Below, piece after piece: positions 1 to 64,000 of a stretch of DNA of 64,000 bases; position 1 is the first letter of the stretch; each line of letters starts with the position of its first letter. Both the position numbers and the translations under genes were made by a program. A model generated the notes under the pieces. The model saw only the letters and a program-made list of their open reading frames with translations, did not search any database and was not told the origin of the DNA. The DNA is from Serratia liquefaciens ATCC 27592 (GTDB lineage Bacteria > Pseudomonadota > Gammaproteobacteria > Enterobacterales > Enterobacteriaceae). The stretch covers positions 1,178,001 to 1,242,000 of the forward strand of contig NC_021741.1 in the NCBI RefSeq assembly GCF_000422085.1. The letters run 5' to 3'.

Positions 1-557
1 AGCGCGGCGCGGATGATCCACGGGCTGGGTTTGCCGACGTAAAACGGCTTGCGGCCGGTGATTTTCTCGATCGGGGCGCACAGCGCGCCGCAGGCAGGCA
101 CAAAGCCATGGCCGTGAGTATCCGGGTTGGTCGCGATAAAGCGCGCACCGTTATTCACGAAGTAGGCGGCCTTATGCATCATGTCCCAGTTATAGGAGCG
201 GGTTTCCCCGACAATCACGAAGTCCGGGTTGATGTCGGTAATGGTGAATCCGGCTTTATACAATTCATGGATCAGCGCGCCTTCGCCCACCACGTAGGCC
301 TTTTTGCCTTCCTGACGGCGCAGGAAATCGGCGGTGGCCATGGCGGAGGTATAAAACGCGCTTTCCGGGACTTCAAGCCCGGCGGCGGAGAAGCGGTTCG
401 CCAGATCCTGCGCCGTCTGCGACGGGTAGTTGGTCAGCACCACCAGCGGCATGCCCTGTTCCTGAATCCGCGCCAGGAAAAGATCGGCGCCGGGAACTGG
501 CGTGTTGTCATGCAGCAGCACGCCGTCGATATCACATATAACGTTTTTGATTGTCAT
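1..557 (-). CDS. nagD: NagD, HAD-family nucleotide phosphatase (partial, C-terminus outside window)
   Basis: HAD-superfamily phosphatase (NagD/UmpH family, UMP and other nucleoside monophosphates). The protein starts at the minus-strand ATG at 555-557 and begins MTIKNVICDIDGVLMHD, which is the HAD motif I with the nucleophilic Asp. The frame runs off the window start, so about 185 N-terminal residues are seen. It is the last gene of the nagBACD operon, 67 nt behind nagC. Its role in amino-sugar use is by association; the family enzyme is a housecleaning phosphatase. Confidence 0.95.
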   Translation of the reverse strand, partial: MTIKNVICDIDGVLLHDNTPVPGADLFLARIQEQGMPLVVLTNYPSQTAQDLANRFSAAGLEVPESAFYTSAMATADFLRRQEGKKAYVVGEGALIHELYKAGFTITDINPDFVIVGETRSYNWDMMHKAAYFVNNGARFIATNPDTHGHGFVPACGALCAPIEKITGRKPFYVGKPSPWIIRAA

Positions 558-624
558 TGTTGCTGTTTCTCATGATTGGCGGCAGGCAAAACGCGAAGAT
601 AACACACCTGCCTTAGGCGGCGGA

Positions 625-1845
625 TCAGCTTTCCAGCAATCGCTGCAATAGCACGCCGTTGAGCATTGCTCGCTTGGCCAGGGCGAAAGCCCCGATCGCC
701 GAGCGATGATTGAGTTCGGAGGTGACCACCGGCAGGTTCTTGCGGAAGTCCTTCAGCACCTGAGTATTGATGCAGCTTTGGATTGCTGGCAGCAGCACTT
801 TTTCCGCCTCGGTAATTTCACCGGCGATCACCACTTTCTGCGGATTAAACAGGTTAATGGCAATGGCCACGGCTTTGCCGAGGTAGCGGCCGACGTGTTC
901 GATTACTTCGCTGGCCAGCAGATCCCCGCGGTTGGCGGCCTTGCAGATGGCGGAGATGCTGCAGTCGTCGAGTGTCAGCTTGCTCGGGTAGCCCTGAGTC
1001 AGTAACTGGCGCACGCGGTGTTCAATCGCGGCATTGGCAGCGACGGTTTCCAGACAGCCGAAGTTGCCGCAGTGGCAGCGTTCGCCCAGCGGGTCGATTT
1101 GAATATGGCCGATTTCGCCGACGTTGCCGTTATTACCCAGGAAAATCTGACCGTTGACGATAATGCCGGCACCGGTGCCGCGGTGCAGACGCACCAGAAT
1201 GGAGTCTTCGCAGTCGCGTGTGGCGCCAAAATAGTGCTCGGCCAAAGCCAGGCTGCGGATGTCATGGCCGACAAAGCTGGTGACGTTAAAACGTTGCTGC
1301 AGGTTGTCTACCAGCGGCCAGTTGCTGACGCTGATGTGCGGCATATAGCGCACCACACCGAGCGCCGGGTCAACCAGACCTGGCAGGATCACCGCGATGG
1401 CGATCAGTTCGCGCAGCTTGCGCTGGTAGTCTTCGATAAATTGCGCAATGGCGGTGAACAACGCATTTTCCAGTGTTTCCTGGGTCCTTTCCGGCAGCGG
1501 ATAGTGCTCTTCACCGAGCGATTTTCCGCTCATGTCGTACAGGGTGATGGTGGCATCGTGACGCCCGAGGCGAACGGCCACGGTGTGGAAATGCCGGGTT
1601 TCGGAGACAATGGAAATGGCGCGGCGGCCGCCGGTGGAGGCTTGCTGATCGACTTCTTTGATCAGCCCGCGCTCCAACAGCTGGCGAGTAATTTTAGTGA
1701 CGCTGGCGGGCGCTAGCTGGCTCAGTTCGGCTATTTGAATGCGCGAGATCGGACCCTGTTGGTCGATCAGGCGGTAAACTGCCGCGCCGTTGAGTTGTTT
1801 GACTAAGTCAACGTTCCCTATCTGTGCCTGTCCGCCAGTACTCAT
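625..1845 (-). CDS. nagC: NagC, ROK-family transcriptional repressor of N-acetylglucosamine genes
   Basis: Represses the nag and chitin-use genes until GlcNAc-6-phosphate binds. An N-terminal winged HTH (about residues 10-65, SRIQIAELSQLAPASVTKITRQL) is followed by a ROK domain with the zinc/ROK signature GHIQIDPLGERCHCGNFGCLET. From the ATG at 1845 it is 406 residues, the length I recall for E. coli NagC. A TTG one codon upstream is possible but less likely. It lies 27 nt after nagA and is probably co-transcribed with nagB and nagA. Its predicted operators lie between nagB and nagE. Confidence 0.97.
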   Translation of the reverse strand: MSTGGQAQIGNVDLVKQLNGAAVYRLIDQQGPISRIQIAELSQLAPASVTKITRQLLERGLIKEVDQQASTGGRRAISIVSETRHFHTVAVRLGRHDATITLYDMSGKSLGEEHYPLPERTQETLENALFTAIAQFIEDYQRKLRELIAIAVILPGLVDPALGVVRYMPHISVSNWPLVDNLQQRFNVTSFVGHDIRSLALAEHYFGATRDCEDSILVRLHRGTGAGIIVNGQIFLGNNGNVGEIGHIQIDPLGERCHCGNFGCLETVAANAAIEHRVRQLLTQGYPSKLTLDDCSISAICKAANRGDLLASEVIEHVGRYLGKAVAIAINLFNPQKVVIAGEITEAEKVLLPAIQSCINTQVLKDFRKNLPVVTSELNHRSAIGAFALAKRAMLNGVLLQRLLES

Positions 1846-1872
1846 CAATAATTTTACTCGCTGTTCATGAAA

Positions 1873-3012
1873 TTAAACCTCGTTACCGTTAACGAGCGTC
1901 TTGGTGATGCTAAAGTCGCGGGTAAACGCGGTCAGGTTTGCCACCTTACCGGCTTCGATCGTGCCTAAACGATCGTCCACGCCGATAGCACGCGCCGGAT
2001 AGAGTGTCGCCATACGCAGCGCTTCATCCAACGCGATGCCGACGTGTTCAACGCTGTTTTTCAACGCGTCAATCATGGTCAGCGCAGAGCCGCTCAGGGT
2101 GCCGTTCTCGTCCACGCACAGCCCATCGCGATAGTATATTGTTTTACCGGCAAAAATAAATTGGTCAATATCGGCACCCGCCGGGGCGGTGGCGTCGGTG
2201 ACCAGCACCAATTTATCACCTTTCATGCGTTTGGCGTTACGGATACTCGCCCAGGCCACGTGATGGCCGTCGGCGATAATGCCGGTGTAGACTTCAGGCG
2301 TGTCGAAAATTGCCCCCATCAGCCCCGGTTCGCGCCCGGTGATATACGGCATGGCGTTATACAGGTGCGTGGCGAAAGTGATGCCGGCAGCAAAACCGGT
2401 GCGGGCCTGTTCGTAAGTCGCATTCGAGTGACCGGCGGACACCACGATGCCGGCGTCGGTCAGTTGCTTGATAAAGTGCGGCTCTACCATTTCCGGTGCC
2501 AGCGTCACCTTGGTGATCACATCGGCATTCGCGCACAGGTAGTCGATCATCTCGCTGGTTGGCTTGCGGATAAACGCCGGGTTATGGGTGCCTTTTTTCA
2601 ACGGGCTAAGGTACGGCCCTTCAAGGTGCAGACCCAACGCCTGATTCTGGTGTTTTTTCAGATAAGCGCGCATCACTTCGATGCTGTGCTTCATAAATTC
2701 GTCGCTGCTGGTGATCAGCGTCGGCAGATAGCTGGTGCAGCCGGATTTTTCGTTGGCACGCTGCATAATTTCCAGCGTCTCTTCCGAAATGGCGTCCAGC
2801 GAATCGTTAAATTGCACGCCGCCGCAGCCGTTAAGCTGCACGTCGATCAAACCGGGGGCCAGGATAGCGCCACCCAGATCGCGCGTTTCAATGCCGGCCG
2901 GCAGTTCAGCCAGCGGGCAAACTCGTTCAATCAGCCCATCAGCGATTACCACTGCATGGTCGTCAAGTACGTCGTGGCCGGTAAAAATACGGCCGTGGGT
3001 TAAAGCGAACAT
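1873..3012 (-). CDS. nagA: NagA, N-acetylglucosamine-6-phosphate deacetylase
   Basis: Cytoplasmic amidohydrolase converting GlcNAc-6-P to glucosamine-6-P plus acetate. 379 residues, close to the usual 382. Metal and active-site segments visible are [33 protein letters not shown] and [10 protein letters not shown] (catalytic Asp). The ATG at 3012 is preceded by an AGGGGG ribosome binding site. It sits 18 nt behind nagB and 27 nt before nagC, so it is the second gene of nagBACD. Nothing looks abnormal. Confidence 0.97.
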
Positions 3013-3030
3013 CGTAGCCCCCTGCAGGAA

Positions 3031-3831
3031 TTAAAGACTCTTCACGCTTTCCGCTTCTAATTCGCGGAAATACTTAACGGTTTTGACTTTCAGCTCCATG
3101 GTGGATGGCTCATCGCACACCACAACGGCTTTGGCATGCAACTGCAGGCAACTGATGGTCCACATGTGGTTGATGTTGCCTTCCACAGCGGCTTCCAGCG
3201 CCTGAGCCTTGGCGTGGCCGGTCACCAGAATCATCACTTCCTCAGCGTCGAGCAGCGTGCCCACGCCCACGGTCAGTGCAAACTTCGGTACCAGGCTAAC
3301 GTCGCCGCCAAAGAAGCGGGAGTTGGCGATGCGGGTATCTTCGGTCAGGGTTTTGATGCGAGTGCGCGAGGCCAGAGATGAAGCCGGCTCGTTAAACGCG
3401 ATATGACCGTCGATGCCAACGCCACCCATGAACAGGTTGATCTTGCCGTAGGATTTGATTTTCGCTTCGTACTGGCGGCACTCGGCGTCAACGTCCGGTG
3501 CATTACCATTCAGCAGGTTGATATTTTCGCGTGGGATATCAACGTGATCAAAGAAATTACGGTACATGAAGGTATGATAGCTTTCCGGGTGTTCCTGCGG
3601 CAGGCCAACGTATTCATCCATGTTGAAAGTCACCACATGCTTAAAGCTTACTTCACCTGCTTTGTGCATCGCAATCAGATGTTTGTACGCTTCCAGCGGA
3701 GTACCGCCGGTTGGCAGGCCGAGCACAAACGGACGCTCCGCAGTAGGCTTGAATGCGTTGATGCGCTGGACGATATGGCGTGCGGCCCATTTGCCGACTT
3801 GTGCAGTATCTTTCAGTGGGATAAGTCTCAT
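3031..3831 (-). CDS. nagB: NagB, glucosamine-6-phosphate deaminase
   Basis: Isomerising deaminase turning glucosamine-6-P into fructose-6-P and ammonia, the entry step into glycolysis. 266 residues, the family's usual length. Seen: the N-terminal MRLIPL, the phosphate-binding loop GLPTGGTP, the NMDEYVGL catalytic Asp segment and the [16 protein letters not shown] segment carrying the ring-opening His. It is the first gene of nagBACD, transcribed away from nagE, with NagC and CRP sites in the shared upstream region. Confidence 0.98.
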
Positions 3832-3939
3832 CTAACACCTCTTGGGGTAAGTAAACTAAAGCTATACTGGTTCGTGCCTGAACGAGAGTCTTAAGCCTAA
3901 CCCAGGTTTATGATTCTCACGTGATGCGTCAGGTTCGAT

Positions 3940-3962
3940 GATTTTTTTAATGATAAAATAAG
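3940..3962 (-). promoter_or_regulatory. NagC operator, nagB side
   Basis: Read on the minus strand this is CTTATTTTATCATTAAAAAA followed by ATC. From memory it closely resembles the E. coli nagB operator (TTATTTTATCATT plus an A-rich right half). It lies about 110 bp upstream of the nagB start. The call rests on this resemblance and on a second operator about 93 bp away. Confidence 0.75.
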
Positions 3963-4005
3963 TTTTGTGTGATGGCTAGCAATGTGGCAGCTTAAGACTG
4001 CTTTT

Positions 4006-4023
4006 TGGTGATATAAATCACAA
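4006..4023. promoter_or_regulatory. CRP (cAMP receptor protein) site
   Basis: GTGA-TATAAA-TCAC, a perfect inner GTGA-N6-TCAC match to the CRP consensus, flanked by T- and A-rich bases. It lies between the two NagC operators, as in the E. coli nagB-nagE region where CRP activates both promoters. Confidence 0.8.
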
Positions 4024-4032
4024 AAAAGGAGG

Positions 4033-4058
4033 TTTTAATTTGCGATACGAAATAATTT
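4033..4058 (+). promoter_or_regulatory. NagC operator, nagE side
   Basis: TTTAATTTGCGATACGAAAT with a trailing AATTT. It is an imperfect palindrome around GCGATACG and nearly the same as the high-affinity nagE operator of E. coli as I remember it. It lies about 110 bp upstream of the nagE start. Confidence 0.8.
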
Positions 4059-4166
4059 TTTTACACTCCACTTTGTTGTCGTTCGTCCAGAGTTAATCGC
4101 AGTGTGTGATGGCGCTAGCGTAAAATATGATAAAGCCCATAAAAGGGCATTAGGGGGAATATTAAG

Positions 4167-6113
4167 GTGAACATACTCGGCTTTTTCCAAAGATTGGGCA
4201 GGTCGTTGCAACTGCCAATCGCAGTACTGCCCGTGGCGGCGCTTTTGCTCCGCTTCGGCCAGCCCGACTTACTCAATATTTCGTTCATCGCACAGGCCGG
4301 TGGATCAATCTTTGATAATTTGGCGTTGATCTTCGCTATCGGTGTGGCAGCAACCTGGTCGAAAGACAATGCCGGTTCAGCAGCACTGGCGGGTGCGGTA
4401 GGTTACTTCATCCTGACCAAAGCGATGGTCACCATCAACCCGGCGATCAATATGGGTGTGCTGGCCGGTATTATTACCGGTCTGGTGGGCGGGGCGGTTT
4501 ATAACCGCTGGTCCGGCATCAAACTGCCTGAGTTCCTTTCCTTCTTCGGCGGTAAACGCTTCGTTCCTATCGCAACCGGCTTTTTCTGTTTAATCCTTGC
4601 GGCGATCTTTGGTTATATCTGGCCACCGGTTCAGAATGCCATCCACGCCGGCGGTGAATGGATTGTGTCCATGGGCGCTGTGGGTTCCGGCATCTTCGGT
4701 TTCGTTAACCGTCTGCTGATCCCAACCGGCTTGCATCAGGTATTGAACACCATCGCCTGGTTCCAGATTGGTGAATTCACCAATGCCGCGGGCACCATCT
4801 TCCACGGTGACATCAACCGCTTCTACGCGGGCGACGGCACTGCCGGGATGTTCATGTCCGGCTTCTTCCCAATCATGATGTTCGGTTTGCCGGGTGCGGC
4901 ACTGGCCATGTATTTCGCTGCGCCGAAAGAGCGTCGCCCAATGGTTGGCGGTATGTTGCTGTCTGTGGCACTGACCGCGTTCCTGACCGGTGTGACTGAG
5001 CCGCTTGAATTCCTGTTCATGTTCCTGGCTCCGCTGCTGTATCTGGTCCATGCTATTTTGACCGGTATCAGCCTGTTTGTAGCCACCCTGCTGGGCATTC
5101 ACGCTGGCTTCTCCTTCTCTGCAGGCGCCATCGACTATGTGTTGATGTACAACCTGCCGGCCGCCAGTAAAAACGTCTGGATGCTGGTCGTGATGGGTCT
5201 GGTCGCCTTCGCGGTGTACTTCGTACTGTTCTCCATCATTATCCGTGCATTCAACTTGAAAACTCCGGGTCGTGAAGATGCGTCTGACGATATCGTTGCA
5301 CCGGAAGCCAACAGCAATACCGACGAAGGCTTGCGCGCGCTGTCTCGCAGCTATATCGGTGCCATCGGCGGTTCAGACAACCTGACCGGCATTGATGCTT
5401 GCATCACCCGTCTGCGTCTGAGCGTGAAAGATTCTTCGAAAGTGCTTGATGCAAGCTGCAAACGTCTGGGTGCCTCCGGCGTGGTGAAACTGAACAAGCA
5501 AACCGTTCAGGTCATCGTGGGTTCTAAAGCGGAAGCCATTGCCGACGGTATGCGTGCGGTTATCGCAGCCGGTCCGGTTCCTGCGGCAGAAGTGGCACCG
5601 GCAGCCGGTGTGACCGCAGTAAAAGCACAGGCGGTGCCTAATGCGGTGAAAGTGGCCTTCGAGTCGCTGGTGGCTCCGGTCACCGGTGAAGTGGTGGCGC
5701 TGGATCAGGTTCCTGATGAAGCCTTTGCCAGCAAAGCGGTAGGTGACGGTCTGGCGATTCGCCCAACCGATAAAACCGTCGTGGCGCCGGCTGACGGCAC
5801 CATCGTGAAAATCTTCAACACCAACCACGCCTTCTGCCTGGAAACGGACAAGGGTGCGGAGATTGTGGTGCACATGGGTATCGACACCGTGGCATTGAAC
5901 GGTCAGGGCTTCAAGCGTCTGGTTGAAGAGGGCGCTGAGGTGAAAGCCGGTCAGCCAATCCTTGAACTGGATCTGGACTTCCTGAACGCCAACGCACGCT
6001 CGATGATAAGCCCGGTAGTGGTCAGCAACGCTGACGATTACGCCGGTCTGTCGGCGCTGGCGACCGGTTCTGTGGTCGCAGGCCAGACCAAACTGTTCGA
6101 GATCCAAAAGTAA
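4167..6113 (+). CDS. nagE: NagE, N-acetylglucosamine PTS transporter EIICBA
   Basis: Inner-membrane PTS permease that imports and phosphorylates N-acetylglucosamine. 648 residues in three domains: EIIC with many membrane segments (about 1-370), EIIB around IDACITRLRLSVKDS with the phosphorylated Cys (about 395-470), and EIIA around EIVVHMGIDTVAL with the phosphorylated His (about 510-640). The start is a GTG (GTG AAC ATA CTC) 7 nt after an AGGGGGAAT-type ribosome binding site. It is monocistronic and closed by a terminator at 6178. Regulation is by NagC and CRP. Confidence 0.98.
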   Translation: MNILGFFQRLGRSLQLPIAVLPVAALLLRFGQPDLLNISFIAQAGGSIFDNLALIFAIGVAATWSKDNAGSAALAGAVGYFILTKAMVTINPAINMGVLAGIITGLVGGAVYNRWSGIKLPEFLSFFGGKRFVPIATGFFCLILAAIFGYIWPPVQNAIHAGGEWIVSMGAVGSGIFGFVNRLLIPTGLHQVLNTIAWFQIGEFTNAAGTIFHGDINRFYAGDGTAGMFMSGFFPIMMFGLPGAALAMYFAAPKERRPMVGGMLLSVALTAFLTGVTEPLEFLFMFLAPLLYLVHAILTGISLFVATLLGIHAGFSFSAGAIDYVLMYNLPAASKNVWMLVVMGLVAFAVYFVLFSIIIRAFNLKTPGREDASDDIVAPEANSNTDEGLRALSRSYIGAIGGSDNLTGIDACITRLRLSVKDSSKVLDASCKRLGASGVVKLNKQTVQVIVGSKAEAIADGMRAVIAAGPVPAAEVAPAAGVTAVKAQAVPNAVKVAFESLVAPVTGEVVALDQVPDEAFASKAVGDGLAIRPTDKTVVAPADGTIVKIFNTNHAFCLETDKGAEIVVHMGIDTVALNGQGFKRLVEEGAEVKAGQPILELDLDFLNANARSMISPVVVSNADDYAGLSALATGSVVAGQTKLFEIQK

Positions 6114-6177
6114 ACCGATTTACCTGAGTAGTACCCGGGGTGTTTAACGAGTCATGACGGAACGCACCCTACCTTTG

Positions 6178-6209
6178 GCGGGAAGAGAGCAATCTCTTCC
6201 CGCTTTTTT
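6178..6209 (+). terminator. Intrinsic terminator after nagE
   Basis: An 11-bp perfect stem GCGGGAAGAGA / TCTCTTCCCGC with a 4-nt loop, followed by six T. It closes the nagE transcript about 65 nt after its stop codon. Confidence 0.9.
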
Positions 6210-6364
6210 ATGGGCGATAGGTGACGAAAGTTGCCCCGATGTGGTGCGGCGATCTGTCGTGGTGCAGCGCCCCGCATTTTTCATGAAACAAACGGTTGTT
6301 TCCGGGCGTGGCTTGTTGGATCATAGGCGGTTATGTGTAGCGCTTTGCATTGAGGAATAGTGAA

Positions 6365-8029
6365 ATGAGTGAGGCTGAAGCCCGCCCAACCAATTTTATC
6401 CGTCAGATCGTCGATGAAGATCTGGCTTCAGGGAAACATACGTCGGTACATACCCGTTTCCCGCCGGAGCCGAATGGTTATCTGCATATCGGCCATGCTA
6501 AATCCATTTGCCTGAACTTTGGCATCGCCAAAGATTACCAGGGCCAGTGCAACCTGCGTTTCGATGACACCAACCCGGTAAAAGAAGATATCGAGTTTGT
6601 TGAATCCATCAAACACGACGTGGAGTGGCTGGGCTTTGAGTGGAGCGGCAACGTCCGTTACTCCTCAGATTACTTCGATCAGCTGCACCAGTATGCGGTA
6701 GAGCTGATTAACAAAGGGCTGGCCTACGTCGACGAGCTGTCGCCTGAGCAAATCCGTGAATATCGCGGCAGCCTGACCTCTCCGGGCAAAGACAGCCCGT
6801 ACCGCGGTCGCAGCGTGGAAGAAAACCTGGCGCTGTTTGAAAAAATGCGCAACGGCGAATTTGCCGAAGGTAGCGCCTGCCTGCGTGCCAAGATCGACAT
6901 GGCGTCACCGTTTATCGTGATGCGCGATCCTGTGCTGTACCGCATCAAGTTCGCGGAACACCACCAGACCGGCAACAAATGGTGCATCTACCCGATGTAC
7001 GATTTCACCCACTGCATTTCCGATGCGTTGGAAGGGATCACCCATTCGCTGTGTACGCTGGAATTCCAGGACAACCGTCGTCTGTATGACTGGGTATTGG
7101 ACAACATCACCATCCCTTGTCATCCGCGTCAGTACGAATTCTCACGCCTTAATCTCGAATACGCCATCATGTCTAAGCGTAAGCTGAACCAGTTGGTGAC
7201 CGAGAAAATCGTTGAAGGTTGGGATGACCCGCGTATGCCGACCGTTTCCGGCCTGCGTCGTCGTGGCTATACCGCCGCATCCATCCGCGAATTCTGCCAG
7301 CGTATCGGCGTGACCAAGCAGGATAACAACGTTGAAATGGTGGCGCTCGAAGCTTGCATCCGTGAAGAGCTGAACGACAACGCACCGCGTGCGATGGCGG
7401 TGCTGGATCCGGTTAAGATTGTCATTGAAAATATGACTTCCGGCGTGGAAATGGTGACGATGCCTAATCACCCGAACAAGCCGGAAATGGGCAGCCGTGA
7501 AGTGCCGTTCAGCCGCGAGGTTTATATCGACCGTGCTGACTTCCGCGAAGAAGCCAACAAGCAATACAAGCGTCTGGTGCTGGGGAAAGAAGTGCGTTTG
7601 CGTAATGCCTACGTGATCAAAGCGGAACGCGTGGAGAAAGACGCAGAAGGCGAGATCACCACTATCTTCTGCAGCTACGATCCGGATACCTTGAGCAAAG
7701 ATCCTGCCGATGGCCGTAAGGTGAAAGGCGTGATCCACTGGGTGTCTGCCGAGCACGCGTTGCCGGCGGAAATTCGCGTGTACGATCGTCTGTTCAACGT
7801 GCCAAATCCGGCAGCGGCAGAGGACTTCCTTGCCACCATTAACCCTGAGTCGCTGGTAATCAAGCACGGCTTTGTGGAGCCAAGCCTGGCAACTGCACAG
7901 CCGGAAAAAGCCTATCAGTTCGAGCGTGAGGGCTATTTCTGCGCCGATAATCGTTACTCCTCGGCAGAGCATCTGGTGTTTAACCGCACCGTTGGTTTGC
8001 GCGACACCTGGGCTAAAATCGGTGCCTGA
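6365..8029 (+). CDS. glnS: GlnS, glutaminyl-tRNA synthetase
   Basis: Class I synthetase charging tRNA-Gln. 554 residues from ATG 6365 ([14 protein letters not shown]), the same length as I recall for E. coli. The HIGH motif is at residues 41-44 (YLHIGHAK) and the KMSKS-equivalent is MSKRKL at about 268. An upstream TTG at 6350 would add five residues but has no ribosome binding site advantage. It is a single-gene unit between terminators at 6178 and 8055. Confidence 0.98.
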
Positions 8030-8054
8030 GTGATAAGTGGTTAACGCAATAAGA

Positions 8055-8079
8055 GCGCAACTTCGGTTGCGCTTTTTTT
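8055..8079 (+). terminator. Intrinsic terminator after glnS
   Basis: GCGCAAC-TTCG-GTTGCGC, a 7-bp stem closed by a UUCG tetraloop, followed by seven T. Confidence 0.92.
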
Positions 8080-8235
8080 ATGTCTGTCGCCGTTATTTAC
8101 CTTTCCTGTTGCGATGTAGTTCGCTCAATCAATGTTTAAATTTTTATCTGGCCGTTGTATCCGTAATTTCTTGATATAAATCATCACTCATATAACATTG
8201 TCTTATATATTCGTGATGCGAATTAATGTCATCTG

Positions 8236-8247
8236 GAGAGCGCTCTC
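8236..8247. promoter_or_regulatory. LacI-family-type operator palindrome GAGAGC|GCTCTC
   Basis: A perfect 12-bp palindrome GAGAGCGCTCTC within TGGAGAGCGCTCTCAT. The central CG dyad and overall form are typical of LacI/GalR-family operators. It is about 360 bp upstream of chiP and 160 bp after the glnS terminator, so chiP is its likely target. The regulator is not in this window. Confidence 0.4.
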
Positions 8248-8441
8248 ATATTTTTTCCTCTGGCTGACTTTTTTGATTCGGCTGAAACCATTAATCGTCT
8301 TATATTGACCTCATATCATTATTTATTCTGATTTTATTGAATTTTTTATTCGACACTCTCCTTGCATAGCCGCGTAACAAAATCTCATCGATATGTGCTC
8401 TTTGTCATACTTTGACAAATCTCTCTGATATTTCATTTGAT

Positions 8442-8458
8442 AATTCGCGTCGCGAAAA
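8442..8458. promoter_or_regulatory. Candidate NagC operator upstream of chiP
   Basis: AATTCGCGTCGCGAAAA contains the perfect palindrome TTCGCG-T-CGCGAA with A/T-rich flanks, similar in form to NagC sites. NagC control of chiP is known in E. coli and Salmonella; the assignment here is by similarity and position. Confidence 0.5.
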
Positions 8459-8588
8459 ATAGTCTGTCTGTAGCAATAAGTGCTGTGGGGTTTTAGCCCT
8501 GTCAGCAATTTTTTTTACCCGATTGGGTTTTTATTGGCAGTCGTGCAGGGCAGTGGTGAACACGGGCGGCTGCAACTTTTAAAGTTAA

Positions 8589-8607
8589 GTCAAAGAGGAA
8601 TTTCATT
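8589..8607 (+). promoter_or_regulatory. ChiX small-RNA target on the chiP ribosome binding site
   Basis: GTCAAAGAGGAATTTCATT, ending just before the chiP ATG at 8608, is the exact complement of the ChiX seed as I recall it (AATGAAATTCCTCTTTGAC). The Shine-Dalgarno AGAGGA lies inside the pairing region, so pairing would block ribosome loading. ChiX repression of chiP is established in E. coli and Salmonella. The chiX gene itself is not in this window. Confidence 0.82.
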
Positions 8608-10011
8608 ATGGGTACGCACGGTGCTCAGCGTAAAACGCTGGCGCTCGCAGTCGCGGGTGCGCTGTTGGGAACAGGGTTTGCCATGGCCCCTGAGGCGAAA
8701 GCCGCAGGATTTATCGATGATTCCACGATGACCGGCGGCGTATATTACTGGCAACGTGAGCGTGACCGTAAAGATCTCAATCCGACCAGTGACGATTACA
8801 ATAAATACACCACCAACTTGTCGCATTCGACGGCCAACCTGAGCCTGGATTTTGCCTCGGGCTATGCCTGGGACATGTTCGGCCTGGACGTCGGCGCCTT
8901 TACCGCCATCGAGCTGGCTGAATCCAGCGCCAGCGGCCACCCGAATGAAATCGCGTTCTCTTCCAAAAACCGTACCTACGATGAAGACTACTCCGGCGAC
9001 AAAGGCGGCATCAGCCTGTATAAAGCCGCCGGTAAATTCAAATATGGCCCCGTCTGGGCACGTGGCGGTTATATCCAGCCAAGTGGCCAAACTCTGTTGG
9101 CGCCGCATTGGAGCTTTATGCCCGGCACCTATCAGGGTGCAGAGGCCGGTGCCAAGTTTGACTACGGCGATGCCGGTGAGTTGAGCTTCTCTTATATGTG
9201 GACCAATAAATATAAAGCGCCATGGCATATCGAGATGGACGACTTCCGCCAGAACGATAAAAAAACCGGTGTCTCCTATCTGCACTCGCTGGGTGCCAAA
9301 TACGACTTCAAAAACGATTTGGTGCTGGAGGCGGCATTCGGCCAAGCCCAGGGCTATGTGAATCAGTACTTCACCAAGGCATCTTATAAATTCGATCTGG
9401 TAGGCAACCCGCTCACCACCAGTTACCAATTCTATGGCACCGAAGACCGCATTAACGACAAGAACGACCCGAACAGTATTTACGACGGCCTGGCCTGGCT
9501 GCAGGCACTGACCTTTGGTTACACCACTGGCCAGTTCAACTGGCGCCTGGAAGGGACCATGGTCAAGGCCGAAGGCAACCAGGGCTACTTCCTGCAGCGT
9601 ATGACGCCAACCTACGCTTCTTCTAATGGCCGTCTCGACGTGTGGTGGGATAACCGTTCCGACTTTAACGCCAACGGCGAAAAAGCGGTTTATGCCGGGG
9701 TGATGTATGACCTGAGCAACTGGAACCTGCCGGGCATGGCGGTGGGCGGTTCTTACGTTTATGCCTGGGACGCCAAACCGAGCACCAACCCTATGTACGA
9801 TCAGAGCCAGCGTCTGAAAGAGAGCGCCTGGAGCCTGGACGCCATGTACACCATTCAGGAAGGCCGCGCCAAAGGCACGCTGCTGAAACTGCACTACACC
9901 CAATACGACAACCACACCAATATCCCAAGCTGGGGCGGGGGTTACGGCAACATCTTCCAGGACGAGAAAGACGTCAAATTCATGGTTATCGCGCCATTCA
10001 CCATTTTCTAA
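8608..10011 (+). CDS. chiP: ChiP, chitoporin (OprD-family outer membrane porin)
   Basis: Outer-membrane channel for chito-oligosaccharides. 467 residues: a signal peptide (about 1-32, ending EAKAAG), then a beta-barrel with alternating Tyr/Trp-rich strands, ending in the Phe expected of outer-membrane proteins (VIAPFTIF). It belongs to the OprD/YbfM family. The ATG follows AAGAGGAA, which is also the ChiX target. It is first in chiP-chiQ-ctb, an operon that takes in chitobiose and longer oligomers and splits them in the periplasm. Confidence 0.93.
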
Positions 10012-10014
10012 ACC

Positions 10015-10079
10015 TACCTAGAGCTTTCGAGTTGCAGCTGGTGCAGATAACGACGCTGCGGCTTGAAAGATGGCGGGTA
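10015..10079. repeat. Miniature ERIC-derived element, copy 1 (65 bp)
   Basis: It starts TACCTAGAGCTTTCGAG and ends GGCTTGAAAGATGGCGGGTA. The two ends form an imperfect ~25-bp inverted repeat (TTTCGAGTTGCAGC against GCTGCGGCTTGAAA). These are the ends of the full ERIC elements at 26426 and 35789, but the CCCCAGG...CTGGGG centre is missing. It lies in the chiP-chiQ gap, inside an operon. A near-equal copy lies at 16401-16466. Confidence 0.75.
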
Positions 10080-10083
10080 TATT

Positions 10084-10103
10084 CCCCGGCGGCAGCGCCG
10101 GGG
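10084..10103 (+). other. GC-rich hairpin between chiP and chiQ
   Basis: CCCCGGCG-GCAG-CGCCGGGG, a perfect 8-bp stem with a 4-nt loop, directly after the miniature ERIC element. No T-run follows, so it is more likely an mRNA-stabilising or attenuating hairpin that lowers downstream expression than a full terminator. Confidence 0.6.
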
Positions 10104-10124
10104 TCATTTAACGGGAATAACACG

Positions 10125-10451
10125 ATGAAAAAAATCATGATGATGTTGGCTGCGGTAGCCACGTTGAGCGCCTGTGTACAGCCTGCGGCACCGCCGGAAG
10201 ATGCCAAATTGAAACAGGCCTACAGCGCCTGTATCAACACCGCGGAGGGCTCACCGGAAAAATTGCAGTCATGCCAGGCAGTGCTGAACGTACTGAAACA
10301 AGAGAAACAGCATCAACAGTTCGCCGAGAAAGAAACGGTGCGGGTGATGGATTATCAAAACTGCATTCAGGCAGTTCATAGCGGTAACGGCCAGGCCTAT
10401 GACGCCAAATGTGGCCAGATTTGGAAAGAGATCCGCGATAACAACAATTAA
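10125..10451 (+). CDS. chiQ: ChiQ (YbfN-like), small outer-membrane lipoprotein
   Basis: 108 residues starting [17 protein letters not shown], a lipoprotein signal peptide with lipobox LSAC (Cys 17). The rest is hydrophilic with four further Cys (YSACINT, LQSCQAV, YQNCIQA, DAKCGQI), probably two disulphides. It lies between the chitoporin and chitobiase genes. ChiQ/YbfN is known as the partner of ChiP but its molecular role is unclear. The start was chosen at the ATG giving the signal peptide; the frame is open further upstream into the ERIC remnant. Confidence 0.88.
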
Positions 10452-10465
10452 GGACGATGATAAAA

Positions 10466-13123
10466 ATGAATAAATTCAAATTGAGCGCGCTTGCCGCACT
10501 GACGGCAACCATTGGGTTATTTGGCAGCGTGGGGAACGCGATGGCCAATCAGCCGCTGGTGGATCAACTGAGCCAGTTGAAACTGAATTTGAAAATGGTC
10601 GATAACCGGGCAGCCGAAAACGGTCTGGATTGCGGCAAGCTGGGTGCCGACTGGGCGGCTTGCAACAAGGTGCTGATCGGCCTGACCAACGACAATCAGG
10701 AGATCAAGGGTCAGGACTGGGCGATTTACTTCCACAGCGCCCGTCAGACCCTGCGTGTGGATAACGACAAGTTCAAGATATCTCACCTGACCGGTGATCT
10801 GTACAAGCTGGAACCTACCGACAAATTTACCGGCTTCCCTGCGGGGAAAACGGTAGAGATCCCGATTATCACTGAATATTGGCAACTGTTTAAAACCGAC
10901 TTCGTGCCACGCTGGTACGCCACCTCGGGCGATGCAAAGCCTAAAATTCTGGTCAATACCGATACCGAAGATCTGAACCAGTTCGTTGCGCCCTTTACCG
11001 GCGACCAGTGGAAGCGTACCAAAGACGACAATAACATCCTGATGACGCCGGCCTCGCGCTTTACGAAAAACGCCGAGCTAAAAACCTTACCCACCGCGTC
11101 GTTACGCGGTCAGATAGTGCCAACGCCGTTGCAGGTTAAAGTGCATGCGCAGGATGTTGATCTGAGCAAAGGCGTTGCATTGGAGCTGAGCGCATTGTCC
11201 AAACCGGCGGCGGACGCCGTAGCCCAGCGTTTCGCGCTGTTGGGAATAACCAGTAACGCAGCCGGTTATCCGATCAAGACCGATATTCAACCGGGAAAAT
11301 TCAAAGGCGAGTTGGCGGTACCAGGCGCTTATGAATTGATCATCGGCAAGCAGGAAGCGCGAGTCATTGGTTTCGATCAGACCGGGGTGTTCTATGGCCT
11401 GCAGTCCATCTTGTCATTAGTGCCTACCGAAGGTAGCGCCAAAATCGCTACGCTGGAGGCCAAAGATGCGCCGCGCTTCCAGTATCGTGGCATCTTCCTG
11501 GATGTCGCACGTAACTTCCACCAGAAGGATGCGGTGTTGCGCTTGCTGGACCAAATGGCGGCGTACAAGCTCAATAAATTCCACTTCCATCTGAGTGATG
11601 ACGAAGGTTGGCGCATCGCCATTCCGGGCTTGCCGGAACTGACCGAAGTCGGTGGGCAGCGTTGCCACGACTTGAGCGAAACCACCTGCCTGTTGCCGCA
11701 GTATGGACAGGGTCCGGAGGCTTATGGCGGCTTCTTCTCTCGCCAGGATTACATCGACATTATCAAGTACGCCAAGGCGCGCCAGATTGAAGTGATCCCG
11801 GAAATCGATATGCCGGCGCATGCCCGTGCGGCGGTGGTCTCAATGGAAGCGCGCTATAAGAAACTGCATGCCGCCGGTAAAGAACAAGAGGCCAACGAGT
11901 TCCGTTTAGTGGATCCAACCGATACCTCTAACACCACCTCGGTGCAGTACTTCAACCGCCAAAGCTATCTCAACCCTTGCCTGGATTCATCCAAACGTTT
12001 TGTTGACAAGGTGATCGGCGAGATTGCCCAGATGCATAAAGAGGCCGGGCAGCCGCTGAGTACCTGGCACTTTGGCGGTGACGAGGCGAAAAACATCCGG
12101 TTAGGTGCTGGTTATACCGATGTGAACAAGCCGGAAGCCGGCAAAGGCATCATCGATCAGAGCAAAGAAGACAAGCCATGGGCAAAATCTCAGGTCTGCC
12201 AGGCGATGATCAAAGATGGCAAGGTCGCCGATATGGAGCACCTGCCAAGCTACTTCGGAGTAGAAGTCAGCCAATTGGTGAAAGCGCATGGGATCGACAG
12301 AATGCAAGCCTGGCAGGATGGCCTGAAAGATGCCAAAAACGCCAAGGCCTTTGCTACCCAGCGTGTCGGGGTTAACTTCTGGGATACGCTGTATTGGGGC
12401 GGGTTCGACAGTGCCAACGACTGGGCGAACAAGGGCTACGAACTGATCCTTTCAAACCCGGATTATGTCTACATGGACTTCCCGTATGAGGTGAACCCGG
12501 ACGAGCGTGGTTACTACTGGGGAACGCGTTTCAGCGATGAACAGAAAATGTTCAGCTTTGCGCCAAACAACCTGCCGCAAAACGCCGAAACCTCGGTTGA
12601 TCGCGATGGTAATCACTTTACCGCCAAGAGCGACAAGCCCTGGCCGGGGGCTTACGGTATTTCCGCGCAGATGTGGAGCGAAACCCAGCGTACCGACGAG
12701 CAAATGGAGTACATGATCTTCCCTCGTTCGCTGTCGGTGGCCGAGCGCGCATGGCACCGGGCAGAGTGGGAGCAGGATTACCGGGCGGGCCGGGAGTATA
12801 AAGGCGGCGAAACCCACTTCATCGATACCAAGAAGCTGGACCGCGATTGGCTGCGCTTTTCCAACCTGCTCGGTCAGCGTGAGCTGGCAAAACTGGACAA
12901 AGGTGGCGTGAACTACCGGTTGCCGGTGCCAGGCGCCCGAGTGGTGGGGGGCAAGCTGGAAGCCAATATTTCGCTGCCGGGTCTGGGCATTGAATATTCC
13001 ACCGACGGTGGCAAACAATGGCAACGTTACGATGCCAAGGCCAAGCCTGGGGTTAGCGGTGAGGTACTGATCCGCGCGGTGAGCCCGGACGGCAAGCGTT
13101 ACAGTCGCGCTGAGAAAGTGTAA
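10466..13123 (+). CDS. ctb: Chitobiase, secreted GH20 beta-N-acetylhexosaminidase
   Basis: Hydrolyses chitobiose to GlcNAc in the periplasm (EC 3.2.1.52). 885 residues from ATG 10466, the length I recall for S. marcescens chitobiase. Order: signal peptide (about 1-27, ending AMA-N), carbohydrate-binding-like domain, GH20b domain, TIM-barrel GH20 catalytic domain with [11 protein letters not shown] and the catalytic Asp-Glu pair in [10 protein letters not shown] (about 539-540), and a C-terminal Ig-like domain. An in-frame ATG at 10457 sits only 1 nt from AAGGAC, so 10466 is preferred. It ends the chiPQ-ctb operon and feeds GlcNAc to NagE. Confidence 0.97.
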
Positions 13124-13376
13124 ACCTGAAACTCGGCCCCCTGTTCGCAGGCGGGCCGTTGTTACTCGACCAGGGCAGCGTCCGGCGTAATCGGACATGA
13201 ATTTGACTATCGGTTGCGTTTTTTCCGGGATTGCCGGTACCTGTTAATACCGAACCAAGCTCTGTTGCTCATCCGCGTGTCGGCGGGTGGGGTAGTGCTG
13301 AGAGTGTAAGTGGGAAGCGAGAGAAGTGCTGTAGAGAAGTGCCGCTGCAATTGTTGTATTTAACGCTGTGAACTTT

Positions 13377-13400
13377 CCCCGGCCTGTCCGGGGATTTTTT
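13377..13400 (+). terminator. Terminator for the chiPQ-ctb side
   Basis: CCCCGG-CCTGT-CCGGGG followed by ATTTTTT. It is 254 bp beyond ctb but is the only T-tailed hairpin on this strand before fur. Confidence 0.75.
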
Positions 13401-13419
13401 ATCCTATTATCGCAGGCAC

Positions 13420-13443
13420 AAAAAAACCGCCGTTAAGGCGGTT
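13420..13443 (-). terminator. Terminator after fur
   Basis: On the minus strand: AACCGCC-TTAAC-GGCGGTT followed by a run of T, 20 nt after the fur stop codon. Confidence 0.9.
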
Positions 13444-13462
13444 CTCAATGCCGGTTAGGACA

Positions 13463-13909
13463 TTATTTTTTGTCGTGCAGGGTGTCGTCTTCGCGGCAGT
13501 CACCTGTTTCACAGTGGCCGTACAGGTACAGGCTGTGGTTGGTGAGCTTGATGCCGTGTTGTTTGGCGATATCACGCTGACGCACTTCGATAGACTCATC
13601 GCTGAATTCGATCACTTTGCCGCAATCCAGGCAAATCAGGTGATCGTGGTGATGTTGCTGGGTCAATTCGAACACGGACTTGCCGCCTTCGAAGTTGTGA
13701 CGGGTCACAATGCCGGCATCATCAAATTGGTTCAGTACGCGGTAAACCGTAGCCAGGCCAATTTCTTCGCCCATATCTATCAGTTTTTTGTACAGATCTT
13801 CCGCACTGACGTGATGGCATTCCGGATTTTGCAGTACTTCCAGGATTTTGAGTCGCGGAAGCGTGACTTTTAAGCCGGCCTTCTTCAATGCGGTGTTGTT
13901 GTCAGTCAT
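13463..13909 (-). CDS. fur: Fur, ferric uptake regulator
   Basis: Iron-responsive repressor, 148 residues, the usual length. The N-terminal winged helix (TLPRLKILEVLQNPECHHVSAEDLYKKL) is followed by the metal-binding dimer domain: HHHDHLICLDCGKVIEF (metal-site His residues and the Cys-x-x-Cys zinc site) and a C-terminal GHCETGDCRED. It starts at ATG 13909 and is transcribed from a promoter near 14000. The gene fldA lies upstream on the same strand, as in E. coli. The usual upstream leader frame uof was not found with a standard start. Confidence 0.98.
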   Translation of the reverse strand: MTDNNTALKKAGLKVTLPRLKILEVLQNPECHHVSAEDLYKKLIDMGEEIGLATVYRVLNQFDDAGIVTRHNFEGGKSVFELTQQHHHDHLICLDCGKVIEFSDESIEVRQRDIAKQHGIKLTNHSLYLYGHCETGDCREDDTLHDKK

Positions 13910-14228
13910 GCGGATTCAGTCCTGTTACTATGCTAATCAAGTTGAGGCGTTCTCGCCTTTGGCATCGGTCGGCACAAAGAGTTAATTGCGTCTCATTATA
14001 GAACCGGTTGCTCTAAATGGAAACCGCCGGTTGTTAACAAAGCTATAATTGCACAATTGCATGTTATACATGCAACGTCTTGATGAATGGGATAAACCGA
14101 AAACTCAGTCTACCTTGATGGTGTGGGAAGTTACAAATCTGTAGCTTCTATTGCAGTAATTTGTACTGCCAATGATGGCCCTGCCGGCACACTATGCACT
14201 TTGCAGGGCTTTTGTTCAACCTTTGGCG
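13910..14228 (-). promoter_or_regulatory. fldA-fur intergenic region with fur promoter
   Basis: 319 bp. On the minus strand a -10 TATAAT lies at 13995-14000 and a fair -35 TTTCCA at 14018-14023 (17-bp spacing), giving a leader of about 80 nt for fur. A perfect 19-bp inverted repeat TTGCATGT-TAT-ACATGCAA lies at 14057-14075, upstream of this promoter. A 7-bp stem hairpin (GCCCTGC/GCAGGGC, about 14180-14210) follows fldA but lacks a T-run on the minus strand. Confidence 0.6.
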
Positions 14229-14768
14229 TTACCCGACGATTTCGGCCAGGCTCAGCTCTTCGACGATTTGTTTTACCCAGCCTTCGACACGTTCGTTGGT
14301 CAGCTCAGGTTGGCGATCTTCGTCAATGGCCAGGCCGATGAAATGGCTGTCGTTAACCAAGCCTTTGGAGGCTTCAAAGTGGTAACCCTTGGTTGGCCAG
14401 TGGCCTACGATCGCGGCGCCACGCGGTTCAATGATGTCGCGAATGGTACCCATCGCATCACAGAAATACTCTGCGTAGTCTTCCTGATCGCCACAGCCGA
14501 ACAGCGCAACCAGCTTGCCGTTGAAGTCAATTTCTTCCAGCGTTGGGAAGAAATCGTCCCAGTCGCACTGCGCTTCGCCGTAGTACCAGGTTGGGATACC
14601 GAGCAGCAGGATATCGAAAGCTTCCAGATCTTCTTTGCTGCTTTTGGCGATGTCATGAATTTCAGCCACATCTTTACCAAACTGCTGCTGAAGAATTTTC
14701 TGGATCATCTTGGCAATGTTTTCGGTATTGCCAGTGTCGCTGCCAAAGAAAATGCCTACATTAGCCAT
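14229..14768 (-). CDS. fldA: FldA, flavodoxin 1
   Basis: FMN-binding electron carrier, for example for pyruvate formate-lyase activation, biotin synthase and methionine synthase reactivation. 179 residues from ATG 14768 (MANVGIFFGSDTGNTENIAK), with the FMN phosphate loop SDTGNTE and the isoalloxazine-contacting WYYGEAQCDWDDF and FGCGDQEDYAE segments. The open frame extends eight codons upstream, but AAAGG sits about 9 nt before 14768. It lies upstream of fur on the same strand. Confidence 0.97.
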   Translation of the reverse strand: MANVGIFFGSDTGNTENIAKMIQKILQQQFGKDVAEIHDIAKSSKEDLEAFDILLLGIPTWYYGEAQCDWDDFFPTLEEIDFNGKLVALFGCGDQEDYAEYFCDAMGTIRDIIEPRGAAIVGHWPTKGYHFEASKGLVNDSHFIGLAIDEDRQPELTNERVEGWVKQIVEELSLAEIVG

Positions 14769-14997
14769 ATCGCGTATAACCTTTAAATTCAATAAATTGC
14801 ATTCACGATGTTAGCGTTGACTACGATAACACCGATTAAAATGATGCCATGGCAAGAGGTTATCTCTTACCGGTAAGTGCGTATCATGCCAGAAATTTAC
14901 CCCGGGTATTTATCACTTTAATGCGATGCCGGGTGGAATAAAGCGGTGTTGATCGGGCGTCATCCTTAACGCCGCGCCGCATGTGCGGCTGCAATGA

Positions 14998-15285
14998 TCA
15001 ATGTTCTGGCTGCTCGTCCGCCAGTTGTGCCAGCAGCATTTGCTCAATAAGCTCGCTGCGGCTGATATTACGCTGTTCCGCCAGTTTGTTCAGGGCGTCC
15101 ACCGCATCCGCATTGATCTTCAGTTCCACACGCCGTAAGCCACGGACTTTATCGCGTCGAAGCTGATTACGCTTATTGATTCTAAGCTGTTCATCTCGGG
15201 ATAGCGGGTTGGTTTTCGGGCGCCCCGGACGGCGTTCATCTGCGAACAGATCCAGCGTCGTGCGATCCGTTTGTTCTTTTGCCAT
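14998..15285 (-). CDS. ybfE: YbfE, small ribbon-helix-helix-like DNA-binding protein
   Basis: 95 residues, MAKEQTDRTTLDLF..., basic centre (RRPGRPKTNPLSRDEQLRINKRN) followed by a CopG/RHH-like helix pair (RRVELKINADAVDALNKLAEQRNISRSELIEQML). E. coli YbfE is annotated as LexA-regulated, but its molecular role is unknown. No CTG-N10-CAG LexA box is visible in the 200 bp upstream here. It is a separate unit between fldA and ybfF on the same strand. Confidence 0.9.
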   Translation of the reverse strand: MAKEQTDRTTLDLFADERRPGRPKTNPLSRDEQLRINKRNQLRRDKVRGLRRVELKINADAVDALNKLAEQRNISRSELIEQMLLAQLADEQPEH

Positions 15286-15486
15286 AGGTAGCGGTACTGC
15301 AAGGGAGTTTGCATCAAAAAGCGCTTACACGCTTCCGGACGGTTCGGTTAACACACTTCGGGCCAATAAACCCTAACCCAAATTCACCCCAGCCTGACGT
15401 TAGCGAACACGCTCGGCACGGCGGCAAAATTATAGCGCGCCATATTACCCCAGCAGGTAGAGCGACGACAATGCTTAACTGAGCCG

Positions 15487-15522
15487 AAAACGCGCTAAGC
15501 CGTTATCTTTAGCGCGTTTTTT
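15487..15522 (-). terminator. Bidirectional-looking terminator below ybfF
   Basis: AAAACGCGCTAA-N10-TTAGCGCGTTTT, a 12-bp perfect stem. Read on the minus strand it would end the ybfF transcript 54 nt after its stop. The T-run is longer on the plus strand, where no gene is seen. Confidence 0.7.
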
Positions 15523-15576
15523 CATCAGATGGTGACTTTGGGAGAGAAACGGCCCATTTGTCGGGCCTGGCGCGAC

Positions 15577-16338
15577 TCAGGCTTCGCCGAGAAAGCGGTG
15601 AATGGCGCGCAACACCGCCTCCGGTTTTTCCGCATGAACCCAGTGTCCGGTACCGGCAACGACGTGAGCGCGAGCCTGCGGGAATTGACGGGCAATATCT
15701 TCGCGATAGCTGTCCTGCACGTAAGGCGACAGGCCGCCGCGGATAAACAGCGTCGGGTGAGGCCAGGCCGGCACTTCCTGCCAGCCGGTGATGTTCTCGT
15801 ACTCTTCGATCAGCACCGGCAGATTGAAACGCCATTCGCCTTGATGGAAGGATTTCAGCAGGAACTGGATCACGCCTTCCTCTTTCAGGTAGCCACGCAT
15901 CAATTCCGCCGCCTGCTGGCGTTGGGTAATGCCGGCGGCGCTCACCGCCTGCAACGCGACAAAAATTTCGTCGTGGCGGCGCGTTTGATAGTCCACCGGC
16001 GCAACGTCAATGATGATCAGCTTCTCCACGCGCTGCGGGGCGATTGCCGTCAGCGCCATGGCCGCTTTGCCGCCCATCGAGTGGCCAATGACAATGACCT
16101 TCTCCAACTGCAAATCGTCCAGCAACGTCAGCAGATCCTGCGCCATCTCCGGGTAGGTCATGACCTCAGAACGCGGTGACAGGCCGTGGTTGCGCAGATC
16201 GACTTTAACTACGCTGTGCTGCTGGTTCAGGTCGCGCGCCAGCACGCCCAGGTTGTCCAAATTGCCAAACAGCCCGTGGATCAGGATCACCGGCAGTGCA
16301 TCGGACTCGGTGGCCAGCAGTTGATAATGTAATTTCAT
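15577..16338 (-). CDS. ybfF: YbfF, alpha/beta-hydrolase esterase
   Basis: Small cytoplasmic acyl esterase. 253 residues from ATG 16338 (MKLHYQLL), matching the E. coli start. The oxyanion loop HGLFGNLDN, nucleophile elbow GHSMGGKAA (Ser) and catalytic His in GTGHWVHAEKP are all present. An in-frame ATG at 16350 would add four residues and neither has a clear ribosome binding site. It is transcribed divergently from seqA. Family members cleave short-chain acyl and acyl-CoA esters; the physiological substrate is not known. Confidence 0.92.
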   Translation of the reverse strand: MKLHYQLLATESDALPVILIHGLFGNLDNLGVLARDLNQQHSVVKVDLRNHGLSPRSEVMTYPEMAQDLLTLLDDLQLEKVIVIGHSMGGKAAMALTAIAPQRVEKLIIIDVAPVDYQTRRHDEIFVALQAVSAAGITQRQQAAELMRGYLKEEGVIQFLLKSFHQGEWRFNLPVLIEEYENITGWQEVPAWPHPTLFIRGGLSPYVQDSYREDIARQFPQARAHVVAGTGHWVHAEKPEAVLRAIHRFLGEA

Positions 16339-16659
16339 GGCGAAGTTCATACTGAGAGAGATTCAGATTAGGTTATCATGATTAAAACACTCGATGAATA
16401 AACCCGTCGCCTTTCAAGCGGCAGCGTTGTTCGCGGTACTTGCTGCAACTTAAAATCCATAGGATAAAACGTGGATTTTTCATGATAAGGTGCAGGTTTG
16501 GCAGCGCCGGTGTCCGGTGGGCTATAGGTAATAGTCTGCTTTTGCCGCATTGGGGCACATTGTTATGTTCGCCTCTGCGCTTTTAACCTTATAATCCCAT
16601 GGCTTGAATGCCGGATCTGGCTTCAGGTTCTAAGTAGAAAAAAACAGTACTGGATAAAG
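16339..16659. promoter_or_regulatory. Divergent ybfF-seqA region
   Basis: 321 bp holding a miniature ERIC-derived element (16401-16466) and, on the plus strand, a -10-like TATAAT at 16590-16595 about 65 bp before seqA. A good -35 is not seen at the right distance. No coding frame is convincing. Confidence 0.55.
16401..16466. repeat. Miniature ERIC-derived element, copy 2 (66 bp)
   Basis: AACCCGTCGCCTTTCAAGCGG ... TGCTGCAACTTAAAATCC ATAGG. The ends form an imperfect inverted repeat and match the ends of the ERIC at 26426 (TTTCGAGTTGCAGC / GCTGCGGCTCGAAAGG), but the central CCCCAGG...CTGGGG core is absent. Length and layout equal those of copy 1 at 10015-10079. Confidence 0.75.
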
Positions 16660-17199
16660 ATGAAAACTATTGAAGTCGACGAAGAGCTCTACCGCTATAT
16701 TGCCAGCCACACGCAACATATTGGTGAGAGCGCGTCCGATATTTTGCGCCGTATGTTGAAATTTACCGCAGGCCAGCCGTTACGTGCAGCGCCGGCCGCC
16801 AGCGCTCAGAGCGCCGAACAGGATAAGATCGTCGCCGTGTCGCGCCCGCGCGATCGCGTGCGTGCCGTGCGTGAGCTGTTGTTGTCGGATGAGTATGCCG
16901 AGCAGAGCAAAGCGGTGAACCGTTTTATGCTGGTACTTTCCACCCTGTATACCCTCGATGCGGCCGGCTTTGCCAGCGCCACCGATGCGTTGCATGGCCG
17001 TACCCGTACCTATTTTGCCGGCGATCAGCAAACCCTGTTGGCGAACGGAACGCACACCAAGCCAAAGCACGTTCCGGGCACGCCTTACTGGGTGATCACC
17101 AATACCAATACCGGTCGCAAACGCAGCATGGTTGAACACATCATGCAGGCTATGCAGTTCCCGACGGAACTGACTGAAAAAGTTTGCGGCACTATCTAA
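16660..17199 (+). CDS. seqA: SeqA, negative modulator of replication initiation
   Basis: Binds hemimethylated GATC sites and sequesters oriC after initiation. 179 residues. The N-terminal oligomerisation segment MKTIEVDEELYRYIASHTQHIGESASDILRRML is separated by an Ala/Gln linker from the C-terminal DNA-binding domain (about 65-179) with HTKPKHVPGTPYWVITNTNTGRK near the GATC-reading loop. It is followed 77 nt later by pgm, the usual enteric pair, probably co-transcribed. Confidence 0.98.
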   Translation: MKTIEVDEELYRYIASHTQHIGESASDILRRMLKFTAGQPLRAAPAASAQSAEQDKIVAVSRPRDRVRAVRELLLSDEYAEQSKAVNRFMLVLSTLYTLDAAGFASATDALHGRTRTYFAGDQQTLLANGTHTKPKHVPGTPYWVITNTNTGRKRSMVEHIMQAMQFPTELTEKVCGTI

Positions 17200-17276
17200 T
17201 TTAGCGAACAGCCCGTCATGGTGGCCGTGAGCGACATATTGCCAGGCCGCAGGACAGGGATTAGGGAGATATGTCG

Positions 17277-18920
17277 ATGGCGAATAACCCACGTGCCGGG
17301 CAGCCGGCTCAGCAAAGCGATTTGATCAACGTAGCCCAGCTGACGTCGCAGTACTATGTACTGCAACCGGAAGCGGGCAACGCCGCACACGCGGTCAAGT
17401 TCGGGACTTCAGGCCATCGCGGCAGTGCGCTGCGCCACAGTTTTAACGAAGCCCACATTCTCGCGATCGCGCAGGCGATTGCCGAGGTGCGTCATCAACA
17501 GGGTGTGACCGGTCCATGCTACGTGGGTAAAGACACCCATGCGCTGTCGGAGCCTGCCTTCATTTCAGTGCTGGAAGTGTTGAGCGCCAACGGCGTTGAT
17601 GTGATCGTGCAGGAAAATAACGGCTTCACGCCAACGCCTGCGGTCTCCCATGCCATCCTGTGCCACAACCGTAACGGTGGGGCATTGGCCGACGGCATCG
17701 TGATCACCCCGTCCCACAATCCGCCTGAAGATGGCGGCATCAAATATAACCCGACCAACGGCGGCCCGGCGGACACCAATCTGACCTCGGTGATTGAAAA
17801 GCGCGCCAATGAATTGCTGTCTCTGCAGCTGAAAGGCGTTCAGCGTCAATCGCTGGATAAGGCCTGGGCCAGCGGCCGTGTGCATGCACAGGACCTGGTG
17901 CAGCCATATGTTGAAGGGCTGGTGGACGTGGTTGATATGCCTGCGATTCAGCGTGCCGGCCTGAAGCTGGGTGTCGATCCGCTCGGCGGTTCCGGCATCG
18001 CCTACTGGCAGCGTATCGCCGAGCATTACAAGCTGGATCTGACGCTGGTGAACGATTCTATCGATCAGACCTTCCGCTTTATGCACCTGGACCACGACGG
18101 TGTGATCCGTATGGACTGCTCTTCAGAACCGGCGATGGGTGGCCTGCTGGCATTGCGCGACAAGTTTGACCTGGCGTTTGCCAACGATCCGGATTACGAC
18201 CGCCACGGCATAGTTACGCCTGCGGGGCTGATGAACCCGAACCATTATCTGGCGGTTGCCATCAACTATCTGTTCCAGCATCGTCCACAGTGGAGTGCTA
18301 ACGTAGCGGTAGGCAAGACGCTGGTTTCCAGCGCGATGATTGACCGCGTGGTGGCTGATTTGGGCCGCAAGCTGGTGGAAGTGCCGGTGGGCTTCAAATG
18401 GTTCGTTGATGGCCTGCATGACGGTAGCCTGGGCTTTGGCGGCGAAGAGAGCGCAGGGGCTTCGTTCCTGCGTTTCAATGCTACCCCGTGGTCTACTGAT
18501 AAAGACGGTATCATCATGTGCCTGTTGGCTGCGGAAATCACCGCAGTGACCGGAGAAAATCCGCAGCATCACTACGAAGACCTGGCCAAGCGTTTTGGTG
18601 CCCCGAGCTACAACCGCATTCAGGCACCGGCAACTTCTGCGCAGAAAGCGGCGTTGTCCAAGCTGTCACCGGAAATGGTCAAGGCCGATACTCTGGCGGG
18701 TGATCCTATTACCGCACGTTTGACGGCGGCACCGGGCAACGGCGCATCGATTGGTGGCCTGAAAGTGATGACCGACAACGGTTGGTTCGCAGCACGTCCT
18801 TCAGGGACCGAAGAAGCCTACAAGATTTACTGTGAGAGCTTCCTCGGTGCTGAGCACCGTGAAAAGATCGAGCACGAAGCGGTAGAAATCGTCAGCGAAG
18901 TGCTGGCTTCTGCCAAGTAA
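17277..18920 (+). CDS. pgm: Pgm, phosphoglucomutase
   Basis: Interconverts glucose-1-P and glucose-6-P. 547 residues, close to the usual 546. The catalytic phosphoserine loop [15 protein letters not shown], metal-binding DPDYDRHG, sugar loop [10 protein letters not shown] and phosphate-binding [10 protein letters not shown] are all present. An ATG at 17271 is only 2 nt from AGGGAG, while ATG 17277 is 8 nt from it, so 17277 was chosen. A strong terminator follows. Confidence 0.97.
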
Positions 18921-18936
18921 GGCCTCTCTCCCTTGA

Positions 18937-18968
18937 AAAAAAGCGCTGTAAAAACAGCGCTTTTTTTA
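18937..18968 (+). terminator. Terminator after pgm
   Basis: A-run, AGCGCTGT-AAAA-ACAGCGCT, then seven T, starting 17 nt after the pgm stop. It would work in both directions. Confidence 0.93.
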
Positions 18969-18977
18969 TGCCTGCAA

Positions 18978-19067
18978 TTTAGATATATCTTTTTCATTCT
19001 TCCCCTCTTGCGCATTTAGATATATCGATCTAGATTAGATATATCGAAGTGACTTAGATATATCTAA
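18978..19067. promoter_or_regulatory. Array of four TTAGATATATC operator boxes before the PadR gene
   Basis: TTAGATATATC occurs at 18979, 19016, 19035 and 19054. Copies 2-3 and 3-4 are 19 bp apart and copies 1-2 are 37 bp apart, about two such steps. The last copy is the perfect palindrome TTAGATATATCTAA. Each core is the palindrome GATATATC. A possible promoter (TTGCGC 19008-19013, TAGATT 19031-19036, 17-bp spacing) lies inside the array. Autoregulation by the following PadR-type protein is the obvious reading. Confidence 0.75.
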
Positions 19068-19107
19068 ATCACCTCGTCAACTGATTATCCAATGCGAGGT
19101 ACAGACT

Positions 19108-19770
19108 ATGTTTCACCGTTTAGATTTACACCGTCGTCACGGCTGCCGCCATGACAGCGAAGAAGGGCACGAACATCACCATCGTCGTCGTGGCGGTCGC
19201 CATCATTTTGGCGGCGACCATGGTGAAGAGCATGGCCGGGGAGGGCGCGGCGGTCGTGGCGGCCGTTACCGCATGTTTGAACACGGCGATCTGCGGCTGG
19301 TGCTGCTGGCGCTGGTGGCGCGTAAACCGAGCCACGGTTACGAACTGATCAAGGCGATCGACGAGGCGTCTTCCGGTCTCTATGTGCCAAGCCCAGGGGT
19401 GATTTATCCGACACTGACGCTGCTGGAAGAGCAGGATTTCCTCGAGCCGATCACCAGCGGCAACGGCCGTAAAAGCTATCAGATCACCGAGCTGGGCCAG
19501 AGTGAATTACAAAAACACCAGGCCGTCGTCGATGTGATCCTGGCCCGTTTGGCCGGTGCCGGTCGCGGCCACCATCATCATGGCAATCTGGCGGAAGGCA
19601 TCTCCGACGCCATGAACCGCCTGCGCAGTTTGTTGCGTGGCAATGTGATGCGCGCCGATCTTTCGCCACAGCAGGTCGAACGCATCAATGCGGCGCTGCT
19701 CACCGCGGTGGCGGCAATTGAAAGTGAAATGAACATTGCTCCAACAGATACAGATAAGGAAAACAACTGA
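19108..19770 (+). CDS. PadR-family repressor with His-rich N-terminus (YqjI-like)
   Basis: 220 residues. Residues 1-55 are rich in His, Gly and Arg (HRRHGCRHDSEEGHEHHHRRR, GGRGGRGGR), a likely metal-binding extension. A PadR winged HTH follows (about 57-130: FEHGDLRLVLLALVARKPSHGYELIKAIDEA ... GVIYPTLTLLEEQDFLEP), then a second HHHH patch and a dimerising helix. This layout matches E. coli YqjI, a nickel-responsive repressor of the ferric reductase gene yqjH; no yqjH is nearby here. It overlaps the next gene by 1 nt, so the two are likely translated together. Confidence 0.85.
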   Translation: MFHRLDLHRRHGCRHDSEEGHEHHHRRRGGRHHFGGDHGEEHGRGGRGGRGGRYRMFEHGDLRLVLLALVARKPSHGYELIKAIDEASSGLYVPSPGVIYPTLTLLEEQDFLEPITSGNGRKSYQITELGQSELQKHQAVVDVILARLAGAGRGHHHHGNLAEGISDAMNRLRSLLRGNVMRADLSPQQVERINAALLTAVAAIESEMNIAPTDTDKENN

Positions 19771-20069
19771 TGCCTGGCCACCGTTTCCGCATTACCGTTG
19801 AAGCCCTGAGCGATCGCCAAGGCGAGCCCGTTGAGAAAACGCCACTGAGTTTTGAGGTGGAAAACCACGACGATATTCTTGGCATCGTTGAGCGCATCAA
19901 AGCGCGCGAAGATCTGAACTTTGGCGAGAATAACAGCGCGGCCTTCGCCGTCGGCTTGAAGCTGTTCTCTGAAGTGATGATCGAAAACCGCAAGCACCCG
20001 GTGTTTGCCCCGCTGCGCGAGGCGTTCAAAGAATTTATGGTTGGGCTGAAGAAAGGCCAAAACGTGTAG
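19770..20069 (+). CDS. DUF3861-family protein of unknown function
   Basis: 99 residues, MPGHRFRITVEALSDRQGEPV..., resembling DUF3861 proteins: small, soluble, mixed alpha/beta, with no signal peptide, membrane segment or Cys residues. Its ATG shares a base with the TGA of the PadR-type gene, so it is probably translationally coupled to that regulator and under the same TTAGATATATC boxes. No function is known; a role tied to metal or stress sensing is only context. It converges on kdpE 69 bp away, with no clear terminator between. Confidence 0.8.
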   Translation: MPGHRFRITVEALSDRQGEPVEKTPLSFEVENHDDILGIVERIKAREDLNFGENNSAAFAVGLKLFSEVMIENRKHPVFAPLREAFKEFMVGLKKGQNV

Positions 20070-20138
20070 GGGTGCCACATGCTGCACCCGTTTAATCGAA
20101 TTTTGCATCAGCTTAACCGTATGCTGCGCCGTTTCACC

Positions 20139-20828
20139 TCATGGCATAAAGCGGTAACCGACGCCGGTTTCGGTCAGCAAGTGTTTTGGCCGGGCCGGAT
20201 CGGCCTCCAGTTTTTGCCGCAGATGCCCCATATAAATTCGCAGATAGTGGCTGTGTTCGACGTAGTTCGGTCCCCAGACGTGGCTTAATAGCTGACGCTG
20301 GGTGATTACCTTGCCGGAGTTGGCCAGCAGTTCGGCCAGCAGGCGAAACTCTATCGGTGTCAGATGCAGATCTTCACCCTGGCGCAGTACCCGGCGGTTG
20401 ATCAGATCGACGGTGATTTCGGAAAAGCTGACCAACGGACTTTCCTGTAGGCTGCCTGAATGGCGGCGCAAGGCGACTCGCACGCGGGCCAGCAGTTCGC
20501 CGATGCCAAACGGTTTGCTGAGATAGTCATCCGCCCCGGCGTCCAGCGCGGCAATTTTGTCTTCTTCGGCATTACGCGCCGACAGCACAATCACCGGAAT
20601 GGCGCTCCACTGGCGTAGATCGCGGATATAGTTAAGCCCGTCACCGTCCGGCAACCCTAAATCGAGAATAATCAGATCCGGCTTGCGCGTGCCGGCTTCA
20701 ATCAGCCCGCGCTGCAGCGTTTCGCTTTCAAACACCCGTAGCCCCTCACTTTCGAGCGCGGTACGGACGAAGCGCCGGATCTCTTTCTCATCTTCGACAA
20801 TCAGAATATTGGTTGGCGTGCTGCTCAC
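20139..20828 (-). CDS. kdpE: KdpE, response regulator of the Kdp potassium system
   Basis: OmpR-type response regulator, 229 residues. The receiver domain (about 1-120) has the acidic pair EDE, the phosphorylated Asp in LIILDLGLPDGDG and the Lys in SKPFG. The C-terminal winged helix (about 130-229) contains HLTPIEFRLLAELLANSGKVITQRQLL. The start is a GTG behind AGGGAG. It is the last gene of kdpFABCDE, 18 nt after kdpD. Phosphorylated KdpE activates kdpF from the site at 28415-28438. Confidence 0.97.
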   Translation of the reverse strand: MSSTPTNILIVEDEKEIRRFVRTALESEGLRVFESETLQRGLIEAGTRKPDLIILDLGLPDGDGLNYIRDLRQWSAIPVIVLSARNAEEDKIAALDAGADDYLSKPFGIGELLARVRVALRRHSGSLQESPLVSFSEITVDLINRRVLRQGEDLHLTPIEFRLLAELLANSGKVITQRQLLSHVWGPNYVEHSHYLRIYMGHLRQKLEADPARPKHLLTETGVGYRFMP

Positions 20829-20846
20829 AAGGCTCCCTGGAGTTGG

Positions 20847-23540
20847 TTAGAGATCAAAGGCTTCGCTGTCTATTTCCGGTGGTTTTTCCAGCGGCAGCAC
20901 AAAGCGGAAGCTGGCACCGCCGTTAGCGCCGTTTTCCGCCCAAATGCGGCCGCCGTGCACTTCAATAATGGCACGGCAAATCGCTAACCCCAAACCTACG
21001 CCGGGAATGGCCGACTCTTTATTGCCGCGGGAAAACTTATCGAAGATAAGCTGTTTTTTCCCTTCAGGAATGCCTGGGCCATCGTCCCAGACTTCGACTT
21101 CCAACCAGTCGGGCAGCGTATGGGCGCGAATGCCGATAGTAGCATCGATACCGGCGTATTTATTGGCATTTTCCAACAGGTTAGTGAAAACCCGCTCCAG
21201 CAGGCTGCCGTCGCAGTTGACCAATATCAGCTCCGGCGGCAGCTCAACCTTGATCTGGTGTTGGGTCATCAGCGGTTCCAGCATGTGCAGCGAAGCGCCG
21301 ACGATCTCCTCCAGCGACTGCCACTCTTTTCGCAGATTAAAGCCACCGGATTGAATGCGTGCCATATCCAGCAGGTTGTTCACCAGCCGGGTGGTGCTCA
21401 ATACCTGCTGGCGGATCTGACTGGCCTGCGGAGCATGGTTGGAGCCTTCCGCGGCCAGATCGAGCGTCAGAATTTCCGCCTGGCCGAACAGCACCGTCAG
21501 CGGTGTGCGCAAATCGTGGGACAGCGCCGCCAGCAGCGAGTTGCGCAGCTGCTCCCGCTCGGCGTCCAGTTTGGCTTCCTCGGCGCTGCGCGCCAGATGC
21601 AATCGTTCCAGTGCGCTGGCGATCAGCACCGCAAAGGTTTGCAGCAGCCGCTGTTGTTCCGGCACCATCAGTTGGCGCAGGTTACTGGGTTCGATAGCCA
21701 GCAGGCCGAAGGTTTGTTTCGACGTGGTGAGCGGGAGCAGTTGGTAAGGCACGCCAGGCAAGGTGTCGGTACCGGCGCCGGCCGGCATGCCCTTGTCGAA
21801 ACTCCAACGGGCGATAGCCTCATCCACCGACAGCAGCCCGCCCGTTTCGCCAACCATTTGCTGCAGCTTGCCGTCTTCCTGCGGCAGCAGCAGGACGGTT
21901 TTGGCCTGGAAGCTGCTGGAAAGGAAGTGGCGGCTGGTTTTGGCGATATCTTCGGTGGTCAGCGCCTGGCTGAGCCCACGAGATATTTCATACAGGTGCC
22001 GAGCTCTTTGCTCACGATAACGGGCCACTCGCGCCTGATAACGCACGCCAGCGGTCAGGTTGCCGATGGTGATGCCGACGATCAGCATGACGCCGAAGGT
22101 CAGCAGATACTGCATATCGCTGACGGCAAACGACCATTCAGGCTGGACGAAAAACAGATCAAAGCTGGCGACGTTAATCACCGCCGCCAGTACCGAGGGC
22201 CAACGACCGAAGAACAGCGCGACGATCGCCACCCCGAGCAGATACACCATCACCAGGTTGGCCTGGTCAAAGCCCGGCAACAACCATTGGGAGAGCAGGG
22301 TAATCAGGGCGCAGAGTGCAACGGCCACGGCGCAGCCGCGTAATTGCATGCGCCATTTTTCGGTAAAGTTGCGGCCATCATGTTCTTTCCCCTGCGGTGC
22401 AGGGGTGTCGTTTTCCAGCGCGACGATCACCAGATCGAGATCGGGTCCCAGGCGACCGAGACGATCGGCAAAGCTGCCGCGCAGTTTCCAGCGTTGTTCG
22501 CTGCGGCGGCCGATAATGATTTTGCCCAGGTTATGTTCGCGGGCATAGCGCAACACTGCACGTTCTTCATAAGGTTCAGACAGGGTGGCGGTTTCAGCCC
22601 CCAGCTCCTGCGCCAGCCGCAGCGCCCGCAGGATCGCCCGGCGTTGATTCTCCGGCAAGCGGTGCAGTTTCGGTGTTTCTACATATACCGCGTGCCAGTG
22701 GCAACCCAATCGGGCCGCCAGCCGCGCCGCGATACGCACCAGTTTCTCATTGCCGCTGCTATGCCCCACGCACAGCAAAATGCTGTCGCGAGTGTGCCAT
22801 ACCCGCTCGCGGCCCTGAGTATCGCGAAAGGCGCGCATCTGGTCATCGACCCGGTCGGCGGTGCGGCGCAGCGCCAGTTCGCGCAGCGCGATCAGATTGC
22901 CCTTGCGGAAAAAGTGCTCGATGGCGCGCTCGGCCTGGCCGGGAATGTACACCTTGCCTTCATTTAATCGCTGACGAAGATCGTCTGGCGGCAGGTCAAC
23001 CAGCACCACCTCGGTGGCCTCGTCGAACACGTGATCGGGCACCGTTTCACGTACCCGCACGCCGGTCACGCCGCCGACCACGTCGTTCAGGCTTTCCAGA
23101 TGTTGGACATTGACGGTGGTCAGCACGTCGATACCGGCGTCCAACAGCTCTTCCACATCCTGCCAGCGCTTCGGATGACGCGAACCGTAGGCGTTACTGT
23201 GCGCCAGCTCATCCATCAGGATCAGTGCCGGGTGGCGTGCCAGCGCGGCATCGAGGTCAAATTCCTGCACTAAGCGTCCGCGATGCTGGATGCGTTTTTG
23301 TGCCAGCAGATCCAAGCCATTCAGCAGCGCTGCGGTTTCGCTGCGGCCATGGGTTTCCACCACGCCGACCAGCACGTCCAACCCCTGGCTGCGCAGCCGC
23401 TGGGCTTCCTGCAGCATGGCGTAGGTTTTGCCCACCCCGGCACAGGCGCCGAAGAAAACCTTCAACCGGCCGCGGGGCTTTTCATTGGCCAGCGCCAGCA
23501 GGCTGTCAGGGTCAGGGCGTTGTTGTTCCTCATCCACCAT
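20847..23540 (-). CDS. kdpD: KdpD, potassium/turgor sensor histidine kinase
   Basis: 897 residues from ATG 23540, which has AAGGAA upstream; the frame is open 23 codons further but without support. Order: KdpD N-terminal domain with Walker A GACAGVGKT (residues 31-39), universal-stress-like domain (about 250-375), four membrane helices (about 400-500), GAF-like region, His-kinase domain with the phosphorylated His in ALSHDLRTPLT, and ATPase with NLLENANKYA, DDGPGIP and GVGLGLAI. An ERIC element separates it from kdpC, which may uncouple its expression from the pump. Confidence 0.97.
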   Translation of the reverse strand: MVDEEQQRPDPDSLLALANEKPRGRLKVFFGACAGVGKTYAMLQEAQRLRSQGLDVLVGVVETHGRSETAALLNGLDLLAQKRIQHRGRLVQEFDLDAALARHPALILMDELAHSNAYGSRHPKRWQDVEELLDAGIDVLTTVNVQHLESLNDVVGGVTGVRVRETVPDHVFDEATEVVLVDLPPDDLRQRLNEGKVYIPGQAERAIEHFFRKGNLIALRELALRRTADRVDDQMRAFRDTQGRERVWHTRDSILLCVGHSSGNEKLVRIAARLAARLGCHWHAVYVETPKLHRLPENQRRAILRALRLAQELGAETATLSEPYEERAVLRYAREHNLGKIIIGRRSEQRWKLRGSFADRLGRLGPDLDLVIVALENDTPAPQGKEHDGRNFTEKWRMQLRGCAVAVALCALITLLSQWLLPGFDQANLVMVYLLGVAIVALFFGRWPSVLAAVINVASFDLFFVQPEWSFAVSDMQYLLTFGVMLIVGITIGNLTAGVRYQARVARYREQRARHLYEISRGLSQALTTEDIAKTSRHFLSSSFQAKTVLLLPQEDGKLQQMVGETGGLLSVDEAIARWSFDKGMPAGAGTDTLPGVPYQLLPLTTSKQTFGLLAIEPSNLRQLMVPEQQRLLQTFAVLIASALERLHLARSAEEAKLDAEREQLRNSLLAALSHDLRTPLTVLFGQAEILTLDLAAEGSNHAPQASQIRQQVLSTTRLVNNLLDMARIQSGGFNLRKEWQSLEEIVGASLHMLEPLMTQHQIKVELPPELILVNCDGSLLERVFTNLLENANKYAGIDATIGIRAHTLPDWLEVEVWDDGPGIPEGKKQLIFDKFSRGNKESAIPGVGLGLAICRAIIEVHGGRIWAENGANGGASFRFVLPLEKPPEIDSEAFDL

Positions 23541-23562
23541 CGGAGTTCCTTTTGCAGCAATG

Positions 23563-23685
23563 TACCCGTCATACTGCAAGCTGCTTGGGTGTTGGCTGCC
23601 TTCACTCACCCCAGGAACGATCTTGAGTAAGCTCCTGGGGATTCACTCAGTTACCGCCTACAAGCAACTCGAATTATTTTGGGTA
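23563..23685. repeat. ERIC element between kdpC and kdpD
   Basis: 123 bp, TACCC... to ...GGGTA, with ~25-bp imperfect terminal inverted repeats. The core CACCCCAGGAACGATCTTG and AGTAAGCTCCTGGGGATTCA matches the classic ERIC core (the ERIC1R primer sequence as I remember it). It fills the gap between two operon genes that are close together in E. coli. Confidence 0.9.
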
Positions 23686-23690
23686 TATAT

Positions 23691-23716
23691 ATCGGGTTCG
23701 GCACGCCGAACCCGAT
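23691..23716 (-). other. Long hairpin between kdpC and kdpD
   Basis: ATCGGGTTCGGC-AC-GCCGAACCCGAT, a perfect 12-bp inverted repeat with a 2-nt centre, 25 nt after the kdpC stop. On the minus strand the following bases are ATATATAC, not a T-run, so it may be a partial terminator or an RNA-stability hairpin at the pump/sensor boundary. Confidence 0.7.
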
Positions 23717-23740
23717 ACTTATCCTTTAACACGCAACGGA

Positions 23741-24310
23741 TTATTTCAATGCGTCGAGCGCCAGGTTCAATTTCAGCACGTTTACCACCGACTCGCCCAT
23801 AAAGTTGGGGGTGGCCTGATCGGTGCTTTGATCAATCAGCTTGGCGATTTGCTCCGGCGGTAGTTGGCGCGCCGCCGCAACCCGGGCCAGTTGATATTGC
23901 GCCGCCGCGAGAGAGATCTGCGGATCCAGTCCGCTTCCCGAGGCCGTCAGCAGATCGACCGGGATCGGGCCCTTCATCGCCGGGTTGACCAGACGCAATT
24001 GCGCGGCACGCTCGGCGATGGCTTTATCCAGCGCCGGGTTGGTGGCGGCCAGGTTGCTGCCGGCGGACGCCATCGCATTATAGGCCGAATCGCCGGTGGC
24101 AGAAGGGCGGCCCCAGAAATACTCGGGTTTGGTAAAGTTTTGGCCGATTAACGCGGAGCCGACCACCTTATCGCCCTGATACAGCAGCGAACCATTGGCC
24201 GCGCCGGAAAACAGCAGTTGCGAAAGTCCGGTCGTCAGCAACGGGTAGGCGATACCGGTAATCAACGTCAGCAGAATCAACATCACCAACGAAGGGCGTA
24301 AATAAGACAT
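23741..24310 (-). CDS. kdpC: KdpC, potassium-transporting ATPase subunit C
   Basis: Periplasmic-facing helper subunit with one N-terminal membrane helix (LRPSLVMLILLTLITGIAYPLLTTGL). 189 residues from ATG 24310. ATG 24316 is also in frame but sits 2 nt from GAGAGGAA, while 24310 is 8 nt away. The conserved GSALIGQNFTKPEYFWGRPSAT and VDLLTASGSGLDP are present. It lies 19 nt after kdpB in kdpFABC. Confidence 0.95.
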   Translation of the reverse strand: MSYLRPSLVMLILLTLITGIAYPLLTTGLSQLLFSGAANGSLLYQGDKVVGSALIGQNFTKPEYFWGRPSATGDSAYNAMASAGSNLAATNPALDKAIAERAAQLRLVNPAMKGPIPVDLLTASGSGLDPQISLAAAQYQLARVAAARQLPPEQIAKLIDQSTDQATPNFMGESVVNVLKLNLALDALK

Positions 24311-24329
24311 TTTCATTTCCTCTCAATGA

Positions 24330-26399
<2,070 letters not shown>

Positions 26400-26425
26400 C
26401 ACTTAATCTCTCTCTTTATTTCATT

Positions 26426-26546
26426 CCCTATGGATTTCGAGTTGCAGCTAGGCACCCAACTCGCTCATCCCCAGGCGCTTACTTGAGTAAGTAACTGGGG
26501 TGAGCGAGTGCCAGGTAACAACGCTGCGGCTCGAAAGGCGACGGGA
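26426..26546. repeat. ERIC element between kdpA and kdpB
   Basis: 121 bp. Ends TATGGATTTCGAGTTGCAGC and GCTGCGGCTCGAAAGGCGAC are inverted repeats. The core has CCCCAGGCGCTTACTTGAG and AAGTAACTGGGGTGAGCG, nearly the classic ERIC2 primer sequence. It begins 26 bp upstream of the kdpB start and ends 10 bp after the kdpA stop. Confidence 0.92.
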
Positions 26547-26555
26547 ATGCGCCTG

Positions 26556-28244
26556 TTATTTGGCCAGCCAAAGTTGCAAATGTTCGGCCACCGGTCCCAG
26601 CGCCAGCGCCGGTACGAAGGTCAATGCGCCCACCAGCAGCACGGTGCCGATCAGCAGACCGATAAACAGCGGCCCGTAGGTTGGCAGAGTACCGTTGCCC
26701 GCCGGCTGACGTTTCTTCGCACACAGCGAACCGGCAATGGCCAGCACCGGCAGGATCACCCCAAAGCGGCCGACGAACATGGCGAAGGCCAGCAGCAGGT
26801 TATAGAACGGCGTATTGACGCTCAGGCCGGCAAAGGCGCTACCGTTGTTGTTGGCGGCGGAAGACAGCGCATACAGCACTTCGCTGAAGCCGTGCGCGCC
26901 CGGGTTAAGGATGCCTGCACGACCGGCGTCGGTGGCGATGGCCAGTGCCGTGCCCAACAGCACCAGCGTCGGCGTGACCAGGATCGCCAGAGCGGTCATT
27001 TTCATGTCGTAGACGTCGATCTTTTTGCCCAGGTATTCCGGTGTGCGCCCGATCATCAGCCCGGCAATAAACACCGTCAGCAGGACGAACAACAGCATGC
27101 CGTACAGGCCCGAGCCCACACCGCCAAACACCACTTCGCCAATCTGCATCAGCCACATCGGCACCATGCCGCCCAGCGCGGTGAAGGAGTCATGCATCGC
27201 ATTCACCGCACCGCAGGACGCCGCGGTGGTCACCACCGAGAACAGGCTGGTGGCGAGAATGCCAAAGCGCGACTCCTTGCCTTCCATATTGATGTTGCTG
27301 GCACTGCCCAATTCGCCCAGATGAGGGTTACCCGCCAGTTCGGCGAACATCACCACCACCACGGCAACCACGAAGATCAGCGCCATCGCCCAGATCAGCG
27401 CGTGGCCCTGGCGGTTTTCACCGGCAACCTGACCGAAAGCAAAACACAACGCGCAGGGGATCAGGAAGATCGCCAGCATTTGCACAAAGTTGGTCAGCAC
27501 GGTCGGGTTTTCGAACGGGTGAGCCGAGTTGGCGCCGAAGAAACCGCCGCCATTGGTGCCGAGCATCTTGATCGCTTCCTGAGAGGCCACTGGCCCCATC
27601 GGCAGCGTCTGCTGCGCGCCTTCCAGCGTGTTGATGTGCAGGTAGGGCAGGAAGTTTTGCAGCGTGCCCTGGCTGACGAAGAACAAAGCGATCAACAGCG
27701 AAATCGGCAGCAGCACATACAGCGTCACGCGGAACATATCGATCCAGGCGTTGCCGATAGTGGCGCTGGAACGACGGGTGAAGGCGCGGATCAACGCGAA
27801 GGCCACGGCGATACCGGTCGCGGCGGACAGGAAGTTCTGCACCGCCAGGCCGGCCATTTGGCTGAGATAGCTGAGAGTGCTTTCACCGCTGTAGGCTTGC
27901 CAGTTGGTGTTGGTGACAAAGCTGACCGCGGTATTGAACGCCAGATCCCAGGACAGGCCGGGGAAGCCCTGTGGGTTAAGCGGCAGCGAGCCTTGTGCCA
28001 TCAGCAACGCGAACAGCAGCACCAGACCGAGCAGGTTAAACCACAGGATCGCCAGTGCGTATTGCCACCAGTTCATTTCGGCGGGGGTTGTGCCACAGCA
28101 ACGCCAAATGCCGGCTTCCAGCCGACGCAGCGCCGGCAGCGGCTCTCCTTCAATCAGGCGTGCCAGGAAACCGCCCAACGGTCGCGCCAGCAACAGAAGC
28201 ACCAGCAGGAAGCTGGCAATCAATAAAAAGGCTGAAGCTGCCAT
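26556..28244 (-). CDS. kdpA: KdpA, potassium-channel-like subunit
   Basis: Inner-membrane K+ translocating subunit, 562 residues (E. coli 557) with about ten membrane helices and the four selectivity-filter-like segments, including [53 protein letters not shown] and [14 protein letters not shown]. The start ATG at 28244 shares a base with the kdpF stop. The frame is open 32 codons further upstream, but that region encodes KdpF in another frame. Confidence 0.97.
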
Positions 28245-28333
28245 CAGAAATCCTCCGCATTGAACAGGGCATAAACCAGATAGCCCAACAGCAGCAGAAC
28301 CAACAGCGCACCACCAATAACGCTGATACTCAC
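28244..28333 (-). CDS. kdpF: KdpF, 29-residue stabilising subunit of the Kdp pump
   Basis: A GTG start at 28333, 5 nt after GGAGGT, encodes 29 residues beginning [16 protein letters not shown] and ending NAEDF: one hydrophobic helix, the same length as KdpF in E. coli and very similar to it. Its TGA overlaps the kdpA ATG. It is the first gene of kdpFABC and stabilises the KdpABC complex in the membrane. Confidence 0.93.
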
Positions 28334-28776
28334 GGGACACCTCCAGAGGTGTAGTTTTTGATAGAGCGAGTGTAGGGAGGGCGGTAGAAAGAAGATGAAA
28401 AAATAGCGTTGGCCGGTGTAAAAAAAGTATAAAAATGGCTGAAATTACAGCAGAAAATGGCTTTTTAGCCTCGATTTTGGGGGGCGTAGCGCGATTGGAC
28501 TCCTGTTTGGGGGCGTGAAGATGAAGGTTTGCGTAAACAGGGTATAAATAACCACAATGTAACCAATGATTAGTTAATTATTAACCTTGATGTAACAAAA
28601 TTACGGATTAGGCGAATTATTTGCGATTTTTTGTGCGATTCAGTGGTCGGATGAGTAGTAAACTTTCATCAATTGCGCTAAAATTTTGTCCAGTTACCAA
28701 ATGGTCTTGTTTCTATTGTTTACGCCAGCGCTGTTTCGCAGTAAATCAACGGCCAGGCGTTTTTGAGGAGGTTCGC
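28334..28776. promoter_or_regulatory. kdpF-ybfA divergent control region
   Basis: 443 bp, AT-rich. It contains the KdpE site (28415-28438) with a likely -10 TATTTT on the minus strand at 28400-28405 and, toward ybfA, a strongly AT-rich tract (28540-28620). A plus-strand frame runs through 28621-28776 ahead of ybfA but has no start signal, so I do not call a gene there. Confidence 0.65.
28415..28438 (-). promoter_or_regulatory. KdpE binding site of the kdpFABC promoter
   Basis: On the minus strand: CCATTTTTATACTTTTTTTA then CACC. This is almost the same as the T-rich KdpE footprint upstream of E. coli kdpF (ATTTTTATACTTTTTTTACA) as I recall it. It lies about 80 bp before the kdpF start. Confidence 0.85.
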
Positions 28777-28983
28777 ATGTCTACTTATCACGCTTATTCA
28801 TTGCATCGGATTCTCCTGCGCCGCAGCGCAGTGATCCTGGCAGGTGTGTTGGCTTTACCGGTAATGCTGTTCCGCAGCGACCGCGCCCGTTTTTACAGCT
28901 ATTTGCACCGCGTCTGGTCAAAAACCAGCGATAAGCCGGTCTGGCTGCAACAGGCGGAACTGGCGTCCTGCGATTTCTACTGA
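28777..28983 (+). CDS. ybfA: YbfA, small membrane-associated protein
   Basis: 68 residues from ATG 28777, preceded by GAGGAGG. It has one hydrophobic stretch ([18 protein letters not shown]) followed by the strongly conserved [26 protein letters not shown] and a final DFY. It matches E. coli YbfA, also next to kdp on the divergent side. Function unknown. A terminator follows. Confidence 0.92.
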
Positions 28984-29000
28984 TCGCAGCTTGCCCAACG

Positions 29001-29031
29001 AAAACCCTCGCTCTCCAGCGGGGGTTTTTTT
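29001..29031 (+). terminator. Terminator after ybfA
   Basis: AAAACCCTCGCT-CTCC-AGCGGGGGTTTT plus further T. The stem contains one G-T pair and starts 18 nt after the ybfA stop. Confidence 0.88.
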
Positions 29032-29126
29032 ATGGCTGCGGTTCGGGCATGGTGTCGATAGCGTTCGTGTCATAGCGCGAATTCTTCTACACTTTTAGTC
29101 ACATCCAACGCTGCGGGAGCCTATCA

Positions 29127-30080
29127 ATGAGTGACAAAATTCCGGTCGGTATCAGCGCTTGCCTGCTTGGCGAGACGGTGCGTTTTGACGGCGGCCATAA
29201 ACGGCTGGCCTTTGCGGTGGAACAACTGGCCCCTTTTGTGCGGTTTGAGCCGATTTGCCCGGAAATGGCCATCGGTTTACCGACCCCGCGCCCGGCGCTG
29301 CGGTTGATCAAAAAACAACATCACGTGGCACTGCGCCACAGCAATGACGATAGCATTGACGTAACCGAGCGGATGCAGCAGTTTTCCGAGCAGCGAATCG
29401 CCGCTTTGCAGCACCTGTGCGGCTACATTGTTTGCGCCAACTCGCCAAGCTGCGGCATGGAGCGGGTCCGTCTGTATGATGAGAACGGTAGCGGCGCGCG
29501 TAAAAGTGGCGTCGGATTGTTCACCGCCGAGCTACTGCGGCAAATGCCCTGGCTGCCGGTGGAGGAGGACGGGCGGCTGAACGACGCCACACTGCGGGAA
29601 AACTTTGTCGAACGCGTTTATGCGCTGTATGAGTTAAACATGCTGTGGCGTAAAGGCCTGAGCCGCGGCGGCCTGATCGCCTTTCACAGTCGCTATAAGC
29701 TGTCGCTGTTGGCGCATTCGCAGCAGGAATACCGGGAGCTTGGGCGTTTTGTGGCGGGCATCGATAAATGGGATTCGCTGGAAGCCTTCACCCTCGAATA
29801 CCGCAGTCGCCTGATGAAACTGCTGGCGCACAAGGCTACCCGTCGTAACCACACCAACGTATTGATGCATGTGCAGGGCTATTTCCGCAATCATCTGAGC
29901 TCCGCGCAGCGCCAGGAACTGGCGCAGTTGATCGATCGTTATCGGCAGGGCGTGCAGCCGTTGTTGGCACCGATAACCCTGCTCAAACATTACATGGCCG
30001 AATACCCCGATCGTTATCTGGCCGACCAACGCTATTTCGAGCCCTATCCCGAGGCGCTGCGCCTGCGTTATGGCCACTGA
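29127..30080 (+). CDS. DUF523 (TudS-like) - DUF1722 (YbgA-like) fusion protein
   Basis: 317 residues in two domains. The N-terminal DUF523 part (about 1-150) has conserved Cys in ISACLLGE, FEPICPEMAIG and CANSPSCGMERV. DUF523 proteins include the [4Fe-4S] 2-thiouracil desulfurase TudS. The C-terminal DUF1722 part (about 185-310) has KYKLSLLAHS-type and NVLMHVQGYF motifs of E. coli YbgA, which also precedes phrB. The next gene, phrB, starts 16 nt later, so they are co-transcribed. Desulfurase activity is inferred from the family, not shown. Confidence 0.85.
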   Translation: MSDKIPVGISACLLGETVRFDGGHKRLAFAVEQLAPFVRFEPICPEMAIGLPTPRPALRLIKKQHHVALRHSNDDSIDVTERMQQFSEQRIAALQHLCGYIVCANSPSCGMERVRLYDENGSGARKSGVGLFTAELLRQMPWLPVEEDGRLNDATLRENFVERVYALYELNMLWRKGLSRGGLIAFHSRYKLSLLAHSQQEYRELGRFVAGIDKWDSLEAFTLEYRSRLMKLLAHKATRRNHTNVLMHVQGYFRNHLSSAQRQELAQLIDRYRQGVQPLLAPITLLKHYMAEYPDRYLADQRYFEPYPEALRLRYGH

Positions 30081-30095
30081 TTGACAAGGAGTTTT

Positions 30096-31526
30096 ATGAC
30101 CACACATCTGGTCTGGTTGCGTAACGATTTGCGTATCACCGACAACAAAGCCCTGCACGCCGCCTGTAGCGATCCCGAAGCTCGGGTGATGGCGGTGTTT
30201 ATCGCCACGCCGCAACAATGGCAGCAGCACCAAATGGCGCCACGTCAGGCGGCGTTTATCCATGCGGGTTTGCTGCAGGTGCAGCAGGCCCTTGCCGAGC
30301 GCGGCATTCCCCTTAGCTATCACCAATGCGACGACTTCTCAGCTGCAGTGGATTGGCTGGTGGCGTACTGCACACAGGAGCGGGTGGATGCGCTGTTTTA
30401 CAATCGCCAGTACGAAATCAACGAGCGCCAGCGCGACCAACGGCTGGAACAGCGTTTAGCCGGGCAGGTGATTTGCCAGAGTTTCGACGACAGCCTGCTG
30501 CTGCCGCCGGGGAGCGTGCAAACCGGCGGCGGTGAAATGTACAAGGTCTATACGCCTTTTCGTAAAGCCTTTATCCAGCGTCTGACCGAATCCGACATCC
30601 GCTCTGTTCCCGCACCAAAACCGCGAGCCGGTGGCGCACTGCCCACCCCTGCGGTACCCGAGGCGTTCGATTATCCGCCGGCAGAGCCGAGCGGGGATTT
30701 TCCAAGCGGGGAAGAGGCGGCTTTGCAGCGATTACGTTCTTTTTGCCGGGAGCAGGTGCAAGACTATCTTAAGCAGCGCGATCTGCCGGCCATTGCCGGT
30801 ACCAGCAGCCTGTCGCCCTATTTGGCGATTGGCGTGTTGTCACCGCGCCAATGCTTTAACCGCCTGCGTGCTGAATGCCCACAGGTGCTGGAAAATCCCG
30901 ACGGCGGCGCTTTTAGCTGGTTGAATGAACTGATCTGGCGCGAGTTTTATCGGCATTTGATGGTGGCCTATCCTGCGTTATGCAAGCACCGTCCCTTTAT
31001 CGATTGGACGGATAAGGTACGCTGGCGGAACGACCGTGAGCTGCTGCAGGCCTGGCAGCAGGGCGCCACCGGCTATCCGATCGTTGATGCCGCTATGCGC
31101 CAATTGAATAAAACCGGCTGGATGCATAACCGGTTACGCATGATCAGCGCCAGTTTTCTGGTGAAAGACTTACTGATCGACTGGCGCGAAGGTGAGCGCT
31201 ATTTCATGTCGCAACTGCTGGACGGCGATCTGGCGGCCAACAACGGCGGTTGGCAGTGGGCGGCCTCCACCGGTACCGACGCCGCGCCGTATTTCCGCAT
31301 CTTTAACCCGACCACTCAGGGCGAACGTTTTGATCCGCAAGGCACTTTTATCCGTAAATGGTTGCCCGAGCTGGCGGATGTACCGGACAATGCTATCCAT
31401 CAACCCCATCGCTGGGCAGAACAACAGCAGCGCGTGCTGGATTATCCGCTGCCGATTGTCGACCACAAGCAGGCGCGGCTGGAAACGCTGGCGGCCTTTG
31501 AGGCGGCGAAGCGCGGGGAATATTAA
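30096..31526 (+). CDS. phrB: PhrB, deoxyribodipyrimidine photolyase
   Basis: Light-driven repair of cyclobutane pyrimidine dimers using FAD and an antenna folate. 476 residues (E. coli 472) from ATG 30096 after AAGGAG. The N-terminal antenna domain starts THLVWLRNDLRITDN. The C-terminal FAD domain has TSSLSPYLAIGVLSPR, WLNELIWREFYRHLM, TGYPIVDAAMRQL and GWQWAASTGTDAAPYFRIFNP, the CPD-photolyase signature. Second gene of a four-gene plus-strand unit. Confidence 0.97.
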   Translation: MTTHLVWLRNDLRITDNKALHAACSDPEARVMAVFIATPQQWQQHQMAPRQAAFIHAGLLQVQQALAERGIPLSYHQCDDFSAAVDWLVAYCTQERVDALFYNRQYEINERQRDQRLEQRLAGQVICQSFDDSLLLPPGSVQTGGGEMYKVYTPFRKAFIQRLTESDIRSVPAPKPRAGGALPTPAVPEAFDYPPAEPSGDFPSGEEAALQRLRSFCREQVQDYLKQRDLPAIAGTSSLSPYLAIGVLSPRQCFNRLRAECPQVLENPDGGAFSWLNELIWREFYRHLMVAYPALCKHRPFIDWTDKVRWRNDRELLQAWQQGATGYPIVDAAMRQLNKTGWMHNRLRMISASFLVKDLLIDWREGERYFMSQLLDGDLAANNGGWQWAASTGTDAAPYFRIFNPTTQGERFDPQGTFIRKWLPELADVPDNAIHQPHRWAEQQQRVLDYPLPIVDHKQARLETLAAFEAAKRGEY

Positions 31527-31548
31527 GGCAACAGCAAGGAGCGAAATA

Positions 31549-32529
31549 ATGATGAAAAAGGTGCTGGCCCTGTGCCTGAGCGGCTATTCAGCCCTGGCGC
31601 TGGCCGGTTTTGACGTGGTGGCGCTGGGCGTGGATGGCGGCGTTAGCGACGGCAATCTGACCTCTTATCTGATCCGCAGCGACAACCAACCGCAGTATCT
31701 GGCGCTGGATGCCGGCTCGTTGTTACCGGGTATTGCTAAAGGGCTGGAGAAGGGGAGTTTCCCGCAGGTGACCCCTGAACTGGCGGCGCCTTATACTCCG
31801 CAGGGTTATGTATTCCGCCAACTGATCGGCGCTTACTTTATCAGCCATGGTCATCTGGACCACGTGGCGGGGTTGATTATCGGTTCGCCGGAGGACAGCA
31901 AGAAGAATATCTATGCCCAGGCCGATACCATTCTGACCCTGCGCAATCATTACTTTAACTGGAAGGCCTGGCCCAACTTCACCGATTCCGGCAACGGATC
32001 GCGATTGGGGACTTACCGGCTGCAAACCGTGCGCCCGCAGCAGCGTGTGACCTTGGGCGTGACCGGTTTGAGCGGCGTAATGTATCCGCTCAGCCACGAT
32101 CGGTATCCTTCTTCGATGATGCTGGTCTCCGATCGCAGCGGCTCTTTCGCCTATTTCGGCGATACCGGCCCGGATGCGCTTGAGCAGTCGCGCAATCTGG
32201 ACGGCGCCTGGCGCGCGTTGGGGCCGCTCATCGAGCAGAAAAAGCTGAAAGGCATGATCATCGAAAGCTCCTATCCCAACGAGGTTGAAGATAAAAATCT
32301 CTACGGGCACCTGACGCCGGCATGGTTGTTGAAAGAGTTGAAAAACCTGACCCAGTACAGTGGGGGAGAAGGATCGCTGAAGGATTTCCCGGTGGTGATC
32401 AGCCATATCAAACCCAGTCTGAAGCAAGGGCAAGATGTGCGGGCGACCATCAAACAGCAGTTGGAACAGGGCAACGATCTGGGCGTGAAATTTATCCTGA
32501 TGGAACAGGGCGACCGCCAGACATTTTGA
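31549..32529 (+). CDS. Secreted metallo-beta-lactamase-fold protein, class II cyclic-nucleotide phosphodiesterase-like
   Basis: 326 residues. The N-terminal signal peptide (MMKKVLALCLSGYSALALAG) suggests a periplasmic protein. Residues near 100 carry the metal motif HGHLDH (SHGHLDHVAGLIIG), with YPLSHDRYPSSMMLVSD, YFGDTG and ESSYPN, the pattern of the yeast PDE1/Vibrio CpdP class II phosphodiesterases. Hydrolysis of 3',5'-cAMP or cGMP in the periplasm is the family expectation. It starts 22 nt after phrB, where E. coli carries a peptide transporter gene, and ends 18 nt before ybgI. Confidence 0.82.
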   Translation: MMKKVLALCLSGYSALALAGFDVVALGVDGGVSDGNLTSYLIRSDNQPQYLALDAGSLLPGIAKGLEKGSFPQVTPELAAPYTPQGYVFRQLIGAYFISHGHLDHVAGLIIGSPEDSKKNIYAQADTILTLRNHYFNWKAWPNFTDSGNGSRLGTYRLQTVRPQQRVTLGVTGLSGVMYPLSHDRYPSSMMLVSDRSGSFAYFGDTGPDALEQSRNLDGAWRALGPLIEQKKLKGMIIESSYPNEVEDKNLYGHLTPAWLLKELKNLTQYSGGEGSLKDFPVVISHIKPSLKQGQDVRATIKQQLEQGNDLGVKFILMEQGDRQTF

Positions 32530-32547
32530 ATTGAAGAGAGAATTTTT

Positions 32548-33291
32548 ATGCGTAACCTCGATCTTGAAAAGTTGATCAACACCGAACTGAATACCGTCGC
32601 GTTTCAGGATTACGGCCCTAATGGGTTGCAGGTGGAAGGGCGGCCCCATGTGCAGCGTATCGTTACCGGCGTTACCGCCTGTCAGGCGCTGCTGGATGCG
32701 GCGGTGGAACACCAGGCCGACGCCGTTGTGGTACATCACGGCTATTTCTGGAAAAACGAGGCACCCTCGGTACGTGGCATGAAGCGCAATCGGCTGAAAA
32801 CGTTGTTGAGCAATGATATCAACCTGTACGCTTATCACCTGCCGCTGGACGCGCATCCGGTGTTGGGCAACAACGCGCAGCTGGCTTATCAACTGGGCAT
32901 TCGGGTGATTGGCGAAGTGGAACCGCTGGTGCCGCATGGCGAATTCGAGCAGCCGCTGACCGGCGTTGAACTGCAGCAACGTATTGAGAGCCGCCTCGGA
33001 CGGGCCGTTCTGCACTGTGGTGATAACGCCCCGGCGCATATCCGCCGTGTGGCCTGGTGCACCGGTGGCGGTCAGGGCTTTATCGACAGCGCCGCGCGAT
33101 TTGGTGTCGATGCTTTCATCACCGGGGAAGTTTCTGAGCAAACCATTCACAGCGCGCGTGAAATGGGCATTCACTTTTTTGCCGCCGGGCATCATGCCAC
33201 TGAACGCGGCGGCGTCAAGGCACTCGGTGAATGGCTGGCTGAGCAGCATGGTTTTGATGTGACCTTTATCGATATCCCGAATCCCGCCTGA
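32548..33291 (+). CDS. ybgI: YbgI, Nif3-family dinuclear-metal protein
   Basis: 247 residues, the usual length. The Nif3/DUF34 metal ligands are visible as VVHHGYFWKNE near the N-terminus and GHHATERGG near the C-terminus. E. coli YbgI is a hexameric toroid with two metals per active site; some members have GTP cyclohydrolase-like activity but the physiological role is unsettled. It is last in the DUF523-phrB-phosphodiesterase-ybgI unit and is followed by a terminator, separating it from pxpB. Confidence 0.95.
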   Translation: MRNLDLEKLINTELNTVAFQDYGPNGLQVEGRPHVQRIVTGVTACQALLDAAVEHQADAVVVHHGYFWKNEAPSVRGMKRNRLKTLLSNDINLYAYHLPLDAHPVLGNNAQLAYQLGIRVIGEVEPLVPHGEFEQPLTGVELQQRIESRLGRAVLHCGDNAPAHIRRVAWCTGGGQGFIDSAARFGVDAFITGEVSEQTIHSAREMGIHFFAAGHHATERGGVKALGEWLAEQHGFDVTFIDIPNPA

Positions 33292-33302
33292 TTTCCCTCC
33301 GA

Positions 33303-33340
33303 GGATCCAGCCCGGTTTATACCGAGGCTGAATCCTTTTA
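33303..33340 (+). terminator. Terminator after ybgI
   Basis: GGATCCAGCC-CGGT-TTAT-ACCG-A-GGCTGAATCC followed by TTTTA. The outer stem has one mismatch. Confidence 0.75.
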
Positions 33341-33443
33341 ATAGCCTAATCCCTTATTTTCTCGAAGGTTGTTCTATTGACAGCCGGAGCGCTGTCGCGC
33401 ATAACTGATGTGTTTTCATCGCGATAATAATAAGGAGAAAAGG

Positions 33444-34100
33444 GTGCAACGAGCACGATGTTACCTGTTAGGTGAACGCGCGGTAGTGCTTGAACTGTCG
33501 CCGCCGGTGACGCTGCCAAGCCAGCAGCGGATTTGGGCGCTGGCCGAAAAGCTGAATCATCATCCCGACGTGCGCGAAGTGGTGCCCGGCATGAACAACC
33601 TTACGCTGCTGCTTAAGACGCCGCAGGCCGACGCCGAAATGATGTTAGCGCTGTTGCAACAGGGATGGGACAGCGAGGAGATCCTGGTGCCGGAATCACG
33701 TCAGGTGGATATTCCGGTGATCTACGGCGGCCAGGACGGGCCCGATCTGGATGAGGTAGCGCGCCACACCGGCATGACTCCGCAGCAGGTGGTGGAGTGT
33801 CACTCCTCTGCGGATTACGTAGTCTATTTCCTTGGTTTTCAACCTGGTTTCTCCTACATGGGCGGCATGCCGGACAAGTTGGCAACGCCGCGCCGTGCCG
33901 AACCGCGCCTGTCGGTGGCGGCTGGCTCCGTGGGTATCGGTGGCAGTCAGACCGGTATTTATCCGCTGGTGACCCCCGGCGGCTGGCAGTTGATTGGCCG
34001 TACACCTCTGGCGTTGTTTAATCCCTATGAAATGCCGCCGACCCTGCTGCGCCCTGGCGACAGCGTGCGGTTTGTGCCACAGAAGGAGGGCGTATGCTGA
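33444..34100 (+). CDS. pxpB: PxpB, 5-oxoprolinase subunit B
   Basis: ATP-dependent 5-oxoprolinase (PxpABC) opens 5-oxoproline to glutamate. 218 residues from GTG 33444 ([18 protein letters not shown]), 7 nt after AAGGAG; upstream codons in frame lack support. The carboxyltransferase-like (KipI) fold has [25 protein letters not shown] and [24 protein letters not shown]. Its stop overlaps pxpC by 7 nt. First gene of pxpBCA. Confidence 0.96.
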
Positions 34101-35026
34101 AGATCCTGCGTGCGGGCATTTACACCACGGTGCAGGATTTGGGCCGTAACGGTTTCCGTCGTCTGGGCGTCAGCCAGGGCGGCGCGCTCGACGAACCCGC
34201 GTTGAGGATCGCCAACCTGCTGGTGGGTAACGATACGAATGCCGCCGGGCTGGAAATCACCCTCGGGCAATTTAGCGCCGAATTTGCCCGGCCAGGCTGG
34301 ATCGCGCTGACCGGCGCCGGTTGTGATGCGCAACTGGACGGCAAGCCGCTGTGGACCGGCTGGCGTTATCAGGTCAGTGCGGGCCAACAGCTGATGTTGA
34401 AAATGCCAAAACGTGGCATGCGCAGCTATCTGGCGATAGACGGTGGTATCGCCGTGCCAGAAATACTCGGCTCACGCAGCACCGACAACAAAGCCGCTTT
34501 TGGCGGGCTGGAAGGGCGTAACCTGCGAGATGGCGACTGCCTGCCGTTGGGAGCGGGGCGCGAATTGCAAAAGCAAAGCACCGGCGTGAAACAACTGTTG
34601 TTTAACAACCGTATCCGGGCCTTGCCGGGGCCGGAATATGACGAATTCAGCGAAGAGGCGAAGGAGTTTTTCTGGCGTACTGCCTGGCAACTGAGCCCGC
34701 AGAGCAACCGCATGGGCTACCGCTTGCACGGCAGCAGCGCGCTGAACCGTACCACCGAACGCGAAATGTTGTCGCATGGCCTGTTGCCGGGCGTGGTGCA
34801 GGTGCCGCATAACGGTCAGCCTATCGTGTTGATGGCCGATGCTCAAACTACCGGTGGTTATCCGCGCATTGCCTGCGTGATCGAAGCCGATCTCTATCAT
34901 TTGGCGCAAATCCGTCTGGGCGAAGCTATCCACTTTGTACCCTGTACCCTGGCCCAGGCGCAGCGCGCCAAGGCCGAACAGGAGCACTTTATCCAACAGA
35001 TTGCCTGGGGGTTAGATGAACGTTGA
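34094..35026 (+). CDS. pxpC: PxpC, 5-oxoprolinase subunit C
   Basis: 310 residues, KipA/biotin-dependent carboxyltransferase-like domain. Seen: [46 protein letters not shown] at the start and [16 protein letters not shown] near the end. It overlaps pxpB at its start and pxpA by 11 nt at its end, so the three subunits are translationally coupled. Confidence 0.96.
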
Positions 35027-35753
35027 TTTGAATGCCGATCTTGGCGAGGGCTGCGCTAACGATCAGGCGCTGCTGCAATTGGTCAGTTCGGCCAATATCG
35101 CCTGCGGTTTTCACGCCGGAGATGCGCAAACCATGCGCCAGTCGGTGCGTTGGGCGCTGCAGTACGGCGTGGCGATTGGCGCGCATCCGAGTTTTCCCGA
35201 TCGCGAGAACTTTGGTCGTACCCGCATGCAGTTGCCGCCGGAAACGGTGTATGCGCAGGTGGTGTATCAGCTCGGTGCGCTGGCGGCGATTGCCCGTGCA
35301 GAAGGCGGGGTAATGGTGCACGTGAAGCCGCACGGCATGTTGTACAACCAGGCGGCCGTGGAGCCGGCGCTGGCGGAAGCCATTGCCCGCGCGGTTAAAG
35401 CAGTCGATCCGGCTTTGCGCCTGGTGGGGCTGGCGGGCAGCGAACTGATCCGCGCCGGTGAAAAGCAAGGTTTGGCGACGCGACAAGAGGTCTTTGCCGA
35501 TCGCGGTTATCAGGCCGATGGCACGCTGGTACCACGGGGCCAGCCAGGGGCTTTGATTACCAGCGACGAACTGGCGCTGGCGCAAACGCTGGAAATGGTA
35601 CGCCACCATCGGGTTCGCACTCTGGACGGCACCTGGGCCGCCGTTCGGGCCGAAACCGTCTGCCTGCATGGCGACGGTGAACATGCGCTGGAATACGCGC
35701 GCACGCTGCGCCAACGTTTTGCCGTGGAAGGCATTAACGTCAGCGCAGAATAA
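35016..35753 (+). CDS. pxpA: PxpA, 5-oxoprolinase subunit A (LamB/YcsF family)
   Basis: 245 residues. The [16 protein letters not shown] start, [12 protein letters not shown] and [11 protein letters not shown] are conserved LamB/YcsF motifs. With PxpBC it forms the prokaryotic 5-oxoprolinase. It is followed by an ERIC element and then by DUF969-DUF979-pcp. The link between pxp and pcp is biochemical, since Pcp releases the 5-oxoproline that Pxp consumes. Confidence 0.96.
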
Positions 35754-35788
35754 AAATAATTAAATATACACAACACACAACACAATAA

Positions 35789-35911
35789 TACCCAATGGAT
35801 TTCGAGTCACCGCTAGGCAGCAAGGGGGTAAATCTCCAGGAGCTTACTTAAGTAAGTGACTGGCGTTTGCCCATGCAGCTAACAACGCTGTGGCTTGAAA
35901 GACGAGGGGGA
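35789..35911. repeat. ERIC element between pxpA and the DUF969 gene
   Basis: 123 bp. Starts TACCCAATGGATTTCGAG, ends GGCTTGAAAGACGAGGGGG. The core has CTCCAGGAGCTTACTTAAG and TAAGTGACTGGCGTTT, an ERIC core with a slightly decayed right arm. It fills most of the pxpA-DUF969 gap and ends 14 bp before the DUF969 start, so that gene's ribosome binding site is just outside it. Confidence 0.88.
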
Positions 35912-35924
35912 AAAGGAAGGCGCT

Positions 35925-36656
35925 ATGGAACAGGTTGTTAACTTATGGCCACTGATTGGCATTGCCGCCATCGTGGTCGGGTTTGTTTTACGCTTTAACC
36001 CCGTGCTGGTGGTGATTGTCGCCGGCATTATCACCGGGCTGGCGGCATTGATGCCGCTGGATGTGATCCTGGAAAAACTCGGTGAGGGCTTCTTGAATAC
36101 CCGTAACCTGCCGCTGATCCTGCTGCTGCCGTTGGCGGTGATCGGTTTGCTGGAACGCCACGGTTTGAAAGAGCGTGCACAGGCATGGATCGCCAAAATC
36201 AAAAGCGCCACCGCTGGACGTTTGTTGATCGTCTATCTGTTCGTGCGTGAAATTACTGCCGCCATGGGGCTGACCAGCCTGGGCGGGCACCCACAAATGG
36301 TGCGTCCGCTGTTAGCACCCATGGCGGAAGGGGCTGCGGAAAACCGTTACGGTGAGCTGCCGGAGCGTACGCGTCACCGCCTGCGTGCCATGTCTGCCGC
36401 GACGGATAACGTCGGGTTATTCTTTGGCGAAGACATTTTTGTGGCCTTCGGCGCGATCATCTTCATGCACAACTTTATGCTGGAATCCGGCGGTATCCAG
36501 ACCGAGCCGCTGCATATCGCCTTGTGGGGCATTCCCACCGCTATCTTCGCCTTCCTGATCCATGCGTTTCGACTTTACCGGATGGATAAGCAGCTCAGCG
36601 CTGAATTGTCGCAGCTTAATCAGGCGGCACTGCAGGCCAAAGGAGATGCCCAATGA
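35925..36656 (+). CDS. DUF969-family membrane protein (predicted transporter subunit)
   Basis: 243 residues from ATG 35925, 6 nt after AAGGAAGG. About five hydrophobic segments (LWPLIGIAAIVVGFVL, PVLVVIVAGIITGLAAL, LPLILLLPLAVIGLL, FVAFGAIIFMHNFML, IALWGIPTAIFAFLIHAF) and a charged C-terminus. DUF969 genes usually pair with DUF979 genes, as here, and the pair often sits beside pcp. Its 3' end overlaps the DUF979 gene by 4 nt. Import or export of 5-oxoproline or pyroglutamyl peptides is my inference from position. Confidence 0.85.
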   Translation: MEQVVNLWPLIGIAAIVVGFVLRFNPVLVVIVAGIITGLAALMPLDVILEKLGEGFLNTRNLPLILLLPLAVIGLLERHGLKERAQAWIAKIKSATAGRLLIVYLFVREITAAMGLTSLGGHPQMVRPLLAPMAEGAAENRYGELPERTRHRLRAMSAATDNVGLFFGEDIFVAFGAIIFMHNFMLESGGIQTEPLHIALWGIPTAIFAFLIHAFRLYRMDKQLSAELSQLNQAALQAKGDAQ

Positions 36657-37672
36657 CTTTCCAACAACAATATCTCTATTGGCTGGCCGGCGTGGTGCTG
36701 CTGATTGTCGCCGTGATGTCGTTCCGCGATCGCGCCAACCCGCGGCGTATTACCACCGGTTTGTTCTGGGCGTTGTACGGTGTGGTGTTCCTGGTTGGCG
36801 ACTGGACCTATAGCCTGTTGGGCGACGTGCTGGGGGAGGGCAGCAACGAAAAACGCATGCTGCATATTATCGTCGGCGTGGTGGTCGTGGTGATGGCGTT
36901 GATCGCCGGCTTTGGCGGTGTGCGTCTGGGGAGCTATCATCAACGCACCCCACAGCAGCGCGAAGAGAGCGCGAAACGTCTGGGTAACCGGCTGTTTATT
37001 CCGGCGCTGGCCATCCCGGTGGTGACGGTGGTTGGCGTGCTGCTGTTCAACAATATTCCGGCATTGCAAACGGCGGTATTCGGCAGCGGTAACCACGCAA
37101 CCTTGATTACTCTGTTCTCGATGACCGTCGGTTGTTTGCTGGGGTTGGTCATTGCGGTGAAAATGACCCATGAGAAAGCGCTGCAGCCGATTCAGGAAGC
37201 GCGCCGCCTGCTGGACTCCATCGGTTGGGCGTTTATTTTGCCGCAAATCCTCGCCACGCTGGGCCTGCTGTTTACCTCCGCAGGCGTCGGTACCGCCATC
37301 TCTCATCTGACTCAAGAGTATCTGGCGGTGGATAACCGCTTTATCGCGGTGGCGGTTTATGCCATCGGTATGGCGCTGCTGACCATGGTGATGGGTAACG
37401 CCTTTGCTGCTTTCCCTATCGTCACCGCCGGTATCGGTATCCCGATCCTGGTGCTGCAACACGGTGGTAACCCGGCTGTGATGGCGGCCATCGGCATGTT
37501 TTCCGGCTATTGCGGCACGCTGATGACGCCAATGGCTGCTAACTTTAATATTGTACCGGCGGCGTTGCTGGAATTGCCGGACAAGAATGCGGTGATCAAG
37601 GCGCAGGTACCGACCGGGGTGCTGCTGCTGCTGGTGAACGTGTTCCTGCTTTATTTCCTGATGTTCCTTTAA
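36653..37672 (+). CDS. DUF979-family membrane protein (predicted transporter subunit)
   Basis: 339 residues with about nine hydrophobic segments, for example YWLAGVVLLIVAVMSF, MLHIIVGVVVVVMALIAGF, FIPALAIPVVTVVGVLLF and the Gly-rich TMVMGNAFAAFPIVTAGIGIPIL, which looks like a substrate-pathway segment. MFSGYCGTLMTPMAANFNIVPAAL resembles re-entrant loops of ion-coupled carriers. Its ATG overlaps the DUF969 stop and pcp follows 9 nt later, so the three form one operon. No experimental function is known to me. Confidence 0.85.
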   Translation: MTFQQQYLYWLAGVVLLIVAVMSFRDRANPRRITTGLFWALYGVVFLVGDWTYSLLGDVLGEGSNEKRMLHIIVGVVVVVMALIAGFGGVRLGSYHQRTPQQREESAKRLGNRLFIPALAIPVVTVVGVLLFNNIPALQTAVFGSGNHATLITLFSMTVGCLLGLVIAVKMTHEKALQPIQEARRLLDSIGWAFILPQILATLGLLFTSAGVGTAISHLTQEYLAVDNRFIAVAVYAIGMALLTMVMGNAFAAFPIVTAGIGIPILVLQHGGNPAVMAAIGMFSGYCGTLMTPMAANFNIVPAALLELPDKNAVIKAQVPTGVLLLLVNVFLLYFLMFL

Positions 37673-37681
37673 GGAGAACGC

Positions 37682-38326
37682 ATGCAAAAGGTATTGATCA
37701 CGGGCTTTGAGCCCTTTGGCGGCGAGCGCGTTAATCCTTCGTGGGAAGTGGTAAAGCAACTCAATGATATGGAGCTTTCCGGCGCGCGCATTATTGCGCG
37801 CCAGCTGCCCTGCGTATTCGGCGCGGCGCTGGAAGCGCTCAATGAGGCGATTGATGACGTGCAGCCAGTGATGGTGTTAGCTATCGGCCAGGCCGGTGGA
37901 CGGACTGACATTACGCTGGAACGCGTGGCAATCAATATCGACGATGCGCGTATTCCGGATAATCAGGGGCAGCAGCCGATAGACGAGCCTATCGTTGAAA
38001 AGGGGCCTGCGGCCTATTTCAGTACCTTGCCCGTCAAGGCTATGGTCGAGGCGATGCGTGAAGCGGGTATCCCTGCTTCGGTATCGCAAACGGCCGGCAC
38101 CTACGTTTGCAACCATGTGATGTACGGCTTGTTGCACCGTTTGAGCAAACAGCAGGCGATCAAGGGCGGGTTCATTCATATCCCTTATCTACCGGAGCAG
38201 GCTGCTGCCCATCCTGGTGCCCCCAGTATGGCGGCAACCACGGTCCTGTTTGCGCTGGAATTGGCCGTTTCCATTGCGCTGCAGGTTGAACACGATTTGA
38301 AAGTCGTCGGTGGCGCGACGCATTAA
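37682..38326 (+). CDS. pcp: Pcp, pyrrolidone-carboxylate peptidase
   Basis: Removes N-terminal pyroglutamate from peptides, releasing 5-oxoproline. 214 residues, the usual length. The C15 signature is complete: [16 protein letters not shown], catalytic Glu in [12 protein letters not shown], Cys in [14 protein letters not shown] and His in [11 protein letters not shown]. Third gene of DUF969-DUF979-pcp and just downstream of pxpBCA, so the locus covers release, possible transport and ring-opening of 5-oxoproline. Confidence 0.97.
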
Positions 38327-38383
38327 TCGCCGTTTTTACCCCGGCGCGGTTTGTCGCGTCGGGGGCTACTCAGGAGTGATTCT

Positions 38384-39175
38384 ATGCCGGAAGGACCGGA
38401 GATTCGCCGGGCGGCAGATGCATTGGCAGAGGCGGTGATCGACCAGCCGCTGACCGACGTCGGTTTTGCCTTTCCCCAGCTTAAACACTATCGCGACAGG
38501 TTAATCGGTGAGCGGATCATTGCTATCGAACCGCGCGGCAAGGCGTTACTGACCCACTTTTCCAATGGGCTGACGCTTTATAGCCATAACCAATTGTATG
38601 GCGTGTGGAAGGTGGTGAACGCGGGGGAAACGCCTGAAACCAAACGGGATCTGCGCGTACGGCTGGAAACGGCGGAGCGGGCAATTCTGTTGTACAGCGC
38701 GTCAGATATTACCCTGGGGCCGCGCGAAGAAATTGAACAGCATCCGTTTTTGCAACGTATCGGCCCCGACGTGCTGGATATGACGCTGACGGAAACCGCG
38801 GTAGAACAGCGACTGTTGTCGCCGAGGTTTCGTCGCAGGCAACTGGGTGGCATGTTGCTCGATCAGGCGTTTCTCGCCGGGCTGGGCAATTACCTGCGTG
38901 CCGAAATTCTCTGGCAGGCCGAACTGGCACCGCAGCATAAGCCGCAGGATCTGTCACCGGAGGCTTTGCAACGGCTGGCAAAGGCCCTGCTGGCGGTACC
39001 GAGGCTGTCTTACCAGACTCGCGGGCAGGTGGATGAGAACCGTCATCACGGCGCGTTATTCAGTTTCAAGGTGTTTCACCGCAGCGGTGAACCCTGTGAA
39101 CGTTGCGGCGCGATGATCGTCCGTACCTCGTTGTCGTCGCGGCCGTTTTATTGGTGCCCAGGCTGTCAGAAATAG
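38384..39175 (+). CDS. nei: Nei, endonuclease VIII (oxidised-pyrimidine DNA glycosylase)
   Basis: 263 residues from ATG 38384, 7 nt after [20 protein letters not shown] provides the N-terminal Pro nucleophile and catalytic Glu exposed after Met removal. The H2TH region has [13 protein letters not shown], and the C-terminal zinc finger has [11 protein letters not shown] ... [10 protein letters not shown]. It removes oxidised pyrimidines and nicks the strand. It stands 57 nt after pcp and may be read through from that operon. Confidence 0.96.
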
Positions 39176-39176
39176 C

Positions 39177-39204
39177 AAAAAAAAAGCCGCCCATCGGGCG
39201 GCTT
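39177..39204 (-). terminator. Terminator for gltA (usable from both sides)
   Basis: AAGCCGCCC-ATC-GGGCGGCTT with a long A-run on the left, which reads as a T-run for the minus-strand gltA transcript. It is 28 nt beyond the gltA stop and directly after nei. Confidence 0.9.
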
Positions 39205-39232
39205 GTGCTGCTTTATGTAGGGTAAAGCGGCG

Positions 39233-40525
39233 TTATTTGTTTTTCACCTGGGATTTGAAATCGCGTTCGGCATAGCCGGTGTACAGCTGGCGCGGACGGG
39301 CAATTTTGATGCCTTCGTCGTGCATTTCGTTCCAGTGTGCAATCCAGCCGATGGTACGGGCGATGGCGAAGATTACGGTGAACATGGATGAAGGAATACC
39401 CATTGCCTTCAGAATGATACCTGAGTAGAAGTCGACGTTCGGGTACAGCTTCTTCTCGATGAAGTACGGGTCGTTCAGCGCGATGTGTTCCAGCTCCATC
39501 GCCACTTCCAGCAGGTTGTCGTCCTTCTTGTTCAGTTCTTTCAGCACTTCGTGACAGGTTTCGCGCATCACGGTGGCGCGTGGGTCGTAGTTCTTGTACA
39601 CGCGGTGGCCAAAGCCCATCAGGCGGAAGGAGTCGTTCTTGTCCTTGGCGCGCTTGATAAACTCAGGGATGTGCTCAACGGTTTTGATCTCTTCCAGCAT
39701 TTTCAGCGCGGCTTCGTTGGCGCCGCCGTGTGCCGGCCCCCACAGGGAGGCGATACCGGCCGCGATACAGGCAAACGGGTTAGCGCCTGAAGAACCTGCG
39801 GTACGTACGGTAGAAGTGGAAGCGTTCTGCTCGTGGTCTGCGTGCAGGATCAGGATGCGATCCATTGCGCGTTCCAGCACAGGGTTCACCACGTATTCTT
39901 CACACGGGGTTGCGAACATCATGTGCAGGAAGTTACCGGCGTAGGACAGGTCATTACGTGGATAAACGAACGGCTGGCCCAGGGAATATTTGTAACACAT
40001 GGCCGCCACGGTAGGCATTTTGGACAGCAGGCGGAACGCGGTGATCTCGCGGTGACGCTCGTTGTTGACGTCCAGCGCATCGTGGTAGAACGCCGCCAGG
40101 GCACCGGTCACGCCGCACAGTACTGCCATTGGGTGTGAGTCGCGGCGGAAACCACGGAACAGATGGGTAATCTGGTCGTGGATCATGGTGTGGCGGGTTA
40201 CGGTTGTTTTAAAGGTTTCGAACTCTTCTGCGGTTGGGGTCTCGCCGTACAGCAGGATGTAGCACACTTCCAGGTAAGAAGACTCTTTCGCCAGCTGTTC
40301 AATCGGGAAACCGCGGTGCAGCAGCACGCCTTTGTCACCGTCGATAAAGGTGATTTTTGATTCGCAGGAAGCGGTAGAGGTAAAGCCGGGATCAAACGTG
40401 AAATAACCTTTGGAGCCCAGGGCGCGGACATCGAGGACATCGGGGCCCAGTGTCGGGGATAATACGCCCAGTTCGATTGGAGCTTCACCATCATTAATGG
40501 TTAGCGTCGCTTTCTTATCAGTCAT
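39233..40525 (-). CDS. gltA: GltA, type II citrate synthase
   Basis: Condenses acetyl-CoA with oxaloacetate. 430 residues (E. coli 427), the NADH-sensitive enteric type with an N-terminal regulatory beta domain. Catalytic residues are in [10 protein letters not shown] (His), [13 protein letters not shown] (His) and PNVDFYSGI (Asp). It is transcribed divergently from sdhCDAB, the usual enteric layout, so both TCA units share the 733-bp control region. Confidence 0.98.
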
Positions 40526-40759
40526 TTACTGTCTCCTTAGCGCCTTATTTTAAAAACCTCTAACAACTGAAATACCTTAATTCTCCTCAGGTTGCCCGCA
40601 AAAAATGGTGCGGACGCTAACTCTGTGAGCGACTGCGCAAATGCGCGGGTAGGGTACAGAGTGCTAACCAGGCGAACGAGGCGGGTGACCAGTTGTTAAC
40701 GATTCATCGGAATTCGTTATATTCTGTTAATCTTACCTACGACGTGTTCGGGGGTTGTT

Positions 40760-40858
40760 GAACCTATCCCAATAAACTGTTTTATATGCCTTATTTTGTT
40801 TAATCTGCGGCGAACTGCTGCAAACATGTCCGGCAAAAACCGCTATTGGGATAGGTTC
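40760..40858. repeat. 99-bp palindromic element between gltA and sdhC
   Basis: GAACCTATCCCAATA at 40760-40774 and its exact reverse complement TATTGGGATAGGTTC at 40844-40858, enclosing 69 bp with no coding frame. Perfect 15-bp terminal inverted repeats without a clear target duplication point to a small non-autonomous repeat. It is not of the ERIC type, and I do not recognise the family with certainty. Confidence 0.7.
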
Positions 40859-41007
40859 TGCCAAATACACTGTTGCATATCTTGAACACAGGGGGAAGTG
40901 TATCTGCTGACCTATAGCGCATCATAGGACCGTTTGTGCCCCTATATGTAATGGAATTGTTGATCTCTTGTCAAATCAGATAATTAATTTTGTGCCAATT
41001 GTGAAAT

Positions 41008-41025
41008 TCGTGATCTAAATCACTG
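41008..41025. promoter_or_regulatory. CRP site upstream of sdhC
   Basis: GTGA-TCTAAA-TCAC (41010-41023), a full match to the inner CRP consensus. It is 62-75 bp upstream of the likely sdhC -10. CRP activation of sdh is known in E. coli. Confidence 0.75.
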
Positions 41026-41061
41026 TTCGGGGGAAATGTTACCAAAGGGATTGTATGGGAA

Positions 41062-41090
41062 TTGTAATCAGAATGTGATCCTCCTATACT
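41062..41090 (+). promoter_or_regulatory. Likely sdhC promoter
   Basis: TTGTAA (41062-41067) and TATACT (41085-41090) with 17-bp spacing, giving a start near 41097 and a leader of about 160 nt. Such a long leader would leave room for small-RNA control, which E. coli sdhC has (RyhB, Spot 42, RybB). Confidence 0.6.
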
Positions 41091-41258
41091 GCCGCCAGGT
41101 CTCCGGGATACCCTGAAGTAGGAGCACCCAGCGTTATAACTACGCGCCGTTTAAGCACAGAGGATGTTGTTGTTTGAGCGCGTGACGTGTGAGGGTTTTG
41201 GCTCTTAACGCTGTCTGATCCCCGCCCAGGCCGGAGGAAGGAAAATAATAAGAGCTGT

Positions 41259-41648
41259 GTGGGCAAAAACGTGAAAAAACAAAGACCTGTCAACCTGGAT
41301 CTGCAAACGATCCGGTTTCCCGTAACTGCGATAGCGTCCATCTTACACCGAGTCTCTGGCGTAATTACCTTCGTTGCCGTGGGTATCCTCCTCTGGCTGC
41401 TGGGCCTGTCTCTCTCTTCTCAAGAGGGGTTCATGCAGGCTGCCGCCATCATGAATAGCTTCGTTGTCAAATTCATATTCTGGGGCATCCTCACGGCGCT
41501 GGCCTATCACATTTGCGGTGGTATTCGCCACTTGTTAATGGATTTTGGCTATATCGAAGAGAGTTTAGCTGCCGGTACCCGTTCTGCCCAGGTGGCGATC
41601 GGTCTGACCGTCGTGCTGTCAGTTCTGGCTGGAGTCCTCGTATGGTAA
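41259..41648 (+). CDS. sdhC: SdhC, succinate dehydrogenase cytochrome b556 subunit
   Basis: 129 residues, three membrane helices, a GTG start ([21 protein letters not shown]). It carries the heme- and ubiquinone-site residues in [12 protein letters not shown] and [16 protein letters not shown] (heme His). The GGAGGAAGG upstream is about 19 nt from the GTG, rather far, so the start is by comparison with E. coli. It overlaps sdhD by 7 nt. Confidence 0.95.
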
Positions 41649-41989
41649 ACAATGTTTCTGCATTAGGACGCAACGGCGTACACGACTGGTTGTTACTGCG
41701 TGCTTCCGCTATCGTCATCACCCTGTATGTTCTGTATATCCTGGGCTTCTTCGTTACGGCTCCGGATCTCACCTACGAAATCTGGCGCGGCTTCTTCGCC
41801 ACCTCTATTACGAAAGTGTTCACTCTGCTGACGCTGCTGTCGATTCTGGTTCACGCCTGGGTCGGTTTGTGGCAGGTATTGACGGATTACGTCAAACCTT
41901 TGGCGGTACGTCTGGTGTTGCAACTGGCGATTGTTGTCGTGTTGCTGGTCTATTTACTGTACGGAACAATCGTAGTGTGGGGTGCATAA
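41642..41989 (+). CDS. sdhD: SdhD, succinate dehydrogenase membrane anchor
   Basis: 115 residues, identical in length to the E. coli subunit, with three membrane helices. [23 protein letters not shown] is the conserved start, and [17 protein letters not shown] carries the His near heme b and the Tyr/Asp of the quinone site. Its ATG lies inside the end of sdhC. Partner of SdhC in anchoring SdhAB. Confidence 0.96.
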
Positions 41990-41990
41990 G

Positions 41991-43757
41991 ATGAAACTGC
42001 CGATCAGAGAATTTGATGCTGTAGTTATCGGTGCAGGCGGCGCAGGTATGCGCGCGGCACTGCAAATTTCTCAAGCAGGCTCCAGCTGTGCCCTGCTGTC
42101 CAAAGTATTCCCGACCCGTTCCCATACCGTGTCTGCGCAGGGCGGTATCACCGTTGCGCTGGGTAACAACCACGATGATAACTGGGAATGGCATATGTAT
42201 GACACGGTGAAAGGTTCCGATTATATCGGTGACCAGGACGCCATTGAATATATGTGTAAAACCGGCCCGGAAGCGGTTCTGGAGCTGGAACATATGGGCC
42301 TGCCGTTCTCCCGTACGGACGAAGGCCGCATTTATCAGCGTCCGTTCGGCGGCCAGTCACTGAACTTCGGTGGCGCACAGGCGGCACGCACCGCTGCGGC
42401 GGCTGACCGTACCGGTCACGCGTTGCTGCACACCCTGTACCAACAGAATTTGAAAAACCACACCACTATCTTCTCCGAGTGGTATGCGCTGGATCTGGTG
42501 AAAAACCAGGATGGCGCAGTGGTTGGCACCACGGCTATCTGCATCGAAACCGGTGAAGTGGTTTACTTCAAAGCCAAGGCCACCGTGCTGGCGACTGGCG
42601 GTGCGGGCCGTATTTACCAGTCCACCACCAACGCCCATATCAACACCGGCGACGGTGTCGGCATGGCGCTGCGCGCCGGCGTGCCGGTGCAGGACATGGA
42701 AATGTGGCAGTTCCACCCGACCGGCATCGCCGGCGCCGGGGTATTGGTGACCGAAGGTTGCCGTGGCGAAGGCGGTTATCTGCTGAACAAACACGGCGAG
42801 CGTTTCATGGAGCGCTATGCGCCGAACGCCAAAGACCTGGCGGGCCGTGACGTCGTAGCCCGTTCTATCATGATTGAAATCCGCGAAGGCCGCGGCTGTG
42901 ACGGTCCATGGGGCCCACACGTGAAGCTGAAGCTGGATCACCTGGGCAAAGAAGTGCTGGAATCCCGTCTGCCGGGCATTCTGGAACTGTCGCGCACCTT
43001 CGCGCACGTCGACCCGGTGAAAGAGCCGATTCCGGTTATCCCAACCTGCCACTACATGATGGGCGGTATTCCGACCAAAGTGACCGGCCAGGCGTTGACC
43101 GTGAACGAAAAAGGCGAAGACGTGGTGATCCCGGGTCTGTTCGCCGTGGGCGAAATTGCCTGCGTTTCAGTGCACGGTGCCAACCGTCTGGGCGGCAACT
43201 CGTTGCTGGACCTGGTGGTGTTCGGTCGTGCCGCCGGCATGCATTTGCATGAGTCTCTGGCGGAGCAGGGCGAAAGCCGTGATGCCAGCGATTCTGATGT
43301 AGAGGCGTCGCTGGATCGTCTGAACCGCTGGAACAACACCCGTTCCGGTGAAGATCCGGTCGAAATCCGTAAGGCGCTTCAAGCCTGCATGCAGCACAAC
43401 TTCTCGGTATTCCGCGAAGGCGATGCGATGGCGAAAGGCCTGGAAGAGCTGAAAGTGATCCGTGAACGTCTGAAGAACGCACGTCTGGACGATACCTCCA
43501 GCGAGTTCAACACCCAGCGCATCGAATGCCTGGAGTTGGATAACCTGATGGAGACCGCGTTTTCCACCGCCGTGTCGGCCAACTTCCGTACCGAAAGCCG
43601 TGGCGCACACAGCCGCTTCGACTTCCCGGAACGTGATGACGCCAACTGGCTGTGTCACTCGCTGTATCAGCCGCAATCGGAAAGCATGACGCGTCGTGAA
43701 GTGAACATGCAACCGAAGCTGCGCCCGGCATTCCCGCCGAAAGTGCGTTCTTACTAA
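41991..43757 (+). CDS. sdhA: SdhA, succinate dehydrogenase flavoprotein
   Basis: 588 residues from ATG 41991, 1 nt after sdhD. FAD-binding [14 protein letters not shown], the covalently flavinylated His in [10 protein letters not shown], substrate-binding segments [22 protein letters not shown] and HYMMGGIPT, and [17 protein letters not shown] are all intact. It oxidises succinate to fumarate and passes electrons to SdhB. Confidence 0.98.
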
Positions 43758-43773
43758 TTGCGGAGATCGATTG

Positions 43774-44490
43774 ATGAAACTCGAATTTTCAATTTATCGC
43801 TACAATCCGGATGTTGATGACGCTCCGCACATGCAGGATTACAGCCTGGAAGCGGAAGAAGGTCGCGACATGATGTTGCTGGATGCCTTGATCCTGCTGA
43901 AAGAAAAAGATCCTAGCCTGTCGTTCCGTCGTTCCTGCCGCGAAGGCGTTTGTGGTTCCGACGGGATCAACATGAACGGTAAAAACGGCCTGGCATGCAT
44001 CACCCCGATCTCGTCGCTGCGTAAAGGCAACAACAAGATTGTGATCCGCCCGCTGCCTGGCTTGCCGGTAGTGCGCGATCTGGTGGTGGATATGGGTCAG
44101 TTCTACACCCAGTATGAAAAGATCAAACCTTACCTGCAGAACGACGGCAAGAACCCGCCGGCGCGTGAACACCTGCAATCGCCAGAGCAGCGCGCCAAGC
44201 TGGACGGACTTTATGAGTGCATTTTATGCGCTTGTTGTTCGACCTCTTGCCCGTCATTCTGGTGGAACCCGGACAAATTCATTGGCCCGGCTGGCCTGCT
44301 GGCGGCATACCGCTTCCTGATTGACAGCCGCGACACGGAAACCGAAGAACGTTTAGACGATCTAGACGACGCTTTCAGTGTTTTCCGCTGCCATAGCATT
44401 ATGAATTGTGTCAGTGTATGTCCTAAAGGCTTGAACCCGACGCGTGCTATCGGTCATATCAAGTCTATGCTGCTGCAACGCGGCGCATAA
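43774..44490 (+). CDS. sdhB: SdhB, succinate dehydrogenase iron-sulfur subunit
   Basis: 238 residues, identical in length to E. coli. Three clusters are visible: [2Fe-2S] in SCREGVCGSDGINMNGKNGLAC, [4Fe-4S] in CILCACCSTSCPSFWW and [3Fe-4S] in CHSIMNCVSVCPKGLNP. A TTG codon directly before the ATG is in frame but GGAG favours the ATG. Last sdh gene, followed by a palindromic element and then sucA. Confidence 0.98.
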   Translation: MKLEFSIYRYNPDVDDAPHMQDYSLEAEEGRDMMLLDALILLKEKDPSLSFRRSCREGVCGSDGINMNGKNGLACITPISSLRKGNNKIVIRPLPGLPVVRDLVVDMGQFYTQYEKIKPYLQNDGKNPPAREHLQSPEQRAKLDGLYECILCACCSTSCPSFWWNPDKFIGPAGLLAAYRFLIDSRDTETEERLDDLDDAFSVFRCHSIMNCVSVCPKGLNPTRAIGHIKSMLLQRGA

Positions 44491-44540
44491 GCGGAATGAG
44501 ATGCTGCGCCGGGCAGTTTCCGGCGCACATCACAAAGGAG

Positions 44541-44612
44541 GGAGCCTCTAAAAACTGACCCGTGGCTGCGGCACTATGCAGCCAGGTTCACCCGCCGGTT
44601 TTTAGAGGTTCC
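44541..44612. repeat. Nested palindromic element between sdhB and sucA
   Basis: Outer arms CCTCTAAAAAC (44545-44555) and GTTTTTAGAGG (44598-44608) are exact complements and extend on both sides with G-T pairs. Inside lies a second stem TGGCTGC (44563-44569) / GCAGCCA (44578-44584). There is no T-run, so it is not a classic terminator. It could be a processing or stability structure separating sdh from suc mRNA, or a small repeat. Confidence 0.65.
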
Positions 44613-44751
44613 TTGTAAGGGACCGCAAGGTCCATAGCAGAACGTACCGTAAAAGTACGTCGAGTGAACCGTTTCTACGGCAAACCGTATCCATCACGGT
44701 AATTATGTTAACCACGGCGAAAACTAAAGCTTCAAAGCTTAAGGGATCATG

Positions 44752-47565
44752 ATGCAGAACGGCGCAATGAAGGCCTGGCTGGATTCCTCCTATCTGGCGG
44801 GCGCGAACCAGTCTTACATAGAACAGCTCTATGAAGACTTCTTAACCGATCCGGGCTCCGTTGAAGATAGCTGGCGTTCCATTTTTCAACAGCTACCAAC
44901 CGCGGGTGTAAAACCCGATCAGCTTCACTCTCAAACGCGTGACTACTTCCGCCGCCTGGCGAAAGACTCCGCGCGTTACAACACCACCATCAACGACCCA
45001 GACACCGATGCCAAACAGGTCAAGGTACTGCAGCTGATTAACGCCTTCCGTTTCCGCGGACATCAGCATGCCAACCTCGATCCGCTCGGTCTGTGGCAGC
45101 GTGAGCAAGTTCCTGACCTTGAACCCGCCTATCACAACCTGACCGAAGCCGACTTCCAGGAAACCTTCAACGTGGGTTCTTTCGCTATCGGCAAAGAAAC
45201 CATGAAGCTGGGCGACCTGTATGCCGCGCTGAAGCAGACTTACTGCGGCTCGATCGGTGCGGAATACATGCACATTACCAACACTGAAGAGAAACGCTGG
45301 ATCCAGCAGCGTATTGAATCGGTGGTGGGGCACGCCAGCTTTACCGATGATGAGAAACGCCGCTTCCTGAACGAACTGACCGCAGCGGAAGGTCTGGAGC
45401 GTTACCTCGGTGCCAAATTCCCAGGGGCGAAACGCTTCTCGCTGGAAGGTGGCGATGCGCTGGTACCGATGCTCAAAGAGATGGTGCGTCACGCCGGTAA
45501 GAACGGTACGCGCGAAGTGGTATTGGGCATGGCCCACCGCGGCCGTCTGAACGTGTTGATCAACGTACTGGGCAAAAAACCTGCCGATCTGTTCGACGAG
45601 TTTGCCGGCAAGCATAAAGAACACCTCGGCACCGGTGACGTTAAATATCACCAGGGCTTCTCCTCCGACGTAGAAACCGAAGGCGGCATGGTTCACCTGG
45701 CGCTGGCGTTTAACCCGTCGCACCTGGAGATCGTCAGCCCGGTGGTCATGGGCTCAGTTCGTGCTCGTCGTGACCGTCTGGACGAAGCGCGCAGCAATAT
45801 GGTACTGCCAATCACCATCCACGGTGACGCCGCCATTACCGGCCAGGGCGTGGTTCAGGAAACCCTGAACATGTCGCAGGCTCGCGGCTACGAAGTGGGC
45901 GGCACGGTGCGTATCGTGATCAACAACCAGGTTGGTTTCACTACCTCCAACCCGTTGGATGCGCGTTCTACCGAATATTGTACTGACATTGCCAAGATGG
46001 TGCAGTCGCCGATCTTCCACGTAAATGCTGACGATCCGGAAGCGGTGGCCTTTGTGACCCGCCTGGCGTTGGATTTCCGTAACACCTTCAAACGTGACGT
46101 GATGATCGATCTGGTCTGCTACCGTCGCCATGGGCATAACGAGGCCGATGAGCCAAGTGCAACCCAGCCGGTGATGTACCAGAAGATCAAAAAACACCCT
46201 ACGCCGCGCAAGCTTTATGCTGACGTGCTGACCGAACAAAAAGTCGCCAGCCTGGAAGATGCCACGGAAATGGTCAACCTGTATCGTGATGCACTCGACC
46301 GCGGCGATTGCGTGGTTGAAGAGTGGCGTCCGATGAACCTGCATAGCTTTACCTGGTCGCCGTACCTTAACCACGAATGGGATGAAGAGTACCCAAGCAA
46401 GGTTGAGATGAAGCGCCTGCAGGAACTGGCCCGTCGCATCAGCACCGTGCCGGAAGCGATCGAAATGCAGTCACGCGTAGCCAAAATCTACGCAGACCGC
46501 GCAGAGATGGCGGCAGGCAACAAAGCGTTCGACTGGGGCGCGGCGGAAACGCTGGCCTACGCCACCATGGTCGATGAAGGCATCCCGATTCGCCTTTCCG
46601 GCGAAGACGCCGGTCGCGGTACCTTCTTCCACCGTCACGCTGTGGTGCACAACCAGAAAAACGGTTCGGTCTACGTTCCGCTGGCCAATGTTCACAGTGG
46701 GCAGGGCGAGTTCAAAGTGTGGGACTCCGTGCTGTCGGAAGAAGCCGTACTGGCGTTCGAATATGGTTACGCCACCGCAGAACCGCGCACCCTGACCATT
46801 TGGGAAGCGCAGTTCGGTGACTTCGCCAACGGCGCTCAGGTGGTGATCGACCAGTTCATCAGCTCCGGCGAGCAGAAATGGGGCCGTATGTGTGGCCTGG
46901 TGATGCTGCTGCCGCACGGTTACGAAGGCCAGGGTCCAGAGCACTCCTCTGCGCGTCTGGAACGTTACCTGCAGCTGTGTGCTGAGCAGAACATGCAGGT
47001 GTGCATCCCGTCCACTCCGGCACAGGTCTACCATATGCTGCGTCGTCAGGCGCTGCGCGGTATGCGCCGTCCGTTGGTGGTGATGTCGCCGAAATCTCTG
47101 CTGCGTCACCCGCTGGCAACCTCGTCTCTGGAAGAGCTGGCTAACGGCACCTTCCTGCCGGCTATCGGCGAGATCGACGAGTTGGATCCGAAAGCGGTCA
47201 AACGCGTGGTCATGTGCTCCGGTAAGGTCTATTACGATCTGCTGGAACAACGCCGCAAGAACGACCAGAAAGACGTGGCTATCATCCGTATCGAGCAGCT
47301 GTACCCGTTCCCGCATCAGGCCGTTCAGGCGGTGCTGGAGAAGTATGCTCACGTGCATGATTTCGTCTGGTGTCAGGAAGAGCCGCTGAACCAGGGCGCC
47401 TGGTACTGCAGCCAACACAACTTCCGTGAAGTGGTGCCGTTCGGGGCTTCTTTACGTTACGCAGGACGTCCAGCCTCTGCCTCTCCGGCAGTCGGTTACA
47501 TGTCCGTACACCAGAAGCAGCAACAGGCTCTGGTTAATGACGCGCTGAATATTGTTAAAGATTAA
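44752..47565 (+). CDS. sucA: SucA, 2-oxoglutarate dehydrogenase E1
   Basis: Thiamine-diphosphate enzyme decarboxylating 2-oxoglutarate. 937 residues (E. coli 933). Seen: the N-terminal MKAWLDSSYLAGANQSYIEQLYEDFLTDP that binds E2, RFRGHQHANLDPLG, the active-site His segment MAHRGRLNVL, the ThDP/Mg motif IHGDAAITGQGVVQETLNMS...INNQVGF, and GRGTFFHRHAV. ATG 44752 is preferred over ATG 44749 because of spacing to AAGGGA. sucB follows 11 nt later. Confidence 0.98.
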   Translation: MQNGAMKAWLDSSYLAGANQSYIEQLYEDFLTDPGSVEDSWRSIFQQLPTAGVKPDQLHSQTRDYFRRLAKDSARYNTTINDPDTDAKQVKVLQLINAFRFRGHQHANLDPLGLWQREQVPDLEPAYHNLTEADFQETFNVGSFAIGKETMKLGDLYAALKQTYCGSIGAEYMHITNTEEKRWIQQRIESVVGHASFTDDEKRRFLNELTAAEGLERYLGAKFPGAKRFSLEGGDALVPMLKEMVRHAGKNGTREVVLGMAHRGRLNVLINVLGKKPADLFDEFAGKHKEHLGTGDVKYHQGFSSDVETEGGMVHLALAFNPSHLEIVSPVVMGSVRARRDRLDEARSNMVLPITIHGDAAITGQGVVQETLNMSQARGYEVGGTVRIVINNQVGFTTSNPLDARSTEYCTDIAKMVQSPIFHVNADDPEAVAFVTRLALDFRNTFKRDVMIDLVCYRRHGHNEADEPSATQPVMYQKIKKHPTPRKLYADVLTEQKVASLEDATEMVNLYRDALDRGDCVVEEWRPMNLHSFTWSPYLNHEWDEEYPSKVEMKRLQELARRISTVPEAIEMQSRVAKIYADRAEMAAGNKAFDWGAAETLAYATMVDEGIPIRLSGEDAGRGTFFHRHAVVHNQKNGSVYVPLANVHSGQGEFKVWDSVLSEEAVLAFEYGYATAEPRTLTIWEAQFGDFANGAQVVIDQFISSGEQKWGRMCGLVMLLPHGYEGQGPEHSSARLERYLQLCAEQNMQVCIPSTPAQVYHMLRRQALRGMRRPLVVMSPKSLLRHPLATSSLEELANGTFLPAIGEIDELDPKAVKRVVMCSGKVYYDLLEQRRKNDQKDVAIIRIEQLYPFPHQAVQAVLEKYAHVHDFVWCQEEPLNQGAWYCSQHNFREVVPFGASLRYAGRPASASPAVGYMSVHQKQQQALVNDALNIVKD

Positions 47566-47576
47566 GGGAAAGCTAA

Positions 47577-48797
47577 ATGAGTAGCGTAGATATTCTGGTA
47601 CCTGACCTTCCTGAATCGGTTGCGGATGCGACTGTAGCCACCTGGCACAAGAAACCAGGTGACAGCGTCCAGCGTGACGAAGTTCTGGTTGAAATCGAAA
47701 CTGACAAAGTGGTTCTGGAAGTTCCGGCAAGTGAAGCCGGGATCCTCGATGCGATCGTGGAAGAAGAGGGCGCAACCGTGCTTTCTCGCCAACTGCTAGG
47801 CCGCATCCGCCCGGGCGACAGCTCCGGCAAGCCGACCGCTGAGAAGAGCCAGGAGAAAGAAGCCACGCCTGCACAGCGCGCGACTGCCAGCCTGGAAGAA
47901 GAGAGCAACGACGCGCTCAGCCCGGCGATCCGCCGCCTGATTGCCGAACACGATCTCGATGCTGCCGCCATCAAAGGCAGCGGCGTGGGTGGCCGTATCA
48001 CCCGTGAAGACGTGGAAGCGCATCTGGCTAACGGCAAAAAAGCCGATAAACCTGCCGCTGCCGCCGTTGAAGCCGCACCGCAGCCTGCTCTGAGCAGCCG
48101 CAGCGAAAAACGCGTGCCGATGACCCGCCTGCGCAAACGCGTGGCCGAGCGCCTGTTGGAAGCGAAGAACAGCACTGCGATGCTGACCACCTTCAACGAA
48201 ATCAACATGCAGCCGATCATGGATCTGCGCAAGCAGTACGGTGAAGCCTTCGAAAAACGTCACGGTGTACGTCTGGGCTTCATGTCCTTCTACATCAAGG
48301 CGGTGGTTGAAGCCCTGAAACGCTTCCCGGAAGTGAACGCTTCCATCGACGGTACCGACGTGGTGTACCACAACTACTTCGATATCAGCATTGCGGTATC
48401 TACCCCACGTGGCCTGGTAACCCCGGTACTGCGTGACGTGGACACCATGAGCATGGCGGACATCGAGAAGAAAATCAAAGAGCTGGCAGTTAAAGGCCGT
48501 GACGGCAAATTGACTGTGGAAGAGCTGACCGGCGGTAACTTCACCATTACCAACGGCGGCGTATTCGGTTCACTGATGTCTACCCCGATCATCAACCCAC
48601 CGCAGAGCGCCATCCTGGGCATGCACGCCATTAAAGATCGCCCAATGGCGGTTAAAGGCCAGGTTGTGATCCAGCCAATGATGTATCTGGCACTGTCTTA
48701 CGATCACCGCCTGATCGACGGTAAAGAATCCGTCGGTTACCTGGTGACGGTAAAAGAGATGCTGGAAGATCCGGCTCGTCTGCTGCTGGACGTATAA
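47577..48797 (+). CDS. sucB: SucB, 2-oxoglutarate dehydrogenase E2 (dihydrolipoyl succinyltransferase)
   Basis: 406 residues: lipoyl domain (about 1-78) with the lipoylated Lys in [13 protein letters not shown], a linker, the peripheral-subunit-binding domain ([33 protein letters not shown], about 115-150) and the catalytic domain with [14 protein letters not shown] (catalytic His/Asp). It forms the 24-mer core of the complex. An ERIC element follows before sucC. Confidence 0.98.
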
Positions 48798-48810
48798 CCC
48801 TGATGGGCGC

Positions 48811-48933
48811 GTATATCTTAAATCATTGAAGTTGCATCGCGGCGGCAACGGAGCGAATCCCCAGGAGCATAGTCAACTATGTGACTGGGGTGAGAGAAGG
48901 CAGCCAACAAAGATGCAGCTTTAAGGATGACAG
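48811..48933. repeat. ERIC element between sucB and sucC
   Basis: About 123 bp. Ends TTGAAGTTGCATC and GATGCAGCTTTAA are inverted. The core CGAATCCCCAGGAGCATAG and CTATGTGACTGGGGTGAGAG is a standard ERIC core with compensatory changes (CATAGT/ACTATG), which keeps the stem. It starts 14 bp after the sucB stop and lies in the middle of the suc operon. Confidence 0.88.
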
Positions 48934-49037
48934 AGATTGCCGCGCCCACACTCTGTGCTATGTGGCCGACGAAAGTCATGCGGTTTTCCGCCAAAATGAC
49001 TCGGCTAAAACCTTCAGAACTGAATGGATAGAACATC

Positions 49038-50204
49038 ATGAATTTACACGAATATCAGGCAAAACAGCTGTTTGCTCGGTATGGCATGCCGGCACCAACC
49101 GGTTACGCCTGTACCACACCGCGTGAAGCGGAAGAAGCCGCATCCAAAATCGGCTCCGGCCCGTGGGTGGTTAAATGTCAGGTTCATGCTGGCGGCCGCG
49201 GTAAAGCTGGCGGCGTTAAAGTTGTAAACAGCAAAGAAGATATCCGCGCTTTCGCTGAAGCCTGGCTGGGCAAGCGTCTGGTGACCTACCAGACTGACGC
49301 GCTGGGCCAACCGGTTCACCAGATCCTGGTAGAAGCCGCGACCGACATCGATAAAGAACTGTACCTGGGCGCGGTAGTAGACCGTGCCAGCCGTCGCGTG
49401 GTGTTCATGGCATCCACCGAGGGTGGCGTTGAGATTGAGAAAGTTGCGGAAGAAACGCCGGAACTGATCCACAAAATGACCATCGACCCACTGGCAGGCC
49501 CACAGCCTTACCAGGGCCGTGAACTGGCCTTCAAACTGGGCCTGACCGGCAAGCAAGTTGGCCAGTTCGCCAAGATCTTCATGGGCCTGGCGACCTTGTT
49601 CCTGGAGCGCGACCTGGCGATGGTTGAGATTAATCCGCTGGTGGTGACCAAGCAGGGCGATCTGATCTGTCTGGACGGTAAACTGGGCGCTGACGGTAAC
49701 GCACTGTTCCGTCAACCTGAGCTGCGTGAAATGCGCGACCTGTCTCAGGAAGACGAGCGTGAATCCCGTGCGGCACAGTGGGAGCTGAACTACGTTGCTC
49801 TCGACGGCAACATCGGCTGCATGGTTAACGGCGCAGGCCTGGCGATGGGGACCATGGACATCGTTAAGCTGCACGGCGGTGAGCCAGCCAACTTCCTCGA
49901 CGTGGGCGGTGGTGCAACCAAAGAGCGCGTGACCGAAGCCTTCAAAATCATCCTGTCCGACGACAAGGTGAAAGCGGTATTGGTTAACATTTTCGGTGGT
50001 ATCGTGCGCTGCGACCTGATCGCTGACGGTATCATTGGCGCAGTAGCCGAAGTGGGCGTTAACGTCCCGGTGGTGGTGCGTCTGGAAGGGAATAACGCCG
50101 AACTGGGCGCCAAGAAACTGGCGGACAGCGGTCTGAATATCATTGCTGCGACCAGCCTGACTGATGCGGCTCAGCAAGTTGTTGCGGCAGTGGAGGGTAA
50201 ATAA
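49038..50204 (+). CDS. sucC: SucC, succinyl-CoA synthetase beta subunit
   Basis: 388 residues, the usual length. It begins [24 protein letters not shown] and has the ATP-grasp domain (about 1-240: [28 protein letters not shown]) and a C-terminal CoA-ligase domain with [14 protein letters not shown]. It supplies the nucleotide-binding half of the enzyme. Its TAA overlaps the sucD ATG by one base, so the two subunits are coupled. Confidence 0.98.
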
Positions 50205-51076
50205 TGTCCATTTTAATCGATAAGAACACCAAAGTTATCTGTCAGGGTTTCACCGGTAGCCAGGGGACCTTCCACTCCGAACAAGCTATCGCTTACGGCA
50301 CCAAAATGGTCGGTGGCGTGACACCGGGCAAAGGCGGCACTCAGCACCTGGGCCTGCCGGTGTTCAACACCGTGCGTGAAGCGGTAGAAGCGACCGGCGC
50401 CACGGCGTCCGTTATCTACGTACCGGCACCATTCTGCAAAGACTCCATTCTGGAAGCTATCGATGCAGGCATCAAACTGATCATCACCATTACCGAAGGC
50501 ATCCCGACGCTGGATATGCTGACCGTCAAGGTGAAGCTGGATGAAGCCGGCGTGCGTATGATTGGCCCGAACTGCCCAGGCGTTATCACCCCGGGCGAGT
50601 GCAAAATCGGCATCATGCCAGGCCATATCCACCTGCCAGGCAAAGTGGGCATCGTTTCCCGCTCCGGCACCCTGACCTACGAAGCGGTGAAGCAAACCAC
50701 CGATACCGGTCTGGGCCAGTCTACCTGTGTAGGCATCGGCGGTGACCCGATCCCAGGTTCTAACTTCATCGATATCCTGAAGTTGTTCCAGGAAGATCCG
50801 CAAACTGAAGCGATCGTCATGATCGGTGAAATCGGCGGCAGCGCAGAAGAAGAAGCAGCGGCGTACATCAAAGAACACGTGACCAAGCCGGTAGTTGGCT
50901 ACATCGCAGGTGTTACCGCGCCGAAAGGCAAGCGTATGGGCCATGCCGGCGCCATCATTGCCGGCGGCAAAGGCACTGCGGACGAAAAATTCGCAGCGCT
51001 GGAAGCGGCAGGGGTTAAAACCGTGCGCAGCCTGGCTGACATCGGCGAGGCAGTTAAAGCGGTTCTGAACCGCTAA
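50204..51076 (+). CDS. sucD: SucD, succinyl-CoA synthetase alpha subunit
   Basis: 290 residues. CoA-binding [15 protein letters not shown], the [22 protein letters not shown] loop and the phosphohistidine in [21 protein letters not shown] are present. Last gene of sucABCD; a strong terminator follows 28 nt after the stop, and the 3' region is where E. coli makes the SdhX small RNA. Confidence 0.98.
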
Positions 51077-51139
51077 TTTAATCTGCGGTAGTCCGTATTC
51101 AAGCAGGGTCAGACCAAGTGTCTGGCCCTGTTTTTTTTT
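51077..51139 (+). ncRNA. Candidate SdhX (RybD)-type small RNA from the sucD 3' end
   Basis: In E. coli and Salmonella the small RNA SdhX is processed from the 3' untranslated region of sucD and ends at its Rho-independent terminator. Here the corresponding region is short, about 63 nt with the terminator, and carries a long T-run of nine suited to Hfq. I cannot confirm sequence conservation from memory, so the call rests on position and terminator only. Confidence 0.3.
51104..51139 (+). terminator. Terminator after sucABCD
   Basis: CAGGGTCAGAC-CAAGT-GTCTGGCCCTG followed by nine T. The 11-bp stem has one mismatched position. Confidence 0.93.
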
Positions 51140-51850
51140 GCCTGCGCGAGAGGGAATAGGGCATTGCGGTGGCCGTGGTGAGCGTTAGCGGCATCAATTA
51201 AAGGGGGGGATGGGCGGACGTATTTAAGCGCTGCTTTATCGATAATTATTCTTTTTATTGCCTACAATTATCAGAGTAAAAAAATAAGCTAAGCTTGTCC
51301 TATTAGCAGGTTAATAAGCGTTAACATCATTCACACTCGAGACTTCATTTAAATACAGATAACCATTAAATATCACATCTATTTAACACAAAAAGTACCT
51401 AGATAGACTACGAAACCATTATGTAACATAACCACAAGATAATTATGAGAAATTGTGAGCTGAATCTGGAAATAAAATTCAGATAGGCTTAAATTGTTCC
51501 AGATCAAATTAGGGCTGAGTACCTCTTTGGGCTAAAATTTGACCTGTAACCAAAAGTCTAACCCATATCACGTAAAAACCTATTTATTGTGTGGGATTGG
51601 GCGAGTATCATCCATGGTGAATATGGATGGTTGATCTTGTTGCATTTGTTACCCGTTGTCGGTTTTCAGTGGTGTGTTTAGTACACTGGCCAGTACGGCC
51701 CGCGTCGAATGCATGGTTGAAAGCGGAGAAGCTGGATCAAATTTTTGTTGTGTTTAAGGGCATTCACTGCGGGGCGTTACCGGTAGCTTCACCCGAAGTC
51801 ATATCGATAACCGCATGTCGGAGTCTTCCTGCGAGGAGCAAGGAGTCAAG
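51140..51850 (+). promoter_or_regulatory. Long upstream region of cydABX
   Basis: 711 bp without a credible gene. From about 51230 to 51610 it is strongly AT-rich. TTGTT-CCAG-ATCAA at 51494-51507 is a one-mismatch FNR-type site, and GTTAA repeats at 51310 and 51320 could be part of an ArcA site. Both regulators control cydAB in E. coli. A 10-bp palindrome ACTGGCCAGT lies at 51685-51694. A six-codon frame at 51611-51631 is too short to call. Confidence 0.5.
51494..51507. promoter_or_regulatory. Candidate FNR site upstream of cydA
   Basis: TTGTTCCAGATCAA against the FNR consensus TTGAT-N4-ATCAA, one mismatch in the left half. It is about 345 bp upstream of the cydA start, consistent with the distant promoter of E. 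coli cydAB. Confidence 0.4.
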
Positions 51851-53419
51851 ATGTTTGATATTGTCGAACTGTCGCGCTTACAGTTTGCTTTAACGGCGAT
51901 GTACCACTTCTTATTTGTCCCATTAACGCTAGGCATGGCGTTTTTGCTGGCAATTATGGAAACGGTATATGTACTGTCAGGCAAACAAATCTATAAAGAT
52001 ATGACCAAATTCTGGGGCAAGTTATTTGCAATTAACTTTGCTCTGGGTGTGGCCACCGGTTTGACCATGGAGTTCCAGTTCGGGACCAACTGGTCATATT
52101 TCTCACACTACGTCGGTGATATTTTCGGGGCCCCTCTGGCCATCGAAGGTCTGATGGCGTTCTTCCTTGAATCGACGCTGGTCGGCCTGTTCTTCTTCGG
52201 CTGGGATCGTCTGGGCAAGGTGCAGCACATGGCCGTAACCTGGCTGGTGGCACTGGGCTCAAACTTCTCCGCGCTGTGGATCCTGGTGGCCAACGGCTGG
52301 ATGCAGAACCCTATCGCCTCGGACTTCAACTTCGAAACCATGCGCATGGAGATGCTCAGCTTCTCCGAACTGGTACTCAACCCGGTTGCGCAGGTTAAGT
52401 TCGTTCACACCGTAGCTGCCGGCTACACCTGTGGTGCGATGTTCGTACTGGGTATCAGCTCTTACTACCTGTTGAAAGGCCGTGATACTGCCTTTGCCAA
52501 ACGTTCCTTCGCAATCGCTGCCAGCTTCGGTATGGCTGCCGTACTGTCCGTAATCGTACTGGGTGATGAATCCGGCTACGAAATGGGTGACGTGCAGAAA
52601 ACCAAACTGGCCGCCATCGAAGCCGAATGGGACACTCAACCGGCTCCGGCTTCCTTTACCCTGTTCGGTATTCCGAATCAGGATAAAATGGAAAACTCCT
52701 ACGCGATCCAAATTCCTTATGCGCTCGGCCTGATTGCCACCCGCTCAACGGATACTCAGGTCACCGGCCTGAAAGATCTGATGGCGCAGCATGAAGTGCG
52801 TATCCGCAACGGGATGAAAGCCTACCAACTGCTGGAAGAGTTGCGCAGTGGCAATACCGATCCGGCGGTTCGCGCCGAGTTCAATAAAGCCAAGCAAGAC
52901 TTGGGCTACGGTTTACTGCTGAAGCGTTATACCCAGAACGTCACCGACGCGACGGAAACGCAGATCCAGCAGGCGACCAAAGACTCTATCCCACGCGTAG
53001 CACCGCTGTACTTCGCCTTCCGTATCATGGTGGCCTGTGGCGTGCTGATGTTACTGATTATCGGTCTGTCGTTCTGGAGCGTGCTTCGTGGCCGCATTGG
53101 CCAGAGAAAGTGGCTACACCGTGCGGCGCTGTATGGCCTGCCGCTGCCGTGGATTGCCATCGAAGCCGGCTGGTTTGTGGCTGAATACGGTCGTCAACCT
53201 TGGGCGATTGGTGAGGTGCTGCCGACTGCGGTTGCCAACTCTTCACTGACTGCGGGCGACATTCTGTTCTCGATGGGGCTGATTTGCGGCTTGTACACCC
53301 TGTTCCTGGTGGCTGAAATGTACCTGATGTTCAAATTTGCACGTCTGGGTCCAAGCAGCCTGAAAACTGGCCGCTACCACTTTGAACAACCGACTGCCGC
53401 CGTGCAGGAAGCGCGCTAA
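51851..53419 (+). CDS. cydA: CydA, cytochrome bd-I oxidase subunit I
   Basis: 522 residues, as in E. coli. Start [28 protein letters not shown] contains the heme b595 His. The quinol Q-loop is of the long type ([24 protein letters not shown] onward), and [20 protein letters not shown] is the conserved motif after it. It is the high-affinity quinol oxidase subunit binding all three hemes. The open frame extends 12 codons upstream, but AAGGAGT lies just before 51851. Confidence 0.98.
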
Positions 53420-53433
53420 ACAGGAGTCCACGT

Positions 53434-54573
53434 ATGTTTGATTATGAAGTACTGCGATTTATCTGGTGGGTCCTGATTGGCGTACTGCTGATCGGTTTCG
53501 CCGTCACCGACGGTTTCGACATGGGGGTCGGCATCCTGGTGCGCATTATCGGTAAAACCGATACCGAGCGCCGGGTGATGATCAACTCCATCGCGCCGCA
53601 CTGGGACGGTAACCAGGTGTGGCTGATCACGGCCGGTGGTGCGCTGTTCGCCGCCTGGCCAATGGTCTATGCGGCGGCGTTCTCCGGTTTCTACGTCGCC
53701 ATGATCCTGGTGCTGTCCGCCTTGTTCTTCCGCCCGGTCGGTTTTGACTACCGCTCGAAGCTGGAAAGCAGCCGCTGGCGCAACATGTGGGACTGGGGCA
53801 TCTTCATCGGCAGCTTCGTGCCGGCGGTGGTGTTCGGGGTGGCGTTCGGCAACTTGCTGCAGGGCGTGCCGTTCCACATGGACGAATACATGCGTCTGTT
53901 CTACACCGGCAACTTCTTCCAACTGTTGAATCCGTTTGGCCTGTTGGCGGGTGTCGTCAGCCTGACCATGCTGGTGACCCAGGGGGCAACCTACCTGCAG
54001 ATGCGTACTAGCGGCGAGATCCACCTGCGTGCACGTGCTGCGGCGCAGATCTCCACGTTGGTGATGGCGGTGTTCTTCCTGTTGGGTGGCATTTGGCTGG
54101 TGAAAGGCATCGATGGTTATGTGATTACCTCGGCGCTGGATACCATGGCGGAGTCTAACCCGATGCGTAAAGAAGTGGCTCATCAGGCCGGTGCCTGGTT
54201 GATCAACTTCAACAAGTATCCGCTGCTGTGGGCATTGCCTGCCCTGGGTGTGGTGCTGCCGCTGTTTACGGTGCTGTTCTCCCGCATGTCGAAAGACGCG
54301 CTGGCGTTCGTGACTTCGTCACTGACCATTGCCTGCGTGATCCTGACTGCCGGTGTGACCATGTTCCCGTTCGTGATGCCGTCAAGCACCGTGCCTAACA
54401 TCAGCCTGACCATGTGGGATGCCACCTCCAGTCTGTTGACGTTGGAAGTGATGACCGTTGTCGCGGCGATCTTCGTGCCTATCGTTCTGGGGTACACCAG
54501 CTGGTCGTACTACAAAATGTTCGGCCGTCTCGACAAAAACTTCGTCGAGAACAACAAGCATTCGCTGTATTAA
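53434..54573 (+). CDS. cydB: CydB, cytochrome bd-I oxidase subunit II
   Basis: 379 residues, the usual length, with about eight membrane helices. MFDYEVLRFIWWVLIGVLLIGFAVTDGFDMGVGIL is the conserved start with proton-path Asp residues; WDGNQVWLITAGGALFAAWP follows. It starts 14 nt after cydA. Needed for assembly of the heme d site with CydA. Confidence 0.98.
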   Translation: MFDYEVLRFIWWVLIGVLLIGFAVTDGFDMGVGILVRIIGKTDTERRVMINSIAPHWDGNQVWLITAGGALFAAWPMVYAAAFSGFYVAMILVLSALFFRPVGFDYRSKLESSRWRNMWDWGIFIGSFVPAVVFGVAFGNLLQGVPFHMDEYMRLFYTGNFFQLLNPFGLLAGVVSLTMLVTQGATYLQMRTSGEIHLRARAAAQISTLVMAVFFLLGGIWLVKGIDGYVITSALDTMAESNPMRKEVAHQAGAWLINFNKYPLLWALPALGVVLPLFTVLFSRMSKDALAFVTSSLTIACVILTAGVTMFPFVMPSSTVPNISLTMWDATSSLLTLEVMTVVAAIFVPIVLGYTSWSYYKMFGRLDKNFVENNKHSLY

Positions 54574-54590
54574 GGATAGGGAGCTAAACC

Positions 54591-54704
54591 ATGTGGTATT
54601 TTGCCTGGATTCTCGGAACGCTTCTTGCCTGTGCCTTCGGTATCATCACGGCGCTGGCGCTTGAGCACCACGAAGATTCAAAAGCACAGCAAGACGGTAA
54701 GTGA
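54591..54704 (+). CDS. cydX: CydX, small subunit of cytochrome bd-I
   Basis: 37 residues, MWYFAWILGTLLACAFGIIT ... QQDGK, one membrane helix followed by a charged tail. Its length equals that of E. coli CydX and most residues agree. ATG 54591 follows GGATAGGGAG. Its TGA shares a base with the ybgE ATG. It is required for stable, active oxidase. Confidence 0.96.
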   Translation: MWYFAWILGTLLACAFGIITALALEHHEDSKAQQDGK

Positions 54705-55000
54705 TGAGTTCGTCATTAACTGACAAGCTGTACGCCATGACTGACAAGGGCCCTGTCCGGGCCCTTTCACTGGTGCTGGCGTTGATTTTGGCGGGCTGTA
54801 TTTTTTGGGATCCGACCCGCTTTGCGGCGAAGACCAGCTCGCTGGAGATTTGGGAAGGGCTGCTGCTGATTTGGGCAGTTTGCGCCGGGGTGGTTCACGG
54901 CGTTGGCTTCAAACCGCAGCGGACGTTATGGCGCGCTTTTTTCGCGCCACTTCCGGCAATTGTGATCCTCGCCGCAGGATTACTTTACGTTTCTTTATAA
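54704..55000 (+). CDS. ybgE: YbgE, cyd operon membrane protein
   Basis: 98 residues with three hydrophobic segments (ALSLVLALILAGCIFW, IWEGLLLIWAVCAGVVHGVGF, APLPAIVILAAGLLYVSL). It matches YbgE, found after cydX in many proteobacteria. Function unsettled, presumed linked to cytochrome bd. ATG 54704 is coupled to the cydX stop. A terminator follows, which parts it from ybgC. Confidence 0.92.
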   Translation: MSSSLTDKLYAMTDKGPVRALSLVLALILAGCIFWDPTRFAAKTSSLEIWEGLLLIWAVCAGVVHGVGFKPQRTLWRAFFAPLPAIVILAAGLLYVSL

Positions 55001-55019
55001 TCTCCGTTATAACCCCGAG

Positions 55020-55050
55020 TTATGGGCCCTTCCGGCCCATAATTATTTTC
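55020..55050 (+). terminator. Terminator after the cydABX-ybgE operon
   Basis: TATGGGCC-CTTCC-GGCCCATA, an 8-bp perfect stem, followed by ATTATTTT. Confidence 0.82.
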
Positions 55051-55130
55051 GTTCCCCTCTTGTAACCCATTCCCAACCCGATCTGTCTTGCGTATAGTAG
55101 CACCGTTAAATTGCATTGCTGGGAAGTAGA

Positions 55131-56215
<1,085 letters not shown>

Positions 56216-56227
56216 GTAGGAGGTAGC

Positions 56228-56656
56228 ATGGCGAGAGTTCGTGGACGTAATCGGCGCGAGCTGAAGTCCGAAATAAACATCGTTCCGTTGCTCGACGTGT
56301 TGCTGGTGCTGTTGCTGATCTTTATGGCAACGGCGCCGATTATCACGCAGAGCGTTGAGGTTGATCTGCCGGACGCCACCGATTCCAAGACGGTGTCCAG
56401 CGATGATAACCCGCCGGTGATCCTTGAGGTTTCAGGCGTGGGTCAATACACCCTGGTGGTGGATCACAACCGCATGGAGCTGCTGCCGCCGGAACAGGTT
56501 GCCGCCGAAGCCAAGTCGCGTTTAGCGGCTAACCCGAAAACGGTCTTTTTGATCGGTGGGGCGAAGGAAGTACCGTACGATGAGATTATCAAGGCATTGA
56601 ATATTCTCCATCAGGCGGGCGTGGCTTCCGTGGGGCTAATGACCCAGCCAATCTGA
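56228..56656 (+). CDS. tolR: TolR, proton-channel subunit of the Tol-Pal system
   Basis: 142 residues: a short cytoplasmic N-terminus (MARVRGRNRRELKSEIN), one membrane helix with the proton-carrying Asp (IVPLLDVLLVLLLIFMATAPI) and a periplasmic domain. ATG after GTAGGAGGT. It is 12 nt after tolQ. Partner of TolQ and TolA in the inner membrane. Confidence 0.97.
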   Translation: MARVRGRNRRELKSEINIVPLLDVLLVLLLIFMATAPIITQSVEVDLPDATDSKTVSSDDNPPVILEVSGVGQYTLVVDHNRMELLPPEQVAAEAKSRLAANPKTVFLIGGAKEVPYDEIIKALNILHQAGVASVGLMTQPI

Positions 56657-56738
56657 CCCTAAGGTCAGTGGCAACCCGGTTCCTGTGCCGTTGGCTCAGG
56701 AACCCCGTATAAGCAACACCAGTTTTTGGGAATCTATT

Positions 56739-57974
56739 TTGGTAAAGGCAACTGAGCAAAACGATAAGCTGAACCGCGCCGTTATTGTTTCGGTCGTTCT
56801 GCACTTTGTATTGATTGCCCTGCTGATTTGGGGATCGCTGCAAGAAAACGTCGACATGAACAGTGCCGGCGGCGGTGGCGAAGGTTCTGTCGTCGGTGCA
56901 GTGATGGTCGATCCCGGGGCAGTGGTGGAGCAGTACAACCGCCAGCAACAGCAGAGTAACGACGCGCAGCGTGCTGAAAAGCAGCGCCAGAAAAAAGCGG
57001 AACAACAAGCCGAAGAACTTCAGCAGAAGCAAGCGGCGGAGCAACAGCGCCTGAAAGAGCTGGAGAAAGAGCGTTTGTCTGCGCAGGAAAAAGCGGCGCA
57101 GGACGCGAAAGAACAGGCTGAACAGCAAAAGCAGGCCGCAGAGCAGCAAAAACAGGCAGCGGAGCAACAAAAGCAGGCTGCTGAACAGCAAAAAGCGGCC
57201 GAGAACGCCGCGGCGAAAGCCAAAGAACAACAGAAAGTAGCGGAAGCGGCCGCCGCCAAGGCCAAGGCCGAGGCAGATAAAGTCGCTAAAGCACAGGCCG
57301 ACGCGCAGAAGAAAGCGGAGTCTGAAGCCAAGAAAGAAGCGGCTGCTGCCGCTGCCGCCAAGAAACAGGCGGAAGAAGCGAAGAAAGCCGCTGCTGCCGA
57401 AGCTGCAGAGAAAAAGGCCGCTGCCGAAGCCGAGAAGAAAGCTGCAGCTGAAGCCGAGAAGAAAGCGGCTGCAGAAGCTGAGAAAAAAGCCGCCGCTGCC
57501 GAAAAAGCCGCCGCTGAGAAAGCTGCTGCCAAGAAGGCCGCAGACGCCAAGAAGAAAGCGGCTGCCGCAGCTCAGTCTTCAGACGTCGATAGTTTGTTTG
57601 GCGACCTGGCGGACGGTAAAAACGCGCCGAAAGGCGGCGGGGCTAAAGCGAAGGGTGACGGTAAACCGGCCGGTCAGGGCAATGCTAAGGCTGCAGGGGC
57701 GAGTGGTGCCGATATTGATGGCTATGCGGGGCAGATTCGCACAGCAATTCAGAATAAGTTTTATGATGCCAGTTCGTTTGTCGGTAAGACCTGTGACCTA
57801 CGCATCAAGCTGGGGCCTGATGGCTTTTTGATTGACGTGAAATCGGTAGGTGGCGATCCTGCCCTGTGTCAGGCGGCTGTAGCTGCTGCGAATCAGGCGA
57901 AGATCCCGAAACCACCGAGCGATGCCGTTTATCAGCACTTTAAGAATTCGACCCTTGTATTTAAGCCACAATAA
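56739..57974 (+). CDS. tolA: TolA, periplasm-spanning protein of the Tol-Pal system
   Basis: 411 residues from TTG 56739 (M-VKATEQNDKLNRAV), matching the E. coli start context; a GTG at 56685 in frame lacks a ribosome binding site. Domain I is a membrane anchor (about 13-33). Domain II (about 60-295) is a long Lys/Ala/Gln/Glu helix with repeats AEQQKQA and AAAEAEKK. Domain III (about 310-411) binds TolB/Pal and holds the disulphide Cys of FVGKTCDLRIKL and DPALCQAA. Domain II is the variable part among species. Confidence 0.96.
   Translation: MVKATEQNDKLNRAVIVSVVLHFVLIALLIWGSLQENVDMNSAGGGGEGSVVGAVMVDPGAVVEQYNRQQQQSNDAQRAEKQRQKKAEQQAEELQQKQAAEQQRLKELEKERLSAQEKAAQDAKEQAEQQKQAAEQQKQAAEQQKQAAEQQKAAENAAAKAKEQQKVAEAAAAKAKAEADKVAKAQADAQKKAESEAKKEAAAAAAAKKQAEEAKKAAAAEAAEKKAAAEAEKKAAAEAEKKAAAEAEKKAAAAEKAAAEKAAAKKAADAKKKAAAAAQSSDVDSLFGDLADGKNAPKGGGAKAKGDGKPAGQGNAKAAGASGADIDGYAGQIRTAIQNKFYDASSFVGKTCDLRIKLGPDGFLIDVKSVGGDPALCQAAVAAANQAKIPKPPSDAVYQHFKNSTLVFKPQ
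57117..57200 (+). repeat. Tandem 21-bp repeats inside tolA
   Basis: Four direct 21-bp units encode AEQQKQA three times and AEQQKAA once. A second set of about 24-bp units encoding KKAAAEAE follows near 57410-57500. They form the helical spacer of TolA, and such tracts change length by slippage without breaking the frame. Confidence 0.85.
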
Positions 57975-58106
57975 CGGTTGATTAGCTAAGTCATATCGCA
58001 GGGATGTACTAAGGTAACCAACAGGGATTATGTAGTTTTGTTTGCGTTGGTTTGTTAAAATTCTGCTAATTTATCGCAGGCATCCCGCCTGGATAAGGGA
58101 GATGAG

Positions 58107-59399
58107 ATGAAGCAGGCATTTCGAGTAGCGTTAGGTTTTTTAATACTGTGGGCCTCCGTTCTTCACGCGGAAGTTCGCATTGAAATCACCCAAGGGGTCG
58201 ACTCCGCTCGCCCGATTGGTGTGGTGCCGTTTAAATGGGCTGGCCCAGGCACGCCTCCGGAAGATATTGGCAAGATTGTCGGCGCAGACCTGCGCAACAG
58301 CGGCAAATTCAACCCAATTGACGTAGCGCGTATGCCGCAGCAACCGACCACCGCGTCTGAAGTGACGCCGGCGGCCTGGACTGCATTGGGCATTGACGCA
58401 GTCGTGGTCGGTCAGGTTCAACCTGGTGCGGACGGCGGCTACCTGATCTCTTATCAACTGGTGGACACTTCAGGTTCTCCAGGCACCGTATTGGCGCAGA
58501 ACCAGTATAAAGTGACCAAGCAGTGGTTGCGTTATTCTGCTCACACCGCCAGTGACGAAGTGTTTGAAAAGCTGACCGGTATCAAGGGCGCATTCCGTAC
58601 CCGTATCGCTTACGTTGTGCAGACCAACGGCGGGAAATTCCCGTACGAGCTGCGCGTAGCGGATTACGACGGCTACAACCAGTTTGTGGTACACCGTTCA
58701 CCGGAACCACTGATGTCCCCGGCCTGGTCGCCGGACGGCAGCAAACTGGCGTACGTGACCTTTGAAAGCGGCCGCTCTGCGCTGGTGGTTCAGACCCTGG
58801 CTAACGGTGCTATCCGTCAGATCGCCTCGTTCCCGCGCCACAACGGTGCACCGGCGTTCTCACCGGACGGCAGTCGTCTGGCCTTCGCGCTGTCTAAAAG
58901 CGGCAGCCTGAACCTGTACGTGATGAATCTGGGCTCTGGCCAGATCACTCAAATCACCGACGGGCGCAGCAACAATACCGAACCGACCTGGTTCCCGGAT
59001 GGCCAGTCTCTGGCATATACCTCGGATCAGGGTGGCCGGCCACAGATTTATAAAGTCAGTGCCAGTGGCGGTGCGTCACAGCGTCTGACATGGGAAGGCT
59101 CTCAGAATCAGGATTCTGAAGTCAGCTCTGATGGTAAATTCCTGGTGATGGTGAGCTCAAACAATGGTGCTCAGCATATCGCCAAACAAGATCTCGGATC
59201 GGGTGCAGTTCAAGTTTTGACCGGCACCTTCCTGGACGAAACGCCTAGTATTGCGCCAAACGGCACCATGGTGATCTATAGCTCCACGCAAGGTATGGGC
59301 TCCGTGTTGCAACTGGTATCGACTGATGGGCGTTTTAAAGCGCGTCTTCCGGCAACTGATGGACAGGTCAAATTCCCTGCCTGGTCGCCGTATCTGTGA
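58107..59399 (+). CDS. tolB: TolB, periplasmic beta-propeller of the Tol-Pal system
   Basis: 430 residues, equal to E. coli. Signal peptide (about 1-21, VLHAEVR), N-terminal domain (about 22-165) and a six-bladed propeller with repeated [18 protein letters not shown] motifs that binds Pal. It begins 132 bp after tolA; E. coli has a separate promoter before tolB and a TAAAAT at 58056 could be its -10 here, but the -35 is poor. Confidence 0.97.
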
Positions 59400-59443
59400 T
59401 GCATGTGTAAATATGTATGGCAAACTATAAAAGGATTAAAGAA

Positions 59444-59959
59444 ATGCAACTGAACAAAGTGCTGAAAGGGCTTCTGCTGGCACTGCCAGTCCTGGCTGTA
59501 GCAGCTTGTAGTTCTAACAAAAGCGCAAACAACGACCAATCTGGTCTGGGCGCTGGCGCTGGCACTGGTACAGAAAACGGCAGCAGCAACCTGTCTTCTG
59601 AAGAACAAGCTCGTCTGCAGATGCAAGAACTGCAGAAGAACAACATTGTTTACTTCGGTCTGGACAAGTATGACGTGAGCTCTGAGTTCGCTCAGATGCT
59701 GGACGCGCACGCTGCATTCCTGCGTAACAACCCGTCTTACAAAGTGACCGTAGAAGGCCACGCGGATGAGCGCGGTACGCCGGAATACAACATTGCTCTG
59801 GGTGAGCGTCGTGCTAACTCCGTGAAAATGTACCTGCAAGGTAAAGGCGTTTCAGCTGACCAAATCTCTATCGTTTCTTACGGTAAAGAAAAACCAGCAG
59901 TACTGGGCCACGACGAAGCGGCTTATGCTAAAAACCGTCGTGCAGTTCTGGTTTACTAA
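59444..59959 (+). CDS. pal: Pal, peptidoglycan-associated lipoprotein
   Basis: 171 residues from ATG 59444. Signal peptide with lipobox AVAAC (lipidated Cys about 21), a Gly/Ser/Asn linker and an OmpA-like peptidoglycan-binding domain with [35 protein letters not shown] and [13 protein letters not shown]. The outer-membrane end of the Tol-Pal bridge. Confidence 0.98.
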
Positions 59960-59968
59960 GAGAATCGC

Positions 59969-60769
59969 ATGAACAGTAACTTCAGACGTCACTTGTTGAG
60001 TCTGTCGTTACTGGTTGGCGTAGCGGTCCCATGGGCCGCTACTGCCCAAGCGCCAATCAGTAATGTCGGCTCCGGCTCGGTCGAAGACCGTGTCACCTCG
60101 CTTGAGCGCATCAGCAATGCTCAAGGCCAGCTTTTAAACCAACTCCAGCAACAACTCTCTGACAATCAGCGCGATATTGACTCGCTCCGCGGGCAAATCC
60201 AGGAAAGCCAATATCAACTGAATCAGGTCGTTGAACGCCAAAAGCAAATCTATCAGCAGATGGATAGCATCAGCCAGGGCGGCGCTCAGAGCTCTGCTGC
60301 CGCAGCGGGTGCCGCGGGTGGAGCAGCAGCGGCTGCGTCCTCCGACGGTGCTGACAGTGCGTCTGCGGGCGCTACAGCAGCAGCGCCGGCCAGCAAGGGT
60401 GATGAAAACAGCGACTACAATGCCGCTGTTTCATTGGCGCTGGAAAAAAAACAGTATGACCAGGCAATTTCTGCTTTTCAGACCTTCGTAAAACAGTACC
60501 CAAAGTCTACTTACCAGCCTAATGCCAACTATTGGCTGGGCCAGTTGTATTACAACAAGGGTAAGAAAGACGATGCGGCTTACTATTATGCGGTCGTGGT
60601 GAAGAATTACTCAAAGTCACCTAAGGCGCCGGACGCCATGTACAAGGTAGGTATCATCATGCAGGAGAAAGGGCAGGCCGATAAAGCCAAAGCCGTGTTC
60701 CAGCAGGTGATTAAACAATACCCAACCAGTGCGGCGGCCAAACAGGCGAAAAGTCGCGTAGCCGGTTAG
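59969..60769 (+). CDS. cpoB: CpoB (YbgF), Tol-Pal associated TPR protein
   Basis: 266 residues: signal peptide (about 1-27, ATAQA), coiled-coil trimerisation segment (about 38-92, VEDRVTSLERISNAQGQLLNQLQQQ), an Ala/Gly/Ser linker (about 105-145) and TPR repeats (DYNAAVSLALEKKQYDQAISAFQTFV, YYNKGKKDDAAYYYAVVV). It coordinates outer-membrane constriction with PBP1B. It starts 9 nt after pal and ends the operon. Confidence 0.96.
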   Translation: MNSNFRRHLLSLSLLVGVAVPWAATAQAPISNVGSGSVEDRVTSLERISNAQGQLLNQLQQQLSDNQRDIDSLRGQIQESQYQLNQVVERQKQIYQQMDSISQGGAQSSAAAAGAAGGAAAAASSDGADSASAGATAAAPASKGDENSDYNAAVSLALEKKQYDQAISAFQTFVKQYPKSTYQPNANYWLGQLYYNKGKKDDAAYYYAVVVKNYSKSPKAPDAMYKVGIIMQEKGQADKAKAVFQQVIKQYPTSAAAKQAKSRVAG

Positions 60770-60780
60770 TCAGAAAAAAT

Positions 60781-60835
60781 AATGAGCCCAGAAGTTAGTC
60801 GATTTGACCGCTTTCTGGGCTCATTCGCGTGAAGA
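60781..60835 (+). other. 13-bp inverted repeat after cpoB
   Basis: AATGAGCCCAGAA (60781-60793) and TTCTGGGCTCATT (60823-60835) are exact complements around a 29-nt loop, 11 nt after the cpoB stop. No T-run follows on the plus strand. It may be a weak terminator or a 3'-end stabilising stem for the tolB-pal-cpoB mRNA. Confidence 0.6.
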
Positions 60836-60869
60836 ACAAGCAGTTGAACCCCTTGTTCAAAAATTTAGG

Positions 60870-60897
60870 TTGCGCTGCCAAGATAAATTAGTAATAT
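60870..60897 (+). promoter_or_regulatory. Likely promoter of the tRNA cluster
   Basis: TTGCGC (60870-60875) and TAATAT (60892-60897) with 16-bp spacing, followed by a GC-rich discriminator (GCCGCCG), typical of growth-rate-controlled stable-RNA promoters. The perfect palindrome ACATCTTGCAAGATGT lies at 60915-60930 in the presumed leader, 18 nt before the first tRNA. Confidence 0.5.
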
Positions 60898-60948
60898 ATG
60901 CCGCCGTTGCCAAGACATCTTGCAAGATGTTAAAGCAGCAAGGAAATT

Positions 60949-61024
60949 GGGTCGTTAGCTCAGTTGGTAGAGCAGTTGACTTTTAATCAATTGGTCGCAG
61001 GTTCGAATCCTGCACGACCCACCA
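60949..61024 (+). tRNA. tRNA-Lys (anticodon UUU)
   Basis: 76 nt with encoded CCA. Acceptor GGGTCGT pairs with ACGACCC, anticodon loop CTTTTAA and T-loop GGTTCGAATCC. First gene of a five-tRNA cluster in the place of the E. coli lysT-valT-lysW cluster. Confidence 0.98.
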
Positions 61025-61056
61025 ATTTCTGAAGTAGTAGCAGTAACCACGTCAGT

Positions 61057-61132
61057 GGGTGATTAGCTCAGTTGGTAGAGCATCTCCTTTACACGGAGGG
61101 GGTCGGCGGTTCGAGCCCGTCATCACCCACCA
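61057..61132 (+). tRNA. tRNA-Val (anticodon UAC)
   Basis: 76 nt with encoded CCA. Acceptor GGGTGAT / ATCACCC, anticodon stem CTCCT-TTACACG-AGGGG region with anticodon TAC. It lies 32 nt after the first tRNA-Lys. Confidence 0.98.
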
Positions 61133-61139
61133 CTGCTGT

Positions 61140-61215
61140 GGGTCGTTAGCTCAGTTGGTAGAGCAGTTGACTTTTAATCAATTGGTCGCAGGTTCGAATC
61201 CTGCACGACCCACCA
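61140..61215 (+). tRNA. tRNA-Lys (anticodon UUU), second copy
   Basis: Identical in all 76 bases to the copy at 60949, including CCA. Only 7 nt separate it from tRNA-Val, so the pair is processed from one precursor. Confidence 0.98.
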
Positions 61216-61284
61216 TTTCAGAATTGTTTTTCCTCAATCCAGGCTTCGGTTTGTATTGGCTGTTCAGCAGTAAACCACGTCAGT

Positions 61285-61360
61285 GGGTCGTTAGCTCAGT
61301 TGGTAGAGCAGTTGACTTTTAATCAATTGGTCGCAGGTTCGAATCCTGCACGACCCACCA
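61285..61360 (+). tRNA. tRNA-Lys (anticodon UUU), third copy
   Basis: Identical to the other tRNA-Lys copies. The spacer before it ends CAGTAAACCACGTCAGT, repeated before tRNA-Val and the fourth copy, which marks tandem duplication of gene plus spacer. Confidence 0.98.
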
Positions 61361-61415
61361 TTCTTGCAGCGAGTTCCTCTCCTGCTTACGCGGTTCAGCA
61401 GTAAACCACATCAGT

Positions 61416-61491
61416 GGGTCGTTAGCTCAGTTGGTAGAGCAGTTGACTTTTAATCAATTGGTCGCAGGTTCGAATCCTGCACGACCCACCA
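61416..61491 (+). tRNA. tRNA-Lys (anticodon UUU), fourth copy
   Basis: Identical to the other tRNA-Lys copies. Its upstream spacer differs from that of copy three by one base in the repeated part (CACATCAGT). No clear T-tailed terminator follows; ACCCCCCCTTATTAAAA-like sequence lies just downstream. Confidence 0.98.
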
Positions 61492-61751
61492 TTCTTAAAG
61501 AAATACCCCCCCTTATTAAAAACTCTGAATTGGCATATAGCACGAATTGTGTCGGTGAGAAGCTGCGTTCAGATTCGTGAAAATCTCCGGTACTTCCACC
61601 TTCCGCCATTTTTGTTGGCATGCGCACTCCATTCTCTCTATCACGAAAGCACTTTCCCCCTGCAGATCTCTCTCTTTGATCAAAAATTCAATCTATTAAA
61701 CTTCATTGGCGTGATCTTGAAAATATCAGCGGACTTTTCGCTCAATTTTAG

Positions 61752-62900
<1,149 letters not shown>

Positions 62901-62921
62901 CCGTTTAATAAGGATAATAAA

Positions 62922-63647
62922 ATGAGCTTTTTCAGTACCAGCAATATCTTGGTGCATATCCCGCTGGGCGCGGGGGGTTATGATCTGTCATGGATTGAGG
63001 CGATCGGCACCCTGTTCGGTTTGTTGTGTATCTGGTATGCCAGCAAAGAGAAAATCATCAATTACCTGTTCGGCCTGATTAACGTCACGCTGTTCGCGGT
63101 GATTTTCTTCCAAATCCAGCTTTACGCCAGCCTGCTGCTGCAGCTGTTCTTTTTTGTTGCCAATATCTACGGCTGGTACGCCTGGAGTCGCCAGACGCAG
63201 GATAATCAGGCCGAGCTGAAGATTCGTTGGTTACCGCTGCCGAAGGCATTGGGCTGGGCGGCGGTATGCGTGATCGGTATTGCACTGATGACCTTTAATA
63301 TCGACCGCGTTTTCGCCTGGTTGACGCAGGTTGCGGTGACGGTAATGCAGGGCTTGGGCCTCAGCGTGCAAATGCCTGAGCTGCAACCGGACGCCTTCCC
63401 GTTCTGGGATTCGGCGATGATGGTGCTGTCGATCGTCGCGATGATTCTGATGACGCGCAAGTACGTGGAAAACTGGTTGCTGTGGGTGGTGATTGACGTG
63501 ATCAGCGTGGCGATTTTTGCCTATCAGGGCGTTTACGCCATGGCGCTGGAATACGTGATCCTGACGCTGATTGCGCTGAACGGTTCCTGGCTGTGGATCA
63601 AAAGCGCCGGCAACAACCAATCGCGGCCTTTGTCTTCCGCACCTTAA
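62922..63647 (+). CDS. pnuC: PnuC, nicotinamide riboside transporter
   Basis: Inner-membrane facilitator importing nicotinamide riboside. 241 residues, about seven hydrophobic helices (WIEAIGTLFGLLCIWYASKEKIINYLFGLINVTLFAVIFF; LLLQLFFFVANIYGWYAW; ENWLLWVVIDVISVAIFAYQGVY), including the substrate-binding WxxW-type and NIYGWYAW motifs. It forms an operon with nadA and is likely repressed by NadR through the site at 61758. Confidence 0.95.
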   Translation: MSFFSTSNILVHIPLGAGGYDLSWIEAIGTLFGLLCIWYASKEKIINYLFGLINVTLFAVIFFQIQLYASLLLQLFFFVANIYGWYAWSRQTQDNQAELKIRWLPLPKALGWAAVCVIGIALMTFNIDRVFAWLTQVAVTVMQGLGLSVQMPELQPDAFPFWDSAMMVLSIVAMILMTRKYVENWLLWVVIDVISVAIFAYQGVYAMALEYVILTLIALNGSWLWIKSAGNNQSRPLSSAP

Positions 63648-63654
63648 AATATCG

Positions 63655-63685
63655 CCGGGGCGCCCTACAAGGCGCCCCGTTTGTT
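63655..63685 (+). terminator. Terminator after nadA-pnuC
   Basis: GGGGCGCC-CTACAA-GGCGCCCC followed by GTTTGTTTT. It lies between the convergent pnuC and zitB genes. Confidence 0.85.
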
Positions 63686-64000
63686 TTAATGATGATGCCC
63701 CAGATCGGAATGCGAGCCGGAATGTGAGTGGTCACTCGGCTCGGGAGCCCGATTAATTCCGCAGTCGGGCGTATCACAATGCTGGTATTCCATTTGAATG
63801 GTCACGTGGCCAATCCGGTAGTGTTCCAACAGATAGCCCTGAATGCGGCGCAGCAAGCCATCATGGTCATTCGGCGGTATCACCTGCGCATGCAACGTCA
63901 TCAGCTTCTGTTCACCAATCTGCCAGACGTGGACGTGGTGGATATTGCGTACTTCCGGAATATTCAGGCACAGGTCTTTTTGCAGTTTGGCGATATCCAC
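63686..64000 (-). CDS. zitB: ZitB, zinc efflux cation-diffusion facilitator (C-terminal part)
   Basis: Only the last 104 residues are in the window; the gene continues past the window end. The cytoplasmic domain contains IPEVRNIHHVHVWQIGEQKLMTLHAQVIPPNDHD, the conserved CDF C-terminal fold, and a His-rich tail ending HSHSGSHSDLGHHH. ZitB exports zinc. Position next to pnuC agrees with the enteric backbone. Confidence 0.93.
   Translation of the reverse strand: MDIAKLQKDLCLNIPEVRNIHHVHVWQIGEQKLMTLHAQVIPPNDHDGLLRRIQGYLLEHYRIGHVTIQMEYQHCDTPDCGINRAPEPSDHSHSGSHSDLGHHH

Follow-up and report, generated by a model that had tools for sequence, protein, structure and literature searches.

Conserved gene linkage points to DUF969 and DUF979 as a candidate two-subunit 5-oxoproline importer in Serratia liquefaciens

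5-Oxoproline (pyroglutamate) arises spontaneously from glutamine and glutamate (PMC13274462), and a dedicated unit for its uptake and breakdown would therefore represent a widespread route for nitrogen and carbon. A 5-oxoproline carrier role for the membrane protein families DUF969 and DUF979 is already published. In the available sections of two articles (PMC11467057; PMC12795558) the idea is credited to Niehaus 2017, a structural model of the DUF969-DUF979 complex is in print, and a C. jejuni cj0552-4 mutant is described, as a preliminary result, as having lost growth on 5-oxoproline. The original prediction for the locus described here, made from the DNA alone, had called DUF969 and DUF979 a new transporter pair, and the claim of novelty falls to these reports. 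DUF969 and DUF979 genes also appear as over-expressed in the available part of an S. pneumoniae macrolide-resistance study (PMC6563660).

The window analysed here is a stretch of 64,000 nucleotides from Serratia liquefaciens ATCC 27592. Within it, pxpBCA, an ERIC element, DUF969, DUF979 and pcp had been predicted to lie in this order on one strand, and both the coordinates (Table 1) and Pfam matches above cut-off for all six genes on the + strand agree, including a 4-nt overlap (ATGA) between DUF969 and DUF979 and a 9-nt spacing between DUF979 and pcp. Overlaps of 7 nt and 11 nt join pxpB to pxpC and pxpC to pxpA. NCBIfam models named the pxp genes, pcp and nei; no NCBIfam model matched DUF969 or DUF979 in a search of the locus. 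Adjacent genes with all three products above curated cut-offs place PxpA, PxpB and PxpC in the PxpABC 5-oxoprolinase family, the nearest solved chain to PxpA being 1xw8 (named UPF0271 protein ybgL; E 5.9e-117). Pcp aligned over its full length with the solved structure 3lac (E 2.4e-84), including the segments holding the Glu, Cys and His that are taken here to be the catalytic residues of pyroglutamyl-peptidase I (C15), the family to which it is assigned. DUF969 and DUF979 form the pair of neighbouring genes expected of these two Pfam families, each above its cut-off.

Table 1 Features of the pxpBCA-DUF969-DUF979-pcp locus, in window coordinates
Feature	Position	Strand	Basis or remark
pxpB, 5-oxoprolinase subunit B (CT_C_D)	33444..34100	+	GTG start; TIGR00370 285 bits, cut-off 145.55; PF02682
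pxpC, 5-oxoprolinase subunit C (CT_A_B)	34094..35026	+	NF045499 564 bits, cut-off 500; PF02626
pxpA, 5-oxoprolinase subunit A (LamB/YcsF)	35016..35753	+	NF003812 477 bits, cut-off 378
ERIC-type repeat, pxpA/DUF969 gap	35798..35910	.	limits approximate, placed by eye
DUF969 membrane protein, probable carrier subunit	35925..36656	+	PF06149, E 9.9e-91, 303.5 bits
DUF979 membrane protein, probable carrier subunit	36653..37672	+	PF06166, E 1.8e-120, 402.3 bits
pcp, pyroglutamyl-peptidase I	37682..38326	+	NF009676 342 bits, cut-off 199
nei, 3' of pcp	38384-39175	.	next gene; NCBIfam-named

The repeat between pxpA and DUF969 is presumably a member of the ERIC family. Its core is palindromic and matched the 5.28 Mb genome 22 times forward and 25 times in reverse with no more than 2 mismatches, at 45 places of which two matched on both strands, and a reversed-pattern control gave 0 matches; the element is thus a dispersed, many-copy palindromic repeat of the ERIC type. 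Another copy lies in the window at 26471. The RNA fold of the gap (35754-35924) gave a z of -5.05. Promoter and terminator scans did not stand out from shuffled sequence, with 1 promoter-like site (shuffle mean 2.3) and 9 terminator-like sites (shuffles 7.5). In eight Serratia loci the pxpA-DUF969 gap measures 58-69 nt and holds no such repeat, and the element is probably a later insertion into the operon in this lineage.

The original prediction staked the carrier role on enrichment of DUF969/DUF979 beside pcp and pxp genes across genomes, and such enrichment was found. A sample of the phylum comprised 299 genomes, of which 36 carried DUF979 above cut-off at 37 loci (G264, with DUF979 below cut-off, was excluded from the 36, and sub-cut-off pieces in G270 and G322 from the 37). 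PxpA was present in 23/36 DUF979 genomes against 101/263 others, and 12 of the 13 remaining DUF979 genomes have an unrelated oxoprolinase-type gene, so that PxpA or Hydantoinase_B was matched in 35 of the 36. In five fetched DUF979 loci a gene of this other type neighbours the pair in the same orientation. Matches to pcp, found in 53 genomes, were counted only at E under 1e-60 (26 of the 53, the remaining matches being much weaker); with all 53 counted, pcp occurs in 19/36 DUF979 genomes against 34/263 others. Across the whole genome, none of the 36 lacks both DUF2891 and pcp (E under 1e-60). A separate scan of genome contigs retained 80 loci out of 190 confirmed ones; these came from close relatives only and do not represent the wider family.

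The gene directly 3' of DUF979 bears on what the pair would carry. It is pcp at 18 of the 37 phylum loci. Of 16 plasmid loci, 10 likewise have pcp there, and in 7 of those 10 the fetched stretch contains no pxp gene. This would suit a pair that imports pyroglutamyl peptides for Pcp to cut inside the cell, with 5-oxoproline merely the product. At the other 19 phylum loci the gene next after DUF979 is not pcp (17 have DUF2891, with pcp following it in G301, and 2 have neither), both loci with neither gene have pxpBCA upstream, and the C. jejuni mutant, as far as it is described, was assayed on free 5-oxoproline. The original prediction had left the substrate as 5-oxoproline or pyroglutamyl peptides; enrichment favours the former, and the peptide alternative is unlikely because of the 19 loci without pcp and the five with the other oxoprolinase type. 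A two-part 5-oxoproline carrier is probably what DUF969 and DUF979 form, and is the best-supported reading.

The direction of transport was also considered. The pair might export 5-oxoproline released by Pcp, or exchange it for another solute, where the organism cannot open it; in G159 a DUF969-DUF979-pcp run occurs with neither PxpA nor Hydantoinase_B detected, and six Lactobacillales plasmid loci carry pcp with no pxp in the fetched stretch. Export is nevertheless less likely still than peptide import, given that PxpA or Hydantoinase_B was matched in all but one of the 36 DUF979 genomes of the phylum sample, that pxpBCA stands in the same gene run here, and that the C. jejuni mutant is described as losing growth on external 5-oxoproline. 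The pair had further been placed exactly between release and use of 5-oxoproline, which is true of the gene order. No N-terminal hydrophobic segment was found in the Pcp or Pxp proteins by hydropathy scan alone, and by this measure Pcp and PxpABC are probably both cytosolic; no membrane step would therefore part release from use.

Hydropathy analysis of DUF969 gave 4 hydrophobic segments when the cut-off was set at 1.6 and 6 when it was 1.2 or 1.4, and that of DUF979 gave 8 to 10, depending on the cut-off. An alignment of 12 sequences showed the conserved DUF979 motifs MGNxFAA and GTLxTPMAANFN. With DUF969 considered as a possible second repeat, the two proteins gave no sign of homology to each other (hhalign probability 0.6%, 12-row profiles). 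A sequence search of solved structures to E 1 returned no chain for DUF979; for DUF969 it returned 23, all at E 0.13 or above. DUF979 matched CitMHS below the CitMHS cut-off. A moderate-quality model of DUF979 resembles TRAP, INDY and Pho90 carriers to a moderate degree; this rests on re-alignment limited to Foldseek's own candidates, because Foldseek against the PDB gave no match under E 0.001. The DUF969 model (pLDDT 58) was too poor for comparison and was dropped. Likeness of the DUF979 model to carriers of small anions would also tell against peptide import. As it spans carriers of succinate, sulfate, phosphate and sialic acid, among many substrates, it would fit a pair whose solute is a different one, for instance a dicarboxylate, and which is only co-regulated with 5-oxoproline use; the PxpA link is modest in the phylum sample, and in other bacteria PxpT/YcsG is reported to serve 5-oxoproline. 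This is the least probable of the alternatives, as both pcp and two mutually unrelated 5-oxoprolinase types are associated with the pair, and the 5-oxoproline phenotype reported for C. jejuni also speaks against it.

The alternation of DUF2891 with pcp downstream of DUF979 is a fresh lead, unlike the published carrier idea. At slightly less than even odds, DUF2891 could be a so far unrecognised enzyme in 5-oxoproline metabolism, standing in for Pcp in the operon; it might act as another, unrelated pyroglutamyl peptidase, or make or prepare 5-oxoproline. Fifteen DUF2891 loci away from DUF979 were analysed. Twelve came from phylum genomes that have DUF2891 and lack DUF979 (15 such genomes, less three whose matches were partial or weak), and 3 from genomes with DUF979 elsewhere. 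A DUF2891-Nramp-pxpA-pxpB-pxpC run with an Nramp-family gene occurs in one genome without DUF979 (L180), and in another locus (L187) an OPLAH-type gene overlaps DUF2891 by 4 nt with no DUF969/979. In the other 13 no pxp or OPLAH-type gene was found within about 5 kb (tblastn, 23 query proteins, E 1e-6), and this weighs against DUF2891 being closely tied to the pathway beyond these operons. Solved structures exist for the family (8ieu, 8iev), and the available parts of the literature found on it state no function; the alternation thus offers a testable first role. If the proposal is true, DUF2891 may account for part of the phenotype published for the C. jejuni cj0552-4 mutant. No DUF2891 was found in the present genome, and the Serratia-type operon, with pcp and without DUF2891, is a cleaner test bed for the carrier than C. 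jejuni.

E. coli had been predicted to have pxpBCA-nei without the DUF969-DUF979-pcp block. This is true of the E. coli record opened, which reads ybgI-pxpB-pxpC-pxpA-nei with a pxpA-nei gap of 35 nt. Megablast of window positions 33300-39200 against 5426 E. coli genomes gave partial matches in 4296, and 0 of the 5426 had a place covering at least 80% of the query, although strongly diverged copies can escape such a search. The block had been termed an insert; loss by E. coli is judged the more likely view.

Taken together, the best explanation, at a probability of about 0.78, is that DUF969/DUF979 is a candidate two-subunit 5-oxoproline importer within one old catabolic unit with PxpABC and Pcp. 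DUF969 and DUF979 would together make up a secondary carrier of the ion transporter superfamily type, one subunit each, and import 5-oxoproline. PxpABC is predicted to open it to glutamate at the cost of ATP; Pcp, in the cytosol, would free pyroglutamate from peptides and so supply the same pool. The run pxpBCA-DUF969-DUF979-pcp would be the old unit, which the ERIC-type repeat would have entered later in this lineage. The analysis itself establishes the identities of the genes, their conserved linkage, the DUF969-DUF979 pairing, the association with both oxoprolinase types and a moderate likeness of DUF979 in fold; from these we infer the substrate, direction and coupling ion of the pair, and its heteromer in this organism.

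The published DUF969/DUF979 pair, as far as it is described, shares with this locus the same two Pfam families, the 5-oxoprolinase linkage and the proposed role. The third gene in C. jejuni is reported to be DUF2891, whereas here it is pcp, with pxpBCA directly upstream. Members of the ion transporter superfamily (TRAP QM, DASS/INDY, AbgT; Pfam clan CL0182) were the best aligners of the DUF979 model; known members are described as having two repeats per protomer (PMC11467057), whereas two separate short proteins are proposed here. The NRAMP-like PxpT/YcsG (PMC13274462) is likewise encoded by a carrier gene linked to pxpABC and is reported to be required for growth on 5-oxoproline, but is a single protein unrelated to DUF969/DUF979.

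The original prediction had placed pxpBCA, a repeat, DUF969, DUF979 and pcp together on one strand, and this arrangement was found to be correct. Within pxpBCA the successive overlaps are 7 and 11 nt; DUF969 and DUF979 share 4 nt, and DUF979 is followed by pcp after a spacer of 9 nt. DUF979, whose first named relative is from S. marcescens (95% identity), is present as a single gene in this genome, and a search of the genome for DUF2891 returned no match. Among the best 80 of 190 loci, those closest to the operon were from S. proteamaculans and S. grimesii (98-99%), which together with the S. marcescens relative marks the genome as Serratia-like.

Coordinates of the operon and of other features (window positions unless a genome or locus is named)
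Feature	Coordinates	Remark
ybgI-type gene	end 33291	upstream of operon
pxpB, pxpC, pxpA, repeat, DUF969, DUF979, pcp	33444-38326	+ strand, in this order
nei	start 38384	after pcp
Repeat core, pxpA-DUF969 gap	35836-35863	
Repeat core, other copy	26471-26498	
Rfam CpoB/ybgF thermometer match	59860-59998	166 bits
Five tandem tRNA genes	60949-61491	four tRNA-Lys, one tRNA-Val
Second pcp (genome under study)	G000:C1:3202537-3203130	more distant; away from operon
Second DUF969-DUF979 pair, then DUF2891 (Klebsiella plasmid)	L092:6255-8965	typed conjugative; DUF979 47% identical
OPLAH-type gene and DUF2891	L187:1162-5945	4-nt overlap; no DUF969/DUF979
DUF2891-Nramp-pxpA-pxpB-pxpC	L180:4746-9460	no DUF969/DUF979

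The repeat, which we take to be an ERIC element, matched the 5.28 Mb genome through its core 22 times forward and 25 times in reverse, two places matching on both strands (45 places); the reversed-pattern control gave no match in the same genome. The element is absent from eight Serratia loci (L012, L015, L016, L018-L020, L022 and L023), where the pxpA-DUF969 gap is 58-69 nt, present with its core in Serratia L014, and shortened internally in L013 and L017. Among the best 80 of 190 loci, 73 had the order ybgI-pxpBCA-DUF969-DUF979, with a gap, measured between aligned ends, of at most 94 nt in 57 of the 73, and the core lay in four gaps (L014 and Citrobacter L033, L036 and L039). The simplest reading is an older gene run into which the repeat arrived later. 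The 171-nt gap has a strong predicted RNA fold (z -5.05), and an effect of the repeat-bearing gap on the downstream genes is therefore possible.

E. coli had been described as carrying pxpBCA-nei without a DUF969-DUF979-pcp insert. The absence was borne out: one annotated record reads ybgI-pxpB-pxpC-pxpA-nei with a pxpA-nei gap of 35 nt, and megablast with the block gave partial matches in 4296 of 5426 E. coli genomes, none covering 80% of the query, those in the ten rows listed being confined to pxpBCA. The word insert was less apt. In the 80 loci compared (the closest of 190), pxpA, DUF969 and DUF979 were present in all and pcp in 76, and the full block follows ybgI at the same spot in Serratia, Yersinia, Citrobacter, Klebsiella, Pantoea and Erwinia. 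Because of this shared position, loss in E. coli is likelier than insertion in Serratia.

Linkage was examined in a family sample of 149 genomes, in which DUF979 was found in 51 (including one doubtful match of 26.0 bits in G007 and broken or partial copies in G026 and G100), DUF969 in 51, pxpA in 86 and pcp in 44. DUF969 was present in 50 of the 51 DUF979 genomes, pxpA in 50/51 versus 36/98 genomes without DUF979, and pcp in 36/51 versus 8/98; Fisher values for this sample overstate the evidence because related genomes are not independent. Same-strand DUF969 (within 500 nt) and pxpA (within 5 kb) accompanied DUF979 at 36 of 52 places, and at 27 of 52 pcp also lay on that strand within 5 kb. 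In genome G074 (locus L173), pxpBCA and pcp are kept, DUF969 is shortened and DUF979 gave no match; the membrane pair seems to have been lost naturally there.

In a phylum sample, DUF979 matched 37 of 299 genomes, 36 above the cut-off, and its link to PxpA was modest (23/36 versus 101/263; odds ratio 2.8, p 6e-3). Hydantoinase_B was looked for in 20 of these 36 genomes, among them every one of the 13 that lack PxpA, and was found in 13 of the 20, 12 of them without PxpA; in G159 neither was found. The best matches in these 12 lie in open frames of 1187-1255 codons, the length of a fused 5-oxoprolinase. In five genomes (L156-L159, L163) the gene and DUF969 are neighbours sharing one strand, in L164 the two are neighbours on opposite strands, and an oxoprolinase-type gene is likewise placed on the Sphingomonas plasmid L107. 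Judged by length and same-strand position, these genes probably encode 5-oxoprolinases and appear to be in excess, in a family that also includes hydantoinases and a search limited to DUF979 genomes. Of the contextual evidence, what points most strongly to the substrate is that a single membrane pair occurs next to two 5-oxoprolinase types unrelated to each other. The proposal that DUF969/DUF979 form a two-part carrier is likely right.

Directly downstream of DUF979, the 37 phylum loci carry pcp (18), DUF2891 (17) or neither (2; G406 and G347, both with pxpBCA upstream, G347 having a distant DUF2891 gene). Either pcp (E under 1e-60) or DUF2891 occurred anywhere in 36/36 DUF979 genomes (16 pcp only, 17 DUF2891 only, 3 both) versus 22/263 others. 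Among 16 plasmid loci, picked for host spread from 69 DUF979-matching records (39 of them Klebsiella), DUF979 was followed by DUF2891 in five (Klebsiella L092, Niveispirillum L094, Burkholderia L104, Gemmatirosa L105, Sphingomonas L107), by pcp in nine (Comamonadaceae, Vibrio, Embleya and six Lactobacillales loci), by both in Streptomyces L095 and by neither in Novosphingobium L102. Away from DUF979, DUF2891 is grouped with oxoprolinase genes in L187 and L180 (see table); in the other 13 of the 15 such loci fetched, tblastn found neither pcp nor any pxp or OPLAH-type gene in the surrounding 5 kb or so. DUF2891 may be part of 5-oxoproline use, and is the lead worth following. Its solved structures, 8ieu and 8iev, carry only the family name, and no paper citing them was found in the literature searched.

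A table of halotolerance-co-occurring clusters in PMC10040529 places a hydantoinase B/oxoprolinase protein, DUF969, DUF979 and DUF2891 near each other, and the C. jejuni cj0552-4 operon encodes DUF969, DUF979 and DUF2891 (PMC12795558); the portions available of these two papers and of PMC10434189 give no function for DUF2891. The carrier had been put forward as new, a claim that fails: a metabolic model described in PMC6904757 already gives the DUF969/DUF979 pair pyroglutamate transport, so the idea is already published. As described in PMC13274462, PxpT of C. glutamicum is a carrier different from the DUF969/DUF979 pair.
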